The notes under the pieces: model-generated
Seen by the model: only the letters and a program-made list of their open reading frames with translations
Database searches by the model: none
What the model was told of the DNA's origin: nothing
Made by a program: the position numbers and the translations under genes
Shown here: one piece after another, positions 1 to 64,000 of the stretch
Position numbering within the stretch: the first letter of the stretch is position 1
Layout of the letters: every line of letters starts with the position of its first letter
Assembly: GCA_019752335.1 (NCBI GenBank)
Contig: JAIEMJ010000013.1
Span: forward strand, 124,001-188,000
DNA: 64,000 bases
Origin: Bryobacteraceae bacterium
GTDB taxonomy: Bacteria; Acidobacteriota; Terriglobia; Bryobacterales; Bryobacteraceae
Reading direction: 5' to 3'

Positions 1-1620
1 CGATGGCAAACCAGCCTGAGAGCCAACTGTGTGAAGCACACCGCGGTGGAACCAGCTTAATCCCCCCACGGAGCCAATCCAGAGACGCCCGTCGTCGGTG
101 ATCAAAAGTGAATAAACGTTGGGCGAACGCAGTCCCTGATCTCTGCCAAAGTTATCAATCTGGTCTCCCTTGAGCCGGTAGAGTCCTCCGCCCGTGTTAG
201 CGCCAGCCCACAGCACCCCATCGTTGTCCTCCGCAAGCGTCGCAATCGAGTTGTCCCGCAAGCCCGTGAACCTAAGTTGCGGCCCGTTCCAACGAAAAAG
301 CCCGCGGTTCCTGGTTGCGAGGAAGATGGAACCGTCCCGGCTACGCAGTGCGCAACTGACCTGTAGCGATGCGAGGGCGGGAACCGGCGTGGTTCGATTC
401 GGGGTCCATAGATAGCCGCCGTTGTCACTGCCAATGAAAAGCCGCTCCCCACCCATTGCTAACATGGTCAATGGCATTGGCTTTCCTGGAATTCGAGTTG
501 GCCAAGTTGTCGCCCGACCTCCGACTATTCGGGTTACTCCCTCGGACGAAGCTGTCCAAATCGATCCACCTTCCCCGCGAAGAATCGGACCCGGATTCTT
601 GACGGCTCCTTCACGCTCCGTAAAGATTCTGATTGGCGCGTCCCTGAGTCGATCCAACCCTCCGCGGGTCGCCGCCCAGAGATTTCCCTCACGGTCCTCC
701 ATCGCATCCGAAGTGAAGTCCGCGCTGAGTCCTAACTTTTGGTCCATCTTGGCAAGGTGCCCATTTGAAACGCGGTAGAGCCCCGTCGAGGCGGAGATCC
801 ACATGTTTTTGTCTCGATCCACCATGCAGCCGATTGCGTAGATCACCTCGCGATTGATCAGCTCGTCGACAACAAAACCGGATCCATTCCAGTAGGAAAC
901 GCCTTTGACTCCAGTTGCCCAAAGCTTACCGTCGTGGTCCTGGCAAAGGCCGGTCAATCGGTTGTGGGCGAGACCATTCTCCATAGTGAAGTTTTCCAGC
1001 TTGTCGCCACGAATCCTGTACACGCCGGCACCGAATGTAGAAAACCAGACGTCTCCGTCCTTTTCGAAAAATGAGTTTACTGGAATTGGGGGCAGCTTGA
1101 TGGGCAGCGTTTCGATGCCGTCCTCGGTCAACCGTGCAATCTTCCCCTCGCGAGTCCCGATCCACAATCGACCGTCTTGGGTCCGGTATAGAGCCATGAT
1201 GTCATCCGACGGAAGCCCATCTTTGGTCGTGAAAGTACGAAAATGGCCACGCACCAAGTGAGAAATGCCGCCCCCCAGGGTTGCCACCCAGAGCGATCCA
1301 TCTGAATCGACCTGGAGATCTTGAATCGTGCTGCTCTCAAGTCCATCCGATCCAGCCCGGAAGGTGGTGAAGCGGACTCCGTCAAATCGCACCAACCCCC
1401 CGCGCGTTCCGAGCCACAAGTATCCATCCGGTGTCTGCTTCAGTCGGCGTACAGCCTGAAGGCCTGCGTCCGCAGTCCAGGAGGTATGAACATACTGGGA
1501 GATCGCTCGATCTGGGCTGAGCGCCATTACGGTCGGCACGCAAACTGTAGCCCAAGTCCAGAGTGCCAAGAGGCACCCTATACGTGCTGGAAACGCTATG
1601 AAGGTTTGCGGAAGAAACAC
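1..1620 (-). CDS. propeller-type sensor histidine kinase, N-terminal part (runs off left edge)
   Basis: One open frame of about 540 codons with no stop before the window edge. A GTG at 1620 gives a hydrophobic signal peptide followed by an LSPDRAISQY block, the same N-terminal block as in the two complete kinases at 41114 and 47330 (LDPTRAPSQY, LDPNRALSQY). The rest is a run of beta-propeller repeats with the reg_prop signature (DGYLWLGT, DGSLWVAT, DGRLWIGT, GKLWATG, NMWISA). By homology, the Y_Y_Y domain, membrane segment, HisKA_3 and ATPase domains should lie left of the window. The periplasmic propeller probably senses an extracellular ligand, possibly a glycan by analogy with Bacteroides hybrid systems. 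The start is uncertain because no clear ribosome site precedes the GTG. It is the last visible gene of the minus-strand set beginning at 4911. Confidence 0.8.
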   Translation of the reverse strand, partial: MFLPQTFIAFPARIGCLLALWTWATVCVPTVMALSPDRAISQYVHTSWTADAGLQAVRRLKQTPDGYLWLGTRGGLVRFDGVRFTTFRAGSDGLESSTIQDLQVDSDGSLWVATLGGGISHLVRGHFRTFTTKDGLPSDDIMALYRTQDGRLWIGTREGKIARLTEDGIETLPIKLPPIPVNSFFEKDGDVWFSTFGAGVYRIRGDKLENFTMENGLAHNRLTGLCQDHDGKLWATGVKGVSYWNGSGFVVDELINREVIYAIGCMVDRDKNMWISASTGLYRVSNGHLAKMDQKLGLSADFTSDAMEDREGNLWAATRGGLDRLRDAPIRIFTEREGAVKNPGPILRGEGGSIWTASSEGVTRIVGGRATTWPTRIPGKPMPLTMLAMGGERLFIGSDNGGYLWTPNRTTPVPALASLQVSCALRSRDGSIFLATRNRGLFRWNGPQLRFTGLRDNSIATLAEDNDGVLWAGANTGGGLYRLKGDQIDNFGRDQGLRSPNVYSLLITDDGRLWIGSVGGLSWFHRGVLHTVGSQAGLPS

Positions 1621-1658
1621 TGGGGAATCACGTAGTATTGACGATTTAGCCTTTAATT

Positions 1659-2642
1659 TTAAGCGATCTGGCTATGGAGTTGCTTTGCCTCAACGACAGG
1701 AGGCACGATGCCGAGGCGTCGAATCCGGTACAAAAGAGTGGTCCGGGGGACACCGAGCCTGGCGGCTGCGCCATCAGCCCCGCCTACTCTCCAGCCAACC
1801 TCCTGGAGGGTGCGACGTATACAATCTCGCTCCACCTCCAGCAGAGTCCTTGGCGCTGGTTCAAACGCCGGTGCCTCATCTCCCAGTTGCCAAACGGGAG
1901 CTTCCAACACGGGACCGCCGGACAGGATAACAGAACGCTCGACAAAATTCTGAAGTTCACGAATGTTGCCAGGCCAGGAATAACGGCAAAGATGTTGCAT
2001 TACGGACTCGGATATGGTCTCGATATGCTTATCCATCTGCCGGGCGAAGAGCGAGACGAAGTGCTTCACCAAATGAGGGATGTCCTCAGGGCGATCTCTC
2101 AAAGCAGGAACGCGAATCGGAAATACGTGCAGCCGGTAAAAAAGATCTGCCCGGAAGCTGCCTTCATTGACCATTTGCCGCAGGTTCCGATGGGTCGCCG
2201 CGACGATGCGGACATTCACCTTGATCGTCTTCCCGCTTCCCAAACGCTCGAACTGTTTCTCCTGAATGATCCGTAGCAGTTTCGCCTGGAGATCCAGGGG
2301 AATATCGCCAATCTCGTCGAGGAACAGGGTTCCGCCGTGGGCGGCCTCGAACCTTCCAATACGCTGCACGACCGCGCCGGTGAATGCGCCTCGCTCATGC
2401 CCTAACAACTCACTTTCTAAGAGCCCAGCTGGAATGGCCGCGCAATTGACCTTTACGAGTCGATTCTGCCTGCGAGGGCTTGCATCGTGAACGGCGGTTG
2501 CAACCAATTCCTTTCCCGTTCCGGTTTCACCCAGGATTAGTACTGTCGTATCCGCGGCGGCGACGACGTTTACTTGCTGGAGGACTTCGTGGAGAGGGCG
2601 GCTGCGCCCGACCATCTCGATTGCGGAAATGCATGTACTCAT
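1659..2642 (-). CDS. sigma-54-dependent activator (AAA+ plus Fis-type HTH, no sensory domain)
   Basis: A 327-residue enhancer-binding protein that would drive open-complex formation by sigma-54 RNA polymerase. The Walker A motif GETGTGKE is at residues 38-45, the sigma-54 contact loop GAFTGA at 85-90 and Walker B LFLDEIGD at 106-113. A Fis-type helix-turn-helix ([21 protein letters not shown] region) ends the protein. The AAA+ domain begins almost at residue 1, so no receiver, GAF or PAS domain is present, as in PspF-type activators. The start lies 6 nt after the DoxX stop, which indicates cotranscription. Three -24/-12 promoter candidates at 5004, 5793 and 6029 are plausible targets, including the promoter of its own set. 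Because it lacks a sensor domain, its activity is probably set by expression level or a partner protein; that is inference. Confidence 0.93.
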
Positions 2643-2648
2643 AAAGAC

Positions 2649-3044
2649 TTATCCATCCCGGCGTCTGCCGATTTCTAATCGCTTCCATCCGAAGAGCTGA
2701 GCGTCAATTGAATAGGCGCCTGGCCCCAAGAGTCCAACAACGAATGTGATGCCTGTGGTTAAGACGATCGGTGTGCAATAGCAGGAATGAGCTGCAGCGA
2801 TGCATCCCAATAGCGCTATGCCGGCTGCAACCGCAACTGGCACGGCAAAAGCTCCTACTGCAATTAGAAGACTGGATACGGACAAGGTAATGCCCAGCAT
2901 GGAAAATGCGTCGAACATAGACGAAGTTTCGGGCCTACTGCTCAGGCCGTAACCTGCTCTGGCCAGTAAGAACGCCGCTATGGCGCGAAGGAGTAAAAGG
3001 CCTACACCTATGAAACCATTCGGAAAGTTCTGTCCAAGCCACAA
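2649..3044 (-). CDS. small DoxX-like membrane protein
   Basis: A 131-residue protein with about four hydrophobic segments and the terminal motif GPGAYSIDAQLFGW, typical of the DoxX-like family. The N-terminus (FPNGFIGVGLLLLRAIA) matches the related genes at 40002 (FPNGLPGVGLLLLRTLA) and 50819 (GWPGVGLLLLRVAVG). All end in a block like SIDARLFGRREVIIP. The biochemical role of DoxX-like proteins is poorly defined; some family members associate with thiosulfate or quinone oxidation or oxidative-stress complexes. Here the gene lies 74 nt after a NarL regulator and 6 nt before the sigma-54 activator, and the same regulator-DoxX pairing recurs twice in the window. That suggests a role tied to the signalling module rather than to respiration. 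Confidence 0.75.
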   Translation of the reverse strand: MWLGQNFPNGFIGVGLLLLRAIAAFLLARAGYGLSSRPETSSMFDAFSMLGITLSVSSLLIAVGAFAVPVAVAAGIALLGCIAAAHSCYCTPIVLTTGITFVVGLLGPGAYSIDAQLFGWKRLEIGRRRDG

Positions 3045-3118
3045 GAGTAGAATACGACCTGAGAACGAAACGAGCTATTGCCAAGTAGTGAGGGAAAGAA
3101 CCCACACGAATGGGTGTA

Positions 3119-3805
3119 TCAGACGCGGATGAAGCCACGGCGCACAGCGACCATGACGGCATGGGTGCGGTCGTTGACGCCAAGTTTTTGGGAAAGGCTC
3201 CGCATATGCATTTTCACCGTGTCCTCGGCGATTGACAGGCGAAAGGCGACTTCCTTGTTCCGTAGACCTTCGGCGACAAGCTGCAAGACTTCAAGTTCTC
3301 GCGGGGTAAGGCCCTCGGCTCCCAGATGTGAGCTAACCTTTTCGGCCACTGGTGCGGGAATGCAGTGCTCGCCAGCATGCACGGACTTGATCACTTGCCG
3401 CAGTTCTTTTCGCACCAAGCCCTTGATCAGATAAGCCTGAGCACCGGCCTCCAAAGCTCGACGAATGTCGATGTCACCCTCCGCCGAGGTAAGAACGACG
3501 AAGCGGGCTTTGGGGAACGATTTACGAATCGTTCGAATCACATCCACGCCATCGCCGTCGGGCAAACGCAAGTCCATGACCGTGACGTCGGGCACGTGGA
3601 GTTGGAAAGCTGTGACGGCCTGCGCGGCCGTCTCAGCTTCTCCAGCGATGCGTATCTCGGGATCACTGCCCAATAGAGAAACGATCCCCTCGCGAACAAT
3701 GGGATGGTCGTCAACGCAAAGCACACTGATAGGCTCAGGCACGAGTTCATGCCCCTCGGGCAGCAATCCGATCATCGTAGCACCGTTACCGGGAAATCGG
3801 CGCAA
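3119..3805 (-). CDS. NarL/FixJ-family response regulator
   Basis: A 228-residue two-component regulator. The receiver domain has the acidic pair DD at residues 32-33, the phosphoacceptor Asp78 in VTVMDLRLPDGDG and the conserved switch Lys in AYLIKG. The C-terminal LuxR-type helix-turn-helix begins at LTPRELEVLQLVAEG and contains TVKMHMRSLSQKLG. The N-terminal 25 residues before ISVLCVDDHP are longer than usual, so an internal start is possible. It sits 5 nt after the Gfo/Idh stop and 74 nt before the DoxX-like gene. Its partner is probably a HisKA_3 kinase such as the propeller kinase at 1-1620, because HisKA_3 kinases typically pair with NarL-type regulators. The downstream genes are not known targets. 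Confidence 0.92.
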   Translation of the reverse strand: MRRFPGNGATMIGLLPEGHELVPEPISVLCVDDHPIVREGIVSLLGSDPEIRIAGEAETAAQAVTAFQLHVPDVTVMDLRLPDGDGVDVIRTIRKSFPKARFVVLTSAEGDIDIRRALEAGAQAYLIKGLVRKELRQVIKSVHAGEHCIPAPVAEKVSSHLGAEGLTPRELEVLQLVAEGLRNKEVAFRLSIAEDTVKMHMRSLSQKLGVNDRTHAVMVAVRRGFIRV

Positions 3806-3810
3806 GTCTA

Positions 3811-4911
3811 CTAGACAAGCTCCAAGCCGCGTACGGATACGAACGGTCTCTGGCGTGCGAGGCTGATCGCGTCCAGAAGACGATGGCGTGCTAGTGCGTA
3901 GCCGAAGTCTGGAGCAACCTTTGTCCCGTGCTCCAGATCGGAGGCGAACTGTGAATAAAGTCGGCAGACATTGCCGGCAAAGCTACCTGGCGCGCGGCCT
4001 TCCATGTCATCGGGTACGGGGATCGGTGCAACCGATTGTTCTTCGTTGCGACCGCCCAACAGATGCAAGTCGGCCGTTTGAATGTTTCCCATGTTCGCAG
4101 AAAAAGCCAGATCTCCCTGGCTCCCGTTAATCTGCCAGTACAGGTCCCCAGCTCGCGAAAGTCCTCCGCGGTAATAGATCGAAGCGAGCGCTCCGTTGAG
4201 GAGCTGTCCGCACACACTGACTTGGTCTGGAGCCGTAACTGCCACCTGAGATCCGGTATCCGTCACCTGGACGAAGGGTCGCCGAATGGCAGCCAGAGAT
4301 TGGACCATTTCGAACTCTCCTACTACGTGGGTAAGAGTGTCCAACGCATGCATCAAGGGAACGCTCAATGTGGTCGCGCCATTCGCCTCGTCAAAGAGAT
4401 ATGCCCCTTGGCTCGAAGTTACCCCGCCCCAAGCCATGCCGGAGCCTACCAGGGTCGTCGAAAGAATGTCCCCGATATAACCGTCATTTACCAGGCGGCG
4501 AGCATGCTGCACCGCCGGCGCGAATCGACCCTGAAGTCCGACTATCGTGCGTATCCCCAGCTTGCGGGCCTTCGCTTCAAGTACGCTCGCCTGATCCACA
4601 TTCACCGCGAGCGGCCACTCACAATAGACCATCTTTCCAGCGTCTAAAGCGGCCGACACGAGTTCGTGATGATTGGGCACCTTGACGCTCACGACAACTA
4701 ATTCGACGCCCGGATGATGCAGAAGATCCGCAGCATTGCCATAGGACGGAATACCGTAAGCCCTTTCCGCCGCCGTCGCCGATTCCGGACGGCTCGTGGA
4801 TAAAGCGACGACCTCATACTGAGGCAGCGCACGGAGGGCGGGAATGTGTGCCAACGCGGCCCAACTCCTTTCGGGGTTTGCGCCAATGATGCCTACGCGG
4901 ATCTTTTTCAT
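3811..4911 (-). CDS. Gfo/Idh/MocA-family protein, Gal80-like
   Basis: A 366-residue protein with an N-terminal Rossmann fold (VGIIGANPERSW, residues 6-16) and a C-terminal Gfo/Idh/MocA alpha/beta domain. Family enzymes oxidise sugars with NAD(P). Here the usual EKP motif with its catalytic Lys is EWP at residues 98-100, as in the yeast regulator Gal80 and its bacterial relatives. It may therefore bind nucleotide and ligand without classical dehydrogenase chemistry. The start is supported by AAGGAG 8-10 nt upstream of the ATG. A -24/-12 sigma-54 promoter lies about 95 nt upstream, and the regulator, DoxX, sigma-54 activator and kinase follow on the same strand. It could be a metabolite sensor within that module, which is inference. 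Confidence 0.85.
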   Translation of the reverse strand: MKKIRVGIIGANPERSWAALAHIPALRALPQYEVVALSTSRPESATAAERAYGIPSYGNAADLLHHPGVELVVVSVKVPNHHELVSAALDAGKMVYCEWPLAVNVDQASVLEAKARKLGIRTIVGLQGRFAPAVQHARRLVNDGYIGDILSTTLVGSGMAWGGVTSSQGAYLFDEANGATTLSVPLMHALDTLTHVVGEFEMVQSLAAIRRPFVQVTDTGSQVAVTAPDQVSVCGQLLNGALASIYYRGGLSRAGDLYWQINGSQGDLAFSANMGNIQTADLHLLGGRNEEQSVAPIPVPDDMEGRAPGSFAGNVCRLYSQFASDLEHGTKVAPDFGYALARHRLLDAISLARQRPFVSVRGLELV

Positions 4912-5003
4912 GGTGATCTCCTTGAGATGGTTTAGGCGGCAGCCCGAGACTAGTCTGAACGTTCGTTGTGTTCAAGCCGGGTAAGCCGCTCGGTTGATAG
5001 TGG

Positions 5004-5020
5004 TGCAATTGCGGGTCCAG
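5004..5020 (-). promoter_or_regulatory. candidate sigma-54 (-24/-12) promoter for the 4911-to-1 gene set
   Basis: Read on the minus strand the site is CTGGACCCGCAATTGCA. It has GG and GC separated by exactly 10 nt and an intact TTGCA -12 box; the only clear deviation from the TGGC -24 box is A for C. The predicted transcription start is near 4992, about 80 nt before the Gfo/Idh start codon. A sigma-54 activator is the fourth gene of the set this promoter would drive, which implies autoregulation. Confidence 0.6.
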
Positions 5021-5072
5021 GCGTGAATGACAAAAGTCCCATAATTGCGGGCAAATTTCGATTTCCCGAAGA

Positions 5073-5750
5073 CTACTGTGCCGGGCCTTCGTCACCGAGT
5101 CGAAGAAGTTCGTCAGCGGTGGGATCGTTTTCACTGGCTGCGGTCCGAACCTCCCCCAAGAACGGCTCTAGGAACGTGGAGCGATCCACGGTTCCGGTTG
5201 CAAGCGCCGCGGCTCCGCCAGCTCTGATAAAGCGAAGGCAACGAACCCCGATGAAAGAAAGAATGGCCGTCAGGTACGGCTCCACGTAGTTCAGCGCGGC
5301 TGCCGGGGACTTCGGCTCATAGATTCCACCACTCGCCACCACGATTGTTGCCTTCTTGCCCTTGAGGAGCCCCTCAGGTCCCGCTTCGCTGTACTTAAAG
5401 GTTCTGCCCCTGAGCACAACCTGGTCAATCCACAACTTGAGGACAGACGGTATACTGAAGTTGTGCATCGCAACGCCCAGAACATATTCGTCCGCTTCCT
5501 CTAGTTCGCCGATTAGGACGTGGGACCACGCAAGCGCCGCTTGCTGTTCTTGGGAACGCATGGCCACCGCGACGGCCGACGCTACGATCCATTTGGCGTC
5601 GACGCGCGCCGGCGGATCCGCCGCCAAATCGCGGTGCATCACGCGTCCATTCGGATGGGCGCTTTTCCAGACCCGGACGAATTCAGCAGTCAATTCCCGA
5701 CTTACTGAGAACGGTGACGGACTGGAGTCTATATGTAGGAGTGTTGGCAT
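5073..5750 (-). CDS. azoR: FMN-dependent NADH:quinone/azo reductase (AzoR family)
   Basis: A 225-residue flavodoxin-fold protein of the AzoR/acyl-carrier-protein phosphodiesterase family. These use FMN and NADH for two-electron reduction of quinones and azo compounds in the cytoplasm. The FMN phosphate loop is the N-terminal HIDSSPSPFSVSREL. The family region MHNFSIPSVLKLWIDQVVLRGRTFKY, which lines the isoalloxazine pocket, is intact, as is the second flavin loop (ASGGIY). Length is slightly over the usual 200. AGAGG lies 6 nt before the ATG at 5750. It is divergent from the MBL hydrolase at 6089, and each gene has its own sigma-54-like promoter in the shared 338-nt gap. The likely role is defence against quinone or electrophile stress. 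Confidence 0.88.
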   Translation of the reverse strand: MPTLLHIDSSPSPFSVSRELTAEFVRVWKSAHPNGRVMHRDLAADPPARVDAKWIVASAVAVAMRSQEQQAALAWSHVLIGELEEADEYVLGVAMHNFSIPSVLKLWIDQVVLRGRTFKYSEAGPEGLLKGKKATIVVASGGIYEPKSPAAALNYVEPYLTAILSFIGVRCLRFIRAGGAAALATGTVDRSTFLEPFLGEVRTAASENDPTADELLRLGDEGPAQ

Positions 5751-5792
5751 TTCTTACCTCTGACAGATTGGTTACTACAGAGGTTTGACATC

Positions 5793-5809
5793 GCACTTCT
5801 ATGCCCAAT
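5793..5809 (-). promoter_or_regulatory. candidate sigma-54 promoter for azoR
   Basis: Minus-strand TTGGGCATAGAAGTGC has GG-N10-GC with the correct spacing, but its -12 box is GTGC instead of TTGC and its -24 box is TGGG instead of TGGC. The predicted start is near 5781, about 30 nt before the azoR ATG. It is weaker than the sites at 5004 and 6029 and is supported mainly by being one of three candidates close to the sigma-54 activator gene. The 338-nt gap 5751-6088 holds this site and the site at 6029, with no gene. Confidence 0.4.
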
Positions 5810-6028
5810 CGGCCCAATGTGCGGCTTTGCCTTCACTTCTTGGGGTTAAGGGTGGAAGCGCTTGAGGCGCAATCTTCGGTGCTGCGCTTTCGCTAGACAG
5901 ACCTCCGACATCCGCGACGAATGTTCGACTCCGATTGTCTCGATACAAAACTGTTTCCGGCTATTCCGAGCACGATAACTACTCGCAAAATGAATGAGTT
6001 CTCGGCATGGGGCCTCATCGGCGCGCTT

Positions 6029-6044
6029 TGGCGGAGCAAGTGCA
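6029..6044 (+). promoter_or_regulatory. candidate sigma-54 promoter for the MBL hydrolase gene
   Basis: TTGGCGGAGCAAGTGCA has an intact -24 TTGGC box and GTGCA at -12 (one mismatch to TTGCA), with GG and GC exactly 10 nt apart. The predicted start is near 6056, about 33 nt before the ATG at 6089. The upstream 180 nt, between this and the divergent azoR promoter, could hold shared enhancer sites for the activator at 1659; I see no obvious palindrome there. Confidence 0.55.
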
Positions 6045-6088
6045 TCCTATTAGGTCACAGCTCAACGTAAAGCACCTGAAAGGACATC

Positions 6089-7036
6089 ATGTATCGAAAC
6101 AACTTCACCCGCAGAGAATGGTTCCAGAGCGCAAGCATCGCGGCTGGATTCGGTCTCATCGCTCCCCGTCTCCTTGAAGCCGGCAATCCACGCATCGTTC
6201 CAATGATGATCGAGGAGTCGGCAAAAGCCAAAATCACATCCCGCCTTCTGCAACGCAACATCTCGCTCGTTGAAGGTTCCGGCGGAAATATCGCAGTCCT
6301 CAGTGGACAAGACGGCAAGTTGATCGTGGATGCCGGCTTTCGCGTCTCAAAGACTGGAATCAAGGCGGCTCTGGACGGAATCGATGGTCGGCCGATCAAA
6401 TTGCTGATCAATACTCACTGGCACACGGATCACACGGATGGCAATGAATGGCTTCATGAAGCCGGCGCAACGATCATCGCCCATGAGAACACAAGGAAAC
6501 ATCTTGCTGTTGAAACGCGCGTAGATGCTTGGGAGTATACCTTCGCTGCGTCACCAGCTTCGGCGCTGCCCACAAAGGTGTTCTCCTCTGAGCGCAAGCT
6601 GCAGGTGAACTCGTCCGAAGTCCGAATGAAGTACTACACTCCCGCTCACACGGATAGCGATATCCACGTGCACTTCGTGGAGGCTGACATTCTCCATGTC
6701 GGCGATACCTGGTGGAACGGGGTCTATCCCTTCATCGACTACTCGACGGGCGGAAGCATTGACGGCACGATCCGTGCAGCCGAGGCGAATATCGCGATGT
6801 TGAACCGGGACATTCTGGTGATCCCCGGACACGGCGAACCCGGCCACAAGCAAGACCTGGTCGAGTTTCGCGACATGCTCGTAGGCATTCGCGAGAACGT
6901 GGCCAAGCTCAAACGCGAGGGCAGGTCGCTCAACGAGACGCTTGCGGCCAAGCCAACCTCATCCTACGACGCCAAATGGGGACAGTTTCTCATTACGCCA
7001 GCGATGTTCACCGAGCTGGTTTATGTGGGTGTTTAA
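6089..7036 (+). CDS. exported MBL-fold metallo-hydrolase
   Basis: A 315-residue metallo-beta-lactamase-fold hydrolase. The N-terminus has a Tat-like signal (FTRREWFQSASIAAGFGLIA, where RRE-W-F resembles the twin-arginine motif). Zinc ligands are complete: HWHTDH at residues 110-115, His187 in the PAHTDSD motif, Asp206 in GDTW and His248 in PGHG. The domain resembles periplasmic subclass-B3-like and quinoprotein-relay hydrolases, so the substrate is unknown. AAAGGA lies 6-7 nt before the ATG. The next hydrolase gene starts 30 nt downstream, so the two are probably cotranscribed from the -24/-12 site at 6029, and an inverted repeat at 7931 closes the unit. Confidence 0.9.
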   Translation: MYRNNFTRREWFQSASIAAGFGLIAPRLLEAGNPRIVPMMIEESAKAKITSRLLQRNISLVEGSGGNIAVLSGQDGKLIVDAGFRVSKTGIKAALDGIDGRPIKLLINTHWHTDHTDGNEWLHEAGATIIAHENTRKHLAVETRVDAWEYTFAASPASALPTKVFSSERKLQVNSSEVRMKYYTPAHTDSDIHVHFVEADILHVGDTWWNGVYPFIDYSTGGSIDGTIRAAEANIAMLNRDILVIPGHGEPGHKQDLVEFRDMLVGIRENVAKLKREGRSLNETLAAKPTSSYDAKWGQFLITPAMFTELVYVGV

Positions 7037-7066
7037 GAACAATCGAAAGTTGAACCAGGAGAATAT

Positions 7067-7906
7067 ATGCCACACATTCACGCCAAAGATGGAACGCGAA
7101 TTTATTACAAGGACTGGGGAATGGGACAGCCCGTGGTCTTTAGCCATGGTTGGCCGCTCACCGCGGACGCCTGGGAGGATCAGATGCTTTTTCTCGCCTC
7201 CCGCGGTTTCCGGTGCATCGCCCATGATCGCCGTGGTCACGGTCGTTCGGATCAGCCGTGGGACGGCAACGACATGGATACTTACGCAGACGACGTCGCA
7301 TCGCTCGTTACGCAGCTCGACCTGCGCGATGTGATTCATGTCGGTCACTCAACAGGAGGGGGTGAAGTCGCCCGATACATTGGGCGGCACGGGACGGGCC
7401 GTGTCGCGAAGGCGGTACTCATCGGAGCAATTCCGCCGCTGATGCTGAAAACAGGGTCCAATCCCGGTGGACTTCCCATCGAAACCTTCGACGACATACG
7501 AACCGGCGTCCTCAAAGACCGCTCGCAGTTTTTCAAAGACCTCTCGGTGCCGTTTTACGGAGCGAACCGGCCGAACGCCAGCGTATCGCAAGGCCTTCGC
7601 GACAGCTTCTGGCTGCAAGGCATGATGGCGGGACACAAGGCCGTATTCGACTGCATCAAAGCATTCTCCGAGACGGATCTGACCGAAGATCTGAAGAGGT
7701 TCGACGTACCGACGTTGTTCATTCATGGAGACGACGATCAGATCGTGCCGATCGCCGACTCGGCGATGCTCGCTGCGAAGATTGTCCGAAATGCCACGCT
7801 GCAGGTAGTCGCAGGGGCCCCGCACGGTCTTTGCTCGACGATGAAGGATCACGTCAATGAGTCCCTTCTCGGCTTTTTCACTTCTGAGGTAGCTGCGGCG
7901 GCCTAG
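7067..7906 (+). CDS. alpha/beta hydrolase, non-heme haloperoxidase-like
   Basis: A 279-residue alpha/beta hydrolase of the cofactor-free chloroperoxidase/arylesterase group. The nucleophile elbow is GHSTGG with Ser95. Asp224 (in HGDDDQIVP) and His253 (in APHG) complete the triad, and the oxyanion segment is SHGWP at residues 26-30. Such enzymes hydrolyse esters or lactones and show perhydrolase activity in vitro; the natural substrate cannot be read from the sequence. AGGAG lies about 8 nt upstream of the ATG. A close paralogue with the same triad spacing lies at 24293 on the other strand. Since no signal peptide is seen, it acts in the cytoplasm. Confidence 0.92.
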
Positions 7907-7930
7907 CTCTGGGAATGGCCCGAAGTGCTT

Positions 7931-7959
7931 GGGCGATCCAGCAGCGTCAAGGATCGCCC
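7931..7959 (+). terminator. hairpin after the MBL/hydrolase pair
   Basis: GGGCGATCC at 7931-7939 and GGATCGCCC at 7951-7959 form a perfect 9-bp inverted repeat with an 11-nt loop, 24 nt after the hydrolase stop. The run that follows (TTCT) is only weakly U-rich, so termination may be partial. Confidence 0.5.
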
Positions 7960-8039
7960 TTCTGAGGCGGCAGAGCAAATCTTGGCGTGCCGCCATTCCA
8001 CAAATTTCTCTCAACCCATTTTGGAAAGGCTTCTTTATC

Positions 8040-8483
8040 ATGCAGTCTGTCGAAAAACCTCTCAAGATCGATATTCCGGTGGTCCTACGGGACGTGAAGG
8101 TGGCCTTCAGCGTGGCCACTTTGGCGTTCGAAGGCGACTTGCCGGCGTGTATGTTTCACCTTCAACTCATCACCGCCGACATCGCTCAGTGGCGGGCAAC
8201 CAGCCGAGTCATTGCAGTCTTCCACACCAACGCCGGGCACGTGGCATTGCACGATGCAGCCTACAATGCGGAACGCATGATCGCCACCGGTAACCCCTAC
8301 AAGGGGCTCCTCAGCGACCTGATGGAGCGCGGTGTCGAGATTGAACTGTGTGGTGCAACGGCAACGGTGCATCGTTGGGGCAATGAAGATATGCTCCCCG
8401 GGATCAAAGTGAATACTGACGCGATGTCCCGGATTTCGCAACTGGTCCAGGAAGGCTTCGTTCAGATCACGGAGTGGAGCTGA
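8040..8483 (+). CDS. DsrE/DsrF-like family protein
   Basis: A 147-residue protein of the DsrE-like fold (COG1416 type). The start at 8040 is chosen because GGAAAGG lies about 10 nt upstream and homology begins there; an upstream in-frame start adds unlikely sequence. The typical core is visible: a strand AVFHTNAGHVALHDAAYNAE, then GNPYKGLLSDLMERGVEIELCGAT. The single conserved Cys in ELCGAT is where sulfur-relay members carry their active-site Cys, but many DsrE-like proteins have no proven sulfur role. It is followed by a short-chain dehydrogenase 32 nt downstream, in a run of stress-type genes. Confidence 0.8.
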   Translation: MQSVEKPLKIDIPVVLRDVKVAFSVATLAFEGDLPACMFHLQLITADIAQWRATSRVIAVFHTNAGHVALHDAAYNAERMIATGNPYKGLLSDLMERGVEIELCGATATVHRWGNEDMLPGIKVNTDAMSRISQLVQEGFVQITEWS

Positions 8484-8515
8484 CGCCCGGAGCGACGCCC
8501 TCTGGAGCCACCGGA

Positions 8516-9493
8516 ATGAAGACCATTTTTGATGCCAGCACAACGACAGATGAGCTTCTTGAGACTGTCGATATTCGCAGCAAGCGAGTACTCGTCACGG
8601 GAATCTCAGCGGGTCTCGGCTTGGAGACTGCGATCGTTCTTGCCTCTCACGGTGCCCACGTCATCGGCACAGCCCGAAACGTGCCGAAGGCCGAAGCCGC
8701 CATCGCGTCGTCGCGAATAGCCACAAGGCGAGAAGCAGGAACTCTTGAGGTCATAGAGCTGGACTTGGCAAATCTGACCAGCGTGCGCACGGGTTCCGAC
8801 CGGCTCGTCGAACGCGGTGCTCCACTCGATGTGATCATTGCAAACGCAGGTGTAATGGCCACGCCGTTCGGACGCACGGCCGATGGCTTCGAGACACAGT
8901 TCGGCACGAATCACCTAGGTCACTTCGTACTCGTGAATAGGCTGAGACCTTTGCTGCGGTCGCCCGGCCGGCTGGTGAACGTATCCTCAGCGGGGCATCG
9001 CTTTTCGAATGTTGATCTGGCGGACCCGAATTTCGAACGGGCACCTTACGACCCGTTCGTGGCCTACGGCCGTTCGAAAACAGCAAACATACTTTTTGCC
9101 GTGGCCTTCGATCTCCGATATCGAAGTGTCGGTTTAAGAGCGTGCGCTGTTCATCCCGGCGGCGTCAGGACCGAACTGGACCGAAATCTGGACCCGCTTC
9201 AGGTCCAGGCGCGGGTGAACCAAATCAACCTGAACCTTGCCTCGGAGGGAAAAGAGCCATTCATCTACAAGACGGTTGCGCAGGGAGCCGCCACCTCCAT
9301 CTGGGCGGCTGTGGTCGCCTCCCCCGGAGAGGTTGGCGGTCACTATTGCGAAAACTGTCACGTCAGCCGCATCGTCCCGGACGATCAGCCGATCAGCGTC
9401 AATAGTGAGGGCGTCCGCGCTTACGCCATGGATCCGAAAGCCGCGGAGGCTCTCTGGCAAAAGAGCGAGGAACTGACCGGAGAGCACTTTTGA
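8516..9493 (+). CDS. short-chain dehydrogenase/reductase
   Basis: An SDR of about 325 residues. The start at 8516 (MKTIFDAS) is preferred over 8474 because the longer form would overlap the DsrE-like gene, and a GGAG-like site precedes 8516. Counting from it, the cofactor motif TGISAGLG is at residues 28-35, NAG at 110-112, the catalytic Ser near 157-158, and YGRSK gives Tyr184 and Lys188. The architecture matches the retinol-dehydrogenase/WW-oxidoreductase-like branch, which acts on varied carbonyls with NADP(H). The substrate is unknown. Neighbouring genes suggest aldehyde or ketone detoxification. Confidence 0.9.
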   Translation: MKTIFDASTTTDELLETVDIRSKRVLVTGISAGLGLETAIVLASHGAHVIGTARNVPKAEAAIASSRIATRREAGTLEVIELDLANLTSVRTGSDRLVERGAPLDVIIANAGVMATPFGRTADGFETQFGTNHLGHFVLVNRLRPLLRSPGRLVNVSSAGHRFSNVDLADPNFERAPYDPFVAYGRSKTANILFAVAFDLRYRSVGLRACAVHPGGVRTELDRNLDPLQVQARVNQINLNLASEGKEPFIYKTVAQGAATSIWAAVVASPGEVGGHYCENCHVSRIVPDDQPISVNSEGVRAYAMDPKAAEALWQKSEELTGEHF

Positions 9494-9599
9494 TCAGCAC
9501 TCATGCCAAACGTGAAATCAAAACCATACCGGGAATCGGGAATCGCGCAAGATCACCGGTTACGGCGCAGCCTTGGAGACGACAAAAAAGGAGAAGGAC

Positions 9600-9902
9600 A
9601 TGCCGCTTGTACGGGTAACACTGGTAGAGGGAGTTTTTACGGAGGAGCAGAAGCATGCAATGGCAGCCAAGCTCTCCGATGTGATGGTTGAGTTCGAAGG
9701 ATCAGAAGCCTTCCGGGAGGTCGTTTGGGTGCTAATCGACGAACTTCACAAAGATGGTTGGCACATGGGCGGAAAGCCATTCGCAGGGCCGCCAACGTTG
9801 ATGGGCGCGCTCGAAAGGTCCAAGCTGGCTTTTGAGGCAATCGAGGGTAACCCCAAAACACGTGAGGAATTCGCCGCCGCCGCTCCAGTAAGGCGGAAGT
9901 AG
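9600..9902 (+). CDS. tautomerase family protein (4-oxalocrotonate tautomerase-like)
   Basis: A 100-residue protein. The start at 9600 is set by AAGGAGAAGG just upstream and by PLVRVTL, which puts the catalytic Pro directly after the initiator Met as the superfamily requires. The core VRVTLVEGVFTEEQKHAMAAKLSD is typical of tautomerase-fold proteins. It is longer than the 62-residue monomers of classical 4-OT, so it is a larger subgroup with an added C-terminal segment. Such enzymes tautomerise enols or dehalogenate small acids. An upstream in-frame ATG at 9573 would place residues before Pro1 and is rejected. Confidence 0.85.
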   Translation: MPLVRVTLVEGVFTEEQKHAMAAKLSDVMVEFEGSEAFREVVWVLIDELHKDGWHMGGKPFAGPPTLMGALERSKLAFEAIEGNPKTREEFAAAAPVRRK

Positions 9903-9910
9903 CACAGGAT

Positions 9911-9978
9911 GCCGCGGGAATCTCCAAGCAATGCGTTGGCCGTCCGTAAGCCCGCGGCACCTTTCTGGACTTACGGAC
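9911..9978. promoter_or_regulatory. two interleaved inverted repeats upstream of dps
   Basis: GCCGCGGG (9911-9918) can pair with CCCGCGGC (9951-9958), and GTCCGTAAG (9942-9950) with CTTACGGAC (9970-9978). The arms interleave (A-B-A'-B'), so an RNA copy could form either a pseudoknot or two alternative hairpins. The element lies between the tautomerase stop and the dps start. It may be a terminator for the former or an operator or 5'-UTR switch for the latter. No poly-U follows. Confidence 0.4.
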
Positions 9979-10058
9979 TTAACAAGGGCCACAAAATGCG
10001 AGTCATCGACTGAGGCAGAGCCTCTGTCCAGCCCCAAGAGTCGAGAAACGAAATACTT

Positions 10059-10595
10059 ATGAAATCAACCACTCTTTCAGCAGGACCAACTACCAATCAG
10101 GCACTCAGCCATGGGCTGAACAGGGCTGCGGTAGCAGAGATAGAAATCGAGTTGCGGAAGCTGCTTGCGGACACCTTTGCTTTGTATGTGAAGACGAAGG
10201 CATTCCACTGGCATGTTACGGGCCCGCACTTCAGGGAGTACCACATGCTTCTTGACGACCAAGCGGGCCAGATCCTCGGGATTGCCGATGAGATCGCTGA
10301 GCGTGCACGAAAACTCGGTGGTTCTACAGTGCATTCAATTGCGGATATCACGAAGCATCAACGTTTGGAGGACTGCCAGGGAGTCGGACTATCAGCCGAG
10401 GAAATGCTGAACGAACTGCGGAAAGACAATGAACACTTCGCGGGCTTCTTGCGCACGACTCACGAGGTCTGTGACCGGCATCGTGACGTAGCGACCGCAG
10501 GTCTCATTGAAGTTTGGATCGACCAGGCTGAGGGCCGGCATTGGTTTCTCTCCGAATCAACTGCTGCGATCCACCGAAATCACCGAAGCACTTAA
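10059..10595 (+). CDS. dps: Dps-family ferritin-like DNA-protection protein
   Basis: A 178-residue four-helix Dps. It would form a dodecamer that oxidises and stores iron with hydrogen peroxide and may coat DNA. Ferroxidase residues typical of the family are present: AFHWHV (His50/His52), the downstream Asp in EYHMLLDDQ and Glu in IADEIAERARKLGG. The region GLIEVWIDQAEGRHWFLSE ends the ferritin core. The N-terminal tail of about 25 residues is longer than in E. coli and not notably basic. Two interleaved inverted repeats lie 80-150 nt upstream. It sits at the end of a run of oxidative and electrophile stress genes, convergent with the TonB receptor. Confidence 0.92.
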   Translation: MKSTTLSAGPTTNQALSHGLNRAAVAEIEIELRKLLADTFALYVKTKAFHWHVTGPHFREYHMLLDDQAGQILGIADEIAERARKLGGSTVHSIADITKHQRLEDCQGVGLSAEEMLNELRKDNEHFAGFLRTTHEVCDRHRDVATAGLIEVWIDQAEGRHWFLSESTAAIHRNHRST

Positions 10596-10655
10596 ACGGC
10601 GGGAGTCCGCAAGGCGTCGGAGCGTGACGCTTCAAGGACTAGGCCAAATACTTTG

Positions 10656-13352
10656 CTAGAAGGTAACGCGTGCTCCGATCTGGAGTTGGCGGGCGGGGTC
10701 GGAGCTCGCTAGACCCGCTACCGGTTGCAGGAAGGAAGCGAGCGGTTTGCTGCCGTCTCCATAAGTGGCATTCATTCTAAGAAAATTCGCACGGTTCAGC
10801 AGGTTGGTGCCCTCGAAGCGCAACTCCAGCTTGACCTTCTTACGGATGGCGAACCGCTTCATCAATGAGATGTCCAGCGTGTTTTGATGAGGAGCGTAAA
10901 AGCTGTTCCGGCCCAAGCCGACTGGCCGATCTGAGAGTAGCCCATCGCCATTGTTATCTACTCCTGTTAGCGGATTCACTGGCAAACCGGAAGCGGCGAT
11001 GACAAAGCCGGACAGTTGCCAGTTCCAGGGCAGCTCAACAATCCCTTGTGCCGTGAATCGATGGCGTTGGAAGTAGTCACTCGGTCCACGCTCATCCCGC
11101 GAGGGATTGCCCCAATCAGAAGGAGACCCAGTGTTTGGACCGCCCGTGAAGTATACGTAGGTAACGGACGAACCGTATAGATAATGGGCCATCAACTGAA
11201 AATGGCTCTTGAATCGTTTTACTAACTGAACGTCAAAAGACGAATAGCGACTACTTCCCGAGTTCTCGAAAGCACTCACCAGGCGAACTGGAACGCCGGA
11301 GTATATAGTGACCGGTCTCGTTGCATCCGCCACGGCCGAACTCCGCCTCTGGCCTGGGGCAGAACGAACAAACCGAGTGGGTGCATTCAAATCATTCGAG
11401 CGAATTTGCTTCCTGCTGAGATTGTGTGCCGCATTGGCAGTCAGAACCCAGTCTTTGCCGAAGATCTGTTGGATGCCAACTGTGAACTGACCCGTATACG
11501 GATTCAGCCGTCGGTCTGGATAGACTGTTACGTCCCGGCGGTCCGCGGCGCCGCTAGGCGGTCCCGGCAGCGAGTTCGGGAATGCAGGGAAGCCGGCGCC
11601 GCCATTGGACAACGTATAGGTCACCTGGGGGGAAGCCGGACCTTGCTGGAGTGCGCTACGAACCATCTGGATAAAGATTTGATCGTAATAAAGTCCCGCC
11701 CCGCCTCGAAGGATCGTGCGCCCACTTGCAAATAGATCCCATGCAAATCCAAAACGGGGCGAAAGATTATTCCTGTCGGCGCTCGTGGATTGAAAGTCAT
11801 AGCGAAGACCGAGGTTCAGCGTGACGGCGGCCGAGGGACGCCAATCATTTTGGATAAATGCGCTGGCCAGAGTGTCGCCATAGCGAACAGCGGCCGCACC
11901 GAACGTTTGTGTGAACTGGATCGGGGTCTCACCCTCTTGCGGCGGGCCTGCGGACATGAGGTAGCTGCCAAACTTAGAGAGGGAGAGATCGCGGATCTTG
12001 TTGCGAATGAAATCGCCGCCCAAACGAACTTGATGCCTGTTGCGCTGCCAGGTCAATAGCTCGTTGGTCTGCCAAGTAAAACTACGGGTGTCAAAGTAAT
12101 CGGATAGACCACTCGTGGAGTAAGCCGGGCGTACAATTTGCGTTTGCGGAAATAGTGCATAGTAAGACAACGGTATAGTTTTGGACGTCCCTGCCCGAAC
12201 TTCATTCAAAACGCTGGGGCTGATGAGGTACCTATGAGTGAACTGCATTCCAATGTTTTGACCGGAGTCACGACGAGCAGTGGAGGGCTGATTGAATCCG
12301 CCTACCGCATCATTTGCATTGTCGCCCACCGTGGAGTGAGCATTCAGGCGCAGATATAGAGATTGCTTCTCCGTCCATTGCCGGTCTGCGTTGAGTAAAC
12401 CGAACCATTGATTCTGGTGACCTGAATAGAAAGATGGTGTTGGCGATTGAATGTAGGCCCCGCGGGTTTGCTGATTCCCTTCCAGACTGGCAAAGACATG
12501 AGATGTTTGCCCCAGTGGGCCACCCGCACTACCGCCCCACATATGTCGTTCGTTCGGAATGTGAAGGATCGACACCGGTGGGGAAGCTTGGATTCCGCTC
12601 GGGCGGAGGAAGTAGAATCCTTCGCCATGAAACCGGTCTCCCCCAGTTCGGGTCACCGCTGTTATGATACCTGCGCCAGAGCGACCAAACTCGGAGCTGT
12701 ATTGATTCACCAGCACCTTATACTCTGCAACGGCTGCTATCGGCAGAACCTGCTGTGGACCGTTCCCAAGCGCTGGTTCGTAGTTCGATAATCCATCCAC
12801 TCGGTAATGCGTGAACCGGAAGAGTTGCCCATTAACGGTGAGGCGCGTGCCGTACACGCCGTCGGTACCCAGGGAGCCCGTATTGCGGACTTGGGGGGCA
12901 AGCATGGCGAATCGATTGATATCACGTATGGCACTCGGCAATTCTGCTAGCGTTCGGGAATCGACCGTCGTGGAGATCTCCGGACTGCTCGCAGCAAGTG
13001 GGCTCGAGTCCATCACTGTTACGGTTTGTTGAAGACGATTCACATTCAACTCGATATCGATCGACCGCACTTCGGTGCTGATTACGTGGGACACAGATTC
13101 AAATGAGTCTGCTTGAACGAGGACCGTACACCCAACAACTAGGCCTAGCAATCGAAATTTGCCCCGTTCATCTGTTGTCGCGATCTCTTTCGTACAATCG
13201 GGGGTGATGCGTGCAGCAGCAATTCCGCGCCCGCCCTTCGCACGTATCGTTCCGTCCACTTCAAACGATTGCGCGCTGAGACATCCACCGAGGCTCGCGG
13301 CTGCCAGGAGGAGTGTAGGGGTCTGGCCTTGATACATGGAGAAGGGCCTCAC
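10656..13352 (-). CDS. Oar-like TonB-dependent receptor with carboxypeptidase-regulatory domain
   Basis: An 898-residue outer-membrane receptor. A signal peptide (ending near SAQSFEV) is followed by a CarboxypepD_reg-like fold (DGTIRAKGGRGIAAARITPDC, where the TDERGKFRLLGL segment is diagnostic). A plug domain follows (LAELPSAIRDINRFAMLAPQVRN to about residue 240) and then a 22-strand-type barrel ending in aromatic residue F (IGARVTF). This is the architecture expanded in Acidobacteriota and Myxococcus Oar. No SusD partner lies nearby, so the substrate is unknown; glycans, peptides or protease export are possible. Length is shorter than many paralogues (about 1100). A sigma-70-like promoter is suggested at 13386-13415. 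A degraded relative lies at 45170. Confidence 0.9.
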   Translation of the reverse strand: MRPFSMYQGQTPTLLLAAASLGGCLSAQSFEVDGTIRAKGGRGIAAARITPDCTKEIATTDERGKFRLLGLVVGCTVLVQADSFESVSHVISTEVRSIDIELNVNRLQQTVTVMDSSPLAASSPEISTTVDSRTLAELPSAIRDINRFAMLAPQVRNTGSLGTDGVYGTRLTVNGQLFRFTHYRVDGLSNYEPALGNGPQQVLPIAAVAEYKVLVNQYSSEFGRSGAGIITAVTRTGGDRFHGEGFYFLRPSGIQASPPVSILHIPNERHMWGGSAGGPLGQTSHVFASLEGNQQTRGAYIQSPTPSFYSGHQNQWFGLLNADRQWTEKQSLYLRLNAHSTVGDNANDAVGGFNQPSTARRDSGQNIGMQFTHRYLISPSVLNEVRAGTSKTIPLSYYALFPQTQIVRPAYSTSGLSDYFDTRSFTWQTNELLTWQRNRHQVRLGGDFIRNKIRDLSLSKFGSYLMSAGPPQEGETPIQFTQTFGAAAVRYGDTLASAFIQNDWRPSAAVTLNLGLRYDFQSTSADRNNLSPRFGFAWDLFASGRTILRGGAGLYYDQIFIQMVRSALQQGPASPQVTYTLSNGGAGFPAFPNSLPGPPSGAADRRDVTVYPDRRLNPYTGQFTVGIQQIFGKDWVLTANAAHNLSRKQIRSNDLNAPTRFVRSAPGQRRSSAVADATRPVTIYSGVPVRLVSAFENSGSSRYSSFDVQLVKRFKSHFQLMAHYLYGSSVTYVYFTGGPNTGSPSDWGNPSRDERGPSDYFQRHRFTAQGIVELPWNWQLSGFVIAASGLPVNPLTGVDNNGDGLLSDRPVGLGRNSFYAPHQNTLDISLMKRFAIRKKVKLELRFEGTNLLNRANFLRMNATYGDGSKPLASFLQPVAGLASSDPARQLQIGARVTF

Positions 13353-13385
13353 TAACGATTAATCATAGGCGATGGTCACACTCTT

Positions 13386-13415
13386 TTTATAGTTGAGGAC
13401 TGACCGGCCGAACAA
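13386..13415 (-). promoter_or_regulatory. possible sigma-70 promoter of the TonB receptor
   Basis: On the minus strand, TTGTTC and TATAAA are separated by 18 nt, placing the start about 27 nt further on, near 13379, just upstream of the ATG at 13352. The match is moderate and based only on eye inspection. Confidence 0.35.
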
Positions 13416-13534
13416 ACGCCGCAGACGGTGAGTGAGGTGGACCCCAGGCACTGGACAGCAAACATCGATACTTTTGGACTGCCCCTAGACTTGAGATAGA
13501 GCAATTTGGCACACTTTGCAGGGAAAAGGACTGG

Positions 13535-13566
13535 GCTGAACCCCAAAATTGCGACGATCTCGAATG
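13535..13566 (+). repeat. solitary IS3-type terminal repeat abutting the ISKra4 element
   Basis: The segment beginning CTGAACCCCAAAATTG and ending CGAATG matches 52023-52053 at 28 of 31 positions. The second copy is the left end of an IS3-family remnant. Here no IS3 transposase follows; the ISKra4 left end (GGGTG) starts at the last base. A 12-nt word, CACACTTTGCAG, occurs just left of this copy (13510-13521) and just right of the other (52055-52066). Confidence 0.5.
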
Positions 13567-13599
13567 GGTGTGGCTATTCTTTGACGACGATCAAGTGAC

Positions 13600-14271
13600 T
13601 TGATATCAAGCGCTTGGGGGTTTCTTAGATGTGGGGGCGGGATCAAAAATCAATGGCTCACTGACACCGATACCCTCCGGCTCCCTTTCCACGCCGTCGA
13701 ACATCACAATCGCCAGGAGGTCCGCGAGTTACAACGCCGCCTCCTTCAGGCCCATCTCGACATCAGGGGTTCTGGCGACGTCGGCCCCGCCATTTCCGTC
13801 AATGGCACACTCTTCAACCACCGGCGCATCCGTTCCCGCTCCATCCGCACTCTTGCGGGCGAAGTCCAAATCAATCGTCTTGCCTATAGCCGCGACGGAT
13901 CCCACAGCATTCATCCGCTCGACGAGGCTTTGCAAATCCCCGCGCGATCCTTCTCCTACGATTTGCAGAAACACTTGATCAAGGCCGCTGTGCAAGGGCC
14001 GTTTCAGGAATCCCTCGATCGCATATTCGATATCGCAGGCCCCAAGGTCCACAAGGGCAGCCTCGAAGCCATCATCCATGAGGCTGCCGTGGATTTCGAC
14101 GCCTTCTATCAGCAACGTGCGGTTGAAGCCCCCGAACCCAAGTCCACCCTGCTTGTAATTGCGATTGACGGCAAGGGGATTCCTCTCGTCAGGCCCGCCG
14201 TTATTCAACGCTCCACCCAGCCGGCTAAGGGTCCTAAACCCGGCACCAAGAAAATGGCGACCGTTGCGTAA
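13600..14271 (+). pseudogene. ISKra4-family transposase, N-terminal fragment
   Basis: About 220 codons that match the N-terminal half of ISKra4 transposases: HHNRQEVRELQRRLLQAHLD, then TLAGEVQINRLAYSR, SIHPLDEALQIP, and the catalytic-region segment VIAIDGKGIPLVRP with the first acidic residue. The frame ends just after KGPKPGTKKMATVA, at the point where an intact protein would continue into its central domain. The following DNA is IS66-derived. The start is unclear; the alternative starts all lie within 60 nt. Confidence 0.85.
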
Positions 14272-14893
14272 GCGGCTGAGAATCCCCACCCGCCACGGCG
14301 CGCCCATCCGCCGAAGTGCCCGTCGGGTGGAGCCTCCGGCCGAAAGCGGCTTCCAGTTATGCGGCAGCAACTCTTCGAGCCGGTTCACCGGGTAGCTCCC
14401 AATCCGCCCGAGCACATCCTTGAACCAAACGAGTGGGTTCACCGCCGCTCGCTTGCAGGAAGCCACAAACGTCGCCAGCACGGCAGCCGTCTTGCCGCCC
14501 GTGTCGCTCCCCAGGAACAGCCAGTTGCCTCGCCCCACGGCGATGGCGCGGTTCACCCGCTGGGTCGCCCCGTTGTCGATGCTCAGATCGCCGTCCTCCA
14601 CATAGCGGGTCAGCGCCTCCCACTGATTCAGCGCATAACGAACCGCCTGCAACGCCGCACTGCTCGGCAGCAACTCCGGCCGGATCTTCAGTAAGTACCC
14701 GTGTAACTGCCGGCGCACCGGGCGCGCCAGCTTCTTCCGCAGCCGGTAGCATTCGCCGCGCACCACTCCGCCGCCACTTCTTCGCACTCATACAGCTTGG
14801 CGATCAAGGCCAACGCCGGGCCCATCCGTTGCGGGTCCGACTCCAGCGCCTTGAATATGTAACGCCTGGCGTGCGCCTTATCCAGAGCACCCG
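14272..14893 (-). pseudogene. IS66-family transposase (TnpC) C-terminal fragment, minus strand
   Basis: Reading leftwards from about 14893: KAHARRYIFKALESDPQRMG, LALIAKLYECEE, then after a frameshift near 14760 KLARPVRRQLHGYLLKIRPE, ALNQWEALTRYVEDGDLSIDN and AVGRGNWLFLGSDTGGKTAA, ending with VLGRIGSYPVNRLEELLPHNW. These are the standard C-terminal blocks of IS66 TnpC. The N-terminal zinc and DDE-start regions are missing. The fragment begins at the conserved AHARR motif, exactly where the opposed fragment at 14894 also begins. Confidence 0.8.
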
Positions 14894-15455
14894 ATAAAGC
14901 TCATGCGCGCCGCAAGTTTGTGGATGCCGTGAAAGTCAATGAGCAGGACTCCGAAGGGGCGAAGATGGTCGTGCGTCTGGACACGCTCTGTCTGTCGTGG
15001 ATCGAGAAACGCGCAAGGCCGGCTTGAGTGCGGCGGAACGCATGGCGTTGCGCAAGGAGCATGTGACGCCGTGGGTGCGGGAGATCCGGAAGGCGTGCCA
15101 GTATCTTGTCAGACTGAGTCTGCCGCAGAGCGCGCTGGGCAAAGCGTGCCGCTATACGCTGAACCAGTGGGAGAAGCTCAATCGCTTCTCGAATACGATG
15201 AGATTGAGTTGTCGAACAACCTGGCCGAGAACTCGATGCGTCCGTCCGGTGGCGATCGGCCGCAAGAACTGGCTGCATGTAGGGAGCCAGAAGGCGGGTC
15301 CGAAAGTGGCGGCGATTCCGTCGCCGGTGGAGTCCTGCAGGCGGCTCGGCGTGCCGGTTCGGGAGTATCTGGCTGCGGTCCTGCCAGGTCTTCAGCATAA
15401 GACTACTCTGCAGGCTTCGAGGCTCACTCCTGCCCGCTGGGCAGCTTCTCTAAGA
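14894..15455 (+). pseudogene. IS66-family transposase (TnpC) C-terminal fragment, plus strand
   Basis: From the ARRKFVDAVKVNEQ block (an AHARRKF motif) onwards: VVRLDTLCLSWIEKRAR, a frameshift, GLSAAERMALRKEHV, SALGKACRYTLNQWEKLNRF, IELSNNLAENSMRP in one frame and PVAIGRKNWLHVGSQKAG in another. It then ends with VREYLAAVLPGLQ. At least two frameshifts are present. It differs from the minus-strand fragment in sequence, so it is a second IS66 element, not an inverted copy of the first. Confidence 0.8.
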
Positions 15456-15457
15456 TA

Positions 15458-16075
15458 ACCTGGTTCGCCGAACGCTTACCCTACACCGGAGCCATCGAAA
15501 CCGCCCAGGAGTTTGGCAAACGTCTCTACCTGGAAGCTTGGAATCGCGGCTGGAGTCAAGCTCAAAAGAAGGTCGTGATGGGCGATGGAGCCGAATGGAT
15601 TTGGAATCTGGCCGAGCAACACTTTCTGGGCAGCGTGCAGATCGTCGATATTTATCACGCACGCCAACACCTGTGGGACTTGGCGCGCAGGCTTCATCCC
15701 AATCACGAATCAGCACAGAAGATCTGGATGAAAGTCCAAAAAGATCGCTTGCTCGACAAAGGAAGACTTGAGAAGCTCGTCACGACCCTACGATCGATCG
15801 ACTCCAACAACGCCGAACTGCTCAACAAGATCCGCACTGAAGCCGAATACTTTGAGCGAAACGCTGATCGCATGCGCTGTCCCGAGTTCCGCCGCCAGCA
15901 TCTGTTTGTCGGGTCCGGCGTCATTGAAGCGGGATGCAAAACCGTCATCGGTTCTCGACTCAAGAGCTCCGGCATGTTCTGGACGGTCAATGCCGCCAAC
16001 GCCATTATCGCCCTCAGATGTTGTCACCTCAACGGTCGCTTTGAAACCTACTGGGAGGATCGCTCGGCCGCCTGA
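15458..16075 (+). pseudogene. ISKra4-family transposase, C-terminal fragment
   Basis: An open stretch of 206 codons beginning TWFAERLPYTGAIETAQEFG. It carries the ISKra4 C-terminal catalytic blocks VVMGDGAEWIWNLAEQHF, VDIYHARQHLWDLA and GSGVIEAGCKTVIGSRLKSSGMFW, and ends at NGRFETYWEDR. It has no start of its own, because the intervening IS66 DNA separates it from the N-terminal fragment. Together the two fragments cover most of a 450-500 residue transposase but lack its middle. Confidence 0.85.
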
Positions 16076-16118
16076 CCTCCACTTTTATGTCGCGCACCCA
16101 TACTCCTATACTCCCTCG

Positions 16119-16697
16119 CTAAAAACGCATCATCGGAAGCGGACTTAATGGGTGGTCTTGCATTCGCCTCGCGAAGAGCTGAATTAGATGCTTGTGAAAG
16201 CCGGCGCTGGGCCAGACGGCGTAAGCGTCGTTGACGACCTTTCGCGACAGCCCGGCCGTGAAGAATCCCATGGAGACGTCAACCCAATCGGCGCGCCGAA
16301 ACGGTTCCACCAGCCAGCCGGGCTGGCTGTGCGTGGCGCGTATCTTGTGATGCTCCAGGATCATTTCAGAGATCTCCGGGCTTTGCTCCGCTTTGCCGGT
16401 TTTCAGCAAATAAGCACGGGCAAGTTCGATCGAAGGTGCAACGTAGTCAAACGTGCCCTCAGTCCAGATCCCCAGATCGTGAAACGCGGCGGCCACGGCG
16501 ATGCGTTCCAACTGCTCCTGGCCGCTTGCCGACAGGGCGGCGCAAAAATTGGCTACTCGATACGTGTGGTTCCGATAGGCAGTGAAATCTCCGCCGAGTT
16601 CCCGTGCGTAGACGGTCAATAACTCGTCGAGCAGCGGGATTGAATGGATCAGCGCTCCGTTGATGTTTGGCTCTCGTCCTTTTTCCCCGACGGTCAT
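16119..16697 (-). CDS. HD-domain protein (predicted phosphohydrolase)
   Basis: A 192-residue HD-superfamily protein. Metal ligands are visible as His44 in RNHTYRVANF and the His73-Asp74 pair in AAFHDLGIW, with a further His in MILEHHKIR. HD proteins hydrolyse phosphomonoesters or phosphodiesters, often of nucleotides; the substrate is not evident. The fold resembles the HD proteins seen next to DoxX and hydrolase genes in soil bacteria. It begins 2 nt after the stop of the preceding hydrolase gene, so it is translated from the same transcript. It ends 20 nt from the right end of the ISKra4 element, which therefore inserted just past the operon end. Confidence 0.85.
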   Translation of the reverse strand: MTVGEKGREPNINGALIHSIPLLDELLTVYARELGGDFTAYRNHTYRVANFCAALSASGQEQLERIAVAAAFHDLGIWTEGTFDYVAPSIELARAYLLKTGKAEQSPEISEMILEHHKIRATHSQPGWLVEPFRRADWVDVSMGFFTAGLSRKVVNDAYAVWPSAGFHKHLIQLFARRMQDHPLSPLPMMRF

Positions 16698-16699
16698 GA

Positions 16700-17608
16700 C
16701 TACCAGCCTTTCAAGAATGCACCAATGTAGTGAGCCGAGAGTTCAGGATATTGATGTTGCGGGCCGTGCCCCGACTGAGGCAACACGAGAATCTGCGCAC
16801 GTGGGATTCTTCCGATCAATGGGTACCAATTGGTGGCCGGTACGCTCGGGTCGTTGTCTCCGCACAATATCAGCATAGGCACCTGACTCTCCGTGAGTCG
16901 TTCTCTTCGCCGGGCTACGTCTGCCTTAAACTCCGACGCCAATTTGAAGTACGCCTGAAATTGGGCTTCCGTTGCCGGTATCCTCGGTGTGACACCGGGA
17001 CGAGCGTAGATCCGTTCGTGCGAATTCCTTGCGGCATTTCTGCTGGAATCGGACTTCGGCTCGAAGAACAGAAGCTCTTCATCCTTGAGGTCGTTAACGG
17101 GCTTAAGGGCGCTGGCCAACCAAGCCTGGTCCATTTCCGCCTGGCCGGGACCGGGCGGAGCAGTTCCAACGAGGACGCCGTGCGAAACCGATTCCGGATA
17201 CGCAAGCAAAACGGTCTGGGCGATGATCCCACCCCAAGACCAACCGAGCACGGCGTAGCGCCTGACGCCGATTCGGGTGGCAAACCCGTTCACGAAAGCA
17301 GCGACCTGGCCGATTTCCGTCGGAAATGTGCCCGTCGAGTAGCCGACGCCAGGATAGTCGACGGTGATGACTCGATGTGTAAGGGCCAAGCGGTTCAGGA
17401 ACAGCGGATCCCAGGTGTCGAGCGTCCCGCGGAAGCGCGTCAGCATGATCAGCGGGGTTCCGGAGCCGATCACACGGTACCCGATGCGGTTTCCCTCAAC
17501 TTCCACGTACTTTGTGGGTGCACCGGCCGCGGCTTTCTGGGCTGTTGGCTGACCAGAAACCCCACCGGCCAGCAGCAACAGGCACGTCATAGAAGCGATC
17601 GATTTCAT
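16700..17608 (-). CDS. exported alpha/beta hydrolase
   Basis: A 302-residue alpha/beta hydrolase with a signal peptide (KSIASMTCLLLLAGGVSG, residues 2-19). The nucleophile elbow is GWSWGG with Ser124. The acid is in LCGDNDPSVP and the His in QSGHGPQHQYPE. The protein resembles periplasmic hydrolases of the prolyl-aminopeptidase or haloalkane-dehalogenase-like type, but the oxyanion segment is altered (LTRFRGTLDTWDP in place of the usual HG), so the class is uncertain. It is 39 nt downstream of a second hydrolase gene and directly coupled to the HD gene. Confidence 0.88.
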   Translation of the reverse strand: MKSIASMTCLLLLAGGVSGQPTAQKAAAGAPTKYVEVEGNRIGYRVIGSGTPLIMLTRFRGTLDTWDPLFLNRLALTHRVITVDYPGVGYSTGTFPTEIGQVAAFVNGFATRIGVRRYAVLGWSWGGIIAQTVLLAYPESVSHGVLVGTAPPGPGQAEMDQAWLASALKPVNDLKDEELLFFEPKSDSSRNAARNSHERIYARPGVTPRIPATEAQFQAYFKLASEFKADVARRRERLTESQVPMLILCGDNDPSVPATNWYPLIGRIPRAQILVLPQSGHGPQHQYPELSAHYIGAFLKGW

Positions 17609-17647
17609 TTGTCCCTCCCCGGGTTGTGTTCCAAACAGCCTGCCAGA

Positions 17648-18511
17648 CTAGGCGTGCGTTGTACGGGCCGTACGGGCCAGCAGCCAGCCACGCAGGTCTC
17701 CCAGAACGAGATCCTTGCCGATATCGTTCAAGAGGTCGTGATAGTGCCCCTCGTAGAGCTTTAGAGTCTTGTCCGCAGAGCCGGCGTTATCGAAAAAAAA
17801 CTGACTACCCTGCGGCTTCGTGACCTTGTCCTCGCTCCCATGAAGGATCAAGACGGGGAGTTTCATGAGGGAGAATTCCTGCTTGAGCCTTTCATCGGCG
17901 CGCACCATAGCGGCAACCGTGCTCGTCGGTTGGACTTCATGCGCAACCATTGGATCGTTGTTCATGGCCCCGACGACACTCGGATCGCGCGAGAAATCCT
18001 TGATCGGCAACCTGAGGACGTGCGCATGCGGTGCGATGTGACTCAGCCCCTTGAGGACCGCCAGCGCAAAATCGGGAGCGTACACCTGGAACGCGAAGCT
18101 CTCGCAGATCAATCCGGCAATCTCAGATTGATGCTCGAGTGTGTAAATGCACGATACGACTCCACCGGCGCTGTGCCCGAGCACGAAAACCGGGAGTCCA
18201 GGTTCACGGGATTTTGCCAGTTCGACCAGGGCGGTGACATCGTTCGTGTATTCGTGGATGTCCCGAATAAAGTAACGCTCTCCATCGGATTTTCCCCGGC
18301 CGCGCAAATCGAGAGCATAAACCGCAAATCCACTAGTAGCCAGTTCCTCACCCACGGATTGGTAGTAACCACTATGTGAATTGAAGCCGTGGACAATCGC
18401 AACGACTCCGCGTGCGCTGTCCTCCGGGCGCCAGGAACGGACGAATATGTTCATTCCATCTCGACCCTTTTGGCACTCTTCCAGGTACGTAACACCGATC
18501 GTTTTCGTCAT
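17648..18511 (-). CDS. monoacylglycerol lipase/lysophospholipase-like hydrolase
   Basis: A 287-residue serine hydrolase of the Hydrolase_4 (PldB/MGL) group. Visible motifs are the oxyanion HGFNSHSGYY (residues 41-50), DLRGRGKSDG, the nucleophile elbow GHSAGG with Ser114, the acidic residue in LHGSEDKVT and the His in YEGHYHDLLND. It lacks a signal peptide and should act in the cytoplasm on lysolipids or monoacylglycerols. AAGGAG precedes the ATG at 18511. It is 125 nt downstream of the DoxX gene, so it may have its own promoter. Confidence 0.9.
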   Translation of the reverse strand: MTKTIGVTYLEECQKGRDGMNIFVRSWRPEDSARGVVAIVHGFNSHSGYYQSVGEELATSGFAVYALDLRGRGKSDGERYFIRDIHEYTNDVTALVELAKSREPGLPVFVLGHSAGGVVSCIYTLEHQSEIAGLICESFAFQVYAPDFALAVLKGLSHIAPHAHVLRLPIKDFSRDPSVVGAMNNDPMVAHEVQPTSTVAAMVRADERLKQEFSLMKLPVLILHGSEDKVTKPQGSQFFFDNAGSADKTLKLYEGHYHDLLNDIGKDLVLGDLRGWLLARTARTTHA

Positions 18512-18636
18512 AGGATCTCCTTGAGTTGGTCCGGTCTCTGTTGAATACTATGCGGCAAAAACGATTTCCAGAGCATCACCGCATTGGCGGATTTTGGCCT
18601 AACCGAGGCAGTTGCACTACAGGTACCTCTTTCGAG

Positions 18637-19098
18637 TTACCGCGAAGGTTGGGGTGCCCGCTGAGGTCCCCCAAGGTATCCATCCAGTGAATAGCGTCCC
18701 GGCCCTAGTAACAGGATCACGACAGCGGCTACCAAGTAGAACGCAGGTGCCTCCCAACTATGCCCGCTTGGATTGACGAAAACTTCGCCGCGCTGGATGA
18801 GCTTCGAAACGGCCACCAGCATGGTGCTCGCGATCAAGAGCGAGCCCATCGGGGTGACGATGCCGACGATGAGAATGACGGCCCCCAGTAGCTGGGCATA
18901 GGCCGCAGCAGCGGCCAGTGCGAACGGGACGTCGAATTCTCTCGCGAAGTTCTCCAATTCTCCTGTCTTGCCACCGCCGTGGAAGAGAAATGCGACGCCA
19001 ACAAAGCAGCGAAGTAGTAGCATTGCCATTCCGGCGCTGCCGCCGGGCGGGTCCGGATAGAATCGACGGGCGAGTCTCAAAATCTGAAGGTGGTCCAT
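18637..19098 (-). CDS. DoxX-family membrane protein
   Basis: A 153-residue protein with four hydrophobic segments: AGMAMLLLRCFVGVAFLFHG, FALAAAAAYAQLLGAVILIVG, MGSLLIASTMLVAV and FYLVAAVVILLLGPG. It ends with the family signature LGPGRYSLDGYLG. Unlike the three small DoxX-like proteins paired with NarL regulators in this window, it has the classical FHGGGK loop of true DoxX proteins. Its start overlaps the end of the porin gene by 22 nt, indicating coupled translation. DoxX members are linked to oxidative-stress complexes and small-thiol metabolism. Confidence 0.88.
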   Translation of the reverse strand: MDHLQILRLARRFYPDPPGGSAGMAMLLLRCFVGVAFLFHGGGKTGELENFAREFDVPFALAAAAAYAQLLGAVILIVGIVTPMGSLLIASTMLVAVSKLIQRGEVFVNPSGHSWEAPAFYLVAAVVILLLGPGRYSLDGYLGGPQRAPQPSR

Positions 19099-20429
19099 AA
19101 TCCAACAAAGTTCACTGGTAAGTTCAGGCCCGAGGACTTCAGGAACGGGCCTGGGAAAAAGCGCAGATAGTGCGCCTCCAGGGAGAACTGGCGCGTGGGC
19201 TGCCAGGCTACTGCGATGTTGATGTTCGATCCGATATACCGCCCGTGCTTACCGGCACCTGCCGCAATCAGATTGCCAGGCATGTCGTAGATGCCGTCGC
19301 CGAGAGACTGCCTCCAGAAGAAATCCGCATCCGGGGTGATGCTGACTTTGTCGGAGAGTCTGAAAGTCACCGATGGATGCAGGTCAGCTATGTTGTACGG
19401 GCCGAGCAGATCGGCTTGATTGAAGTACGCCCCTTTCGGAAAGAGGGCGTTGAAGGTGCCGAGCGTTCGATCCGATGGATTGCGATCGCCGCTGGCAATA
19501 TCGGCCTTCAGCCCGATGCGAAGGAAGTCGTGGGTGTAGCCGGTATTGGATGCGACGGTCCAGGCGCGGATGGCGGCTGGTCCGAAGGAGCCGCCTTGCC
19601 AAACGGTTTCGTAATCGAAGTCCCAGGCGGCCTTTTTCCCGAAATACCGAGCCCCGAAGGAGTGTCGCTGTTCGCGTGCGCGCCCTTGTTCAAACTGCCG
19701 GACACGGCGATCCAGCCCCAGATAGTAGAGGTCGAGCTTGGTGTGGCGTCCTGGACCTGTCGCGTAAACGCCCCACAGTGACTGGGTATGATCGGGGGCG
19801 TCGTCAAAGACCCCACGCTTCGTTTCAACAGGGCGAAGCACGAGAAGGTCGACGGACCACTTGGAACCCCGCAGTGTTGCCCGAGCGCCGTCGAAACCAA
19901 GCCTTATGTTCGGACCTTCACGGATGCCGACCAACCGCGATGAACCCAGGCTGACCTCTTGGCGACCGGCACGAATTGCAAACGCACTGGTTTGGTTTCG
20001 CCACATCTCCACCTCAAAGAAGCCCTGATGCACGTCGAGCTTATCCTTATCCAGCGGTCTCGGGCCATCGCTGCGTCCGTTCTCGATCCCACTCTTAAGC
20101 TGCCCGAAGAAGCGAATGCGCCGGCCAAAGTGGAAATCCGTGTGGACCATGTAGCGCTGCAGCAGGTATCCACTGTCATCCGGCGGTTCGAGCCCCCAGG
20201 ATGGATTTTTGAAGTACTCGTATCGGGTGCGTACATCGCCGCCCACCGTCGCGAACCAGCCATCTCGAGAGCGGAGTGGAATAAATTTCAGGGGATCAAG
20301 AAGCCGGGGCCGGATCGATTCTTGACGCGTCCGTTGCCACGACTCCTCGTAGCGAATCATGTGAATTTCCTGGGGTGTCGCGGAACACCCCGAGGCCAGG
20401 ATCATCCAGGCGAGAAGCTTGCTTCGCAT
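19077..20429 (-). CDS. alginate-export-type outer-membrane porin
   Basis: A 450-residue barrel protein of the alginate_exp family, which also includes general porins unrelated to alginate. The start at 20429 is fixed by a perfect AGGAGG 5 nt upstream; it gives MRSKLLAWMILASGC, a lipoprotein-like or Sec signal. Family blocks include GGDVRTRYEYFKNP, LLQRYMVHTDFHFGRRIRFFGQLKSG and GRQEVSLGSSRLVGIREGPNIRLGFDG, and the C-terminus ends in aromatic F. No alginate genes are nearby. Context with an amidohydrolase and hydrolases suggests uptake or efflux of small molecules processed by this cluster. It follows the amidohydrolase gene by 8 nt. Confidence 0.87.
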   Translation of the reverse strand: MRSKLLAWMILASGCSATPQEIHMIRYEESWQRTRQESIRPRLLDPLKFIPLRSRDGWFATVGGDVRTRYEYFKNPSWGLEPPDDSGYLLQRYMVHTDFHFGRRIRFFGQLKSGIENGRSDGPRPLDKDKLDVHQGFFEVEMWRNQTSAFAIRAGRQEVSLGSSRLVGIREGPNIRLGFDGARATLRGSKWSVDLLVLRPVETKRGVFDDAPDHTQSLWGVYATGPGRHTKLDLYYLGLDRRVRQFEQGRAREQRHSFGARYFGKKAAWDFDYETVWQGGSFGPAAIRAWTVASNTGYTHDFLRIGLKADIASGDRNPSDRTLGTFNALFPKGAYFNQADLLGPYNIADLHPSVTFRLSDKVSITPDADFFWRQSLGDGIYDMPGNLIAAGAGKHGRYIGSNINIAVAWQPTRQFSLEAHYLRFFPGPFLKSSGLNLPVNFVGLWTTFRF

Positions 20430-20437
20430 AAAACCTC

Positions 20438-22264
20438 CTAGAATGCGAAGCAATCGCACCCACCCTGACCGGGCCAGAGCTCGAATCGTCCGGAATCTTG
20501 GCTCGCACAATGTGAGTGCCCGGCGCGCCGCACCGCCGGTTGAGCCTGTGCCATCTTGTGGTAGCCGCCGTGGTAGCGAACGGGCGACCAGTCGGCACTG
20601 ACGGGAGGAATTGGAGGATCGATGCCGGCAAATTCCTCAGCCGCGTACACAACCCTCCCGCCCACGATGGTCAGAACGGCCTCCAGATGCTTCACTGAGT
20701 CATCGGGAACAGAGAAGTAGTCGGCGGAGAGCGCGGTCAGGTCGGCCAACTGTCCCGGTGCAATCGTTCCCTTAAGGCCTTGCTCAGAACTGAACCAACT
20801 GGAGCCTTGGGTAAAGAGCCGCAACGCCTCTTCTCTGGAGAGAAGATTAGACTCATTATAGAGGGCCGTTCCACCCACAGTGCGTCCAGTAGTCAGCCAG
20901 GAAAGCGCTACCCACGGGTTGTAGCTCGCGACCCGCGTAGCGTCTGTTCCCGCTCCCACAGGCACACCCATCTGCAGCATCCTTTTGAACGGAGGAGTTC
21001 GGCGGGCCGCTTTCGCCCCGTAGCGGTCGATAAAGTACTCGCCTTGAAACGCCATGCGATGCTGCACCGCGATCCCCCCGCCCAGAGCACCTACGCGTTC
21101 AATGTTGCGGTCATCGATCGTTTCGGCGTGATCGAAGAACCAGTGCATGCCTTCGAACGGGATCTCGCGGTTCACTTTTTCAAAAACGTTCAGCATGCGG
21201 GTGATGGACTCGTTGTAGGTCGCATGCAAGCGGAAGGGCCATCGATGGGCGGCGAGGACCCGGATGACTTGTTCGAGTTCACTCTCCATCGCGGGGGCAA
21301 GATCCGGGCGAGGTTCAAGAAAGTCTTCGAAATCCGCGGCAGAGAACACGAGCATCTCGCCGGCGCCGTTCATCCGCAGGTAATCGCTACCTGCGCCAGG
21401 CTTAGTCATCGCCACCCATTTGGCAAAGTCGTCGCGCTCCTGCTTTGGGCGTTGAGTGAACAGGTTGTACGCCAGACGAACCGTGATGTTTCCCTCGCGT
21501 TCGAGTTGTTCGATTACCCCGTAGTCATCGGGATAGTTCTGAAATCCTCCGCCGGCGTCAATGGCGGAAGTCAGACCCAGGCGATTCATTTCGCGCATGA
21601 AGTGGCGCGTGGAATTGAGTGCGTCCTCGGGATTGAGCTTGGGGGCTTTCGCAAGCGTCGAATAGAGAATGTTGGCGTTGGGCCGGGCTATCAGGAGCCC
21701 CGTCGGATTACCGCGCGAATCGCGCTGGATCTCGCCGCCCGGAGGATTCGGCGTGTCCTTTGTATAGCCGCTGGCGCGAAGAGCGGCGGCGTTCAGCCAC
21801 GCGCGATCATAGAGATGCAGGATGAAGCACGGAGTCTCACCGGTTGCTTCATTGATCTCGTTGAGAGTTGGCATCCGCTTCTCGGCGAATTGCTGCTCGG
21901 TCCACCCGCCGACGATGCGAACCCACTGCGGCGGAGGCGTGCGAAGGGCCTGTTCCCGCAGCATCTGCAATGCGTCGGACAGGGAGGGCACGCCGTCCCA
22001 CCGCAGTTCCATGTTGAAGTTCAGTCCGCCGCGGATGAGATGCAGGTGACTGTCATTCAGGCCTGGAATCACTCGCCTGCCCTTGAGGTCGATCAACTTT
22101 GTGGCCGGTCCGCGAAGGTCTTGGAGGTCGCTCTCGTGGCTCAAGGCCTGAAAGCGACCATCCTTGATGGCAACGGTTCGCACTTCGGGTTCTACGCGGT
22201 TCAATGTTGTGATCCTGCCGTTGTATAGAATCAGATCTGCCGCTCTCGCGTCCATAGTATTCAC
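20438..22264 (-). CDS. YtcJ-like amidohydrolase (amidohydrolase family 3)
   Basis: A 608-residue metal-dependent hydrolase of the amidohydrolase-3 group (YtcJ/NfdA-like). Visible are the early metal-site motif GLNDSHLHLIRGG, the barrel region with WFFDHAETI, the late Asp region GAGTDATRVASYNPW and the C-terminal strand EGLKGTIAPGQLADL-type sequence. Enzymes of this group hydrolyse N-formyl, N-acyl or cyclic amides. The last 30-40 residues after the conserved end (rich in Gly, Cys and Arg) look non-homologous and may be a frame extension. No signal peptide is evident. It is the middle gene of the minus-strand detoxification cluster. Confidence 0.9.
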   Translation of the reverse strand: MNTMDARAADLILYNGRITTLNRVEPEVRTVAIKDGRFQALSHESDLQDLRGPATKLIDLKGRRVIPGLNDSHLHLIRGGLNFNMELRWDGVPSLSDALQMLREQALRTPPPQWVRIVGGWTEQQFAEKRMPTLNEINEATGETPCFILHLYDRAWLNAAALRASGYTKDTPNPPGGEIQRDSRGNPTGLLIARPNANILYSTLAKAPKLNPEDALNSTRHFMREMNRLGLTSAIDAGGGFQNYPDDYGVIEQLEREGNITVRLAYNLFTQRPKQERDDFAKWVAMTKPGAGSDYLRMNGAGEMLVFSAADFEDFLEPRPDLAPAMESELEQVIRVLAAHRWPFRLHATYNESITRMLNVFEKVNREIPFEGMHWFFDHAETIDDRNIERVGALGGGIAVQHRMAFQGEYFIDRYGAKAARRTPPFKRMLQMGVPVGAGTDATRVASYNPWVALSWLTTGRTVGGTALYNESNLLSREEALRLFTQGSSWFSSEQGLKGTIAPGQLADLTALSADYFSVPDDSVKHLEAVLTIVGGRVVYAAEEFAGIDPPIPPVSADWSPVRYHGGYHKMAQAQPAVRRAGHSHCASQDSGRFELWPGQGGCDCFAF

Positions 22265-22473
22265 CTCAGACTTAGATTGATGGCCGACTGCGGCCGGTAA
22301 AATTCGGGAAAGATCGTCTGTTTCTCAAGGGAGCCCAGACGTAGCTCATACGCGCCGCTCCGGCAGTTCGATTGGTTCGGTAAGTGATCGGAGACCGCAA
22401 GTGATGGATGCAGTCCAGCCAAGAGATCCGGGCGTCTCTCTCGGGTTGGACTCCGACGTTCGCAGCATAAGAC

Positions 22474-23034
22474 TCACCGATGTTGAGGAAAGAGCCACCT
22501 CTCAAAGAGGCGGGACAATGCAGGCATGACAATCCATGTCAGCGTCACCACAATCAAGGTGGCGACGACGAGGCCGCGTTCCCAACCTGATTGACCGGGC
22601 AGGATTGCCGCGACGAGCTTTGGATACCACATGCTCAACGGGTAAACTCCCAGCAGGGTCAGGAACGCCATCTTGACCTTCGGAGGGCGGCCCGGGGGCT
22701 GATGAGGCAGATCGAACCAAAACGCCAAGCCGCCCATTTCCTGGACTTCCGGGCATGCCGCGGAAACGGCCCCGAGGCGCTGCATCCACTCCCGATATTC
22801 TGGCGATGCCGTGAAGCGCTGTCTGTCCTCGGGGCTGGCAAAGCGATCGAGTACGGTGTACTCGCGCGAATCGGAGGATCCGCGAAGAACGTTGATTCCC
22901 AAGTGACCCGATTGGCGCAGGACGAATCCGATGAACTCCTGCATTAGTTCTTCGAACTTCGCCTCGTGGCCAGGTTTAATGCGGCGACGGGCGATTGCCG
23001 TAACAGGCTGGGGGGGAGTCGCTGTGGAATTCAT
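22474..23034 (-). CDS. antibiotic-biosynthesis-monooxygenase domain with C-terminal membrane anchor
   Basis: A 186-residue protein. Residues 10-100 form an ABM dimeric alpha/beta barrel (ITAIARRRIKPGHE-type start, then LRGSSDSREYTVLDRFAS). Residues 120-180 hold two hydrophobic helices (KMAFLTLLGVYPLSMWYPKLV and GLVVATLIVVTLTWIVMPAL). This ABM-plus-two-TM form (COG3224-like) is known but uncharacterised. ABM proteins act on quinones, haem or aromatic substrates without a cofactor. Placement beside a YcaC-like hydrolase and an azoreductase-like stress set suggests quinone handling at the membrane. The 209 nt between it and the amidohydrolase gene hold nothing I can identify. Confidence 0.85.
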   Translation of the reverse strand: MNSTATPPQPVTAIARRRIKPGHEAKFEELMQEFIGFVLRQSGHLGINVLRGSSDSREYTVLDRFASPEDRQRFTASPEYREWMQRLGAVSAACPEVQEMGGLAFWFDLPHQPPGRPPKVKMAFLTLLGVYPLSMWYPKLVAAILPGQSGWERGLVVATLIVVTLTWIVMPALSRLFERWLFPQHR

Positions 23035-23055
23035 GCGTAGATCCTCCGTCGGCGG

Positions 23056-23763
23056 TTACTTGTGAGCCGCAACCTCGAGCGGCGGCTGATACTCGGGGAA
23101 CTTTGTCTCGGGTGCTCCATGGACCATCGTGTAGGCGTACTCAACGCCGCTGCCGTAGGCTCCGCAGTGGTTCCTGACGATGTCCATAACAGCGTCGTAG
23201 GTGCCCTTGGCGGCCCAATCGCGCTGCCATTCGAGCATCACTGAAAGTGCAGTCACCGGTTTCGCGCCGGCCTGAACCACACGCTTCATGGCGTTGTCAT
23301 GCGAAAGCTGGTTGACGTCACCGCAGCAATCCTCCACCACATAGACTTCGTACCCGTCGTGGATCGCCTGAATGGTTGGCAGCGCGACGCACGTTTCGGT
23401 CCAGAGGCCCGAGAGCACAATCTTCTTCCGGCCCGTCTTTTGGACGGCGGCCAGGAAGTTCTTGTCATCCCAACAGTTCATCGTGGTCCGTTCGATCGGT
23501 ACTTGTCCGGGGAATACGGCCTGAATCTGGGGCCACATGTTGCCGCTGAAGCCTTTGGTCTCGACGGTGCTAAGCACGGTCGGCACCTCGAATACTCGAG
23601 CGGCTTTCGCGAGGATCAGATTGTTGTTGATGATCGATTGACGATCGAAGTTGGAGACTCCGAAGAGCATTTGCGGCTGCAGATCGATGATCGTAAGCAC
23701 GCAGTTATCGGGAGTGAGGAGGCCTTTCTCACTAAGCTTCGGGCGGCCGTTGTTCTGGGACAT
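23056..23763 (-). CDS. YcaC-like isochorismatase-family hydrolase
   Basis: A 235-residue cysteine hydrolase. The start at 23763 (MSQNNGRPKL) is preferred because AAAGGA lies about 10 nt upstream and homology starts there; the frame is open further upstream but that part lies antisense-like over the membrane gene. Motifs: the catalytic Asp27 in LTIIDLQPQML and Cys125 in WTETCVALPTIQA. The fold is most like YcaC, an octameric hydrolase of unknown substrate. It lies 21 nt before the ABM gene and 26 nt after the membrane-protein gene, in one transcript. Confidence 0.9.
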   Translation of the reverse strand: MSQNNGRPKLSEKGLLTPDNCVLTIIDLQPQMLFGVSNFDRQSIINNNLILAKAARVFEVPTVLSTVETKGFSGNMWPQIQAVFPGQVPIERTTMNCWDDKNFLAAVQKTGRKKIVLSGLWTETCVALPTIQAIHDGYEVYVVEDCCGDVNQLSHDNAMKRVVQAGAKPVTALSVMLEWQRDWAAKGTYDAVMDIVRNHCGAYGSGVEYAYTMVHGAPETKFPEYQPPLEVAAHK

Positions 23764-23789
23764 GGGATTTGATTTCCTTTCTTGGATAC

Positions 23790-24296
23790 TTAAGCTTTCG
23801 CCGGGTGAACCGGCAATCGACGGACTCGGAACTCGACGAGGATTGTGAGGACAACAGTTAGCGCCAGCAGGGCGACCTGAGCAGCCACGAACGGAGCCTC
23901 CGATTGGGTGGGCGCGATGGCTGTCAAGGCTGGAATCTTCAGGAATGCCTGCACAACACCGACGAAAGAGTTCAGGTAGAGAGCGAACACCGAGCAGATG
24001 ACGAACGTTCTCTGCCATCGGCCCTGGAGCCGATACTTGTAGCGGGCGGCGAGCGCCACTGGCAAAACGATGAGCGAAACCACCCCAAAGATGTGCCCGG
24101 GAAGGATACCGGAGAACGGAAAGCCGAATCCCGTGACACTGGTGAGGATGGTAGACGTGAGAAATATCCTGGTCCAGGTTTCCATGGTTCTGCCACCGAT
24201 CCAGCCGACGGTGGCCACAAATCCCGCGGCGATCCCGATCAGGCTGAGGAGCACGTGGACCTGCGTAAAAGTTGCGAGACTCATACCGAGCATCAT
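23790..24296 (-). CDS. four-helix membrane protein of unknown function
   Basis: A 168-residue protein with about five hydrophobic segments ([71 protein letters not shown] and [16 protein letters not shown]). I do not recognise a named family with certainty; similar proteins are annotated only as hypothetical membrane proteins near YcaC-like hydrolases. A conserved-looking patch is [15 protein letters not shown] between helices. Its ATG overlaps the stop of the upstream hydrolase gene by 4 nt, so the two are translationally coupled. Confidence 0.8.
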
Positions 24297-25150
24297 GCGG
24301 CGAACTCCTTTCTGAACTGCTCTGCGTCGGCCATGGCAAACGCCAGTAGGTCTGCGTTCAATTGATCTTTGTGGGTGTCGGTGATTCCGTGCGGAGCGCC
24401 CGGATACACCTTGAGCACCGACCCTTGAATGAGCTTCGATGAGGCCAATCCGGCGGCGGCGAATGGAACGATCTGATCGTCGTCGCCGTGAATGACAAGA
24501 GTCGGCACGTCGAACTTCTTGAGATCCTCGGTGAAATCGGTCTCTGAGAATGCCTTGATACAGTCGAGCGTGTTCTTGTTGCCGCCCATCATGCCCTGCA
24601 GACAGAACCAGTCGATTATGCCTTCGGAGGGCTTGGCACCTGGCCGGTTGTAGCCGAAGAACGGGCCACTGGCGATGTCCCTGTAAAGTTGCGCGCGGTC
24701 GGCGATGTGCGCGGCGCGCATCCCGTCAAAGATATCGATGAGGAGGCCTCCGGGATTCTCGGGTGTCCTGGCCATCAATGGGGGCACCGCAGAGATCAGC
24801 GCGGCCTTGGCGACGCGTTTGGTGCCGTGCCGGCAGATGTACCGGGCGACCTCCCCGCCACCCGTTGAGAAGCCGATCAGAATTACGTTCTTCAGATCCA
24901 GGTGCTCCATCAACGCTGCCAGGTCGTCGGCGTAGGTGTTCATTTCGTTGCCGTCCCAGGGCTGGCTGGACCGGCCGTGGCCGCGCCGGTCGTGGGCAAT
25001 ACACCGGAACCCCTGGCCGGCCAGAAACAGCATCTGGCTTTCCCAACTGTCGGCCGTCAGAGGCCACCCATGGCTAAAGACAATGGGCTGCCCGGCGCCC
25101 CAGTCTTTGTAGTAAATCTGCGTTCCGTCATTCGTTGTCATCGTGCTCAT
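24293..25150 (-). CDS. alpha/beta hydrolase, non-heme haloperoxidase-like (paralogue of 7067)
   Basis: A 285-residue hydrolase closely similar to the one at 7067. The block [20 protein letters not shown] matches it nearly residue for residue. Ser95 lies in GFSTGG, the Asp in [10 protein letters not shown] and the His in APHGITDTH. The nucleophile elbow GFSTGG differs from GHSTGG in the paralogue. It heads the minus-strand group hydrolase, membrane protein, YcaC-like hydrolase, ABM protein. A short palindrome at 25179 lies 29 nt upstream of its start. Confidence 0.92.
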
Positions 25151-25178
25151 TTTCTTTCTCCGTCTGTGTCTTGAATAT

Positions 25179-25207
25179 GCGGGATGCGAACCTCGAATAC
25201 ATCCCGC
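25179..25207. promoter_or_regulatory. palindrome upstream of the hydrolase gene (operator or terminator)
   Basis: GCGGGATG (25179-25186) and CATCCCGC (25200-25207) are perfect 8-nt inverted repeats with a 13-nt spacer, between the stop of the kinase-like gene and the start of the hydrolase gene on the same strand. There is no U-run, so an operator is somewhat more likely than a terminator. Confidence 0.4.
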
Positions 25208-25270
25208 GATCTGCGCATTTTGTGAATCCCCAACTGTGCGCCCGGAACATTCCCGAAAAGAGGTATCCGG

Positions 25271-26866
25271 CTACCAGTGGCGGTCAATCCCGACGATTTC
25301 AGCCATCGAGTCGCTATTATCCTTGCGAATGGTGACGTCGACCGTCTGTGAAGGCCGTAGCGGATCGACGACGTGGGCGATCAAGTAACCTGTGTTTGGG
25401 GGAAGCACCGTCCCCGTTGCATCTTGAATCGGCTGCGAAGTCCCATATACGTTCGTGAGCGTCGACCAGTGGATCTCATAAGAAACCGGAGGTGCGAAGC
25501 CACTCACCGCCGAGAGGTCATCGAAGACCAACTTGCCCCCTACGATCCGGAACCGGTCCAGCGGCAGAAGCTTGGCGAACACAGCACGGCCAATCTTGTC
25601 GCGGCGCTCGATCAAGACCTGAGAGATCCAGTCGGTGGCTCGCGGGTCGGAGTAATGCGCGGATTCAACAATGGCGCGGATCTCTTCGTCGCGAATGGCC
25701 ATGATCTGCTTGGCGGCCCAAAATTCGTCGTCAGGTAGGCGATTCAAGAACGCCGGATTTGGGTATTCCGGCACCCAGTTATTCGCGTCGAACCGCTTAG
25801 ATTCAAATCTCCCAACTGCGGGAAGGTCGGAGAAATCCGCCCGCCCCCATCGCGGGACCAGTGCTCCAAGGGTGAGCAACTGAAGTGCGGGCGTCTTCCA
25901 GTCGAAGAGGTACTCGCCGCCCGACCTCGGACTATTTGCTTTCTGAGTCCCGCTGCCAAGGGTTGATCCCAAGTCGAGAACATAGTGCCGGATGAACTTA
26001 ACTGCATTCTCTTCGACGAGAGCGTCGTACGTATTGATGGCTCTCGAGTCGTCGTGACCGATCCACGCGGAGATCACGCCTAATCCGCGTAAGTCCCGGC
26101 GGTGTTCATGAGGAATGAAGTCATTCGGGTCGTCGGTGCGAACTCCGAAGTAGCGATAGGGGCCGATCCCTTTACCTGGAATTGCAAGACTGGCTGTCGC
26201 GCGATATTGGCCTCTCGCTGTTTTTGGAACCTTAAGCAGGAGTTCGTGCAAGTCGCGCCGCGTCATCGGCTGCGGATGTCCGAGCCTGTCGGCCACCGTC
26301 ACGTTCTTGCCAAGGGTGAGAATCTCCTCTGGAAACTCCACCAGGTAGTTCTCCGGCACGTGGTAACCGAGCGCATACATCAAGCGAATCGAAATATGAT
26401 CTGCTCCCGTGGCCATTCCCGGATTCGAGAGCGGATCGAATTTGACAAAGTACATGTCGTTCTTCGAATCGAGAATCACGAAACCCGGAGTGATCCCCTC
26501 GTTCTTGGCGCTGATCACCTTCCATTGGCCGCTCTGCGACGGCGGTCGATTGTTCCCCGGACCTGCGATCAACCGATCTTTCGTCATGGGATGGTAGTAG
26601 TGACGTTTGACCCACCAGGCGCCCTGCAGCGGCTCTCCAAGGGTGTTGACAGCCTGCGCCCGGGCCGGCTTCGCACGTTTCGCGTTGAGGTCGCCGGGCG
26701 TGTCTATGGTATGCCGGATGATGTCGTAGTAGTCGCTCAACTTTCGCTTCGCTGCCGCTTCGACGTTCAACGGCGTCAATTCAAATTCAAGCGGATCGTC
26801 CGGGTGAAACTGCTGCGCAGCGAGCCGGCAGGTCGTGATGAAAAATACAGTTAGATAGCGTTTCAT
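25271..26866 (-). CDS. secreted protein of unknown function with kinase-like motifs
   Basis: A 531-residue protein with a signal peptide ending near LAAQQ. I do not recognise a named family. The middle carries an ordered motif set resembling atypical kinases (HipA/FAM20-like): MYFVKFDP (Lys like the ATP-binding Lys), ATGADHISIRLMYALG (helix-C-like acidic residue), WIGHDDSRAINTYD (catalytic-loop-like HDD-N-D) and YVLDLGSTLG (DFG-like). The C-terminal 100 residues resemble a small beta domain. If it is a kinase, it would act outside the cytoplasm. It is the last of three tightly spaced genes with an Omp85-type barrel and a TLC-type nucleotide transporter. The kinase reading is inference; the motifs themselves are visible. 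Confidence 0.7.
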   Translation of the reverse strand: MKRYLTVFFITTCRLAAQQFHPDDPLEFELTPLNVEAAAKRKLSDYYDIIRHTIDTPGDLNAKRAKPARAQAVNTLGEPLQGAWWVKRHYYHPMTKDRLIAGPGNNRPPSQSGQWKVISAKNEGITPGFVILDSKNDMYFVKFDPLSNPGMATGADHISIRLMYALGYHVPENYLVEFPEEILTLGKNVTVADRLGHPQPMTRRDLHELLLKVPKTARGQYRATASLAIPGKGIGPYRYFGVRTDDPNDFIPHEHRRDLRGLGVISAWIGHDDSRAINTYDALVEENAVKFIRHYVLDLGSTLGSGTQKANSPRSGGEYLFDWKTPALQLLTLGALVPRWGRADFSDLPAVGRFESKRFDANNWVPEYPNPAFLNRLPDDEFWAAKQIMAIRDEEIRAIVESAHYSDPRATDWISQVLIERRDKIGRAVFAKLLPLDRFRIVGGKLVFDDLSAVSGFAPPVSYEIHWSTLTNVYGTSQPIQDATGTVLPPNTGYLIAHVVDPLRPSQTVDVTIRKDNSDSMAEIVGIDRHW

Positions 26867-26875
26867 TGGATCACC

Positions 26876-28111
26876 TCACCAAATGGGCTGCGAATCGACT
26901 GTTCCTAGAGGGCGTTGCTGAAACAGGTCGTTGAACCGGAACCACACCTGGAATCCCTCATGACTGAAGCCGACATCGAATCGCATGAACGTGCGATTGC
27001 GCGCATTGAATCGCAAGCCGACGCCAGCTGCGGTTTCGAGGTTGTTAAAATTCAATTGCCCGCGGCGATGGAACACTTTACCCGCATCCATGAACAGCGC
27101 ACCGTCACAGCCGGAAAAGAGGGCCCAGCGATATTCGGCGTTCAGAGCGAGGCTGTTGTTTCCAGAGAAACGAAACGGTCGAAAGCCGCGCAAATCGTCA
27201 GGACCGCCGGCGATGGGCTGGAGGTAGAACGGGACGCTTTGCCCACCCCGCGTATCGGTTAGTCTTGAATGGGCGCGGAGCGCGATGACGCGACTTTTGT
27301 TGAAGAACCCAACGTACTGCTGGAGGTCAATGTCCACGAGGTTGAAGTCGTGCAACCGGCGATCTTTATCCTCAAAGCGCGTGTACTGAATCGTGTAGTT
27401 GCCGCCTTGGCGTGGTCCAAAGGCGTCATCGCGCCAATCGAGTTGCGCGAACGTGCCGTAGCGCAAGAAGTTCGTCTGACGGTCCAGACCGGATACCTGG
27501 CTTGGGCTGAACGCAGTCGAGGTGAGAGCAAAACGGGTGTCCGTGCCTGGACCGGCGTTCACCGCCAGGTAACCAACGGCCCCACCCGTCTTGAGATGCC
27601 GTCCGAGGGAGATCGTTGCTTCGGTATCGATGGCTGTATCTTCCAAGCGGTAGTTGGTGCGAACCTTCTCGGACTCAGGCCCGGGGCCGTAATACTGGAG
27701 GCTGGCGTAGTTCTTGTAGATGCCGTTTACGTTGACCGATAAGCGCCCGGCCGCCAGGCGTGGCAGTGTTAAGGCAGCCTGTAGCTTCTGGTAATTGCGA
27801 GTGGAGATTTGCGCAGATGCCAACACACTGACCGCGCCGCGCTTCAAGTCGTCGCGAAGGTACTGCGGGCCGAACGCGAAGCCGCCGCCAGTGACCAGGC
27901 CCCCAATCTTGGCGCCGAGGCCGTTGTAGCCGAAGTTCAGTTTCTCGAGCAGCCTATCTTCGCGCACTCGCAGGAGGAACTCCTCGACGCCAGATCTGCG
28001 TTCCGGCCGGAGTTCCGCCAAGTGTGCCGAGCGTTGCTGCGTTAGTTCCGCCGTGCGGCTTTGCGCGGCGCAAACGAACGAAATAAACGGGACGAGCCAA
28101 AAGGTTCTCAT
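26876..28111 (-). CDS. Omp85/BamA-type outer-membrane barrel (surface antigen D15 domain)
   Basis: A 411-residue outer-membrane protein with a signal peptide (FWLVPFISFVCAAQS) and a barrel of the bacterial-surface-antigen superfamily. Blocks include FGYNGLGAKIGGLVTGGGFAFGP, QLDWRDDAFGPRQGGNY, RGGQSVPFYLQPIAGGPDDLRGF and FSGNNSLALNAEYRWALFSG, the last two matching the L6 loop and following strands of Omp85 proteins. It ends with GTVDSQPIW, where terminal W is typical of outer-membrane barrels. No POTRA domains are present, so it is a barrel-only member. It is 9 nt upstream of the kinase-like gene and 12 nt after the transporter gene. Confidence 0.85.
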   Translation of the reverse strand: MRTFWLVPFISFVCAAQSRTAELTQQRSAHLAELRPERRSGVEEFLLRVREDRLLEKLNFGYNGLGAKIGGLVTGGGFAFGPQYLRDDLKRGAVSVLASAQISTRNYQKLQAALTLPRLAAGRLSVNVNGIYKNYASLQYYGPGPESEKVRTNYRLEDTAIDTEATISLGRHLKTGGAVGYLAVNAGPGTDTRFALTSTAFSPSQVSGLDRQTNFLRYGTFAQLDWRDDAFGPRQGGNYTIQYTRFEDKDRRLHDFNLVDIDLQQYVGFFNKSRVIALRAHSRLTDTRGGQSVPFYLQPIAGGPDDLRGFRPFRFSGNNSLALNAEYRWALFSGCDGALFMDAGKVFHRRGQLNFNNLETAAGVGLRFNARNRTFMRFDVGFSHEGFQVWFRFNDLFQQRPLGTVDSQPIW

Positions 28112-28123
28112 CGTTGTCTCTCC

Positions 28124-29515
28124 TTAGTCGCCGCTCACTGTATTTGCGGGCAGGGGTACCGGCGTGAAGACACTTCGTGTCAGCAAGATCGTTACTCCCA
28201 GCCAGACGATTACGAACGCCATATTCGTCAGAGCAAAGTGGCGCGTGGTGAACGCCATTGATGTTCCGGCCCAAACGACTGCGGCCTGCGTTAGATCGCC
28301 GGTACGGTAGAAGAAAGTGTCAATCGCAGTCTTGGCCTTATATTTCGCCTCGCGACTGACCGGCAGAAACAAAGCGTGCCGCGCCGTGTTTTGGATCGAG
28401 TAATCCGTGGAATTTTCAAAAACCTTAGCTGTCATCGCAACGGTCAAGGCGGGCAGGATGGCCAGTAGCCCGTATCCACCGAGGGCGATCGCAGGTAGAA
28501 AGAAAAGCGCTCCCTGTACACCGACCCACCGAAACACGCGTGAGACGAGGAACGCCTGCAGTAACAGGCCTCCGATACCCACCCACGTGTAGTAGGTGCC
28601 GTAGAACTCTCCAATAAACGCCTGTTTGGCGGCTACTGGATCCACGGCCGTGGCGGCTATTTCCAATGCATTGGCGACGACAAGCTTGCTGAGCACGTAT
28701 TCGCCGCCCGTGTTGACCACATTCAGCAGCACAACCATCAATGCGATCAGACCCAGGTAGCGGTCGGACGCGACGATCTGAAACGCCCCTCGCGTGCCGA
28801 CTCCCGACTCGTTGTTCACCCGCTGCTGCTCGCACGCAGCACAGGCTGAACGGTTCGCTCGCCATGTGAAGAGTAGGCTGGCAAGAATGATCGCGCCGGA
28901 AAGGAGCAGAAGACTATCGACTCCCAGAGACTTGAAAAACACGGAAGCAATGCGCGCACCCGCAAGGGCGCCCAAGGAACTCCCGATGCCAAGGATCGGG
29001 AACAGCCGCTTGCCTTGTGCTTCCGTGTATAAATCATTGGCGAAGGCCCAGAACTGGGCCAATGCCATGAGGTTGAAAACTCCAAGCCACAGGTAGAACG
29101 GAATGCCGATAGGGATCCCGGCGCGGTTCAGGAAATAAAACACGGGAATGTTGGTGAGGAAAAATAGCATCACGGAGGCGATCAGCCGGAACCGCGTCAG
29201 CCGATTTGCGATCCAGCCGTACGCCGGAATCACCGCAAGCAAGACCAGAGCCTGCCCTGCCGCAGCGTAAGCCTTCACCTCCGCGCCGCCTTCTGCCAGG
29301 ATCAACGCCTCGCGCACCGTCTTGAGAATGTAGTAGGCCGTTAGGAGCAGGAATACATTCCCGGCTAACAGCAAGGCGCCCAAACCCTCGCCTGGCTCGA
29401 CCGTACTAAACAAACCCAACAGTCGGTCCGTGAGGCCCGCACCGAACCACTTGGACGATACAGGACCTGAGCCCAGTTTTCCATCGGTAACTGAAATTGA
29501 AACTGCCGGTGTCAT
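28124..29515 (-). CDS. ATP:ADP-antiporter-like (TLC family) transporter
   Basis: A 463-residue membrane protein with about 11-12 hydrophobic segments. It matches the TLC/Npt nucleotide-transporter branch of the MFS: LLTAYYILKTVREALILAEGG (the YYxLKTVREAL signature), FWAFANDLYTEAQGKRLFPILG, LGALAGARIAS and the C-terminal half NSTDYSIQNTARHALFLPVSREAKYKAKTAIDTFFYR-type block. Obligate intracellular bacteria use such proteins to import host ATP; free-living relatives are mostly uncharacterised. A nucleotide transporter next to a secreted kinase-like protein is a striking pairing. AGGGAG lies just upstream of the ATG at 29515. It is the first gene of the three-gene operon ending at 25271. Confidence 0.88.
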   Translation of the reverse strand: MTPAVSISVTDGKLGSGPVSSKWFGAGLTDRLLGLFSTVEPGEGLGALLLAGNVFLLLTAYYILKTVREALILAEGGAEVKAYAAAGQALVLLAVIPAYGWIANRLTRFRLIASVMLFFLTNIPVFYFLNRAGIPIGIPFYLWLGVFNLMALAQFWAFANDLYTEAQGKRLFPILGIGSSLGALAGARIASVFFKSLGVDSLLLLSGAIILASLLFTWRANRSACAACEQQRVNNESGVGTRGAFQIVASDRYLGLIALMVVLLNVVNTGGEYVLSKLVVANALEIAATAVDPVAAKQAFIGEFYGTYYTWVGIGGLLLQAFLVSRVFRWVGVQGALFFLPAIALGGYGLLAILPALTVAMTAKVFENSTDYSIQNTARHALFLPVSREAKYKAKTAIDTFFYRTGDLTQAAVVWAGTSMAFTTRHFALTNMAFVIVWLGVTILLTRSVFTPVPLPANTVSGD

Positions 29516-29640
29516 TTACTCTCCCTTGAATCCGCAATTTCGATCCGATTGCGTAAATTCATAGTGAGGTATGGAGGGCCATGGAGACATCCCTCAATGG
29601 AATGGTTTTAGGTGCCTACGATGGGTGCGTTGTTGGGTAC

Positions 29641-30273
29641 CTAAATCGAGTTACTACGTTTCAGCGAGGCGAGCAGCTCCGCAGTCGTAACGATCGCGTG
29701 AGCGTAAGTAGGACCGTTGAGAACATGTGCAGAATGCATACACTCCCTGCTGAATGCTGCTGTCGCATCCGTAACGAGAGTGACGTGGTAGCCCAGCTCG
29801 GCCGCGAAGCGAGAGGTCGTCTCAATGCACGTGTTGGCCAGGAGTCCGATCACTATGACCTGTGTGATGCGCTTCTGCTTTAGGCGCAGGTCCAGGTCCG
29901 TGTTGGCGAAGCCGCTTCCGCCCCAGTGCTCCTTGGCAATGACATCGCCCGCTTGCGGTGTGAAGTCGGGATGCCACTCACCGCCCCAGGTCGAATCGGC
30001 GAACGCCTGCGCCTCAGCCGAAGCCCGTTGGTAAGGGGAAGGATGGTCCCAGTCTTCGAAGTCGCCGGGCCGCCAGCGGCGATGCGGCACGATGAACACG
30101 GGAAGCCGGGCGGCACGAGCGGCCGCGACAACATTGCGCAGGTTCTCGATTAGGCCATTCTCCGCAGCGATCTCTCGCACAAGAGGCCAAAGCTTGCCTC
30201 CCTCGCTGAGAAAATCATTGTAGGGGTCGACAAACAGCAGCGCGGTGTCCTGCGAAGTGTAAGGGGTAGGCAT
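29641..30273 (-). CDS. isochorismatase-family cysteine hydrolase
   Basis: A 210-residue cysteine hydrolase with the full triad: Asp16 in LLFVDPYNDF, Lys114 in VIAKEHWGG and Cys149 in LLANTCIETT. The insert RWRPGDFEDWDHPSPYQ is typical of the nicotinamidase-related branch seen in soil bacteria. The substrate is unknown; family members act on amides such as N-carbamoyl compounds. The gene begins 7 nt after the stop of the histidine kinase gene, so it is the last gene of the efflux/redox-signalling operon. The 125 nt after it separate it from the transporter gene. Confidence 0.9.
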   Translation of the reverse strand: MPTPYTSQDTALLFVDPYNDFLSEGGKLWPLVREIAAENGLIENLRNVVAAARAARLPVFIVPHRRWRPGDFEDWDHPSPYQRASAEAQAFADSTWGGEWHPDFTPQAGDVIAKEHWGGSGFANTDLDLRLKQKRITQVIVIGLLANTCIETTSRFAAELGYHVTLVTDATAAFSRECMHSAHVLNGPTYAHAIVTTAELLASLKRSNSI

Positions 30274-30280
30274 GGGTTCC

Positions 30281-31702
30281 TCAAAGTTTGATTTCCGATC
30301 TCACTGGCTCTAACGGCAGACGAACATGAACGACGGTGCGCCCGGGTTGAGACTCGACGCGGATCGTCCCTCGGTGTTCACGAACGATTCGCTGGACGAT
30401 ATCCAGACCCAAGCCGGTGCCGTCACCGACGGGCTTTGTCGTAAAGAACGGCTCGAACATGCGCTCTTGCACGTCAGGCTGAATGCCGGGACCGTTATCC
30501 GCAATCTCCACCAGGATGGCCTCCGGCTCAAGGCAGGTTCGGATTCCAAGCCGCCGCATCGCCGTTGTGGGAACTTCATCCAGGGCATCGAGCGCGTTGT
30601 CGATGAGGTTGGTCCAAATCTGGTTAAGCGCGCCACCGTTCCCGCGGATCTTTGGCAGGCCGCCGGCGAAACGGCGGTCCACTTCGATGCCCAGTCTGGT
30701 CCGGTGCTGAAACATCCGAAGTGTCGCGTCGATTCCTTGCTCGACCTCTACGTCGGACATAGGATTCCGATCCATGTAGGAGTACACTTTGACGGCGTGA
30801 ACCAGGTCTGAGACGCGCCGCGAGGCTTCCTCAACTTCGGTCGCGAGGCACAGAATCTCGTAGTCGGCGGCTAGAACCCGTAGTGCAAGTGAGAAGGAAC
30901 GTGCGCTGGTGGATTCCGCGAGGGGCTCGAGAACGTTCGCGCTGATTCCTGCATCGACCAAACCGGAAGCAAGCTCGCTCGGTGCGCCTCGAGAATCCAG
31001 CCACTCGGCGAGCTGAGATTCACGGTCGGCGTGTTCTAGGGTGTCTCCTCGAGGATTGCCAACGCATTCAGCAATCGAATCCGCCAGTTCAGTGAAGATC
31101 CGCTCCGCCAGTTCCGAAATCGCCTCAGAATGAAGGGAGAGCGTGAACTGCCGCTTTTGGGCCAACACTGCCCTGAGACGGGCGGAAGAGCGAACCGCCG
31201 CAGCCGCGGGATTATTCAGCTCATGAGCCAGCCCAGCGGACAACTTTCCTAAAGACAGCAACCGATGTGTGCCCTCTTCCATTCGCGTGAACTGGCGCGC
31301 GCGGTCCATCATCTGGGAGACCAGATGCTGTGTGAGTATGGGGGCCCGATATACCAGGTCCCTTAAGTCCTCAACATCCATGAAAGCCGCACGAGAGGGT
31401 TGGGCCGCCCAGCCTCTGGCGGTCCAGGTCTTCATTCGGGAAAACGGCAGGACACCAACGGCAGTCCCTGGGGAGACCACCACGAGGGCCTCCATTCGGG
31501 GGCTGTGGAAGTGAATCTCACCTGAAAGAATCAGGATGAAATGGTGAGCCGCCTCGCCCTCCGCGACGAATTCTTCGCCTGCCTCGTACGCGCGGATCTG
31601 CATCCTGCCAGCGATCCACTCCGCGGCTTCACGCGTCTCTCCGGCGAAGCAATCGAGTCTCAGCAGTTCGTCCGCGGAGACAGGGGGATTTGTAAGTGGC
31701 AT
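30281..31702 (-). CDS. histidine kinase with N-terminal cyclic-nucleotide-binding domain
   Basis: A 473-residue soluble kinase. Residues 15-130 form a cNMP-binding fold (IRAYEAGEEFVAEGEAAHHF, GEIHF). The dimerisation and phosphoacceptor helix LGKLSAGLAHELNNPAA places the His at residue 160. The ATPase domain has NLIDNALDAL (N box), ADNGPGIQP (G1) and GTGLGLDIV (G2). There is no transmembrane segment. The gene starts 2 nt after the stop of the receiver-thioredoxin-reductase fusion, a pairing found in other bacteria. The receiver of that fusion is therefore the likely phosphorylation partner. cAMP or another nucleotide would be the input, which is inference. Confidence 0.9.
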   Translation of the reverse strand: MPLTNPPVSADELLRLDCFAGETREAAEWIAGRMQIRAYEAGEEFVAEGEAAHHFILILSGEIHFHSPRMEALVVVSPGTAVGVLPFSRMKTWTARGWAAQPSRAAFMDVEDLRDLVYRAPILTQHLVSQMMDRARQFTRMEEGTHRLLSLGKLSAGLAHELNNPAAAAVRSSARLRAVLAQKRQFTLSLHSEAISELAERIFTELADSIAECVGNPRGDTLEHADRESQLAEWLDSRGAPSELASGLVDAGISANVLEPLAESTSARSFSLALRVLAADYEILCLATEVEEASRRVSDLVHAVKVYSYMDRNPMSDVEVEQGIDATLRMFQHRTRLGIEVDRRFAGGLPKIRGNGGALNQIWTNLIDNALDALDEVPTTAMRRLGIRTCLEPEAILVEIADNGPGIQPDVQERMFEPFFTTKPVGDGTGLGLDIVQRIVREHRGTIRVESQPGRTVVHVRLPLEPVRSEIKL

Positions 31703-31704
31703 AG

Positions 31705-33369
31705 TCAGCGGTTCCGCATGTACTGCCGGATAAAATAGAGGACAATCGATCCTTCGCCCACGCTGTTCGCGACACGCCGGATCGCCGTATCGCGCACGTC
31801 GCCAATGGCAAAGACGCCCGGTACGCTAGTTTCGAGCAGGTACGGGCCGCGATTTGCGTCCCAAGTCGCCGGCCGTCGGCCTTCCCGGAAGAGGTTCTGT
31901 CCCGTTACGAGAAAACCATTGCGATCCCGGCATACAACCCCGTCGAGCCATTCTGTGTGAGGTTCGGCTCCGATAAAGACGAAGAGGGCGCCGGCCCGGA
32001 AGGTCTGAGGGACTCCGGTGTCGTAACGATATACATCGATCTCCTCCAGGCGATCTGCGCCTCGGACCTCCGTCACCTCGGCCTTCGGGATGACAGTGAT
32101 ATTCGGTATCGCGCGAATCCGCTCGGAAAGATAGTGCGACATCGACTTCGAGAGAGATTCCGCCCGAACGATCATAGTGACGGAGCGCGCTACCTCGGAA
32201 AAGTGGACCGCAGCTTGCCCGGCGGAATTGGCGCCGCCGACGATATAGACGTCTTCCCCCTTGCACGATGAAGATTCCGTGATCGCCGCTCCATAGTAGA
32301 CGCCGGCGCCTGTCAGGCGGTCCATGCCGGGCACGTCGAGCCTGCGCCACTGGACGCCTGAAGCGATGACCACGCTGTGCGCCGCAAGCTCCTGGCCGGT
32401 CGAGAGCTTTACGATTCGGTATTCCCCGCTGGCGCGCAATTCGATGGCCTCCGCCGGAGCGAGAACCTCCGTGCCGAATCTCTTCACTTGGGTCACGCCT
32501 CTTCGCGCGAGGTCCGAGCCACTCAGACCCGAAGGAAATCCCAGGTAGTTTTCGATGCGCGAGCTCAATCCGGCCTGGCCGCCCGCTGCCTCCTGCTCCA
32601 GGAGCACTGTTCGGAGCCCTTCGGTGCTGCAATACAGCGAGCACGCCAAGCCCGCGGGTCCTGCGCCCACGACGATCACGTCATAGATCCCTTCGCTGGG
32701 TGCGGTGACCAGTCCCAGTTTTACTGCAAGATCGGAAATGGAAGGCCGCTCCAGCACCATACCGTCGGTGAGCACCACCGCCGGCATCCGCGTACGATCA
32801 TTCACCGCCGCCTGGATGCGCGGATCCTCATCGGCGTCCGGTTCAAACCAGCGGTACGGGACCTGGCTCTTCGCCAGGAAGTCCTTCAAAGCATGCGTCT
32901 CCGGCGACCAGCGCGTCCCAACAACCAGGACGCCATCGAACGGCGCGGCGGCCGAAATGTGCCAATCCGCAAGCTGATCCTCCAGCACGGGATAAAGTCC
33001 ACTCTCTGGCGGCTCCCAGGGTTTCAAGAGATAGTGATGTAGGCGGACCCGATTGATGGCGTCGATCGCGGCGTTGGAGTCGGCGTATGCGGTCAGCAAT
33101 ACCCTTCGAGCGTCCGGTTGAAACGCGATCGTCTCTTGCAGAAATTCCGTCCCGCTCATCTTGGGCATGCGTTGATCCACCAGAAAGAGGGCGATGCGGT
33201 CGCCGCGGGCGGTCACCTGCCGCACCGTGTCGAGCGCCTTCAGTGGATCGTCCGATGTCAGTATGCGGTACTTCGAAGCGAATCGTGTGCGCAGGTCGCG
33301 CCCCACGGCTCGCAGCACGGAGGTGTCATCGTCCAACGCAAGAAGGTACGGTTTGCGAATCATTGCCAA
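31705..33369 (-). CDS. receiver domain fused to thioredoxin-reductase-like flavoprotein
   Basis: A 554-residue fusion. Residues 5-125 form a receiver with phosphoacceptor Asp65 in LFLVDQRMPKMSG. Residues 140-225 resemble a glutaredoxin-like domain (VLVVGTRWSPETHALKDFLA). Residues 228-554 form a thioredoxin-reductase-like flavoprotein with GAGPAG at 235-240 and a NADPH-loop-like GGANSAG at 378-384. The redox-active CxxC expected near residue 365 is absent: the segment GVYYGAAITESSSCK has a single Cys. It may therefore pass electrons to something other than thioredoxin. It is 2 nt upstream of the kinase gene and overlaps the end of the RND-outer-membrane-factor gene by 10 nt. Confidence 0.92.
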   Translation of the reverse strand: MAMIRKPYLLALDDDTSVLRAVGRDLRTRFASKYRILTSDDPLKALDTVRQVTARGDRIALFLVDQRMPKMSGTEFLQETIAFQPDARRVLLTAYADSNAAIDAINRVRLHHYLLKPWEPPESGLYPVLEDQLADWHISAAAPFDGVLVVGTRWSPETHALKDFLAKSQVPYRWFEPDADEDPRIQAAVNDRTRMPAVVLTDGMVLERPSISDLAVKLGLVTAPSEGIYDVIVVGAGPAGLACSLYCSTEGLRTVLLEQEAAGGQAGLSSRIENYLGFPSGLSGSDLARRGVTQVKRFGTEVLAPAEAIELRASGEYRIVKLSTGQELAAHSVVIASGVQWRRLDVPGMDRLTGAGVYYGAAITESSSCKGEDVYIVGGANSAGQAAVHFSEVARSVTMIVRAESLSKSMSHYLSERIRAIPNITVIPKAEVTEVRGADRLEEIDVYRYDTGVPQTFRAGALFVFIGAEPHTEWLDGVVCRDRNGFLVTGQNLFREGRRPATWDANRGPYLLETSVPGVFAIGDVRDTAIRRVANSVGEGSIVLYFIRQYMRNR

Positions 33370-36300
33370 CCTCCCCCCAGGGCGCGATAGAGACGCACGA
33401 TGGCAAGCAACTCCTCGCGCTGCACCTGCGCGACTGAGAGTTCACCCTCGAAGAGATTGCGTTCCGCGTCCAGGACCTGGAGGTAGCTGGTGACGCCTCC
33501 GTCGTAGAGCATTCGTGACAGCCGGTTGGTCTCGCGGAGCGCGGCTAGCAGTGCTTCTTGCTCCAGGCGCTGTTCGCGGACCTTCTGAATGCCAATCAAG
33601 GAATCCGCGGTCTCCCGGAGGGCGGTTTGAAAGGTGCGCTCAAACTCAATCGTTGCCAACTCCGCCCGAGCCCGGGCGCCTCGCACATTCGCGCGCAGGG
33701 CGCCGGAATTGAAAATCGGCATGGTCAACCCTGGGCCTAACTGATACTGGAGGGCGCGGTCGCTGATGAACCTCCCCAACGTCGCGCTCTCAAATCCGGC
33801 TGAGCCGGTGAGGAAGAACTGAGGGAATAGTTGTGCCTTGGCCACGCCGATGCGCGCGTTCGCGGCACGCAAAGTCGCTTCCGCCTGTTGCAAATCGGGC
33901 CGTCTTTCCAGAAGCGCACCAGGCATGCCCGCTGGCAGGGAGGGTGGCATGATTTGGCCAGTCAGTGTGCCGCGATTCAGAATCTCACCGGGATTGCGGG
34001 CGAGAAGCACGCTCAAAGCGTTCTCGATCAGACTCACTTGTTTCTCAAGGCTGGGTACTCTCAGCCCCGCGCTATGGACCAGATTCTCGGCCTGGCTGAC
34101 ATCCAATCCACTCGCAACGCCCCGTTCCCGCCGCTGGACAACCAACCGGAAGGACGCTCGGCGCGAGGCCAAAGTCTGTCTGGATATCTCCAACTCGCGA
34201 TCCAGCTCGACGAGTTGGAAATACGCAGAAGCGATTTCTGCCACCAAGGAAACCTGAACCGTACGCTGAGCCCACTCCTGGGCCAGCAGTTCGTTCCGCG
34301 CTGACTCTGTGAGCCGGCGGTAGCGGCCCCAAAAATCCAGTTGGAACGTCATATCCAACAAGGCACTGCCGAAAGTCACCTCCCGTGGGATGCCGGGTGG
34401 CAATGGGGTACCGCCGGCAGTGGCGATTTCGCGATTAGTCACGCCGGCGCGCCCGTTGATAAAAGGAAACTGGCCAGAGCGCACGACATCGACCTGCGAA
34501 CGGGCGTCCGCGATACGCTGCGCGGCGATTCTCAGGTCGTAGTTGCTCTTCAAACCCTCTTCGAGCAGGCGCTGGAGTGTTGGGTCTTTGAAGATTTCCG
34601 CCCACTTGAGGTCCCCTGTCGATGGACCATCCGCTGAAGCCGCATTGCGGAACTGTGTGGGAACGGGCAACGAAGGCTTCCGGTAGTTCGGCCCCACAAC
34701 GCATCCTTGCAGTAGGAGGGCCACGGCAAGGAGAGTTGCCGTTTGCGCCAAAGGCAGCACCCTGCGGCCTACCGCGCGATCTGCCAACATCTGGAACCAT
34801 TTGTAGAACACCGGGATGGTGAAGACGCCAAGGATCGTGGCGGCGAGCATACCCCCAAACACGGCGCTTCCGAGCGAACGACGGCTTGCCGATCCCGCAC
34901 CCTCTGCAACTACGAGTGGAACCACGCCGAGAATAAACGCGAAGCTTGTCATTAGAATGGGCCGGAATCGCAACCGTGCCGCTTCCAACGCCGCCTCTTC
35001 GGGGGACAGCCCTTCCTCGCGCCGTTGTCGTCCGAACTCGACAATGAGAATTGCGTTTTTTGCCGCCAGCCCGATTAACATGATCAGGCCAACCCGGCAG
35101 TAGACATCATCCGGGATCCCCCGGATCCATTCGGTGAAGATTGCACCAAGTACACCGGCGGGCACGCCGAGGAGCACGGCAATCGGAATGATCCAGCTCT
35201 CGTATTGCGCCGCAAGCAGCAACACCACCATCAACAATGCCAGCGCGAAGACACCCACACTGGACTGAGCCTTGGTCTCCTGGTAAGACATCCCGGTCCA
35301 CTCATATCCGAAGCCGCGAGGCAGCGTGCGGTCGGCAAGCTTCCCCGCGGCCTCAAGGGCTTGACCCGTCGAGAAGCCTGGCGCGGGTCCGCCAAGGATA
35401 TCCGCCGAACGGAACAGATTGAACCGCCCGACCGAGAGCGGACCATTGACGGGTTCGGTCTTGACCAGGACCGCCAGTGGAATCATGCTCCCCGTTGTCG
35501 ACCGGACATAGTAGCGCCCGATATCGCCTGGGTCGCGGCGGAACGTCTGCTCGGCTTGGGCGACCACGCGGTAGGTCCGGCCGAACATGTTGAAATCGTT
35601 CACATAGAGTCCGCCCAGGTACGTCTGCAGCGTTTGATACACCTCATTGAGCGGAACACCCATGGAGCGCACTCGCTCCCGATCTATTTGCAGCTTTAGT
35701 TGCGGTTCGTTGGGCACAAAAGTGGAAACAACTTGCGCAAACGTAGGTTCCTTCGAGGCGGCGGCCAGGAAGGTAGCGGTGGCCTTCGCGAGGTCTTCCA
35801 CGCTGCCGCCAGACCGATCCTGCAACTTCATTTGCAGGCCGCCCGTATTTCCCAGTCCTTGAATCGGCGGTGGATTAAAGACCAGAACCAGCGCGTCGTC
35901 CATCGCGAAGAGCCGCTGCTGCAGGGCCTGCACAATCGCGATTGTGTGCTCTTCGGGTTTGGTGCGTTCGCTCCACGGCTTCATCGATCCGATGACTGTG
36001 GCCAGGCTCGATGCGGCGTCCCCTTTGGCGAAGCTCGTACCACCGATGCTGATCGTGTTGGCTACTCCGGGCGTTTTACTGATGATCTCCGCCACCTTGT
36101 CGACAACCTTGTCGGTGCGCTCGAGCGATGCACCGTTGGGAAGCGAGATATCGACGATGAACCAGCCCTCGTCCTCGCTGGGCAGGAATCCCTTGGGGGT
36201 GACTTTATACAATTGCCACGTTCCGCCCAGCATTAGTGCGAGGAGGATGCCCACGATCGCCCCCCGGCGCAGGAGTGTCTGAACAACCCGGCTATAGCCG

Positions 36301-37874
36301 CCGAGCGTGCGATCAAACAGGGCGTTGAAGCCGCGAAATATCGCCGCTAGTGGACCGCTGCGTGAACCAGTCTCATGCTTCAACAGCAGCGCACACAGCG
36401 GCGGACTGAGAGTCAGGGCGTTGATCGCCGAAAGGACCACGGAGATTGCGATGGTGACGGCGAATTGGCGATACAGTTGGCCCGTAATTCCTGAAAGAAA
36501 CGCGACAGGTACAAAGACGGCCACCAGGATCAGCGCAATCGAAACGACGGCTCCGGAGACCTCTTCCATCGCCTTCAGTGCCGCGTCTCGAGGACTCAGT
36601 CCCCGGCGCATGTGATGTTCCACGGCCTCCACCACCACAATCGCGTCATCCACCACGATGCCGATCGCTAAGACCAGGCCGAACAGAGTGAGCACGTTTA
36701 CGGTGAATCCGAGCACGGGGAAGAACATGAACGTTCCGATGAGTGAGACCGGAACCGTGATCAAGGGAATCAGTGTCGCCCGCCAGCTCTGGAGAAACAC
36801 GAACACAACCAGAATGACCAACACAACCGCTTCCGCAAGTGTGCGAAGCACTTCACGGATCGAAGACCTCACGAACTGGGTGGAATCGTAGACTACCCGA
36901 TACCGAATGCCGGATGGAAACGAGGCGGCAGTGCGATTCATCTCCGCAGCTACCTCGTCCGCGACTTCCACTGCGTTGCTTCCCGGCAGTTGGTACAAGA
37001 GCAAAACGGTCGCCTGCTTGCCGTTGACCTTTGTGAACCTTGAATAGTCGAAAGCTCCCAGCTCCACCCTGCCAACGTCGCGCACCCGTACCGCCGATCC
37101 GTCGGAGTTCGAGCGTAGGATAATGTGCTGGAACTCGCCCGGGTTTTTCAGGCGGCCTTCGGTGCGAATCGTATACTCCATCTCCTGCCCAATAGCCGTG
37201 GGAGACTGTCCAATGCGTCCGGCGGCAGCCTGAAGATTCTGCTCGCGAATCGAAGACACCGCATCCGCGGCCGTCAGGCCGAGCTTGTACATCGAGTCTG
37301 GATTTAGCCAGACGCGCATTCCATATTCGCGCTCACCGGGCAGTTGAACGTCTCCGACGCCGCGGATTCGGGAAAGCCGATCCCGCACGTTGATCTTTGT
37401 GTAGTTGGACAGAAATAGTTCGTCGTAAGCACCATCCGGCGATTCCACGGCGAGCACGAGAAGCAAGGAAGTCGATTGCTTCCGGACGCTAATACCCTGA
37501 CGCCGAACTTCCTCCGGCAACTGCGGTTCGGCGAGCGCGATTCGATTCTGCACCTGCACCGCGGCGATATCGAGGTCGGTTCCTACTTCAAACGTGACTG
37601 TGATGTTGAGCCGTCCATCGTTGGTACTCTTGCTGTCGAAATAGAGCATTCTCTCCACGCCGTTCAGTTGTTGCTCGATTGGAGAAGCTACGGTTTCTTC
37701 CACGACGCGGGCGTCGGCGCCCAGGTAACGGGCGGATACGACGACGGTGGGCGGCGTGATGTCAGGATAACGGTCGATCGGAAGGCCTACCAGCGTCACG
37801 AGTCCGATCACGGTGATTAAGACCGAGATTACGCTGGCGAAGACCGGGCGGTCGATGAAGAAGCGCGAAATCAC
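33360..37874 (-). CDS. RND efflux pump fused in frame to outer-membrane factor (or overlapping genes)
   Basis: An uninterrupted 1504-codon frame. Residues 1-1028 form an HAE1-type RND pump of normal length (starts MISRFFIDRPVFASVISVLI; proton-relay region GIVVDDAIVVVE; TM4 block GIRYRVVYDSTQF). Residues 1029-1504 form a NodT/OprM-type outer-membrane factor of normal length, starting MLADRAVGRR, then a hydrophobic stretch and a lipobox LLQGC. Normally these are two genes. If the fusion is real, the lipobox sits inside the chain. An ATG at 34790 could instead start the lipoprotein separately; the sequence GGTTCCAG before it is a poor ribosome site. The gene overlaps the adaptor gene by 4 nt and the next gene by 10 nt. 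Confidence 0.85.
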   Translation of the reverse strand: MISRFFIDRPVFASVISVLITVIGLVTLVGLPIDRYPDITPPTVVVSARYLGADARVVEETVASPIEQQLNGVERMLYFDSKSTNDGRLNITVTFEVGTDLDIAAVQVQNRIALAEPQLPEEVRRQGISVRKQSTSLLLVLAVESPDGAYDELFLSNYTKINVRDRLSRIRGVGDVQLPGEREYGMRVWLNPDSMYKLGLTAADAVSSIREQNLQAAAGRIGQSPTAIGQEMEYTIRTEGRLKNPGEFQHIILRSNSDGSAVRVRDVGRVELGAFDYSRFTKVNGKQATVLLLYQLPGSNAVEVADEVAAEMNRTAASFPSGIRYRVVYDSTQFVRSSIREVLRTLAEAVVLVILVVFVFLQSWRATLIPLITVPVSLIGTFMFFPVLGFTVNVLTLFGLVLAIGIVVDDAIVVVEAVEHHMRRGLSPRDAALKAMEEVSGAVVSIALILVAVFVPVAFLSGITGQLYRQFAVTIAISVVLSAINALTLSPPLCALLLKHETGSRSGPLAAIFRGFNALFDRTLGGYSRVVQTLLRRGAIVGILLALMLGGTWQLYKVTPKGFLPSEDEGWFIVDISLPNGASLERTDKVVDKVAEIISKTPGVANTISIGGTSFAKGDAASSLATVIGSMKPWSERTKPEEHTIAIVQALQQRLFAMDDALVLVFNPPPIQGLGNTGGLQMKLQDRSGGSVEDLAKATATFLAAASKEPTFAQVVSTFVPNEPQLKLQIDRERVRSMGVPLNEVYQTLQTYLGGLYVNDFNMFGRTYRVVAQAEQTFRRDPGDIGRYYVRSTTGSMIPLAVLVKTEPVNGPLSVGRFNLFRSADILGGPAPGFSTGQALEAAGKLADRTLPRGFGYEWTGMSYQETKAQSSVGVFALALLMVVLLLAAQYESWIIPIAVLLGVPAGVLGAIFTEWIRGIPDDVYCRVGLIMLIGLAAKNAILIVEFGRQRREEGLSPEEAALEAARLRFRPILMTSFAFILGVVPLVVAEGAGSASRRSLGSAVFGGMLAATILGVFTIPVFYKWFQMLADRAVGRRVLPLAQTATLLAVALLLQGCVVGPNYRKPSLPVPTQFRNAASADGPSTGDLKWAEIFKDPTLQRLLEEGLKSNYDLRIAAQRIADARSQVDVVRSGQFPFINGRAGVTNREIATAGGTPLPPGIPREVTFGSALLDMTFQLDFWGRYRRLTESARNELLAQEWAQRTVQVSLVAEIASAYFQLVELDRELEISRQTLASRRASFRLVVQRRERGVASGLDVSQAENLVHSAGLRVPSLEKQVSLIENALSVLLARNPGEILNRGTLTGQIMPPSLPAGMPGALLERRPDLQQAEATLRAANARIGVAKAQLFPQFFLTGSAGFESATLGRFISDRALQYQLGPGLTMPIFNSGALRANVRGARARAELATIEFERTFQTALRETADSLIGIQKVREQRLEQEALLAALRETNRLSRMLYDGGVTSYLQVLDAERNLFEGELSVAQVQREELLAIVRLYRALGGGWQ

Positions 37875-39175
37875 TGGATTGCCTCTATCTCGGCTTTCGA
37901 TAGTACGCGTGGGGCGGTCGCCGCTCCCGGGCCCACTTTCTGGAGTCCGTCCACCACAATCCGGTCGCCGGGTTGAAGGCCTTTCTCAATTACCCAGGAG
38001 TTGCCGGTACGCTCGGTCGCGGTCACCGTACGTTGGATCACCCGGTCCTTTCCGTCCAGCAGGAAAACCTGCAGAAGCCCCTGCATCTCCTGAACGGCGC
38101 GCTGAGGGACCAGATACACGCCGACTTTCGTTCCTCGTTGCAGCCGGATGCGGCTAAACTGCCCGGGCAGAAGCAGGCGGTTCGGATTGGGGAAGGCGCC
38201 GGTCAGTTTGAGCGTACCTGTCTTTGTATCAACGGATCGATCCGCGAACCGGAACCGTCCCGTTTGGGGATAGCGGGAACCGTCGGAGAGCATCAATTCC
38301 AGCGGTAACTGCGCCAGCGTCTCTTTCGGCACCCGTCCGCCCGCGAACTGTTCCTTCGAGTATTCCAGGTAGTCGCGTTCATTGACCGCGAACTCCACGT
38401 AGATCGGGTCCAGCGGACTGATCAACGTCAGGGGTTCCGGCGAACTCGCAAGGGCGAGTCCGCCAACTTGCACCCGAGTCTCCCCGATGCGTCCGGCGGC
38501 CGGAGCGTGGATTTCCGTGAAGCTCAAGTTCAGCTCTGCCTGCCTCCGGGCGGCCTTGGCCGCTTCGACCGCCGCGCCAGCCTGATCGATGTTGGTTTTC
38601 TGCAAGAGACGCAACTGCTTCACGTTGGCTTCGCGAGCGCGATAGTGATTCGCCGCAACGCGTTGGTTCGCGGTTACGGCATCGAGCTCCTGTCCGGGCA
38701 ATGCGGTCGCGGCGACCAGCGGTTTCACACGCGCGACATCCTGTTCCGCTTTCACCAGAGTTGCCTCAGCTTGCGCCAGTTCGGATTCTCCCCGGGTTAC
38801 TTCCACGCCTTCCCGTGCAAAGATCAACTGAGCTTCCGCTTTGGCGAGGTCAGCCTCCGCCCGCTGCATGTCGGCCTTGTAGGTTCGCTGATCGATCACG
38901 TAGAGAAGCTGCCCCGCTGTCACGAAGTCTCCAGGACGGAATAGCCACCGCTCGATGTATCCGTTCACTCGGGAATTCACCTGCACAGTGTCCAAAGAGA
39001 AGGTCGTTCCTATGTACTCCTGGTGGATCGGAATGGTTGCCGGCCGTGCCTCCATAATGGACACAGGCATGCTGGAAACAGCCGCCTGAGCAGTCGAATC
39101 CCTGGTGCCGCACGAGCTACAAAGCAAAGTGACGGCGGACGCAAGGATGAGCCAGAGCGTGTATGGAGTTTTCAT
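37871..39175 (-). CDS. HlyD/AcrA-type periplasmic adaptor lipoprotein
   Basis: About 435 residues; the start at 39175 gives MKTPYTLWLILASAVTLLCSSC, a clear lipoprotein signal with lipobox LCSSC. Membrane-fusion-protein blocks follow: VNSRVNGYIERWLFRPGDFV (lipoyl half), a long helical hairpin from DLAKAEAQLIFAREGVEV to QAGAAVEAAKAARRQAELNL (lipoyl half two FTEIHAPAAGRIGE), then the beta-barrel and membrane-proximal domain GTLKLTGAFPNPNRLLLPGQF. It bridges the RND pump and outer-membrane factor encoded next. A longer upstream ATG at 39220 adds 15 residues without a signal and is less likely. It overlaps the pump gene by 4 nt. Confidence 0.9.
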   Translation of the reverse strand: MKTPYTLWLILASAVTLLCSSCGTRDSTAQAAVSSMPVSIMEARPATIPIHQEYIGTTFSLDTVQVNSRVNGYIERWLFRPGDFVTAGQLLYVIDQRTYKADMQRAEADLAKAEAQLIFAREGVEVTRGESELAQAEATLVKAEQDVARVKPLVAATALPGQELDAVTANQRVAANHYRAREANVKQLRLLQKTNIDQAGAAVEAAKAARRQAELNLSFTEIHAPAAGRIGETRVQVGGLALASSPEPLTLISPLDPIYVEFAVNERDYLEYSKEQFAGGRVPKETLAQLPLELMLSDGSRYPQTGRFRFADRSVDTKTGTLKLTGAFPNPNRLLLPGQFSRIRLQRGTKVGVYLVPQRAVQEMQGLLQVFLLDGKDRVIQRTVTATERTGNSWVIEKGLQPGDRIVVDGLQKVGPGAATAPRVLSKAEIEAIQ

Positions 39176-39226
39176 GGCGATCTCAGAATACGATTGTTCC
39201 GGAAGTTGCAACCAGCCCAAATGAAG

Positions 39227-39253
39227 TCACCGGAAACTAACTCCATCCGGTGA
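39227..39253 (-). terminator. hairpin after the response regulator gene
   Basis: TCACCGGA (39227-39234) and TCCGGTGA (39246-39253) are perfect 8-nt repeats with an 11-nt loop, directly after the stop of the regulator gene. On the minus strand the sequence following it is TTCATTT, weakly U-rich. It separates this regulator from the efflux operon. Confidence 0.5.
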
Positions 39254-39254
39254 T

Positions 39255-39956
39255 TCAGATTGCTAGGATGCCTCGGGCAAGCGCAATCGTGACCGCGTGT
39301 GTTCGGTCGTTCGCGCAGAGTTTTCCAAGAATGTTTTTCATGTGCATTCGAACGGTCTCATCCGCGATCGAGAGCAGCGCGGCCACCTGCTTATTCCGAT
39401 TGCCCTGCGCTACCAGGCCCAGGACTTCAACCTCTCGCGGTGTGAGCGATTCATCGCCCAAGTGCTCCGCCAGTATCGTCGCGATTTGACCGGGAATGTG
39501 CCTCCGTCCGCGATGCACCAAACGGATCGTGTCAACCAGGTCTTCCCGTTCCTTCCCCTTGAGGACAAACCCATGGACGCCAGCTTCGAGAGCACGATCT
39601 AAGCGGACGTCGCATCGCGCATCAGTAATCATGACGATGCGCGTGCCGGGGCACTCCTGCAGGATTCGCCGCACCGCTACTTCCCCGGACATGTCCGAGA
39701 GTTGCGGATCAAGCGTGACGATGTTAGGCCGGTGCCGGAGGCATGCCGAGATCGCTTCGGATGCGGTGTGCGCGTGAGCAACAACGTCCATCTCGTCGCA
39801 GTTCCTGATCAAGGCACCCAGTCCCTCTCCAATCAGAGGGTGTTCGTCTACTGTCAGGACGCGAACGAGCGATGGAGACTTGGATACAAAAGTGTCAAGG
39901 GGTGCGAGTGCTGCGGTTGCCATAGAAGCAGTCTGCCGTGTTTTTTTTGGCGACAC
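39255..39956 (-). CDS. NarL/FixJ-family response regulator
   Basis: A 233-residue regulator. The receiver has acidic residues in VLTVDEHPLIGEG (one D, then E), the phosphoacceptor Asp in IVTLDPQLSDMSG and the switch Lys in GFVLKGKE. The LuxR HTH is LTPREVEVLGLVAQGNRNKQ and ends ARGILAI. The first 30 residues before VRVLTVDEHP are an unusual N-terminal extension, so an internal start is possible. It follows the frameshifted DoxX pseudogene, so two NarL-type regulators flank that DoxX copy. The acidic pocket DE rather than DD is a variant, but common enough to be functional. Confidence 0.9.
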   Translation of the reverse strand: MSPKKTRQTASMATAALAPLDTFVSKSPSLVRVLTVDEHPLIGEGLGALIRNCDEMDVVAHAHTASEAISACLRHRPNIVTLDPQLSDMSGEVAVRRILQECPGTRIVMITDARCDVRLDRALEAGVHGFVLKGKEREDLVDTIRLVHRGRRHIPGQIATILAEHLGDESLTPREVEVLGLVAQGNRNKQVAALLSIADETVRMHMKNILGKLCANDRTHAVTIALARGILAI

Positions 39957-40001
39957 ATCACGAGATACTGTCGGAAGGTTCTACCTCGAACGGGTTAGCG
40001 T

Positions 40002-40430
40002 TCATTCATCCCGTTTCGAAACAGGAATCACGATTTCCCGGCGACCGAAGAGTCGCGAGTCGAGCGAAATGGCTCCGTCGCCGATTAACGCCAAGGCGAC
40101 CATCAGCAGGAATGTCACAAGCGGTTGCGAAAAAGCCAGCGAAGACATCGACCCTGAGAGCCACCAATGGACCAGACTGATGTCTGCGCCGAGCAAGGTC
40201 GAAAGGGCGTCAGGCATCCTGCGAACAGGCTAAGTGCCACAATGAGAGCCAGAAGGACTGAACCGGCATCCCGTAGTGAAGCCGCGTCCGTGAGGCTAGG
40301 GCGAGACTGCGCGACCAGGAGAATTCCCGCCAGCGTCCGCAAGAGCAAGAGCCCAACTCCGGGCAAGCCGTTGGGGAACGTCGAAGCGTGGAGTGGCAGG
40401 GTTGTTTTAATGGAGTCTCAATCGCCGGGG
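40002..40430 (-). pseudogene. small DoxX-like protein, frameshifted
   Basis: Two overlapping minus-strand frames join into one DoxX-like protein. The first reads FPNGLPGVGLLLLRTLAGIL up to SLFAGCLTPF. The second reads ALSTLLGADISLVHWWLSG through SLDSRLFGRREIVIPVSKRD. They meet at the run GACGCCCTTTCG near 40205, where adding one nucleotide restores LTPLSTLLGA, as expected from the intact copy at 50819 (FLTPISSGLVGLGAMG). No ATG lies in frame at the 5' end; a stop codon is 8 codons upstream and the first likely initiator is TTG at 40366. So this copy is either decayed or the victim of a one-base sequence error. Confidence 0.8.
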
Positions 40431-40515
40431 CAGCCGCATCAAGCACAATCGTAGCGGCATCTTTCAAAAACTGGATCCCCAACTTCAGAACATCCGTGTG
40501 CCACTTCAGGGTGAG

Positions 40516-41145
40516 CTAGAGCTGGATTATACCCCGGCGGACGCCGATCGCGACGGCCTGTGTCCGGTCGCTTGCGCCGAGCTTTTCCATGATGTGCTTG
40601 ATGTGAACCTTGACAGTCTCTTCGGAGATAAATAGGATCTCCGCTATGTCGCGATTGCGGTTTCCTCCGGCAACGTGTTGCAGCACGACCACTTCCCTCT
40701 CTGTTAGCGCGTCGTCGCTCCAGAACTCCGCCAGGCGGGCTGCTACTTCCGCTGGCACGCGCTTCTTCCCAGCGTGCACCTGCCGAATCACCTCTACTAA
40801 TTCACGCGGAGGCATGTTCTTCAAGACGTAGCCCCGGGCACCCGCCTTCAGCGCCCGTTGGATTTCGACATCTCCCTCGAACGTGGTCAGCATCACGATG
40901 CGCGCTTCGCGATGGGAAGCGCGAATTGCGATCATTGCGTCAATGCCGCTCATGTCCGGTAGACGGAGATCCATGAGCGTGACATCGGGCACGAGACGCT
41001 CGAATTCGTGGATCCCCTCGCGTCCGCTGGCCGCCTGAGCGACCAGCTCCATGTCCGCCTGACTGTTGATGATTGCGCCAATACCCTCTCGCAAAAGAGG
41101 GTGATCGTCGACACTAAGCACGCGGATTCGATTCTGTTCGCTCAC
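40516..41145 (-). CDS. NarL/FixJ-family response regulator of cassette A
   Basis: A 209-residue regulator; the GTG at 41145 is chosen as start because GGAGG lies about 10 nt upstream and homology begins at once (EQNRIRVLSVDDHPLL). The longer frame further upstream lies inside the kinase gene. Receiver: DD in VDDHP, phosphoacceptor Asp in VTLMDLRLPDMSG, Lys in YVLKNMPP. HTH: LTEREVVVLQHVAGGNRNRDI, ETVKVHIKHIMEKLG. It overlaps the end of the kinase gene by 32 nt, so it is coupled to it and is the obvious partner. The relic at 50400 is its counterpart in cassette B. Confidence 0.93.
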   Translation of the reverse strand: MSEQNRIRVLSVDDHPLLREGIGAIINSQADMELVAQAASGREGIHEFERLVPDVTLMDLRLPDMSGIDAMIAIRASHREARIVMLTTFEGDVEIQRALKAGARGYVLKNMPPRELVEVIRQVHAGKKRVPAEVAARLAEFWSDDALTEREVVVLQHVAGGNRNRDIAEILFISEETVKVHIKHIMEKLGASDRTQAVAIGVRRGIIQL

Positions 41146-44100
41146 GATGCTTGCGCCTCCCTCCAAATAGTAACAACCGAGCCCAACGGGAAGCACCGGA
41201 TTGCTGCCCCGTAAATGCCACATGCGCGGGAATGGTGAGTACAACCTCGGTACCGGAGGCTGCACTGCTCCATACATGCAGCTTCCCTCCAATCCGCTCC
41301 GCTCTTTCCCGCATCCCGGGCAGTCCCCAGTGTCCCTCTCGGCCCGTCTGCAAAATTCCGCTGTCTATTCCGCAACCATTGTCCCGCACCGAAATACGGA
41401 TACTTCGCGGACTGTACTCGAGTTCCAGCTCAATCTTCGAGGCGCGAGCGTGCCTAAATGAGTTGACGAGAGCCTCACGCCCGATTCGATAAACTTCATC
41501 CCTCAGCATCGGCTGGAACGGCCGGGGCTGTCCCTCGATGACGATTGTGAGTTCGGGCTCACTCCGGTTGAGTTCGAGAGGTATCCGCGCAAACGCTTCA
41601 CTCAAGTCTTCGGTAGGCGCCGCTCTCAACCCGCGAACCGCATTTCGGCCCTCATCGATCACCCTGCTCATCAGCCCAAGGATGCGGTTCATTGGCGCCT
41701 TGGCGGGCGAGTCTTCCGGGATCGAATCCGTTGCAACGTGCAGTTGCATCGATGCGCTCAGGAACCCCTGTAATAGTGTGTCGTGCAGTTCCTGGGCGAT
41801 TCGATTGCGTTCGTCGAGACGCTCTTCAAAGCGCAGCTTTAAGTGGCTCGTGGTCTGACGCAAGCGGAAGCGGTAAATCGCCGCGAAGGTCATTCCCAGC
41901 AACAGCGCTCCTGCTGTGCGAAACCACCAGGTCTGCCACATGAGCGGCTCCACAGTGATGTACACTGTGGATTCCCTCCCGGCCCAGTTCTCATCGGGGC
42001 CGCTGGCCAACAATCGAAACTTGTACGCACCTGGTCCGATATTCGTATAGATCGCTTCGCGCGTCGCCGATGGTTCGCTCCACGCTGAATCGAAATCTTC
42101 CAACATGTATCGGAAGCGTACGCGCTCAGGCGTCGACAAACCCAGGCCGGTAAAGGTCAAGGTGAGCTTCCGATGTCCGCCTGGTATCTGAGCATTTCCT
42201 TGCCAAGCGACGGATTCGCCGTCTGCCGCGATGGTTTGAATCTGGGGCAGAATCGGCGAGGAGAGGCTCCCAAGGCGCTCAGGATCGACCACGGAAATTC
42301 CGCGGTTCAGAGAAAACCAAACTCGTCCGCGCCCGTCGGCTAAGACGGAGCGATGCCGCTTGACGCCTTCGGTTCCGCGCAAGCCATCGGCGATGCCAAA
42401 GTCCCAAACATCTCCCGCTCGTAGTTTTCCTTGTAAGAGTCGCTGGCGATCGACTCGGACGACATGCGCTGCGGTCGCCATCCAGAACCATCCGTGGTGA
42501 TCTTCGGCGATGCCCAGGATCGGTTCCCGTAAGAGGTCAGGAGTGATGGCGGGAACATGAAATCCGGCAGAATCCCAGAACACCAACCCAGCAGCCGTGC
42601 CCGCCCACAGCGTGCCGGCGGAATCCTCAAACAGACAGTTCACATTGGGCGACGGCAACCCTTCCGCAACACCGTAAGTCCGCCATCGTCCGGCCGATCG
42701 TGAACTTAGTCCGTTTGGAGTGGCGAACCACACCGCCCCGTCCTTTGTTTCAAGAACAGAGGCTACAGTGTTGGATGCAAGCCCTTCATCAAGGCGATAG
42801 GTCGTGAACTGGCCTCGCTCGAACTGGGTGGCTCCGCCGCTAAGTGTGCCCGCCCAAACCGCACCGCCGCGGCCTACAGCTACTGAGTAGACACTGTCAT
42901 CGGCTAGTCCGTCGCGTCGGCGATAGGTGCGAGCGCTGAACGAGCCATTTCCGAATTTCAGGTGGGTCAGCCCGCCCCGTTGACGTCCGAGCCAGAGTCC
43001 ATCTTTGTCTCCCGCGATGGAATAGATCACGTCCCGATCCAGTCCGTCCAAAGCAATTTGTCCTTGTTCCGCACCCCGAGCCCACCGCAGGCCTCCAGTG
43101 GATGGCGCAAACCACAACCGGTCCGTGGAATCGACGAATACAGGGATGCTTCCATCCGTGGGCAGACCCTCCGTCAAACCAAACGTTCGGAATGCGCCAT
43201 CGCTCAGCCGTTCAATACTATCGGCACTCCCCGCCCACAAGTTCCCCTCGCGGTCCTCGTAGATCGCTGTAACGGATTCACCGCCTGTCTTGGCGCTCAG
43301 GCGAGCGACGCCTTTGCTTGTGACACGGAGCAATCCCCCCGAATTCGTTCCCACCCAGATGTTGCCGTCGCGATCTCGCGCCATTGCGAGTGCCTGAAAG
43401 TCGTTGAGCGCATCGGGAATCCCGGCAGAACGAAGATTCTGACCGTCCCATTGCACCACTCCTCGGTCCGTCCCCACCAGAAGGTTGTGATCTTTGTCTG
43501 CCAGCATGCAGTTAACCTTGGTGTCCGGCAGTCCTTTTGAGACCTCCGATACTGTCTTGCCGGATGTGCGAAACAGACCGGCATCGCGGGTCCCCATCCA
43601 TATTTCGCCGTCGCGTGTTTGGGCGACTGAGATCACGGGTGAGCGGGCCACTGGCGATGCCGCCAGATTCAAGCCGAACTTGCCCTGGTCGTGGACGACG
43701 ACGCCCGGCTCCAAACGTGCCACCAGTAGTCCTCCCCGATTTGATCGAGACATGACCGTGATATTCGAATACGGCATGCCCAACTTCGAGACTGCGTCTT
43801 CGAACACGCCGTCGCGGTAGCGCAGAAGCGTAGGTCCCGGCAAGCGAACCCACAAGTTGTTCTCATTGTCCGCGAGCAGTCCGAGGACCTGAGTGGTGGG
43901 AGTGTCGGCGGTGATGAGTTTGAAGTTCAGCCCGTCAAAGCGTACTAACCCGGCTTCCGTTCCAATCCAAAGGTACCCATCCGAGGTCTGCGCGATTGCG
44001 TAGACGGGGCCGCGGGGGAAGCCGCGCTCTGGCCCCCAATGTTCACGCGCGTACTGGGAGGGCGCCCTAGTCGGGTCGAGGGCGCTTGCCGCGTGGGCGG

Positions 44101-44149
44101 TTAACAACAACATCAGCACACCTCTAGGGAAGATACTGGAAGCTCTCAA
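41114..44149 (-). CDS. propeller sensor histidine kinase of cassette A
   Basis: A 1011-residue sensor kinase with a signal peptide (MLMLLLTAHAASA-like) and about 12 propeller repeats in the periplasm (DGYLWIGTEAGLV, NNLWVRL, DGEIWMGT, DGNIWVGT, EGNLWAGS). A Y_Y_Y domain follows (RVRFRYMLEDFDSAWSEP, TNIGPGAYKFRLLAS), then one membrane segment (WWFRTAGALLLGMTFAAIYRF), a HisKA_3 helix with His in RIAQELHDTLLQGFLSA and an ATPase domain with DNGCGIDSG and GHWGLPGMRERAERIGG. It is cytoplasm-facing only through its C-terminal 250 residues. It is coupled to the GH16-like lipoprotein gene upstream (26-nt overlap) and to the regulator gene downstream. Among related kinases, glycans are frequent ligands. 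Confidence 0.92.
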   Translation of the reverse strand: MRASSIFPRGVLMLLLTAHAASALDPTRAPSQYAREHWGPERGFPRGPVYAIAQTSDGYLWIGTEAGLVRFDGLNFKLITADTPTTQVLGLLADNENNLWVRLPGPTLLRYRDGVFEDAVSKLGMPYSNITVMSRSNRGGLLVARLEPGVVVHDQGKFGLNLAASPVARSPVISVAQTRDGEIWMGTRDAGLFRTSGKTVSEVSKGLPDTKVNCMLADKDHNLLVGTDRGVVQWDGQNLRSAGIPDALNDFQALAMARDRDGNIWVGTNSGGLLRVTSKGVARLSAKTGGESVTAIYEDREGNLWAGSADSIERLSDGAFRTFGLTEGLPTDGSIPVFVDSTDRLWFAPSTGGLRWARGAEQGQIALDGLDRDVIYSIAGDKDGLWLGRQRGGLTHLKFGNGSFSARTYRRRDGLADDSVYSVAVGRGGAVWAGTLSGGATQFERGQFTTYRLDEGLASNTVASVLETKDGAVWFATPNGLSSRSAGRWRTYGVAEGLPSPNVNCLFEDSAGTLWAGTAAGLVFWDSAGFHVPAITPDLLREPILGIAEDHHGWFWMATAAHVVRVDRQRLLQGKLRAGDVWDFGIADGLRGTEGVKRHRSVLADGRGRVWFSLNRGISVVDPERLGSLSSPILPQIQTIAADGESVAWQGNAQIPGGHRKLTLTFTGLGLSTPERVRFRYMLEDFDSAWSEPSATREAIYTNIGPGAYKFRLLASGPDENWAGRESTVYITVEPLMWQTWWFRTAGALLLGMTFAAIYRFRLRQTTSHLKLRFEERLDERNRIAQELHDTLLQGFLSASMQLHVATDSIPEDSPAKAPMNRILGLMSRVIDEGRNAVRGLRAAPTEDLSEAFARIPLELNRSEPELTIVIEGQPRPFQPMLRDEVYRIGREALVNSFRHARASKIELELEYSPRSIRISVRDNGCGIDSGILQTGREGHWGLPGMRERAERIGGKLHVWSSAASGTEVVLTIPAHVAFTGQQSGASRWARLLLFGGRRKHRERTESNPRA

Positions 44150-45158
44150 TGACCACCTCCATTCCTTCCTGCAGGGGATTCGCCTTGTTTCCGTAGACGT
44201 ACAGATTCAAATGAATCAGCTCGTTTCCCGGCCTGGGTACTCCCGAGGCGAATGAGTGCTGCGCCACTGTCCGTCCCTTGGAGATGGTTTCGAAAGCAAC
44301 CCGCCCGAATTCCCAGCGAATCACCTGCGTGTGGGGCCCAGCAGGCAGATTGAATCGCCAGACATTTGCGGGCACATAATAGGGTTGAACTACGAACTGC
44401 CCGTTCTTGCTTTTCAATTCACCCCAGCGGCTGACCTCAATGTCAAACTCCCGGGTGGGGCCAGCATCGTCCCAAGAGAAAATGCTGAATACGGTGCCAG
44501 GTTCAAGATGCGCCACATCCTGTATGGCAAAGCGATACGTCCCGTACCCAAGACTACGGGTGAGCTTGAGTTCCGCGCTGGTCCACTCGGACCCAGACTT
44601 CGCGATGCGAAGATGCAGAAATCCTTTCGAGTCGGTCCACACGTTCTTCGGGCCATAGAGATTCTTCGTCCCGCCTCGATTGCTGGGGGTACTGCGAATC
44701 TCCCATTGATAGCCGCTGAATTCGATCGTCTCCACCGGAGGTCTGGTCAGTTGTGGAGTTTCCGCTACAGCAACCGCGATCACATTCCCGCCCGGCTTTG
44801 GGAGTTCGCTCAAGGTGATAGGAGCGCGGTACTCTTTGTTCACTAGAACCGCCGCGTATGCTGAGCCCGGATGCGTCACATTCTTCCAACTCGAATCCTT
44901 TCCAATGGGTGTGAACGGAGTCTCCGCCAAGGGTTGAACCCACCACACCCCGCTGCGGGCAAAGAGCACAATGGCTTGTCCGGATTTTGCTCCGCTGACG
45001 CGGCCTTCAATTGCTTCGGTCTTTTCCGGGCTGCCATCACCCAATGGCGGGAGTTTCGTGAATTCAATCGCCGGAAGGGCGGAACCGGTCTGCGAGCGGC
45101 AACTCACCAGGGTGCAGAAGAGCGGCAGAATCGTCGGGAGCATCCAGCGCGGCGTCAT
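44124..45158 (-). CDS. GH16-like concanavalin-fold lipoprotein of cassette A
   Basis: A 344-residue protein with a lipoprotein signal (lipobox LVSC, Cys20). The C-terminal 200 residues contain the block SIFSWDDAGPTREFDIEVSRWG, in which EFDIE resembles the catalytic EIDIE motif of GH16 glycosidases. Then come FVVQPYYVPANVWRF and a C-terminal LYVYGNKANPLQEGMEVVIE. The paralogue at 46264 has REFDIE replaced by REIDIE. The N-terminal half has repeats such as IEGRVSGAKSGQAIVLFARSGVWWVQP and a small beta domain. It probably binds or trims carbohydrate at the cell surface; enzymatic activity is uncertain. It precedes the propeller kinase with a 26-nt overlap. Confidence 0.82.
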   Translation of the reverse strand: MTPRWMLPTILPLFCTLVSCRSQTGSALPAIEFTKLPPLGDGSPEKTEAIEGRVSGAKSGQAIVLFARSGVWWVQPLAETPFTPIGKDSSWKNVTHPGSAYAAVLVNKEYRAPITLSELPKPGGNVIAVAVAETPQLTRPPVETIEFSGYQWEIRSTPSNRGGTKNLYGPKNVWTDSKGFLHLRIAKSGSEWTSAELKLTRSLGYGTYRFAIQDVAHLEPGTVFSIFSWDDAGPTREFDIEVSRWGELKSKNGQFVVQPYYVPANVWRFNLPAGPHTQVIRWEFGRVAFETISKGRTVAQHSFASGVPRPGNELIHLNLYVYGNKANPLQEGMEVVIESFQYLP

Positions 45159-45169
45159 TGCTCACCAAT

Positions 45170-45470
45170 CGAGACGGGCCTCAAACCGAATCTCGGCGCC
45201 AACCAGTTGCTTACCCCCGCAACCTGACCGAACAACGGGCTCGACGCGTTTGTTCGATGTGAGGACCCTGAAAGCCCAGTTTGATACAACGCGACGGGCT
45301 CGCCCAACCCCGGGGTTGGCCGTCCCGATTGGTGACTGTCTCGCGAACGGAGTTCGTGACGGGTGCCAGTATCGAGGCGTCGATTCCCGGCATCAAAGCC
45401 CCGGATGGGTCGGCCACCGAACCGCGAACTTGTCGGCGAAAGACGGAACGGCGGAAGGCGACGCCGGAAG
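45170..45470 (-). pseudogene. TonB-receptor N-terminal relic
   Basis: The minus strand reads GSVADPSGALMPGIDASILA, then NSVRETVTNRDGQPRG, the usual start of Oar-like receptors (TDPSGALMPGASVTV... TVTNESG). It is out of frame a little further on, where ALYQTGLSGSSHRTNASSPL in another frame resembles a receptor C-terminal region. There is no signal peptide and no barrel. It is best seen as a deletion relic of a receptor, in the 1.1-kb gap between the two divergent cassettes. Confidence 0.5.
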
Positions 45471-45479
45471 CGATGCAGC

Positions 45480-46263
45480 GTCAGGACGTGACCAGAATCC
45501 ACGTTGCCCCCCTGTGGCAGAATAGCGCGGTTGCAAACATCGGGACTCCAGTTTCGTTATCCCGCGCTTCAATAAGCATAAGGCAAACGCAAAAGTGGCG
45601 CGACACAGTAGTGAGGGATGGATTGCTACCTCGAAAGTGGTACGCGCGAAGCGCCGGTGCCAGCCTCACCCGCTTTTTTGAACTAACTTTCGGACTCGTC
45701 GAAGCCGGCATCGGGGCTCGATGGGTGGCCGGCAGCGCTTTACGGTTGGTAGGCGGCGCGGTAGGTTGACGGATTGCTTCACGTTTTATCCCCGAGCGGG
45801 ACAGTGCGCAGCGGACAGCTCCCTCCATTTCGTGGTACCTAAGACCTGTGAGCATCGTGGGTGCTTCCGAGATGGGAGCGGACGTATCCTTAGATATGAG
45901 ACCCCGGGTCGTTGGGAGGTAGCTGATCATGCGAATCAATGCCCTGAAATCGATACCTGCAGGACGACGAACTGCACAGTGCGTTAGGGCGTGGCCCGTA
46001 TCCGCAGTCCTGCGAATCCTGGCTGGGGTGCATTTCGCTACCGTCGTGAACTCGTTGGTAAACAACCACTACGCCAGGCGGAGACAGCGGGATCGACGCC
46101 ATCTCTTTGGAAGGTTCTTCGGGCGGCGTTGTTTTGCTGCCGGGGACTTCCAACTGCAAGGTAGGAACGCGAGCTTCCAGCCCGTTATTTGGGAAGGTAG
46201 TTGGCGCCAGCGACTGATTCGCGCCCCGAAAGGTCCAGCTTGGCATCCAGGCGGACTGGTGAC
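45480..46263. other. intergenic region between divergent cassettes; no gene seen
   Basis: No reading frame in this 780-nt stretch has a credible start, composition and family match. It must hold the promoter of cassette B, and together with the relic at 45170 it separates the two divergent lipoprotein genes. A GTTGGCGCC word occurs upstream of both lipoprotein genes (about 50 and 70 nt before their ATGs), which could be a shared site or chance. Confidence 0.5.
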
Positions 46264-47325
46264 ATGATCGCGACGACACTTCGGACGGGCGTACTGCTGT
46301 TGGCGAGTTTCGGCGGCGTAGGGTGCTCGGTCCAACAACCCTCCGTCAAGCCCAGCATTGAGTTTACGCAAATACCGGAGGCAGGCCCCGGCGGAGCCAA
46401 GCACATGGCTCCGATTGCTGGCCGCGTTACAGGCGCCCGGCTTGGGCAGAAGATCGTACTGTACGCAAAGAGCGGAATATGGTGGGTACAGCCGTTCTCC
46501 CAAAAACCCCTAACTGAAATCCAGCGAGACTCTTCGTGGAAGAATTCCACCCACTCTGGCTCAGAGTACGCCGCGCTCCTGGTCAGGGATGGTTACGCTC
46601 CGCCGGCGAAGACCGATGTTCTACCGGCGAAAGACGAATCTGTTCTCGCTGTTGCAGTCGTTGAGGGAAGAGGGTCGGCCGAATCTTCTCAACTGACCCC
46701 GAAAAGGATTCGTTTCAGCGGCTACGAGTGGGAAGTCCGGCAGATTCCCAGCGATAGCGGTGGAGTCACGCATCTCAACAGCGGTTCTAACGCCTGGACT
46801 GACGCCAACGGTTGGCTGCATCTCAGAATCACACGAGAAGGAGATGTGTGGACCTGTGCTGAGGTTGGTCTGTTGCGAAGCCTCGGATACGGAACATATT
46901 CTTTTGTCGTGCGCGATATGCCTCGCCTGGAGCCAGCTACCGTTCTGGGAATGTTCACCTGGGACGACCTGGAGTTGGGGCAGAACCATCGCGAGATTGA
47001 TATCGAACTTAGCCAATGGGGCGATCCGGCAGTGAAGAACGCTCAGTTTGTGATCCAGCCCTACTACGTACCCGCCAACTCTTTTCGTTTTATTACGCCC
47101 TCCGCCTCATCGACACACTCATTCCACTGGGAACCCGGACGAGTGTCGTTCAAATCCACTCAGAACAAGGTAGCGCGCGTTGTCGCAGAACATGTCTTCA
47201 CCTCGGGGGTTCCGTCCCCCGGCGCGGAAAGCATCCATATAAAATTATACGTATATGGGAAGTCGCGAACCCCGCAACGGCATGGTGTCGAGGTGGTGAT
47301 TGAAAAGTTCGAATTCCTACCTTGA
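46264..47325 (+). CDS. GH16-like concanavalin-fold lipoprotein of cassette B
   Basis: A 353-residue lipoprotein; the ATG at 46264 gives a signal with lipobox-like GVGC (Cys21). It is a clear paralogue of the protein at 44124 over its whole length (ARSGVWWVQP versus AKSGIWWVQP; SLGYGTYRFAIQD versus SLGYGTYSFVVRD; C-termini VVIESFQYLP versus VVIEKFEFLP). The GH16-type motif is REIDIELSQWG with both acidic residues and the canonical EIDIE spacing. Its gene ends 4 nt before the propeller kinase start. A longer upstream in-frame start is possible but would place residues before the signal peptide. Confidence 0.85.
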   Translation: MIATTLRTGVLLLASFGGVGCSVQQPSVKPSIEFTQIPEAGPGGAKHMAPIAGRVTGARLGQKIVLYAKSGIWWVQPFSQKPLTEIQRDSSWKNSTHSGSEYAALLVRDGYAPPAKTDVLPAKDESVLAVAVVEGRGSAESSQLTPKRIRFSGYEWEVRQIPSDSGGVTHLNSGSNAWTDANGWLHLRITREGDVWTCAEVGLLRSLGYGTYSFVVRDMPRLEPATVLGMFTWDDLELGQNHREIDIELSQWGDPAVKNAQFVIQPYYVPANSFRFITPSASSTHSFHWEPGRVSFKSTQNKVARVVAEHVFTSGVPSPGAESIHIKLYVYGKSRTPQRHGVEVVIEKFEFLP

Positions 47326-47329
47326 CTCG

Positions 47330-50300
47330 ATGAGCGGATCGCGTGAGATCTGTCGGATGCTTCGTGTGACACTCGCGGTGGTGTGCTTTTCTCAAGCTGC
47401 CCAGGGTCTCGATCCAAACCGGGCTCTGTCGCAATATGTCCGCGACCGATGGGGGCCTGACCACGGGCTCCCGCGAGGGCCGATTTACGCCATCGACCAG
47501 AGCACGGACGGCTATCTGTGGATCGGCACGGAGAAGGGCTTGGTGCGCTTTGACGGACTCGGCTTCGTCCTGGTGCGGTCGGCTCAGCCCGAACAACCGG
47601 CTCCAACACATGTCCTGGGCCTGATGGCGGATCGCGAAGGCGGCTTGTTGCTCCGACTCCGTCGCCCTAACGCGACCATGCTGCGTTACCAGACGGGCGT
47701 CTTTCATGATGGGATGGCAGACTTCGGACGTCCCCGCGGATCCGTCGCCGTCAATGGCCGTGACAAGGATGGCAATCCCCTTCTGTGGATTCTGAAGGGA
47801 GAGGGGAGCGCGATCGTGCTGAAAGGAGGCAGGTTCGAAACACTTGCTTCTCCACCGGATTTTTCGCGCTCGCCAGTCCTGGCGATTGCGCAAACAGGTG
47901 ACGGCAGCATCTGGGTGGGAACGCGGGACGCCGGCCTCTTTCGCTTGAAAGATGGAGTCACGTCTGCGATCAAGATGGGGTTACCCGACCTGAAGGTGAA
48001 CACTCTCGTTGCTGCCGGGAACGAATTGTGGGTTGGCACGGATCACGGATTAGTGCGCTGGGATGGCTCAAGACTGACGAAAAAGGGTATTCCAAGTTCA
48101 CTGGACGACGTTCAGATTCTCGCGATGACGCTCGACGCAAATTCCAACCTGTGGGGTGGCACGAACTCGCAAGGCTTGTTCCGACTGAGTTCCAAAGGCG
48201 TTTCCTGGATGGATCCATCGCCAGGCGAGACGCGAGAGGCCGTGACAGCGGTCTTTGAGGATCGCGAGGGAAATCTCTGGTCGGGCAGCGCAAGCGGTCT
48301 TGAGCGGATTCGCGACAGCGTCTTCGTGACCTATTCCTCGGCGGAAGGATTGTCTTCAGATAGCTTTGGCCCTATCTATGTGGATTCGGAGAACGGCGGC
48401 TGGTTCGCTCCGATGAGCGGCGGCTTGTCCTGGTGGCGTGATGGCCGGCTTGTGGAAGTGAACGAAGCAGGTCTGAACCGGGACGTCATCTATTCGATCA
48501 CGGGAGGGCGAGACGGTTTGTGGATTGGCCGACAGAACGGTGGCCTCACCCGCCTGCGTCGCCAAGGTGCGTCCTTTACTTCCACCACATACCGAAGCAC
48601 AGACGGTCTGGCGCAAAACAGCGTTTATGCCGTCCACGAGAGCCGCGACGGAGCGGTGTGGGCCGCTACTCTCAGCGGTGGCATCAGCAGATTGTACGGG
48701 GACAAGTTCACGACCTACACGACCGGCGACGGTCTCGCATCCAACACCGTCGCCTCGATTCTCGAGGACTCGACCGGCCGCGTGTGGTTCGCAACACCGA
48801 TTGGTTTGACCGCGCTCACAAAGGGACAATGGCGCACCTACCGGGTTGCAGACGGGTTGCCATCGGACAACGTCAACTGCCTGCTTGAAGATTCTTCGGG
48901 AATGCTCTGGATCGGGACCTCGGCCGGTCTCGCATTTCAGGGCAATGGACGCATGCAGTCTCCTTTGGACGCCCCCGCGCCCCTCAGGGAACAAATCCTA
49001 GGCCTCGCCCAAGATCGTGCCGGCTCGCTCTGGATCGCGACCGCAACCAAAGTCATAAGAGTGAAGCGGGATGCACTGGTGAGTGGCCGCATCCACGATG
49101 GAGACCTGCGCGAGTATGCCCTCGCTGATGGCTTACGCGGCGTCGAAGGAGTGAAGCGACACAAATCCGTGGTCACGGATTCTCTCGGACGAGTTTGGTT
49201 TTCGCTGAATCGAGGGATTTCCGTCGTTCATCCTGAGTTGCTTGCCAGCAGTTCAGCTCCGGCGATTGTACAGATCCAGAACGTTTCAGCTGATGGCCAC
49301 CCCATTAAACTCCAAGGCGGATTGCGGATTCCTGGCGGTAGTCGGCGTGTTGTGTTTGGCTATGCAGGGTTGAGTCTCTCCGTGCCGGATCGCGTTCGAT
49401 TCAGGTACCTGCTGGAGGAATTCGATCCCAACTGGAGCGAGCCGGTTTCCGCACGTGAGGCGGTCTATACGAACCTTGGTCCCGGACACTACCGCTTCCG
49501 CGTGATCGCCAGCAATCCCGACGGGGTGTGGAATAACGCGGAATCAACAATCGAGTTCGATGTCGCGCCTTTGACCTGGCAGACTTGGTGGTTCCGTCTT
49601 GCCGCTGTTTCGGGCATCGGCTTCGCGATTACGGCGCTTTATCGCTTGCGGCTAATGCGCATGACCAGCCGGCTAAACGTTCGTTTCGAGGAGCGGCTGG
49701 CGGAACGGACTCGGATTGCGCAAGAGCTGCACGATACGTTGCTCCAGGGCTTCCTCAGCGCTTCTATGCAACTCCATGTCGCGACGGACCGGCTGTCCGA
49801 AGATTCTCCGGCCAAGCCATCCATCAACCGTGTTCTGAATCTGATGGGGCGTGTGATCGATGAAGGACGGAACGCGGTGCGAGGCCTCCGGAGCGCAGAC
49901 AACGACGGCAGCGACCTGGCGCGCGTGTTTTCACGGATACAAGACGAACTCGGCATGGACGATGCCTGTGATTTTCGAGTGATTGTCGAAGGCGAGACCC
50001 GCCCGTTGCATCCAGTGCTCCGCGACGAGGTCTATCGGATTGGTCGCGAAGCGCTGGTCAACGCGTTTCGTCATTCGCGTGCGAAGAACATCGAGATGGA
50101 ACTCGATTATGCGGCCAGACGTTTTCGGATGCTGATTCGTGATAACGGGTGCGGTATTGATGCACGCGTACTGCGGTCGGGGCGCGAGGGTCACTGGGGG
50201 CTGACCGGCATGCGCGAGCGTGCAGAGAAGATTGGCGCACAGTTCCACGTGCGCAGCAGCTCAAGTGCCGGGACGGAAGTCGAGTTGTTGGTACCCGGCC

Positions 50301-50443
50301 CGATTGCCTTCCCGGTGCAGGCCCGCGACGGGCTGCTACGACGTCTCGTGCATCGTTACGCGCAGAAAGCTCAAACGAGAGTTTTCGGCGGAGGGGGCAA
50401 TGATGGCCGACCTAAGACGCATTCGGATACTGAGCGTGGATGA
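47330..50443 (+). CDS. propeller sensor histidine kinase of cassette B
   Basis: About 1037 residues. The start may be 47330 or 47357; the latter gives a compact signal peptide ending AAQG. The architecture is the same as in 41114: propeller repeats (DGYLWIGTEKGLV, EGNLWSGS, GRVWFAT, GMLWIGT, GSLWIAT), Y_Y_Y (RVRFRYLLEEFDPNWSEP, TNLGPGHYRFRVIAS), a membrane helix (WWFRLAAVSGIGFAITALYRL), HisKA_3 His in RIAQELHDTLLQGFLSA, and ATPase motifs DNGCGIDAR and GHWGLTGMRERAEKIGA. The last 45 residues after VPGPIAFPVQ extend over the start of the regulator relic. Its cognate regulator is broken, so it must use another regulator or be orphaned. Confidence 0.92.
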   Translation: MSGSREICRMLRVTLAVVCFSQAAQGLDPNRALSQYVRDRWGPDHGLPRGPIYAIDQSTDGYLWIGTEKGLVRFDGLGFVLVRSAQPEQPAPTHVLGLMADREGGLLLRLRRPNATMLRYQTGVFHDGMADFGRPRGSVAVNGRDKDGNPLLWILKGEGSAIVLKGGRFETLASPPDFSRSPVLAIAQTGDGSIWVGTRDAGLFRLKDGVTSAIKMGLPDLKVNTLVAAGNELWVGTDHGLVRWDGSRLTKKGIPSSLDDVQILAMTLDANSNLWGGTNSQGLFRLSSKGVSWMDPSPGETREAVTAVFEDREGNLWSGSASGLERIRDSVFVTYSSAEGLSSDSFGPIYVDSENGGWFAPMSGGLSWWRDGRLVEVNEAGLNRDVIYSITGGRDGLWIGRQNGGLTRLRRQGASFTSTTYRSTDGLAQNSVYAVHESRDGAVWAATLSGGISRLYGDKFTTYTTGDGLASNTVASILEDSTGRVWFATPIGLTALTKGQWRTYRVADGLPSDNVNCLLEDSSGMLWIGTSAGLAFQGNGRMQSPLDAPAPLREQILGLAQDRAGSLWIATATKVIRVKRDALVSGRIHDGDLREYALADGLRGVEGVKRHKSVVTDSLGRVWFSLNRGISVVHPELLASSSAPAIVQIQNVSADGHPIKLQGGLRIPGGSRRVVFGYAGLSLSVPDRVRFRYLLEEFDPNWSEPVSAREAVYTNLGPGHYRFRVIASNPDGVWNNAESTIEFDVAPLTWQTWWFRLAAVSGIGFAITALYRLRLMRMTSRLNVRFEERLAERTRIAQELHDTLLQGFLSASMQLHVATDRLSEDSPAKPSINRVLNLMGRVIDEGRNAVRGLRSADNDGSDLARVFSRIQDELGMDDACDFRVIVEGETRPLHPVLRDEVYRIGREALVNAFRHSRAKNIEMELDYAARRFRMLIRDNGCGIDARVLRSGREGHWGLTGMRERAEKIGAQFHVRSSSSAGTEVELLVPGPIAFPVQARDGLLRRLVHRYAQKAQTRVFGGGGNDGRPKTHSDTERG

Positions 50444-50658
50444 CCGCCCACGAATCGAGAGGCGATTCAGAACTCTGGGTCCCATGTGAGCTCAAGAATC
50501 TAGCCTGAATGACGGTTGCGAATACCTCGGACAGCTCCCTTGGGAGGCATGCTGCAGCTTCTACCTCGTTACTGCGACATGCGGTCGACGGCAAGCGCAA
50601 TCGCGACATCGTTAAACCGCACTTCATTTCAGAAGGCCCTGTCGAGGCATCAGCTTAA
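50400..50658 (+). pseudogene. NarL-type response regulator relic of cassette B
   Basis: An ATG at 50400/50403 with GGAGGGGG upstream starts ADLRRIRILSVDDRPRIERR, matching the receiver start of 40516 (NRIRVLSVDDHPLLREG). A stop follows after 28 codons. At 50563-50658 another frame reads LLRHAVDGKRNRDIVKPHFISEGPV, matching the HTH region LQHVAGGNRNRDIAEILFISEETV of 40516. The central receiver is deleted. So this copy of the cassette has lost its regulator but kept DoxX, the reverse of cassette A. Confidence 0.8.
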
Positions 50659-50818
50659 GCTCTAGCGTCCTGGCACTACACGATAGAGGTACGCCAGAAC
50701 CCCCAGGTTTGGGGATTCGCATGGCGGCCGAAGTAGCTACTCTGCCCTTAGGCATGATCGATCCGCAGACGTGATCGATCCGCATGCCGCTACACGAAGG
50801 AGCCCCAACCTGCAGAGA

Positions 50819-51232
50819 ATGTTCTCGACCTTTCCGAGTGGTTGGCCGGGGGTAGGCCTGCTCCTACTGCGGGTCGCAGTGGGCACGGCTGCGGTCATCC
50901 AAGGTAAAGTCTATTGGGCCTCAGGGCAAACGCCAACTCTTTGGGCAGGTGCCGTTGGACTGCTGGCGTTTTTTTCCGGAGTCTCCCTGATTCTCGGATT
51001 TCTTACCCCAATCTCGAGTGGCCTCGTAGGGCTCGGCGCCATGGGCAACCTGCTGTCGTGGTTCCCCCCTCCAGCGGCGGTTTTGTTCGGTACGGCACTA
51101 TGCGACGTTTTGGTCGCCATTGTCGCAGCGGCGGTTGTTTTCCTTGGCCCCGGCTCATTTTCAATTGACGCGCGGCTGTTCGGACGCCGTGAAGTCATAA
51201 TTCCTCGCAGTTCGCCTTCACCGAAACCATAG
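50819..51232 (+). CDS. small DoxX-like membrane protein of cassette B
   Basis: About 137 residues starting MFSTFPSGWPGVGLLLLRVA (ATG at 50819; an alternative GTG at 50771 adds 16 residues). Four hydrophobic segments are visible: GLLLLRVAVGTAAVI, LWAGAVGLLAFFSGVSLILGFL, SSGLVGLGAMGNLLSW and LCDVLVAIVAAAVVFLGPG. The C-terminus is SIDARLFGRREVIIPRS. It is the intact counterpart of the frameshifted gene at 40002 and closely related to 2649. The upstream 160 nt hold no gene between the regulator relic and this start. It closes cassette B. Because the kinase remains but the regulator is gone, this gene is kept under selection for some other reason or is very recently orphaned. Confidence 0.8.
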   Translation: MFSTFPSGWPGVGLLLLRVAVGTAAVIQGKVYWASGQTPTLWAGAVGLLAFFSGVSLILGFLTPISSGLVGLGAMGNLLSWFPPPAAVLFGTALCDVLVAIVAAAVVFLGPGSFSIDARLFGRREVIIPRSSPSPKP

Positions 51233-51501
51233 TCCGCGCTCCGCGGCCGTGGCCATCGCCGTAAGGACATTCGACACGAGGTTCGTGATTCTAGTGGCCA
51301 ACTGACTTGCCCGGGTCCTCCTAACTAGAAAGGCCCGGTGCGGTGGATGCCGATCAAAGGCCAAGCGGCGGGACCGGGAATTAAGCGCTGCTGAAAGTCG
51401 TGAGCGCAAGCAGAACCTTTATTGGGACTGGGCACGTGAATTCGCCTAAACAGTCACCGGGCGAGTTGACGTTCTCAGATTGACATTCCGATTCCAACGG
51501 T

Positions 51502-51837
51502 GTGCCTGTGCTTTGGCGCGCCGGTAAGCGACGGAGACTTGAGGAGTGCTTGAACGACATCGTCTTTGCATTCGCACGCGCGGCCGAGAGGAAAGTCGAG
51601 ATTCGGGAGGAGCGACGGCGAAGGGCAGAAGGCAAAGAGAGCGTGAGGTGGTGCGCCTTCAACAACAAGCCGGAAATCCAAACGGAGGAGGCGCGGGTTA
51701 GAGTTGTGCACGATGAGACTCAACGCTGGGTTTAGATTAAGCAGATCCAGTCGTACGTCGCGGTGAGGACTACTGCGGAGGGCCGGAACCTGATCAGGAA
51801 TGGGTGGCGCGCGCACTCGAGCGGGCAGACCGACTAG
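51502..51837 (+). pseudogene. relic of a coiled-coil hypothetical protein C-terminus
   Basis: A stretch of Arg/Glu-rich, coiled-coil-like sequence (RRLEECLNDIVFAFARAAER, EIREERRRRAEGKESV) is interrupted by a stop at 51733, after which IKQIQSYVAVRTTAEGRNLI continues in the same frame to 51837. This order, a LEDxLND-type helix followed by long charged helices and an IRxYVAAVR-type end, resembles the C-terminal part of a widespread uncharacterised bacterial protein. No start or N-terminal part is visible. Confidence 0.4.
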
Positions 51838-52099
51838 ACCGGCTCCGTCCGAGCCCGCCTTCCGTTCGCGATGAATGGCCTCAAGTTGGTGATTCGCCCT
51901 CCGGTGGATTTGGGCAGTCAGTTGGTGGACCGTGGAAAGGCAAGTAAACTGTTGCCATGGGAGTAACGCTTGCTAATCTTGGCGCGGTGATCAGTGGAAC
52001 TCGCGATACGCCCCCTTTGGGACTGAACCCCAAAATTGAGACAATCGCGAATGTCACACTTTGCAGCGAAACGAACTGCGAGTGGCCAAGAATTGAGCC

Positions 52100-52401
52100 G
52101 TGGGCCGATACCCACTGGCATTCAAGAAGCAGGCAGTTGAGCGGCTGAAAAGCGGCGATAACGTATTGGCGCTATCCGAGGAACTTGGGGTGCACCGGCG
52201 GATGCTATACCGCTGGCGCGATCAGTTGGTAGCAATCGACGACGGCGACACGCCGCCGGAAAACGTCAAAGAACGAGATCTCCGCATCCAACTTGCGTGG
52301 AGGTGGAGTCTTTCAAGGGTGCCTTGCAAAAAGTCGAGGCTCGACGCCAGAGCAGTACGCGGCCTGGCGAGACGGCATCTGCGACCAAATCCGGGAGTTG
52401 A
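52100..52401 (+). pseudogene. IS3-family OrfA (HTH) fragment
   Basis: GTG at 52100 starts YPLAFKKQAVERLKSGDNVL, then ALSEELGVHRRMLYRWRDQL, the HTH_28-type DNA-binding domain of IS3-family OrfA. After VKERDLRIQL the frame is lost; a second frame resumes with ESFKGALQKVEARRQSS and ends at 52401, as in intact OrfA C-termini. A deletion has removed part of the leucine zipper region. Confidence 0.75.
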
Positions 52402-52700
52402 TGACCGTGCAAGGCAAGTTGAGTATCGAGCGAATGTGCCAGTTGGCATGCGTAAAGCCGTGCGAGCTTCTACCGATCGCTGCAAGAGCGGAAGCCGTTG
52501 GAAGAGAACATGGAAGTGCGGGCGATGATCCAGCAGATCTTCGTCGACAACAAGCGGTGTTACGGACATCGACGCGTCAGCGCGGAACTTCGGCGGCGCG
52601 GGATGATCGTCAATTACAAACGGGTGGTGCGGTTGATGCGGGAAGACAATCTGCTGGCCGTACAGCCGAAGGCGTTCGTGGTCACGACGGGGGAGGCGGC
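52401..52700 (+). pseudogene. IS3-family OrfB N-terminal fragment
   Basis: ATG at 52401 overlaps the OrfA stop. TVQGKLSIERMCQLACV is followed by a frameshift, then SRASFYRSLQERKPLEENME and CYGHRRVSAELRRRGMIVNY, then VRLMREDNLLAVQPKAFV. These are the N-terminal DNA-binding blocks of IS3-family transposases. The D..D..E catalytic core is missing. The sequence from about 52700 to 52830 is of unknown origin and is not recognised as transposase. Confidence 0.75.
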
Positions 52701-53045
52701 CGAAACCGGCTCCCCGACGATCGTTTCGATGAGTCTTCGGGTGGCTATTCCACGGCGGGTTGGTCTCCACAAGAGCCCGCTTCCGTTTCGCCAACCGAGA
52801 TCATTGTGAACGAGAACCGGCTGTTTGAGTAGGAAGAACCGTTAAACGGCAAGTGTGCCTAATTCGGTTTATCTCAACAGAGGGGGTCACCCCATTTTGG
52901 TGGGACAAAAGTGTGACAACCGCGCAAAACAGCCTAAAACTGGGCGGATCCAGAGAGGAGTGAACACGAGGACATCCCACGCTAGATCAACAAGTTAAGC
53001 GACTCACGTCATCGCCGCCAAACTGGCGAAAACTAGGTTTTTCTG

Positions 53046-53101
53046 ATTCAGGTTCTAGTTCTCGCAAGGGAGTGGAGGTTCAAGTCCTCTCATCCGCACC
53101 A
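53046..53101 (+). tRNA. tRNA-Leu(CAG) 3'-half fragment (partial gene)
   Basis: The segment starts in the anticodon loop (TTCAGGT, anticodon CAG) and then has the anticodon stem 3' strand TCTAG, a variable arm with stem TCTC-GCAA-GGGA, the T arm GGAGG-TTCAAGT-CCTCT, the acceptor 3' strand ATCCGC, A and CCA. This matches the 3' half of bacterial tRNA-Leu(CAG). Upstream, no D arm or matching acceptor 5' strand is found; CACGCTAGAT about 60 nt upstream may be a coincidence. A breakpoint inside the anticodon loop is typical of attachment sites used by tyrosine integrases, so this is likely an att duplication left by a genomic island. A terminator follows at 53131. Confidence 0.7.
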
Positions 53102-53130
53102 ATAAAATCAATAAGTTACAGAGATTAAAG

Positions 53131-53158
53131 AGGCTCTCGCGAGGGCCTTTTCGTTTTT
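53131..53158 (+). terminator. terminator downstream of the tRNA-Leu fragment
   Basis: AGGCTCTC and GAGGGCCT form an 8-bp stem (one G-T pair) around a very short GC turn, followed by TTTTCGTTTTT. It has the layout of a rho-independent terminator and would have ended the original tRNA transcript, which supports the sequence to the right of 53101 being native downstream flank. Confidence 0.65.
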
Positions 53159-53176
53159 GTGTGCGGCGTGTGTGCG
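53159..53176 (+). repeat. short GTGTGCGG repeat, left copy flanking the AbiE-TOTE operon
   Basis: GTGTGCGGCGTGTGTGCG recurs with one shift as GTGTGCGGGCTGTGTGCGG at 57384-57402. The two copies are direct repeats just outside the defence operon (53237-57245). They may mark a past insertion or be coincidental low-complexity sequence. Confidence 0.35.
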
Positions 53177-53236
53177 AGTTTGGCTCACTTGAGGTTGGAG
53201 CGTTTCACAGAGTGCGCGCATTAGGGAGGACGGAGT

Positions 53237-55656
53237 TCAGAGGTCGAGTCGGCGCTGGGCATCCGACAGGACTTTGTACCCCATGTCCGCGTACCCCTTC
53301 AGCCGACGGCCATACATCCGCGCCAGCATCAGGACGTCCGCATCCACGTAGTCGTAAACTTCAACGACCTTCTTGCCGTCGTGAAGCCGGTGAAGGCGGC
53401 CGACATACTGCTGGAGCGTTCCCTTCCACGAAATCGGCATCGCGAGGAAGAGCGTGTCGAGTCGAGCGTCGTCGAATCCTTCACCGATGTAGCTGCCGGT
53501 TGCAAGAATCAATCGCGGCTCAGACTCGCGTATCGCGGCCAAGCGTTCGTTGACCTCACGCCGTTGCTTGCGGCCCATTCCGCCTTTGAGCACAATCACG
53601 TTTTGAACACGGCCGGCCAGCGCGGCTTCCAACTGCACAAGATGTTCGGTCCGGCCGGTCAGCAGGAGCGGCGAACGCCCTTGTTCCACTGCTCGCGTTA
53701 CGTCATCAGCGATCATGCGATTGCGAACCTCGTTGGTTGTCATCGCCGCATAGATGTCCTGAATCGTTGGTTCACCGGAAACTCGAAAGTCCGTCGCCCG
53801 AGGAATGACAATGTGGTCGAATGGCGTCGATTCGTCATCGCGCGAACTGCCATCGTGAACCGCGCAGGCCCGCACTGCATGTAGATAATCGGATGATGCC
53901 CGTCCTTTCGCGTTGGCGTTGCAGTCAGGCCAACAACGAACTTCGCCCTCACCTGCCGCATCACCTGCTCGAACGTGAAAGCCGACAGGTGGTGGCATTC
54001 GTCGACGACCACGTGACCGTACTCGGCGACAAAGTCTTTCACCTCGTTTTCGCGATGAAGGCTCTGGATGACCGCCACGTCAATGACGCCGGTCCTCTTC
54101 GTCTTGCCGCCTCCCACTTGGCCAATCTTGTCAATCGGTATGTTTAGAAACATCGCCAGGCGTTCGCGCCATTGATCAAGGAGTTGCTGGCGATGGACGA
54201 TCACGAGCGAATTGACGCCGCGCTTGGCGATCAGCCACGCCGCCACCGCCGTCTTGCCGAATGCAGTAGGAGCGCAGATCAATCCGTCATCATGCTCGAG
54301 TACCTTCGCAACCGCCTCCTCTTGTTTCGGACGCAGGGTGCCATGAAACGTCGCGCCGATCGGCCTTCCCGCGGCACGCTCATCCCGGACAACCGGCTTG
54401 ATCTTGAGCCCTTCCAGAAACGCGGTCATTTCCGCGAGGCAACCGCGCGGCAGGGCTAAGTGGCGCGGCAAGTCTTCTCCGCATGCAATTACCCGCGGCT
54501 TGTCGTAGGTGGCCAACCGCATTGATTGGGCCTTGTAGAACTCCGGATTCTGGAATGCCGCGAGACGCAGAAGCCGGTTCATGAGATCAGGCGGCAAACC
54601 CTTCTTGTCGATGAACAGGAGGTTAGCGCGCACGATCTCGATGGACGCCGGCAGGGCGCCGTTGACCGGCTTCTCTGGACGCTTTCGTGACGGCGGAAGA
54701 GTCCACGGATCGGGTGACTCATCATCTTCGCTGCTGGCGAAGCGGACGCCGATGAGATCGCCTCCATGCTGGAGTGCGTCAGAGATCAGTCGTTCAGCTA
54801 GGCCTTGCGTCATCCGCTTGACGGAGTTGAGGTAGTCCCATTGATCCTCGTAGGGGCACATCTCTTCATCGAGAAACACGCTCCGGCCGAGTTCGCGCGG
54901 GGCTTTCTGGAGCGGCAGCGCGATCAGGTTGCCGAAGCCGCCCTTGGGCATGGTGTCCTGATTCGGGAAGAATCGATCGTAGGAGTCCAACCCGATCTGA
55001 TGCCGGCGCTCCATCGTCCTCGTGAGCAACATTGATCCCAGACGCCGTGCGAGGCTCGCGGGAACCGGCCTTTCGAAGAAAATCCAAATGTGCGCCCCGT
55101 TCCCCGATCGCGAGCACTCAACCGACGCTGGCACGCCAATGGCGCTACACGTCTCCCGAAACGCAGCCACGTCTTCTTTCCAGGTCTTTTTGTCGAAGTC
55201 CACGGCGAGGAACCAACAGGTTTCATCGAGCAGGAGCGGATACAAGCCGATCGTGTGTTTGCCCGCGAGGTGGTTGTGGATGGCGTCGTCATCGAGCGGG
55301 ATGTTTCTCTTGGTCGCCTTGTCGACGCGTTTACGGTCCTCAGGCCTGGCGGCATAGTAGGCCTTCCAGTCACGCTCCGTGTTAGGCATGTACCCAGCGC
55401 GACCGTCGGGGCTCTCCCAACGCCTTGCGTACACATCCTCGCGTCCCCGGAACAGAGAACGAAATAGGGCGACCTTCTCCGGAGTCTTGAGATGCGATAT
55501 TGGGGGCGGTACTCTGCTTGGACTAGGTTGGGCGGGCAGGATCGCGATACCGTGCTGGTCAAGCAGCGACCGGAGCCGCTCAATCTCCCGCTCCAGTTGC
55601 TCACACCTCGCAGCCAGATCGGGACGAGGGTCGTCGGCTCCCCTTGAGTCGCTCAT
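53237..55656 (-). pseudogene. TOTE-type archaeo-eukaryotic primase fused to SF2 helicase, one frameshift
   Basis: Two overlapping frames join into about 805 residues. The first (start 55656, MSDSRGADDP) has an N-terminal coiled-coil, then an AEP domain with catalytic acidic FLAVDFDKKTW and SRSGNGAHIWIFFE, as in primases of TOTE conflict systems. The helicase follows, with Walker A APTAFGKTAVAAWL and DECH in VVVDECHHLSAFTF, and SAT-like GLTATPTRKDG. The second frame continues with STPFDHIVIPRATDFRV, ATGSYIGEGFDDARLDTLFL and motif VI QQYVGRLHRLHDG. The switch is near 53840, where one inserted base would restore the frame. The start overlaps the AbiEii stop by 4 nt (ATGA). Whether it is truly inactive depends on the frameshift being real. 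Confidence 0.82.
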
Positions 55657-56656
55657 TTCACTTTGTTGGCTCGGGCCTCCAAGTCCCGGCATTGTTCAAG
55701 CAACGCCTCAAACGGTTCAGCATCACCCGGCAACAACCCATCTTCCAGCATTCTCGCGTAGTCGAGAGCAAGGCTGGCGAGCGCGTTGTCATTGGGAACC
55801 AGTTGCAGTCCACCGGATACGGCACCGACGTAGTCGATCAAGGCCCCGGCCGAATCCTTTTCGGAGAAGAACATTGACTTGTGTCTGGCAACGGCAAGCG
55901 CGAGTGCTCGATCGGCGATTGCAGCATCCGCCATGCCTGCGCGGTCCAGTCGGGTCAAATCGTGCCAGTGCCGCGAGAAGCGCTCGCCACCACGAAACTC
56001 GCCTTGCCAACAGAAGACGTGAACAGCCGTGGCCTTCTCCCAGAAGGTCCGCTCCGGGCGCATGACCCTGGAGCCTGCCGATGGAAATACAAGGCCGGCG
56101 ATACTCGGCGCTGCATCGCATGTGATGGTTCGAGATTCCCATGGCTCGCCCGTGGATTAAGCATGACTACCAGGCGGACGTAACCAGAACCCGCTGCCAA
56201 CGGTGCGTATTCGAGAAACAACCTTTCACCCTCCGCTGAAAGCGTTCCGGTGAGTTCTTGATCCCTAAGCGCGGCGGAGATCCGCGGAACGACCTGCTCT
56301 GTAATCCAGGCCGGCCGGCGCGAACGGATCTCCTTGGTCCAGCGCTTCTCTTGACTGCGCGTGGCCGGCAGCGGGTCCAACCCCGAACCAGACAGGTCCG
56401 GCGCCAGCGCCCGGATGTCGTAAGTCAGGTCAACGTCCTCGGAGAACCGGCTGATGATCTGATATCCCTTGGACAGCGACGAGCCGCCTTTGAATACGAG
56501 GTGCTCGCCGAACGGCGAACGGAACAGGACGTCGAGCAGCCAGACCAGCCACACGTCTTTGTCTAACAGATGGAGCGGGCGGCCAGAAACCGCCGCGGCT
56601 ACGGCCAGCGCTTCGCGCCGGTCGGCCGCAGACAGTTTCAAAAATACGTCAGGCAT
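55653..56656 (-). pseudogene. AbiEii/AbiGii-type nucleotidyltransferase toxin, one frameshift
   Basis: The first frame, from 56656, reads HLVFKGGSSLSKGYQIISRFSEDVDLTY, the GSxxL-KG...S-DxDL nucleotidyltransferase active site of the AbiEii family. It runs to VMLNPRASHGNLEP. Near 56127 one base is missing; in the next frame the protein continues ITCDAAPSIAGLVF, RVMRPERTFWEKATAVHVFC and ends at 55653. The reconstructed length (about 334) and blocks match intact homologues. Toxins of this class modify tRNA or other targets with nucleotides when freed from antitoxin. It overlaps the antitoxin gene by 8 nt and the TOTE gene by 4 nt. Confidence 0.82.
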
Positions 56657-57245
56657 GGGAAGCCAGTTTGCTCACCTGCTGTGCCATCCAGGTGGGCAGC
56701 ATGCGACGCAGTTCAACAACGGCGTTCAGTTCTGATTCCGATAGTCTGCCGCGCACCGCTTCGATGGCGTGAGTTGCCTGTTCCGGCCCGAGCCAGGCTA
56801 ACGCTCGGATGAGCGCGCCTGCCTTACGTCCCGGAAGGGCCAACTGCCAGGGGGGAGCGTGGCGAAGCTCGACGATCTGATTGCCTAGTTTCAACTTCCG
56901 TGTTGGTCCGGAGGTCAGGTATACCTCGCGCACAGGGACTTGTGTCGTCAGCCCCAATTCGTTGGCCGCCGACGCGCCGTGGGGAACCACGATCTCGCCA
57001 CGCTGTTCCACAATGGCTTGCACGACTGTTGCCGGTTCGGGGGGCCGGACTCCAAAGCGTCCCGCGACCGGGCGAACATAGAGTCCGCGGCCCACGCGGA
57101 TGAGGCTGCCACGCCGGACCAAACGCGAGAGCGTCTGATCCACGGCCGCACGACTTCCAAAATGCAGAAGTTCCTTTGCGGTCACAGGTACTCCTTCTGG
57201 AGCCTTGCCGACTTGATTCATTACGGCTGTTGTGAGTGCTTCCAT
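56649..57245 (-). CDS. AbiEi-like antitoxin/autoregulator (DUF6088-type)
   Basis: A 198-residue protein. Residues 1-60 form a winged-helix domain (ELLHFGSRAAVDQTLSRLVR, GSLIRVGRGLYVRP), and the rest matches the AbiEi C-terminal antitoxin region (QAIVEQRGEIVVPHGASAAN, PVREVYLTSGPTRKLKLGNQ). Antitoxins of this class neutralise AbiEii and repress their operon by binding inverted repeats; a perfect palindrome lies 4 nt upstream of the ATG at 57250. It is intact, unlike its toxin. It is the first gene of the minus-strand operon that continues into AbiEii and the TOTE primase-helicase. Confidence 0.85.
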   Translation of the reverse strand: MEALTTAVMNQVGKAPEGVPVTAKELLHFGSRAAVDQTLSRLVRRGSLIRVGRGLYVRPVAGRFGVRPPEPATVVQAIVEQRGEIVVPHGASAANELGLTTQVPVREVYLTSGPTRKLKLGNQIVELRHAPPWQLALPGRKAGALIRALAWLGPEQATHAIEAVRGRLSESELNAVVELRRMLPTWMAQQVSKLASHA

Positions 57246-57249
57246 GGTC

Positions 57250-57277
57250 TGTCAGAAGTATATCATTATTTCTGACA
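57250..57277. promoter_or_regulatory. palindromic operator upstream of the AbiEi antitoxin gene
   Basis: TGTCAGAA (57250-57257) and TTCTGACA (57270-57277) are perfect 8-nt inverted repeats with a 12-nt AT-rich spacer containing a TATACT-like box on the minus strand. The palindrome lies 4 nt before the start codon, so the transcript would be nearly leaderless and repressor binding would block RNA polymerase. This is the position expected for AbiEi autoregulation. Confidence 0.65.
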
Positions 57278-57383
57278 ACAGCTCTAGCTGGCCCCGAGCG
57301 CAGTTCCCCCTCCTGTATGCAATCCCCGTCAAAGATTGTCGGCTTACGCATACGTACGGGGTTAAGGCCCGGAGGGCGAGTCA

Positions 57384-57402
57384 GTGTGCGGGCTGTGTGC
57401 GG
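57384..57402 (+). repeat. short GTGTGCGG repeat, right copy flanking the AbiE-TOTE operon
   Basis: GTGTGCGGGCTGTGTGCGG mirrors 53159-53176 in direct orientation. A second loosely similar pair follows a few bases further (ACCGGCACAAACAGCC at 57411 region versus ACCGCGCAAAACAGCC at 52919), hinting at related flanks. Confidence 0.3.
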
Positions 57403-57943
57403 AAATCAGCCAAACCGGCACAAACAGCCCGGACTGAGGCAAACATAGGCAAGGCCACAACTGCCATCGGATCAATATCTTACGAAGTTATCCGCGATCA
57501 TCCGTCTTCCCCGTCCGCGGTCGAGTTACTGCTGCACCTGGCCACCGAGAGTGGAGCACCAACTCATGAGGCAGCAACTATTGCCGAAAAGGAGTCTACC
57601 AGGAGTTCTTCGCGAATTTGGAACGACAACTGGCGGCCGTTTCGCACGCCGACGAGGCTGCATTGATTGTCGAATCTGCGGTGGCCGAGCGATTCAAGAA
57701 AACGGCTCAGAGGCAAATCGCGTTTGCCCAGCCAAACATCATCTGCGTTGAGCCGATTTGCTATTCCGGCGCGCTGGCATCCGGCGCGATCAAGGCGCAC
57801 GCTCCACTGAACGCTACACATCGAAGGCTTTCCAGCTGGTTCGCATTTTCGGTGCGGTCCCGCGTCAGGGCGTCGAACCATGGTCGCTGCTGGCTCCATC
57901 CCTAAAGTGGGCCCGGGGATTTCAGACTGTCCGTTGAGAGTCC
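57403..57943. other. 540-nt region without a recognisable gene
   Basis: The plus strand holds a weak open stretch (about 57618-57905; RQLAAVSHADEAALIVESAV, RFKKTAQRQIAFAQPN) that reads like a natural protein but has no ATG, no ribosome site, and a stop just upstream. It may be the remains of a gene displaced by the neighbouring insertion, between the defence operon and purS. No family is recognised. Confidence 0.4.
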
Positions 57944-58186
57944 CTAAAGGAACTCGACGCGGTAATCTTCGATCACGGGATTCGAGAGGACGTCCTCGGC
58001 CAGCACGCGGAGTTCCTGCTCGGCGGCGGGGCGGGGCGTGCCTTCGGCGAAGTCGATCTCGAAGCACTTGCCTTGGCGGACCTCGGCGATCGATTTGTGG
58101 CCGAGCCCATTCAGCGCGCGGCGGACGGCTTGGCCTTGCGGGTCCAGCACGGAGTCTTTCATCATCACGAGTACACGAGCTTTCAC
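57944..58186 (-). CDS. purS: phosphoribosylformylglycinamidine synthase subunit PurS
   Basis: About 80 residues. GTG at 58186 starts KARVLVMMKDSVLDPQGQAV, the typical PurS opening (beta strand, then DPQG), followed by RRALNGLGHKSIAEVRQGKC and a C-terminal VLSNPVIEDYRVEFL. PurS bridges the small synthetase PurL and glutaminase PurQ for step four of purine synthesis. The family is usually followed by purQ and purL; here nothing recognisable follows and the defence operon lies 700 nt away, so the partner genes must be elsewhere or were separated by the insertion. Confidence 0.9.
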   Translation of the reverse strand: MKARVLVMMKDSVLDPQGQAVRRALNGLGHKSIAEVRQGKCFEIDFAEGTPRPAAEQELRVLAEDVLSNPVIEDYRVEFL

Positions 58187-58337
58187 TCCCTTATTGTAGT
58201 GCGGCAACTGCCCGGAACTGCGCATTTTCATAGTTTTGTCACCCGATTCTTGGTGACGATTGGCCCAATGGAGTCATTTACAACTCTTATAAACATTGTC
58301 TCTTGCATTTGGGAAAATTGTGGGCTAATCTAGCCAC

Positions 58338-58466
58338 ATGGATACGTTTCTCCACATCGACCGCAACCAACGGTCTGTGGTTTGTGTCCCGCTAAGGGCT
58401 GTAGTCGTAATTATTGGAATTCCAGTTGTAGTTGGAGTAGTACCTTACTCCCACCGCACGGCCTGA
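58338..58466 (+). CDS. ilv leader peptide (transcription attenuation)
   Basis: A 42-codon frame starting at ATG 58338 and ending at TGA 58466. It encodes MDTFLHIDRNQRSVVCV, then PLRAVVVIIGIPVVVGVV, ending PYSHRTA. Fourteen of 42 codons are Val or Ile, clustered as VVVIIGIPVVVGVV. A strong terminator hairpin starts 23 nt after the stop. This is the layout of ilvB/ilvG leader peptides, where stalling at Val/Ile codons during amino-acid shortage prevents the terminator from forming. No clear Shine-Dalgarno is seen. The leader supports branched-chain amino-acid-responsive control of the downstream operon. Confidence 0.85.
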   Translation: MDTFLHIDRNQRSVVCVPLRAVVVIIGIPVVVGVVPYSHRTA

Positions 58467-58488
58467 CGCGATCGTAAAGAAAGTTCAG

Positions 58489-58528
58489 AAGGCCACCGGT
58501 GGGAAACCAACTCCCCGGTGGCCTTTTT
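58489..58528 (+). terminator. attenuator terminator upstream of ilvB
   Basis: AAGGCCACCGG (58489-58499) pairs with CCGGTGGCCTT (58514-58524), an 11-bp GC-rich stem that may extend by TGGG/CTCC, followed by a T-run (TTTTT). It lies between the Val/Ile-rich leader peptide and ilvB, as expected for an attenuator. Confidence 0.85.
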
Positions 58529-58568
58529 CATTGTTTCAACCGATTGAATTGCAGAAGAGGAATTGAGT

Positions 58569-60317
58569 ATGTCCACAGCTATCGCCAGTAAGTTGATGTC
58601 GGGCTCCGAGGTTCTGCTGGAGTGCCTGGTCCAAGAGGGCGTCGAAGTGATCTTCGGCTACCCGGGCGGAGTGACGCTTCCGCTGTACGATGCGATGTAC
58701 GACCATCCGATCCGCCACATCCTGGTGCGGCATGAGGCCAACGCGGCTTTCGCGGCGCAGGGCTATGCGCGCTCCACCGGAAAGACCGGCGTCTGCTGTG
58801 CGACGTCCGGACCGGGCGCGACGAACCTGGTTACGGGTCTGGTGGACGCCATGATGGATTCAATTCCGATGGTCGCCTTGACGGGACAGGTGACGAGCAA
58901 GCTGATCGGCACGGACGCCTTCCAGGAAGCCGACACCTTCGGCATCACGCGTTCGGCCACCAAGCACAATTTCCTGGTGAAGAAGCTGGAGGACCTGCCG
59001 CAGATTCTGCATGAGGCCTTCTATATTGCGAAGACTGGCCGTCCCGGTCCGGTGCTGGTGGACATCCCGAAGGACATCTTCCAGGGCCAGGGCCACTATG
59101 TGCCGGTGAACAGCATTCACCTGCCGGGCTACAAGGTCGTCGTAGACGGCCACAACGGGCAGATTCGGCGCGCGGCGCAGATGATCTGGGAGGCGGAACG
59201 TCCTTATATCTACGCCGGTGGCGGCATTCTGCACGGCGACGCTTCCGAAGAGCTGGTGGAGACGGTGGACATCGTCGATTGCCCGGTGGTGAATACGCTG
59301 ATGGGCCTGGGCGCGGTGCCGGCCAGCCATCCGCGCTTTATCTCCATGCCGGGCATGCACGGCAGCTACGCGGCCAACATGGGCATGTACAACGCCGACT
59401 TGCTGATCGCCCTCGGCGTGCGCTTCGATGATCGCGTGACGGGCCGCCTGGCTTCGTTTGCGCCCTTCGCCAAGGTGATCCACGTCGACATTGATCCGAG
59501 CGAGATTTCGAAGATCCGCCACGCGGACCTGCCGATCGTGGGCGATGTGAAGCGCGTGTTGAAGCGCCTGAATGTTTACTTGCGCGAGACCAAGGACGAG
59601 ATGGCGCCCAAAACCGAGTCGGCCCGCGCCGCGTGGCGTGGCCAGATCAAGGAGTGGATGGACGAGCATCCTTATGACCGTCCGGTGAGCCCGGACGAGA
59701 TCAAGCCGCAGCACCTGATGACGGAGATCGACCGGATCTCGGGCGGCGAAGCGATTATCTGCACGGACGTCGGCCAGCATCAGATGTGGGCCGCGCAGTT
59801 GATTCGTTACAACAAGCCGCGCCTGTGGATTAACTCGGGCGGCCTGGGTTCGATGGGCTTCGGTATGCCGTCGGCGATGGGCGCGCAAGTGGCCAACCCC
59901 GGCAAGCTGGTGTTTTCGATCTCCGGTGACGGTGGCTTCCAGATGTCGTTGCCGGAACTCGCCACCATCGTTTCGAATGGCCTGCCGGTGAAGATCATCG
60001 TGATGAACAATGGCTACCTTGGCATGGTGCGCCAGTGGCAGGAGTTGTTCTACAACAACCGGCTATCACAAGTGACTTTGGATACCTTCCCCAAGGCGGA
60101 CCTGCTCGCCGCGGCTTACGGCTTCAAAGGCCGCACGGTGGAGCATCCGCGCGATCTGCGCGCGGCGCTCGAAGAGGCCGTCGCCGAGCCCGGCCCGTTC
60201 TTACTCGATGTGCGCGTGACGCCCTTCGAAAACGTTTACCCGATGGTGCCCGCCGGTGGTGCGATCAACGAAATGGTGCTCGGCCAACCGTCGCCCGCGC
60301 CTGCAGGAGTGAAGTAA
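58569..60317 (+). CDS. ilvB: acetolactate synthase large subunit
   Basis: 582 residues; ATG at 58569 is preferred over TTG at 58563 because AGAGGA lies 6-8 nt upstream. The enzyme joins two pyruvates, or pyruvate and 2-ketobutyrate, using thiamine diphosphate, FAD and Mg. Visible are the early FGYPGGVTLPLY, the catalytic Glu56 in RHEANAAFAAQGYA, FAD-region VRFDDRVTGRLASFAP and the ThDP motif GDGGFQMSLPELATIVSNGL (GDG...NN with MNNGYLGMV following). The first enzyme of valine, leucine and isoleucine synthesis, it is followed by its regulatory subunit one base later and is controlled by the leader and attenuator at 58338-58528. Confidence 0.98.
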   Translation: MSTAIASKLMSGSEVLLECLVQEGVEVIFGYPGGVTLPLYDAMYDHPIRHILVRHEANAAFAAQGYARSTGKTGVCCATSGPGATNLVTGLVDAMMDSIPMVALTGQVTSKLIGTDAFQEADTFGITRSATKHNFLVKKLEDLPQILHEAFYIAKTGRPGPVLVDIPKDIFQGQGHYVPVNSIHLPGYKVVVDGHNGQIRRAAQMIWEAERPYIYAGGGILHGDASEELVETVDIVDCPVVNTLMGLGAVPASHPRFISMPGMHGSYAANMGMYNADLLIALGVRFDDRVTGRLASFAPFAKVIHVDIDPSEISKIRHADLPIVGDVKRVLKRLNVYLRETKDEMAPKTESARAAWRGQIKEWMDEHPYDRPVSPDEIKPQHLMTEIDRISGGEAIICTDVGQHQMWAAQLIRYNKPRLWINSGGLGSMGFGMPSAMGAQVANPGKLVFSISGDGGFQMSLPELATIVSNGLPVKIIVMNNGYLGMVRQWQELFYNNRLSQVTLDTFPKADLLAAAYGFKGRTVEHPRDLRAALEEAVAEPGPFLLDVRVTPFENVYPMVPAGGAINEMVLGQPSPAPAGVK

Positions 60318-60318
60318 C

Positions 60319-60891
60319 ATGGCTGAAATCATTTCTCTCTTAGTCGAAAACAAGCCCGGTGCGCTCATGCGCGTGACGGGCGTGCTGGTGGCGCGCGGCT
60401 ACAATATTGAGTCGCTCACAGTGGCCCGCACCTTGGATCCGACGCTCTCACGGATGACCATCGTGGTCGACGTCGAGGACCGCTTGCGTCCGCAGGTGAT
60501 CAAGCAGATGAATAAGCTGATCAACGTGCTGCAGGCGCAGGATCACACGGATTCGCCGGCCGTCTCGCGCGAACTGCTGCTGTTGCGCGTCCGCGCCACG
60601 GTGGGTGAAGGCCAAGCCAAGGACGCCCGCGCGGCGATCCTCAAAGAAGCCGAGATCTTCGGCGCGCGCGTCGTCGGCTCGAACGTGGAAGGCTTTGTCC
60701 TCGAAGTTACCGGCGACTCCGAGAAGCTGGACGAATTTATCGACGTGATGCGCAGTTACGGCGAAATCGAAGTCACTCGTAGCGGCATGTGTAGCGTGTC
60801 GCTGGAGGCGAAAAAACTCAAGCTGGCCCCGCCGGTTACGCGCGGCGCCACGCAAGCAGAAGAAGAGGAGAACGGAGTCTTAAATGGCTAA
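60319..60891 (+). CDS. ilvN: acetolactate synthase regulatory subunit
   Basis: 190 residues with an N-terminal ACT domain ([31 protein letters not shown]) and a second ALS-C domain ([40 protein letters not shown]). It binds valine and confers feedback inhibition on IlvB. It has the longer two-domain form typical of many bacteria rather than the short E. coli IlvN. It begins one base after the ilvB stop and overlaps ilvC by 8 nt, so the three are a translationally linked unit. Confidence 0.97.
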
Positions 60892-61903
60892 GCGTTACTA
60901 CGAGAAGGACGCCGATTTCCGGCGTCTGATGGATAAGACGATCGCGATTATCGGCTACGGCTCGCAAGGCCATGCCCACGCGCTCAATTTACGTGATTCG
61001 GGCTTGAACGTCATCGTGGCGTTGTACCCGGGATCGAAGAATTGGACCAAGGCGGAGACGGCCGGCCTAAAGGTGATGTCGACCGCGGACGCCACCAAGG
61101 CCGCCGATACCCTGATGATCCTGGTGCCGGATCACATTCAGGCCGATCTCTACGAAAGAGAGATCGCGCCGCATTTGACGCCCGGCAAGACGATCATGTT
61201 TGCCCATGGCTTCTCCATTCATTTCGGCTTCATCAAGGTGCCGGATTTCGTCGACGTGTCGATGATCGCGCCGAAGGCCCCCGGCCATCGCGTACGCGAG
61301 CTTTACACCGAAGGCGTCGGCGTTCCCGGCTTGATCGCTGTGGCGCAGAATGCTTCGGGCCAGGCCACCGAGAATGCGCTCGCCTATGCCTTGGGCTTGG
61401 GCTGCTTGAAGGCCGGCGTAATCGAAACCACCTTTAAGGAAGAGGCCGAGAGCGATCTCTTCGGCGAGCAGGCCGTGCTTTGCGGCGGCGTCAGCGAATT
61501 GATCCGCGCGGGCTTCGAGACGCTCACCGAAGCTGGTTATGCCCCGGAAATCGCCTACTTCGAGTGCCTCCACGAACTGAAGCTCATCGTCGACCTGATC
61601 TATGAGGGCGGCTTGGGCTACATGCGCTTCTCCGTCTCGGACACGGCCGAGTACGGCGACTACACGCGCGGCCCGCGCGTCGTTACTGCCGAAACGCGCA
61701 AGGAGATGAAGAAGATTCTGGCCGAGATCCAAAGCGGCGAGTTCGCGCGCAATTGGATGGCCGAGAACAAGGCCGGCCGTCAAGGCTTCCTCAAGATGCG
61801 CGAGGGCAACGCCAAGCAGCCGCTCGAAACCATCGGCGCCGAGTTACGCGAGATGATGACCTTCCTCAAGAAAAAGAAGGAAGCCGGCATCCCGCAAGCC
61901 TAG
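60884..61903 (+). CDS. ilvC: ketol-acid reductoisomerase (class I)
   Basis: 339 residues. The enzyme isomerises and reduces acetolactate with Mg and a nicotinamide cofactor. The Rossmann motif [17 protein letters not shown] is at residues 24-40 and acidic metal ligands are in the knotted C-terminal domain ([30 protein letters not shown]). The cofactor loop at residues 46-54 reads ALYPGSKNW. In common NADPH-using class I enzymes this loop is GLR..S.SW, so Tyr replaces Arg and Asn replaces Ser at the positions that hold the 2'-phosphate; NADH preference is possible (inference). It is the third gene of the ilv operon. Confidence 0.97.
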
Positions 61904-61917
61904 CGCTGTAATTCCAT

Positions 61918-61987
61918 CCCCTCCCTAACGGTCGGGGTTCGTTTGGGCTGACCGCCTTCGTAACGAACCCCGACCGTCAGGGAGGGG
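61918..61987. repeat. large imperfect palindrome between ilvC and cimA (REP-like)
   Basis: A 26-nt arm (61918-61943, beginning CCCCTCCCTAACGG) and its near-exact complement (61962-61987) match at 25 of 26 positions with an 18-nt loop. It would form a very stable hairpin but lacks a T-run. Sequence of this kind is expected for intergenic palindromic repeats of Acidobacteriota, and it may stabilise the ilvC mRNA end or attenuate cimA. Confidence 0.7.
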
Positions 61988-62010
61988 TTAGCCCCAGTAG
62001 GATTGAATTT

Positions 62011-63627
62011 ATGCGGATACAAACTTTCGACACTACACTTCGGGATGGCACGCAAGGCGAAGCCGTCTCCTTCACCGTCGAGGACAAACTCCGCATTGCC
62101 ATTAAATTGGACCAGCTCGGCATCGACTATATCGAAGGCGGCTGGCCCGGTTCGAATCCCAAAGACAAAGAGTTCTTCGCCCGCGCTGCGGACTTGCGCC
62201 TGAACCACGCCAAGTTGTGCGCCTTCGGCGCGACGCGCATGGCCAAGCTCACCGTGGAGACCGACCCCAGTGTCCAGGAACTGGCCAACGCTGGCACACC
62301 CGCCGTCAGCATCTTCGGCAAGACCTGGGACTTGCACGTCCACCGTGCCCTCGGCATCACGCTCGAAGAGAATATCGTCCTCATCCGCGAGACGGTCGCC
62401 TATCTGAAGGGCAAAGGCAAGGAAGTGATCTACGACGCCGAGCACTTCTTCGATGGCTACCGCGCCAACCCGGAGTATGCGTTGGAAACGCTCGCGACCG
62501 CGCTGGACGCGGGCGCGAGCGTGATCTGCCTCTGCGACACCAACGGCGGACGCATGCCGCACGAAGTGGCCGAAGCGACGCGGGCCGTACGCGCCAAGTT
62601 CCCGCAGGCCGTAATCGGCATTCACGCGCACAACGATTGCGAAGTGGCCGTCGCCAATAGCCTGGCGGCCGTCGAGGCCGGAGCGTCGCATGTACAAGGC
62701 ACGTTCAACGGCTACGGCGAGCGATGCGGCAACGCGAACCTGCCCAGCGTGATCGCGAACCTCGAATTGAAGTTCGGCTATCAGACCATCGGCCCGGAGA
62801 GCATCACGCGCCTGACGTCCACGGCGCGCTTCATCGCCGACCTGGCCAATCTGCAGCTTCCCAATAACCAGGCCTTCGTCGGACCCAGCGCCTTCGCCCA
62901 CAAAGGCGGCATCCACGTCAGCGCCGTGCTGAAGGATTCGCGCACCTACGAGCACATCGCGCCCGAGTTGGTGGGCAATGCACAACGCGTGCTGATGTCG
63001 GACCTCTCCGGCCGCGCCAATATCGTCCACAAGACCACCGAAAAGGGCCTGCCCGAGCTAACCGAATCTGGACGCCGCGACTTACTCGACCGCATGAAGC
63101 AACTCGAGTACGAGGGCTACGAATTCGAAGCCGCCGAGGGCTCCTTCGAGTTACTCGTACATCAGGCTGCTCGGCCGGACGCGGCGCCTTTCGAAGTCAT
63201 CTCCTACGAAGTGATCACGCACGTCAACCAAAGCAAGGCCATCAAGCACACAGGTTCGATGAGCGAGGCGACGGTGACGGTGCGGATTGGCGAGAACGTC
63301 TACGTCGCTACGTCGCGCTCCCAGCAGGGTCCGGTAAACGCTCTGGACCAGGCCTTGCGCGAGTGCATTGGCAGCAGCTACCCGCGCAGTTCGGCGGTGT
63401 CGCTGGTGGACTACAAGGTCCGCGTGCGGGAGACCAATCGCGGCACCAGTTCCCGGGTGCGCGTCCTGATCAACTGGAACGACGGCCAGCGCAGCTTCAC
63501 CACGGTGGGCGTTTCCGAGAATATCCTCGAAGCCAGTTGGAAAGCCATGGTGGATGCCTTGCAACTCGAGATCTACCGCGACGCCGCGCGCGCCCCGGTT
63601 CCCGTCCTGCAGAGTAAAGAAGCGTAA
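62011..63627 (+). CDS. cimA: citramalate synthase
   Basis: 538 residues of the HMGL/isopropylmalate-synthase superfamily. The catalytic barrel starts IQTFDTTLRDGTQGEAVSFT, with metal-binding Asp in DTTLRDG and HAHNDCEVA; then GTFNGYGERCGNANL. The CimA-type KGGIHVSAVLKDSRTYEHI follows, and a C-terminal LeuA dimer/regulatory domain runs to KVRVRETNRGTSSRV. The long form (about 530) and the GYGERCGNANL block match D-citramalate synthases more than LeuA. Citramalate from pyruvate and acetyl-CoA feeds isoleucine synthesis without threonine. Its place after ilvBNC fits that pathway. It is separated from ilvC by the palindrome at 61918. Confidence 0.93.
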   Translation: MRIQTFDTTLRDGTQGEAVSFTVEDKLRIAIKLDQLGIDYIEGGWPGSNPKDKEFFARAADLRLNHAKLCAFGATRMAKLTVETDPSVQELANAGTPAVSIFGKTWDLHVHRALGITLEENIVLIRETVAYLKGKGKEVIYDAEHFFDGYRANPEYALETLATALDAGASVICLCDTNGGRMPHEVAEATRAVRAKFPQAVIGIHAHNDCEVAVANSLAAVEAGASHVQGTFNGYGERCGNANLPSVIANLELKFGYQTIGPESITRLTSTARFIADLANLQLPNNQAFVGPSAFAHKGGIHVSAVLKDSRTYEHIAPELVGNAQRVLMSDLSGRANIVHKTTEKGLPELTESGRRDLLDRMKQLEYEGYEFEAAEGSFELLVHQAARPDAAPFEVISYEVITHVNQSKAIKHTGSMSEATVTVRIGENVYVATSRSQQGPVNALDQALRECIGSSYPRSSAVSLVDYKVRVRETNRGTSSRVRVLINWNDGQRSFTTVGVSENILEASWKAMVDALQLEIYRDAARAPVPVLQSKEA

Positions 63628-63694
63628 ATCTTCCCGGCGCCGGATAACGATCAGCCCGTTCGAGCGTATTACTCAAAGAAGGAAGAGAACGCCG

Positions 63695-63895
63695 ATGCCA
63701 CAACCCAACCGACTGGTGCTCACCGCTTTACTGATCTTGGCTCTGGCTGGGGTGTGTTTAGCGTCCGGCCCCCTGCTGCCCCGTCCCGCGTCGAAGTTCA
63801 TCCACTACTTTGAGGCGGCCGGTGAGAGCCGGGAGTTGTCGATGATGGAACGCGCGTGGCTGGCCTTGCTAATGACGGGTCAGGACGGGCGTTGA
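63695..63895 (+). CDS. small secreted protein of unknown function
   Basis: 66 residues. ATG at 63695 has AAGGAAGAG about 9 nt upstream. The N-terminus is a signal peptide (LVLTALLILALAGVCLASG), leaving a mature chain of about 42 residues (FIHYFEAAGESRELSMMERA and LALLMTGQDG). No family is recognised. It lies between cimA and an MFS gene and may be cotranscribed with cimA. Conservation in related genomes would decide whether it is real. Confidence 0.6.
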   Translation: MPQPNRLVLTALLILALAGVCLASGPLLPRPASKFIHYFEAAGESRELSMMERAWLALLMTGQDGR

Positions 63896-63915
63896 TGTGT
63901 TAGCCTTACGGGGCT

Positions 63916-64000
63916 TTGCTTAAATATCGTCACCGAGTCCTGGCCTTTCTGATGGCCGCCGGGGTCATCACCTACTTGGACCGCATCGCGATTTCGCTCG
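63916..64000 (+). CDS. MFS transporter, N-terminal end (partial)
   Basis: The last 85 nt read LLKYRHRVLAFLMAAGVITY, then LDRIAISL, the start of an anion:cation-symporter-type MFS protein (first helix and the YLDR motif). The likely start is TTG at 63916 with GGGG just upstream; the rest lies outside the window. The direction is the same as for the ilv-cimA genes. Confidence 0.7.
   Translation, partial: MLKYRHRVLAFLMAAGVITYLDRIAISL

Follow-up and report, generated by a model that had tools for sequence, protein, structure and literature searches.

A conserved gene pair for an Omp85-superfamily barrel and a predicted kinase-fold protein, often beside an ATP/ADP-type transporter gene, suggests a chemical-tagging system outside the cytoplasm

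We analysed a 64,000-nucleotide stretch of a Bryobacteraceae genome (GCA_019752335.1, contig JAIEMJ010000013.1, positions 124,001 to 188,000), hereafter the window. It contains an operon of three minus-strand genes encoding, in operon order, a transporter, an outer-membrane barrel and a kinase-like protein, here called the 25271 protein after its coordinate (Table 1). The intergenic gaps are 12 and 9 nt, as an earlier note on this DNA had described, and Shine-Dalgarno-like stretches were recognised by eye ahead of all three starts.

Table 1. Features of the operon in window coordinates; residue counts refer to 102 homologues unless stated.
Feature	Position	Strand	Remarks
TLC-family (NTT, ATP:ADP-antiporter-like) inner-membrane transporter	28124..29515	-	463 aa, gene 1
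Omp85-superfamily 16-stranded barrel without POTRA domains (model)	26876..28111	-	411 aa, gene 2
Barrel loop with LRGF stretch, residues 302-315	27167..27208	-	G302, R308 and R314 invariant (alignment A2, n=57)
Kinase-fold protein (predicted), probably exported	25271..26866	-	531 aa, gene 3
K142 (FVKFDP), end of third N-lobe strand (138-143), candidate ATP-binding Lys	26441..26443	-	K in 89/102
D156, in the helix that follows the Lys strand, candidate for a salt bridge with K142	26399..26401	-	Glu/Asp in 84/102
Signature R243-x-DD-x-ND-x3-H-E-x-RR-x2-R260	26087..26140	-	most invariant stretch
Catalytic-loop candidate W268..GHDDSRAIN278 (D273, N278)	26033..26065	-	D273 in 93/102, N278 in 97/102
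Metal-binding motif candidate D298-L-G-S-T-L-G304, DFG equivalent	25955..25975	-	D298 in 99/102
Beta-rich C-terminal region beyond the kinase fold, residues 434-531	25274..25567	-	DSSP of model; barely covered by structure comparison

The transporter matched Pfam TLC (E 2.1e-13; 50.4 bits against a cut-off of 21), which places it in the TLC/NTT family as had been proposed, and it aligned to the structure of chloroplast ADP,ATP carrier 1 (9j3j, E 1.6e-9). It shares the Pfam TLC match with the NTT/TLC proteins of free-living bacteria, but differs from that family in scoring below the cut-off of NCBIfam TIGR00769, NTP/NDP exchange transporter (53.1 against 387.2 bits). Single-domain and HEAT-fused forms of the family both adjoin barrel-kinase pairs. 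Major et al. 2017 (PMC5381601) found NTT genes to be widespread in free-living bacteria and appear to leave them without an assigned role there; the terms 'kinase' and 'outer membrane' each occur 0 times in the paper's main text.

The barrel protein matched Pfam Omp85 (8.7e-14; 52.2 bits against a cut-off of 24), and its N-terminus appeared signal-peptide-like by eye. The AF2 model (pLDDT 90.7) showed 16 strands with only helices, residues 19-59, ahead of the first; as far as the model goes, the barrel is thus POTRA-less, as the earlier note had described it. The RGF/RGY loop motif is a hallmark of the Omp85 superfamily, and the corresponding loop was present. The window barrel therefore shares its strand number, LRGF loop and Pfam match with TamA, BamA and TpsB, but its model lacks the POTRA domain(s) that precede the barrel in those proteins, and its gene is constantly paired with that of one soluble protein.

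To characterise the 25271 protein, we built an AF2 model (pLDDT 93.3, pTM 0.93) and compared it with solved structures. Foldseek returned CtkA (E 2.2e-4) and a Golgi casein kinase of Fam20 type (4kqa, E 4.5e-4), and VIA-align gave Z scores of 14.8 for CtkA, 14.3 for DrFam20C1 (5yh0), 13.3 for PI4KII-alpha and 12.3 for both CotH and a Legionella HipA-type kinase. The nearest solved folds were thus CtkA, Fam20, PI4KII, CotH and HipT, in comparisons that leave room for other folds and mostly span residues 31-433. The protein is predicted to adopt an atypical kinase fold of the HipA/FAM20/PI4KII/CotH group. The earlier note had suggested a structural comparison with FAM20C and HipA, and had held that a fold unrelated to kinases, or homologues lacking the Lys and Asp motifs, would speak against a kinase; the predicted fold was kinase-like, and these residues are kept in most homologues (Table 1). 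The N-terminus of the protein is hydrophobic and ends in ..RLAAQ, and the N-terminus was likewise hydrophobic in 61 of the 69 proteins of the kinase family, with start codons chosen by the analyst. Judged from this hydrophobicity, the 25271 protein is probably exported.

No Pfam family matched the 25271 protein above its cut-off; the only hit, below it, was HipA_2 (E 0.2; 11.3 bits against 27). Among the 62 of 69 kinase proteins in alignment A1 (left out were five C-terminally extended members, L048 and one of two L071 genes), HipA_2 (PF20613) was matched at E <=0.1 by 18, at best 5.8e-4, and HipA_C (PF07804) by 3, at best 8.1e-5; at E <=0.1 these 62 members matched six Pfam families in all, FAM20C not being one of them. 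No PDB entry was matched at E up to 10 when the kinase alignment served as the profile query. We then compared profiles with nine HipA_2 proteins of relatives (alignment A3; 9 of 24 fetched loci, where a simple frame rule caught the usual N-terminus). The result (P 2.2e-5, probability 76.5) brought the Lys and the acid into register, with D156 aligned to the invariant Glu of the nine, and the Trp-Asp-Arg stretches also aligned.

HipA-like kinases (HipA_2, HipA_C, CtkA, HipT) accordingly combine the best fold matches with weak sequence likeness. Unlike them, the window protein scores below the Pfam cut-off, is probably exported, is about 530 aa long with an extra C-terminal beta region, and belongs to a family with its own R-DD-ND-H-R-R stretch and an Omp85 barrel partner. 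With the FAM20 kinases of the animal secretory pathway it shares the fold match of the model, a probable place outside the cytosol and the DFG-like Asp motif, but identity in structural alignments was 8-13%, a sequence-profile match was lacking, and the setting is the bacterial envelope rather than the Golgi. Type II phosphatidylinositol 4-kinases and the spore-coat kinase CotH resemble the model in fold, but gave no sequence match and differ in place and partners.

The motifs picked out in the earlier note, FVKFDP, GHDDSRAINTYD and VLDLGSTLG, are present in the 25271 protein and conserved in homologues down to about 30% identity, and chance motifs were rejected on this ground. The window protein carries an N-lobe Lys and a Glu/Asp, a catalytic Asp and Asn, and a DFG-like Asp. 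These follow one another in a fitting order: Lys in a strand, acid in a helix, catalytic Asp with Asn five residues on, then the DFG-like Asp. All 69 kinase proteins entered the residue analyses; both pieces of L062 were excluded throughout, and L264, which duplicates locus L039, was removed before counting residues (102), pair distances, TLC per unit and TLC versus intactness. K142, D273, N278 and D298 were all kept in 83 of 102 homologues, and at least one was missing in 19. The most invariant stretch lies elsewhere: R243, D246, N248, D249, R257 and R260 were invariant (102/102), and these six together with H253 were present in 101. This stretch is family-specific, is no classical kinase motif and is kept even where catalytic residues are lost.

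The last result raises the possibility that the kinase fold has been reused, in an exported pseudokinase or another ATP-dependent transferase whose real working site, or docking site for barrel or substrate, is the R-DD-ND-H-R-R stretch. While its six residues never vary, K142 is lost in 13 homologues and D273 in 9, members missing several kinase residues still keep both stretch and barrel, and K142 is absent from all five members that are extended at the C-terminus by about 420-610 aa. Against this stand the 83 homologues with all four catalytic residues. In addition, acid 156 is gone in 9 of 13 members without the Lys compared with 9 of 89 that bear it; this tendency to vanish together is what a functioning nucleotide site would lead one to expect. 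We regard the reuse of the fold as doubtful.

We next examined how constant the gene pairing is. Wherever the sequence reached far enough upstream, a barrel gene preceded the kinase gene directly, in 98 of 98 distinct cases (68/68 in the first set and 30/30 new cases) from Acidobacteria, KSB1 and other phyla. Because the pair recurs wherever upstream sequence suffices, the operon is not a chance observation. Three such barrels, and no more, were found in the window's genome, and its three kinase genes pair with them. In multi-pair genomes, barrel and kinase distances correlated (r 0.89, against 0.50 after shuffling; none of 2000 shuffles reached the observed value). These results indicate that barrel and kinase genes form the core of the system, to which the transporter is often, but not always, added. 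A pattern search of viral contigs gave 37 fitting stretches, none confirmed as a relative, and 72,556 plasmid records held no relative; a phage or plasmid origin was rejected.

A constant order of barrel, then exported protein, resembles two-partner and patatin-type systems, and Foldseek gave TamA and BamA barrels as the nearest solved folds of the barrel model (E about 1e-12). The barrel could accordingly be a dedicated translocator for a kinase-fold protein that acts on external molecules from the surface or outside, with the TLC gene a neighbour that serves a different task. We consider this unlikely, since translocating TpsB barrels carry POTRA domains, which the model lacks, and since the linkage of TLC to the pair would be left unexplained.

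TLC is the commonest third gene beside the pair. A phylum-wide Pfam family search for TLC failed to recover the window's own TLC gene, so a protein search was used for relatives. For the count over 57 units given below, matches were taken at E <=1e-20, which includes distant proteins; one that was scanned, at L046, had no Pfam TLC match, and L040, one of nine 'upstream' cases, looks like an overlapping-alignment artefact. Around 44 units with long flanks, 19 TLC genes lay within 1 kb, 4 at 1-2 kb, 5 at 2-4 kb and 1 farther away, this farthest bin being incomplete as flanks end at about 5.5-8 kb. No TLC match lay within 4 kb in 24 of the 57 units having 4 kb on both sides. Both TLC genes found in the window's genome adjoin barrel-kinase pairs. 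At E <=1e-60, a cut that omits G237 (1.7e-60), a TLC relative occurred in 17 of 50 kinase-bearing genomes versus 11 of 247 others, and the linkage of transporter to pair is far above chance. At the looser cut of 1e-40, 39 of 59 TLC-bearing genomes had no kinase gene. The catalytic set was intact in 32 of 39 members with TLC versus 23 of 28 without (p 1.0), and at a looser TLC cut in 39 of 46 versus 19 of 24 (p 0.74); a requirement of TLC for an active kinase is thus unsupported. Joint inheritance alone can explain both the linkage and the parallel distances.

We also scanned the other neighbours, namely 55 of 60 upstream same-strand genes (A4) and 66 of 71 downstream ones with the PAP2-cluster gene L082:5650-6462 added by hand (A5); the analyst left out ten across the two sets. 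Because gene calls were the longest open frames, some are not real genes. The 67 downstream neighbours included Metallophos in 6, PAP2 in 5 and one 5'-nucleotidase domain. Neither an antitoxin family nor a nucleoside uptake family appeared in recurring neighbour clusters or among the 25 neighbour families listed, out of totals of 89 and 86. An ordinary HipA toxin was rejected, given the missed Pfam cut-off and the lack of an antitoxin family among these clusters and listed families. The downstream phosphatases and the 5'-nucleotidase domain would suit nucleotide or phosphate salvage, in which nucleotides are imported by the transporter and processed by nearby phosphatases, with the kinase-fold protein as a component for binding or sensing; the NTT proteins characterised in parasites are nucleotide importers (PMC5381601). 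The conserved catalytic residues and the lack of nucleoside uptake families among the same clusters and listed families make salvage very improbable.

Taken together, the gene pair, often beside an ATP/ADP-type transporter gene, suggests a chemical-tagging system outside the cytoplasm. The operon may encode an extracytoplasmic phosphotransferase system with an outer-membrane-associated enzyme, fed by the transporter where TLC is present, a reading to which we give a probability of about one half. The 25271 protein, presumably exported, would act together with its partner Omp85 barrel at the outer membrane, as the gene pairing suggests; the barrel would most likely dock or position it there, or pass it across. 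A nucleotide would donate phosphate to some substrate in the envelope, and the neighbouring PAP2 and calcineurin-like phosphatase genes, with the likeness to PI4KII and Fam20, make a lipid or glycan head group likelier than a protein. Since ATP is assumed to be absent from the periplasm, an exported kinase would have to be supplied with nucleotides. In units that include a TLC gene, the transporter could feed the enzyme by moving ATP out of the cytoplasm in exchange for periplasmic ADP, or by trading a comparable pair, as its linkage suggests. The earlier reading as an envelope phosphorylation operon is favoured by the predicted fold, the Lys/Asp motifs in most homologues and the transporter linkage, and weakened by the lack of a tie between TLC and an intact catalytic set, the many TLC genomes without a kinase gene and a most invariant stretch that is not a kinase motif.

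The open literature searched held no description of this system. More tentatively, a dedicated inner-membrane ATP/ADP exchanger of some free-living diderms might power a kinase bound to the outer membrane. Such ATP-driven phosphorylation of part of the envelope, reversed by phosphatases, would parallel in bacteria what secretory kinases do in the Golgi, and would give the unexplained NTT genes of free-living species their first role; we consider this possible rather than probable. Because an exported kinase fold, an outer-membrane barrel and an ATP/ADP-type transporter occur as a conserved set, the question of the nucleotide source can be tested directly. If the reading is true, it would provide a function for the NTT genes of free-living bacteria and a role for a POTRA-less Omp85 barrel.

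The operon proposed in the earlier note, a TLC-type transporter, an Omp85 barrel and a kinase-like protein separated by gaps of 12 nt (transporter/barrel) and 9 nt (barrel/kinase), was borne out by coordinates, strand and Pfam matches. Signal-peptide-like hydrophobic N-termini were recognised by eye on the barrel and the kinase-like protein, and we infer export. Pfam scans of two operon neighbours (isochorismatase-type; alpha/beta hydrolase) suggested no link to the operon. Elsewhere in the window, a single open frame of 1504 aa (33360-37874, minus strand) reads as an RND efflux pump continuing into an outer-membrane-factor-like lipoprotein part (families assigned by eye; sequence within the frame ..LLQGCVVGPNYRKP..), which would look like a fusion of the pump with its exit duct.

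Genes of the three-gene operon
Feature	Length	Position	Strand	Pfam result
TLC transporter	463 aa	28124-29515	-	TLC (ATP/ADP transporter), over cut-off
Omp85 barrel	411 aa	26876-28111	-	Omp85, over cut-off
Kinase-like protein	531 aa	25271-26866	-	no family over cut-off

We collected homologues with the kinase-like protein alone. The results showed a same-strand barrel no more than 400 nt upstream in 67 of the 69 kinase genes of the first set; of the remainder, L035 had its barrel at 430 nt and L081 had just 137 nt of contig upstream, giving 68/68 among genes with enough upstream sequence. A second set was drawn from other phyla and, except for one repeated locus, lay outside the building of the search model. 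Of its 34 kinase genes (three at contig ends), 31 had 900 nt or more of upstream sequence, and each of these had a barrel within 500 nt; minus the repeated locus the count is 30/30. In the window's own genome we counted three barrels of this kind (E up to 1e-5), each adjacent to one of its three kinase genes. We compared barrel and kinase distances over 49 pairs from the 22 genomes that hold several pairs; for a control, the barrels of each genome were reassigned at random to its pairs. The correlation was r 0.89, against 0.50 after shuffling (standard deviation 0.056), and none of the 2000 shuffles reached 0.89, showing that barrel and kinase travel and diverge together, a distance correlation being no proof of contact. 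The barrel-kinase pair forms the core of the system. Four loci (L071, L246, L247 and L248) carry two such pairs near each other on one contig and strand.

The barrel was modelled with a pLDDT of 90.7 as 16 strands preceded only by helices (19-59); the region before the first strand holds no POTRA domain in this model, as the earlier note had claimed. Foldseek grouped it with the TamA and BamA barrels (E about 1e-12). Its LRGF loop is conserved, and R308 is invariant in 57 sequences.

The kinase-like protein was modelled from an alignment of 62 sequences (mean pLDDT 93.3, pTM 0.93). Among solved structures, Foldseek ranked Helicobacter CtkA (E 2.2e-4) and a Fam20-type casein kinase of the Golgi (4.5e-4) highest. 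VIA-align, run on Foldseek's candidates only, matched the model to CtkA (Z 14.8, 231 residues, rmsd 4.3), DrFam20C1 (Z 14.3, 255 residues, rmsd 3.8), PI4KII-alpha (Z 13.3, 241 residues, rmsd 4.4), CotH (Z 12.3, 234 residues, rmsd 4.2) and 7vkb, a bacterial kinase complex (Z 12.3, 203 residues, rmsd 3.2); at 8-15% identity and from a predicted model, these matches show fold, not function. According to PMC9758233, 7vkb is a Legionella HipA-type kinase; that paper and PMC7948968 give background on Fam20 and novel bacterial kinase families.

The predicted structural elements follow one another as in a kinase: N-lobe strands 115-120, 128-132 and 138-143 (the last with K142), helix 151-165 with Glu or Asp at 156, helix 257-269, a loop with D273 and N278, and D298. 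Among 102 homologues, K142 is conserved in 89, the acid at 156 in 84, D273 in 93, N278 in 97 and D298 in 99; K142, D273, N278 and D298 occur together in 83. The HipA/FAM20-type likeness that the earlier note had read from motifs survives both the structure prediction and this Lys/Asp conservation, and the protein may well be catalytically active. The catalytic Asp of HipA is D309, and a D309Q mutant is named in PDB titles among the structure matches. HipA shares the spacing from Asp to an Asn five residues on (D273, N278), and profile comparison with nine HipA_2 proteins of relatives (P 2.2e-5, probability 76.5) placed K142 opposite their Lys and position 156 opposite their Glu. Four homologues (L082, L083, L084 and L086) lack K142 and the acid at 156 and keep D273, N278 and D298, possibly reflecting an altered nucleotide site. 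Five others (L054, L057, L058, L088 and L097) have C-terminal extensions of about 420-610 aa with a common ADIDVDY..ALFNGHLT..ANSDVRAG-like stretch and no Pfam match; K142 is missing in 5/5 and D273 also in 4/5.

The most conserved stretch, R243-x-DD-x-ND-x3-H-E-x-RR-x2-R260, lies right before and into the helix leading to the catalytic loop. Its seven signature residues are jointly present in 101/102 homologues, even those without K142 and D273. We know of no known kinase with this signature, which may serve substrate binding, active-site shaping or docking to the barrel.

Two more copies of the kinase-like protein (65 and 50% identity) were found in the own genome. With query genomes included, the gene occurs in 13/41 genomes of the own and close relatives, 50/297 of the window's phylum (Acidobacteriota), 15/82 of the phylum that includes a KSB1 record and 3/150 of the one that includes a Chitinivibrionales record.

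The transporter is frequently linked to the pair and may supply it with nucleotide. The own genome has just two TLC genes (E up to 0.001), both beside barrel-kinase pairs: ahead of the barrel in the window and after the kinase gene in a second unit. Across the phylum (n=297), TLC relatives at E up to 1e-60 occur in 17/50 kinase-bearing versus 11/247 kinase-less genomes (Fisher p 3e-8, uncorrected for kinship), and at 1e-40 in 20/50 versus 39/247 (p 3e-4); TLC and kinase gene lie within about 4 kb in 12 of these 20 genomes. In the second set, 16/34 kinase genes have a TLC match within 4 kb. Around 44 long-flank units (TLC at E up to 1e-80), 19 TLC genes lie within 1 kb of the barrel-kinase unit, 16 of them on the same strand. 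Distances of 1-2 kb and 2-4 kb account for 4 and 5 more, and 1 lies farther out (flanks end at about 5.5-8 kb). A match is absent even at 1e-20 from 24/57 units with 4 kb on each side, and TLC genes away from any kinase gene are common. The catalytic set is intact in 32/39 units with TLC and 23/28 without (p 1.0); the two are unrelated, which counts against the idea that the transporter would supply nucleotide to the kinase-fold protein outside the cytoplasm. PMC5381601 describes NTT genes in free-living bacteria, with HEAT fusions and adjacent cyclic-nucleotide-binding genes, and reports their functions as unknown. By title and start of abstract, the open literature (most subscription papers and all preprints lying outside the search) yielded no paper on a kinase fold with an Omp85 barrel as its partner, or on a nucleotide transporter that feeds a periplasmic kinase.

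Some TLC arrangements differ. At L177:7002-9781 an Omp85 barrel gene comes immediately after a TLC gene, and neither has a kinase-fold gene as a neighbour; this genome (G250) has a barrel-kinase pair elsewhere. At L085:5399-7939 a single open frame spans transporter and barrel, which are separated by a signal-peptide-like stretch; this is either a genuine fusion or the result of a stop codon missing from a draft genome. Close to the kinase unit of L044, L046 and L078, two further genes sit side by side on the opposite strand. One encodes a distant TLC-like protein of 700-750 aa (the L046 copy without Pfam match), the other a member of a cluster whose L078 representative is identified by Pfam as a Hanks-type Ser/Thr kinase.

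Finally, we scanned 67 same-strand downstream neighbours, 66 from a total of 71 and one more included by hand. The two commonest families were calcineurin-like phosphoesterases (6/67) and PAP2 (5/67). Genes of one cluster, assigned to PAP2 through Pfam matches of its scanned members L037 and L051, directly follow the kinase gene in L051, L052, L085 and L092 and precede the barrel in L037. Upstream (55 of 60 scanned), sensor-kinase domains occurred in up to 5 neighbours, and other families were scattered. The neighbouring phosphatases favour a phosphate that would be reversibly attached to an envelope molecule; taken together with the likeness to PI4KII, they favour a lipid or glycan as the putative target.
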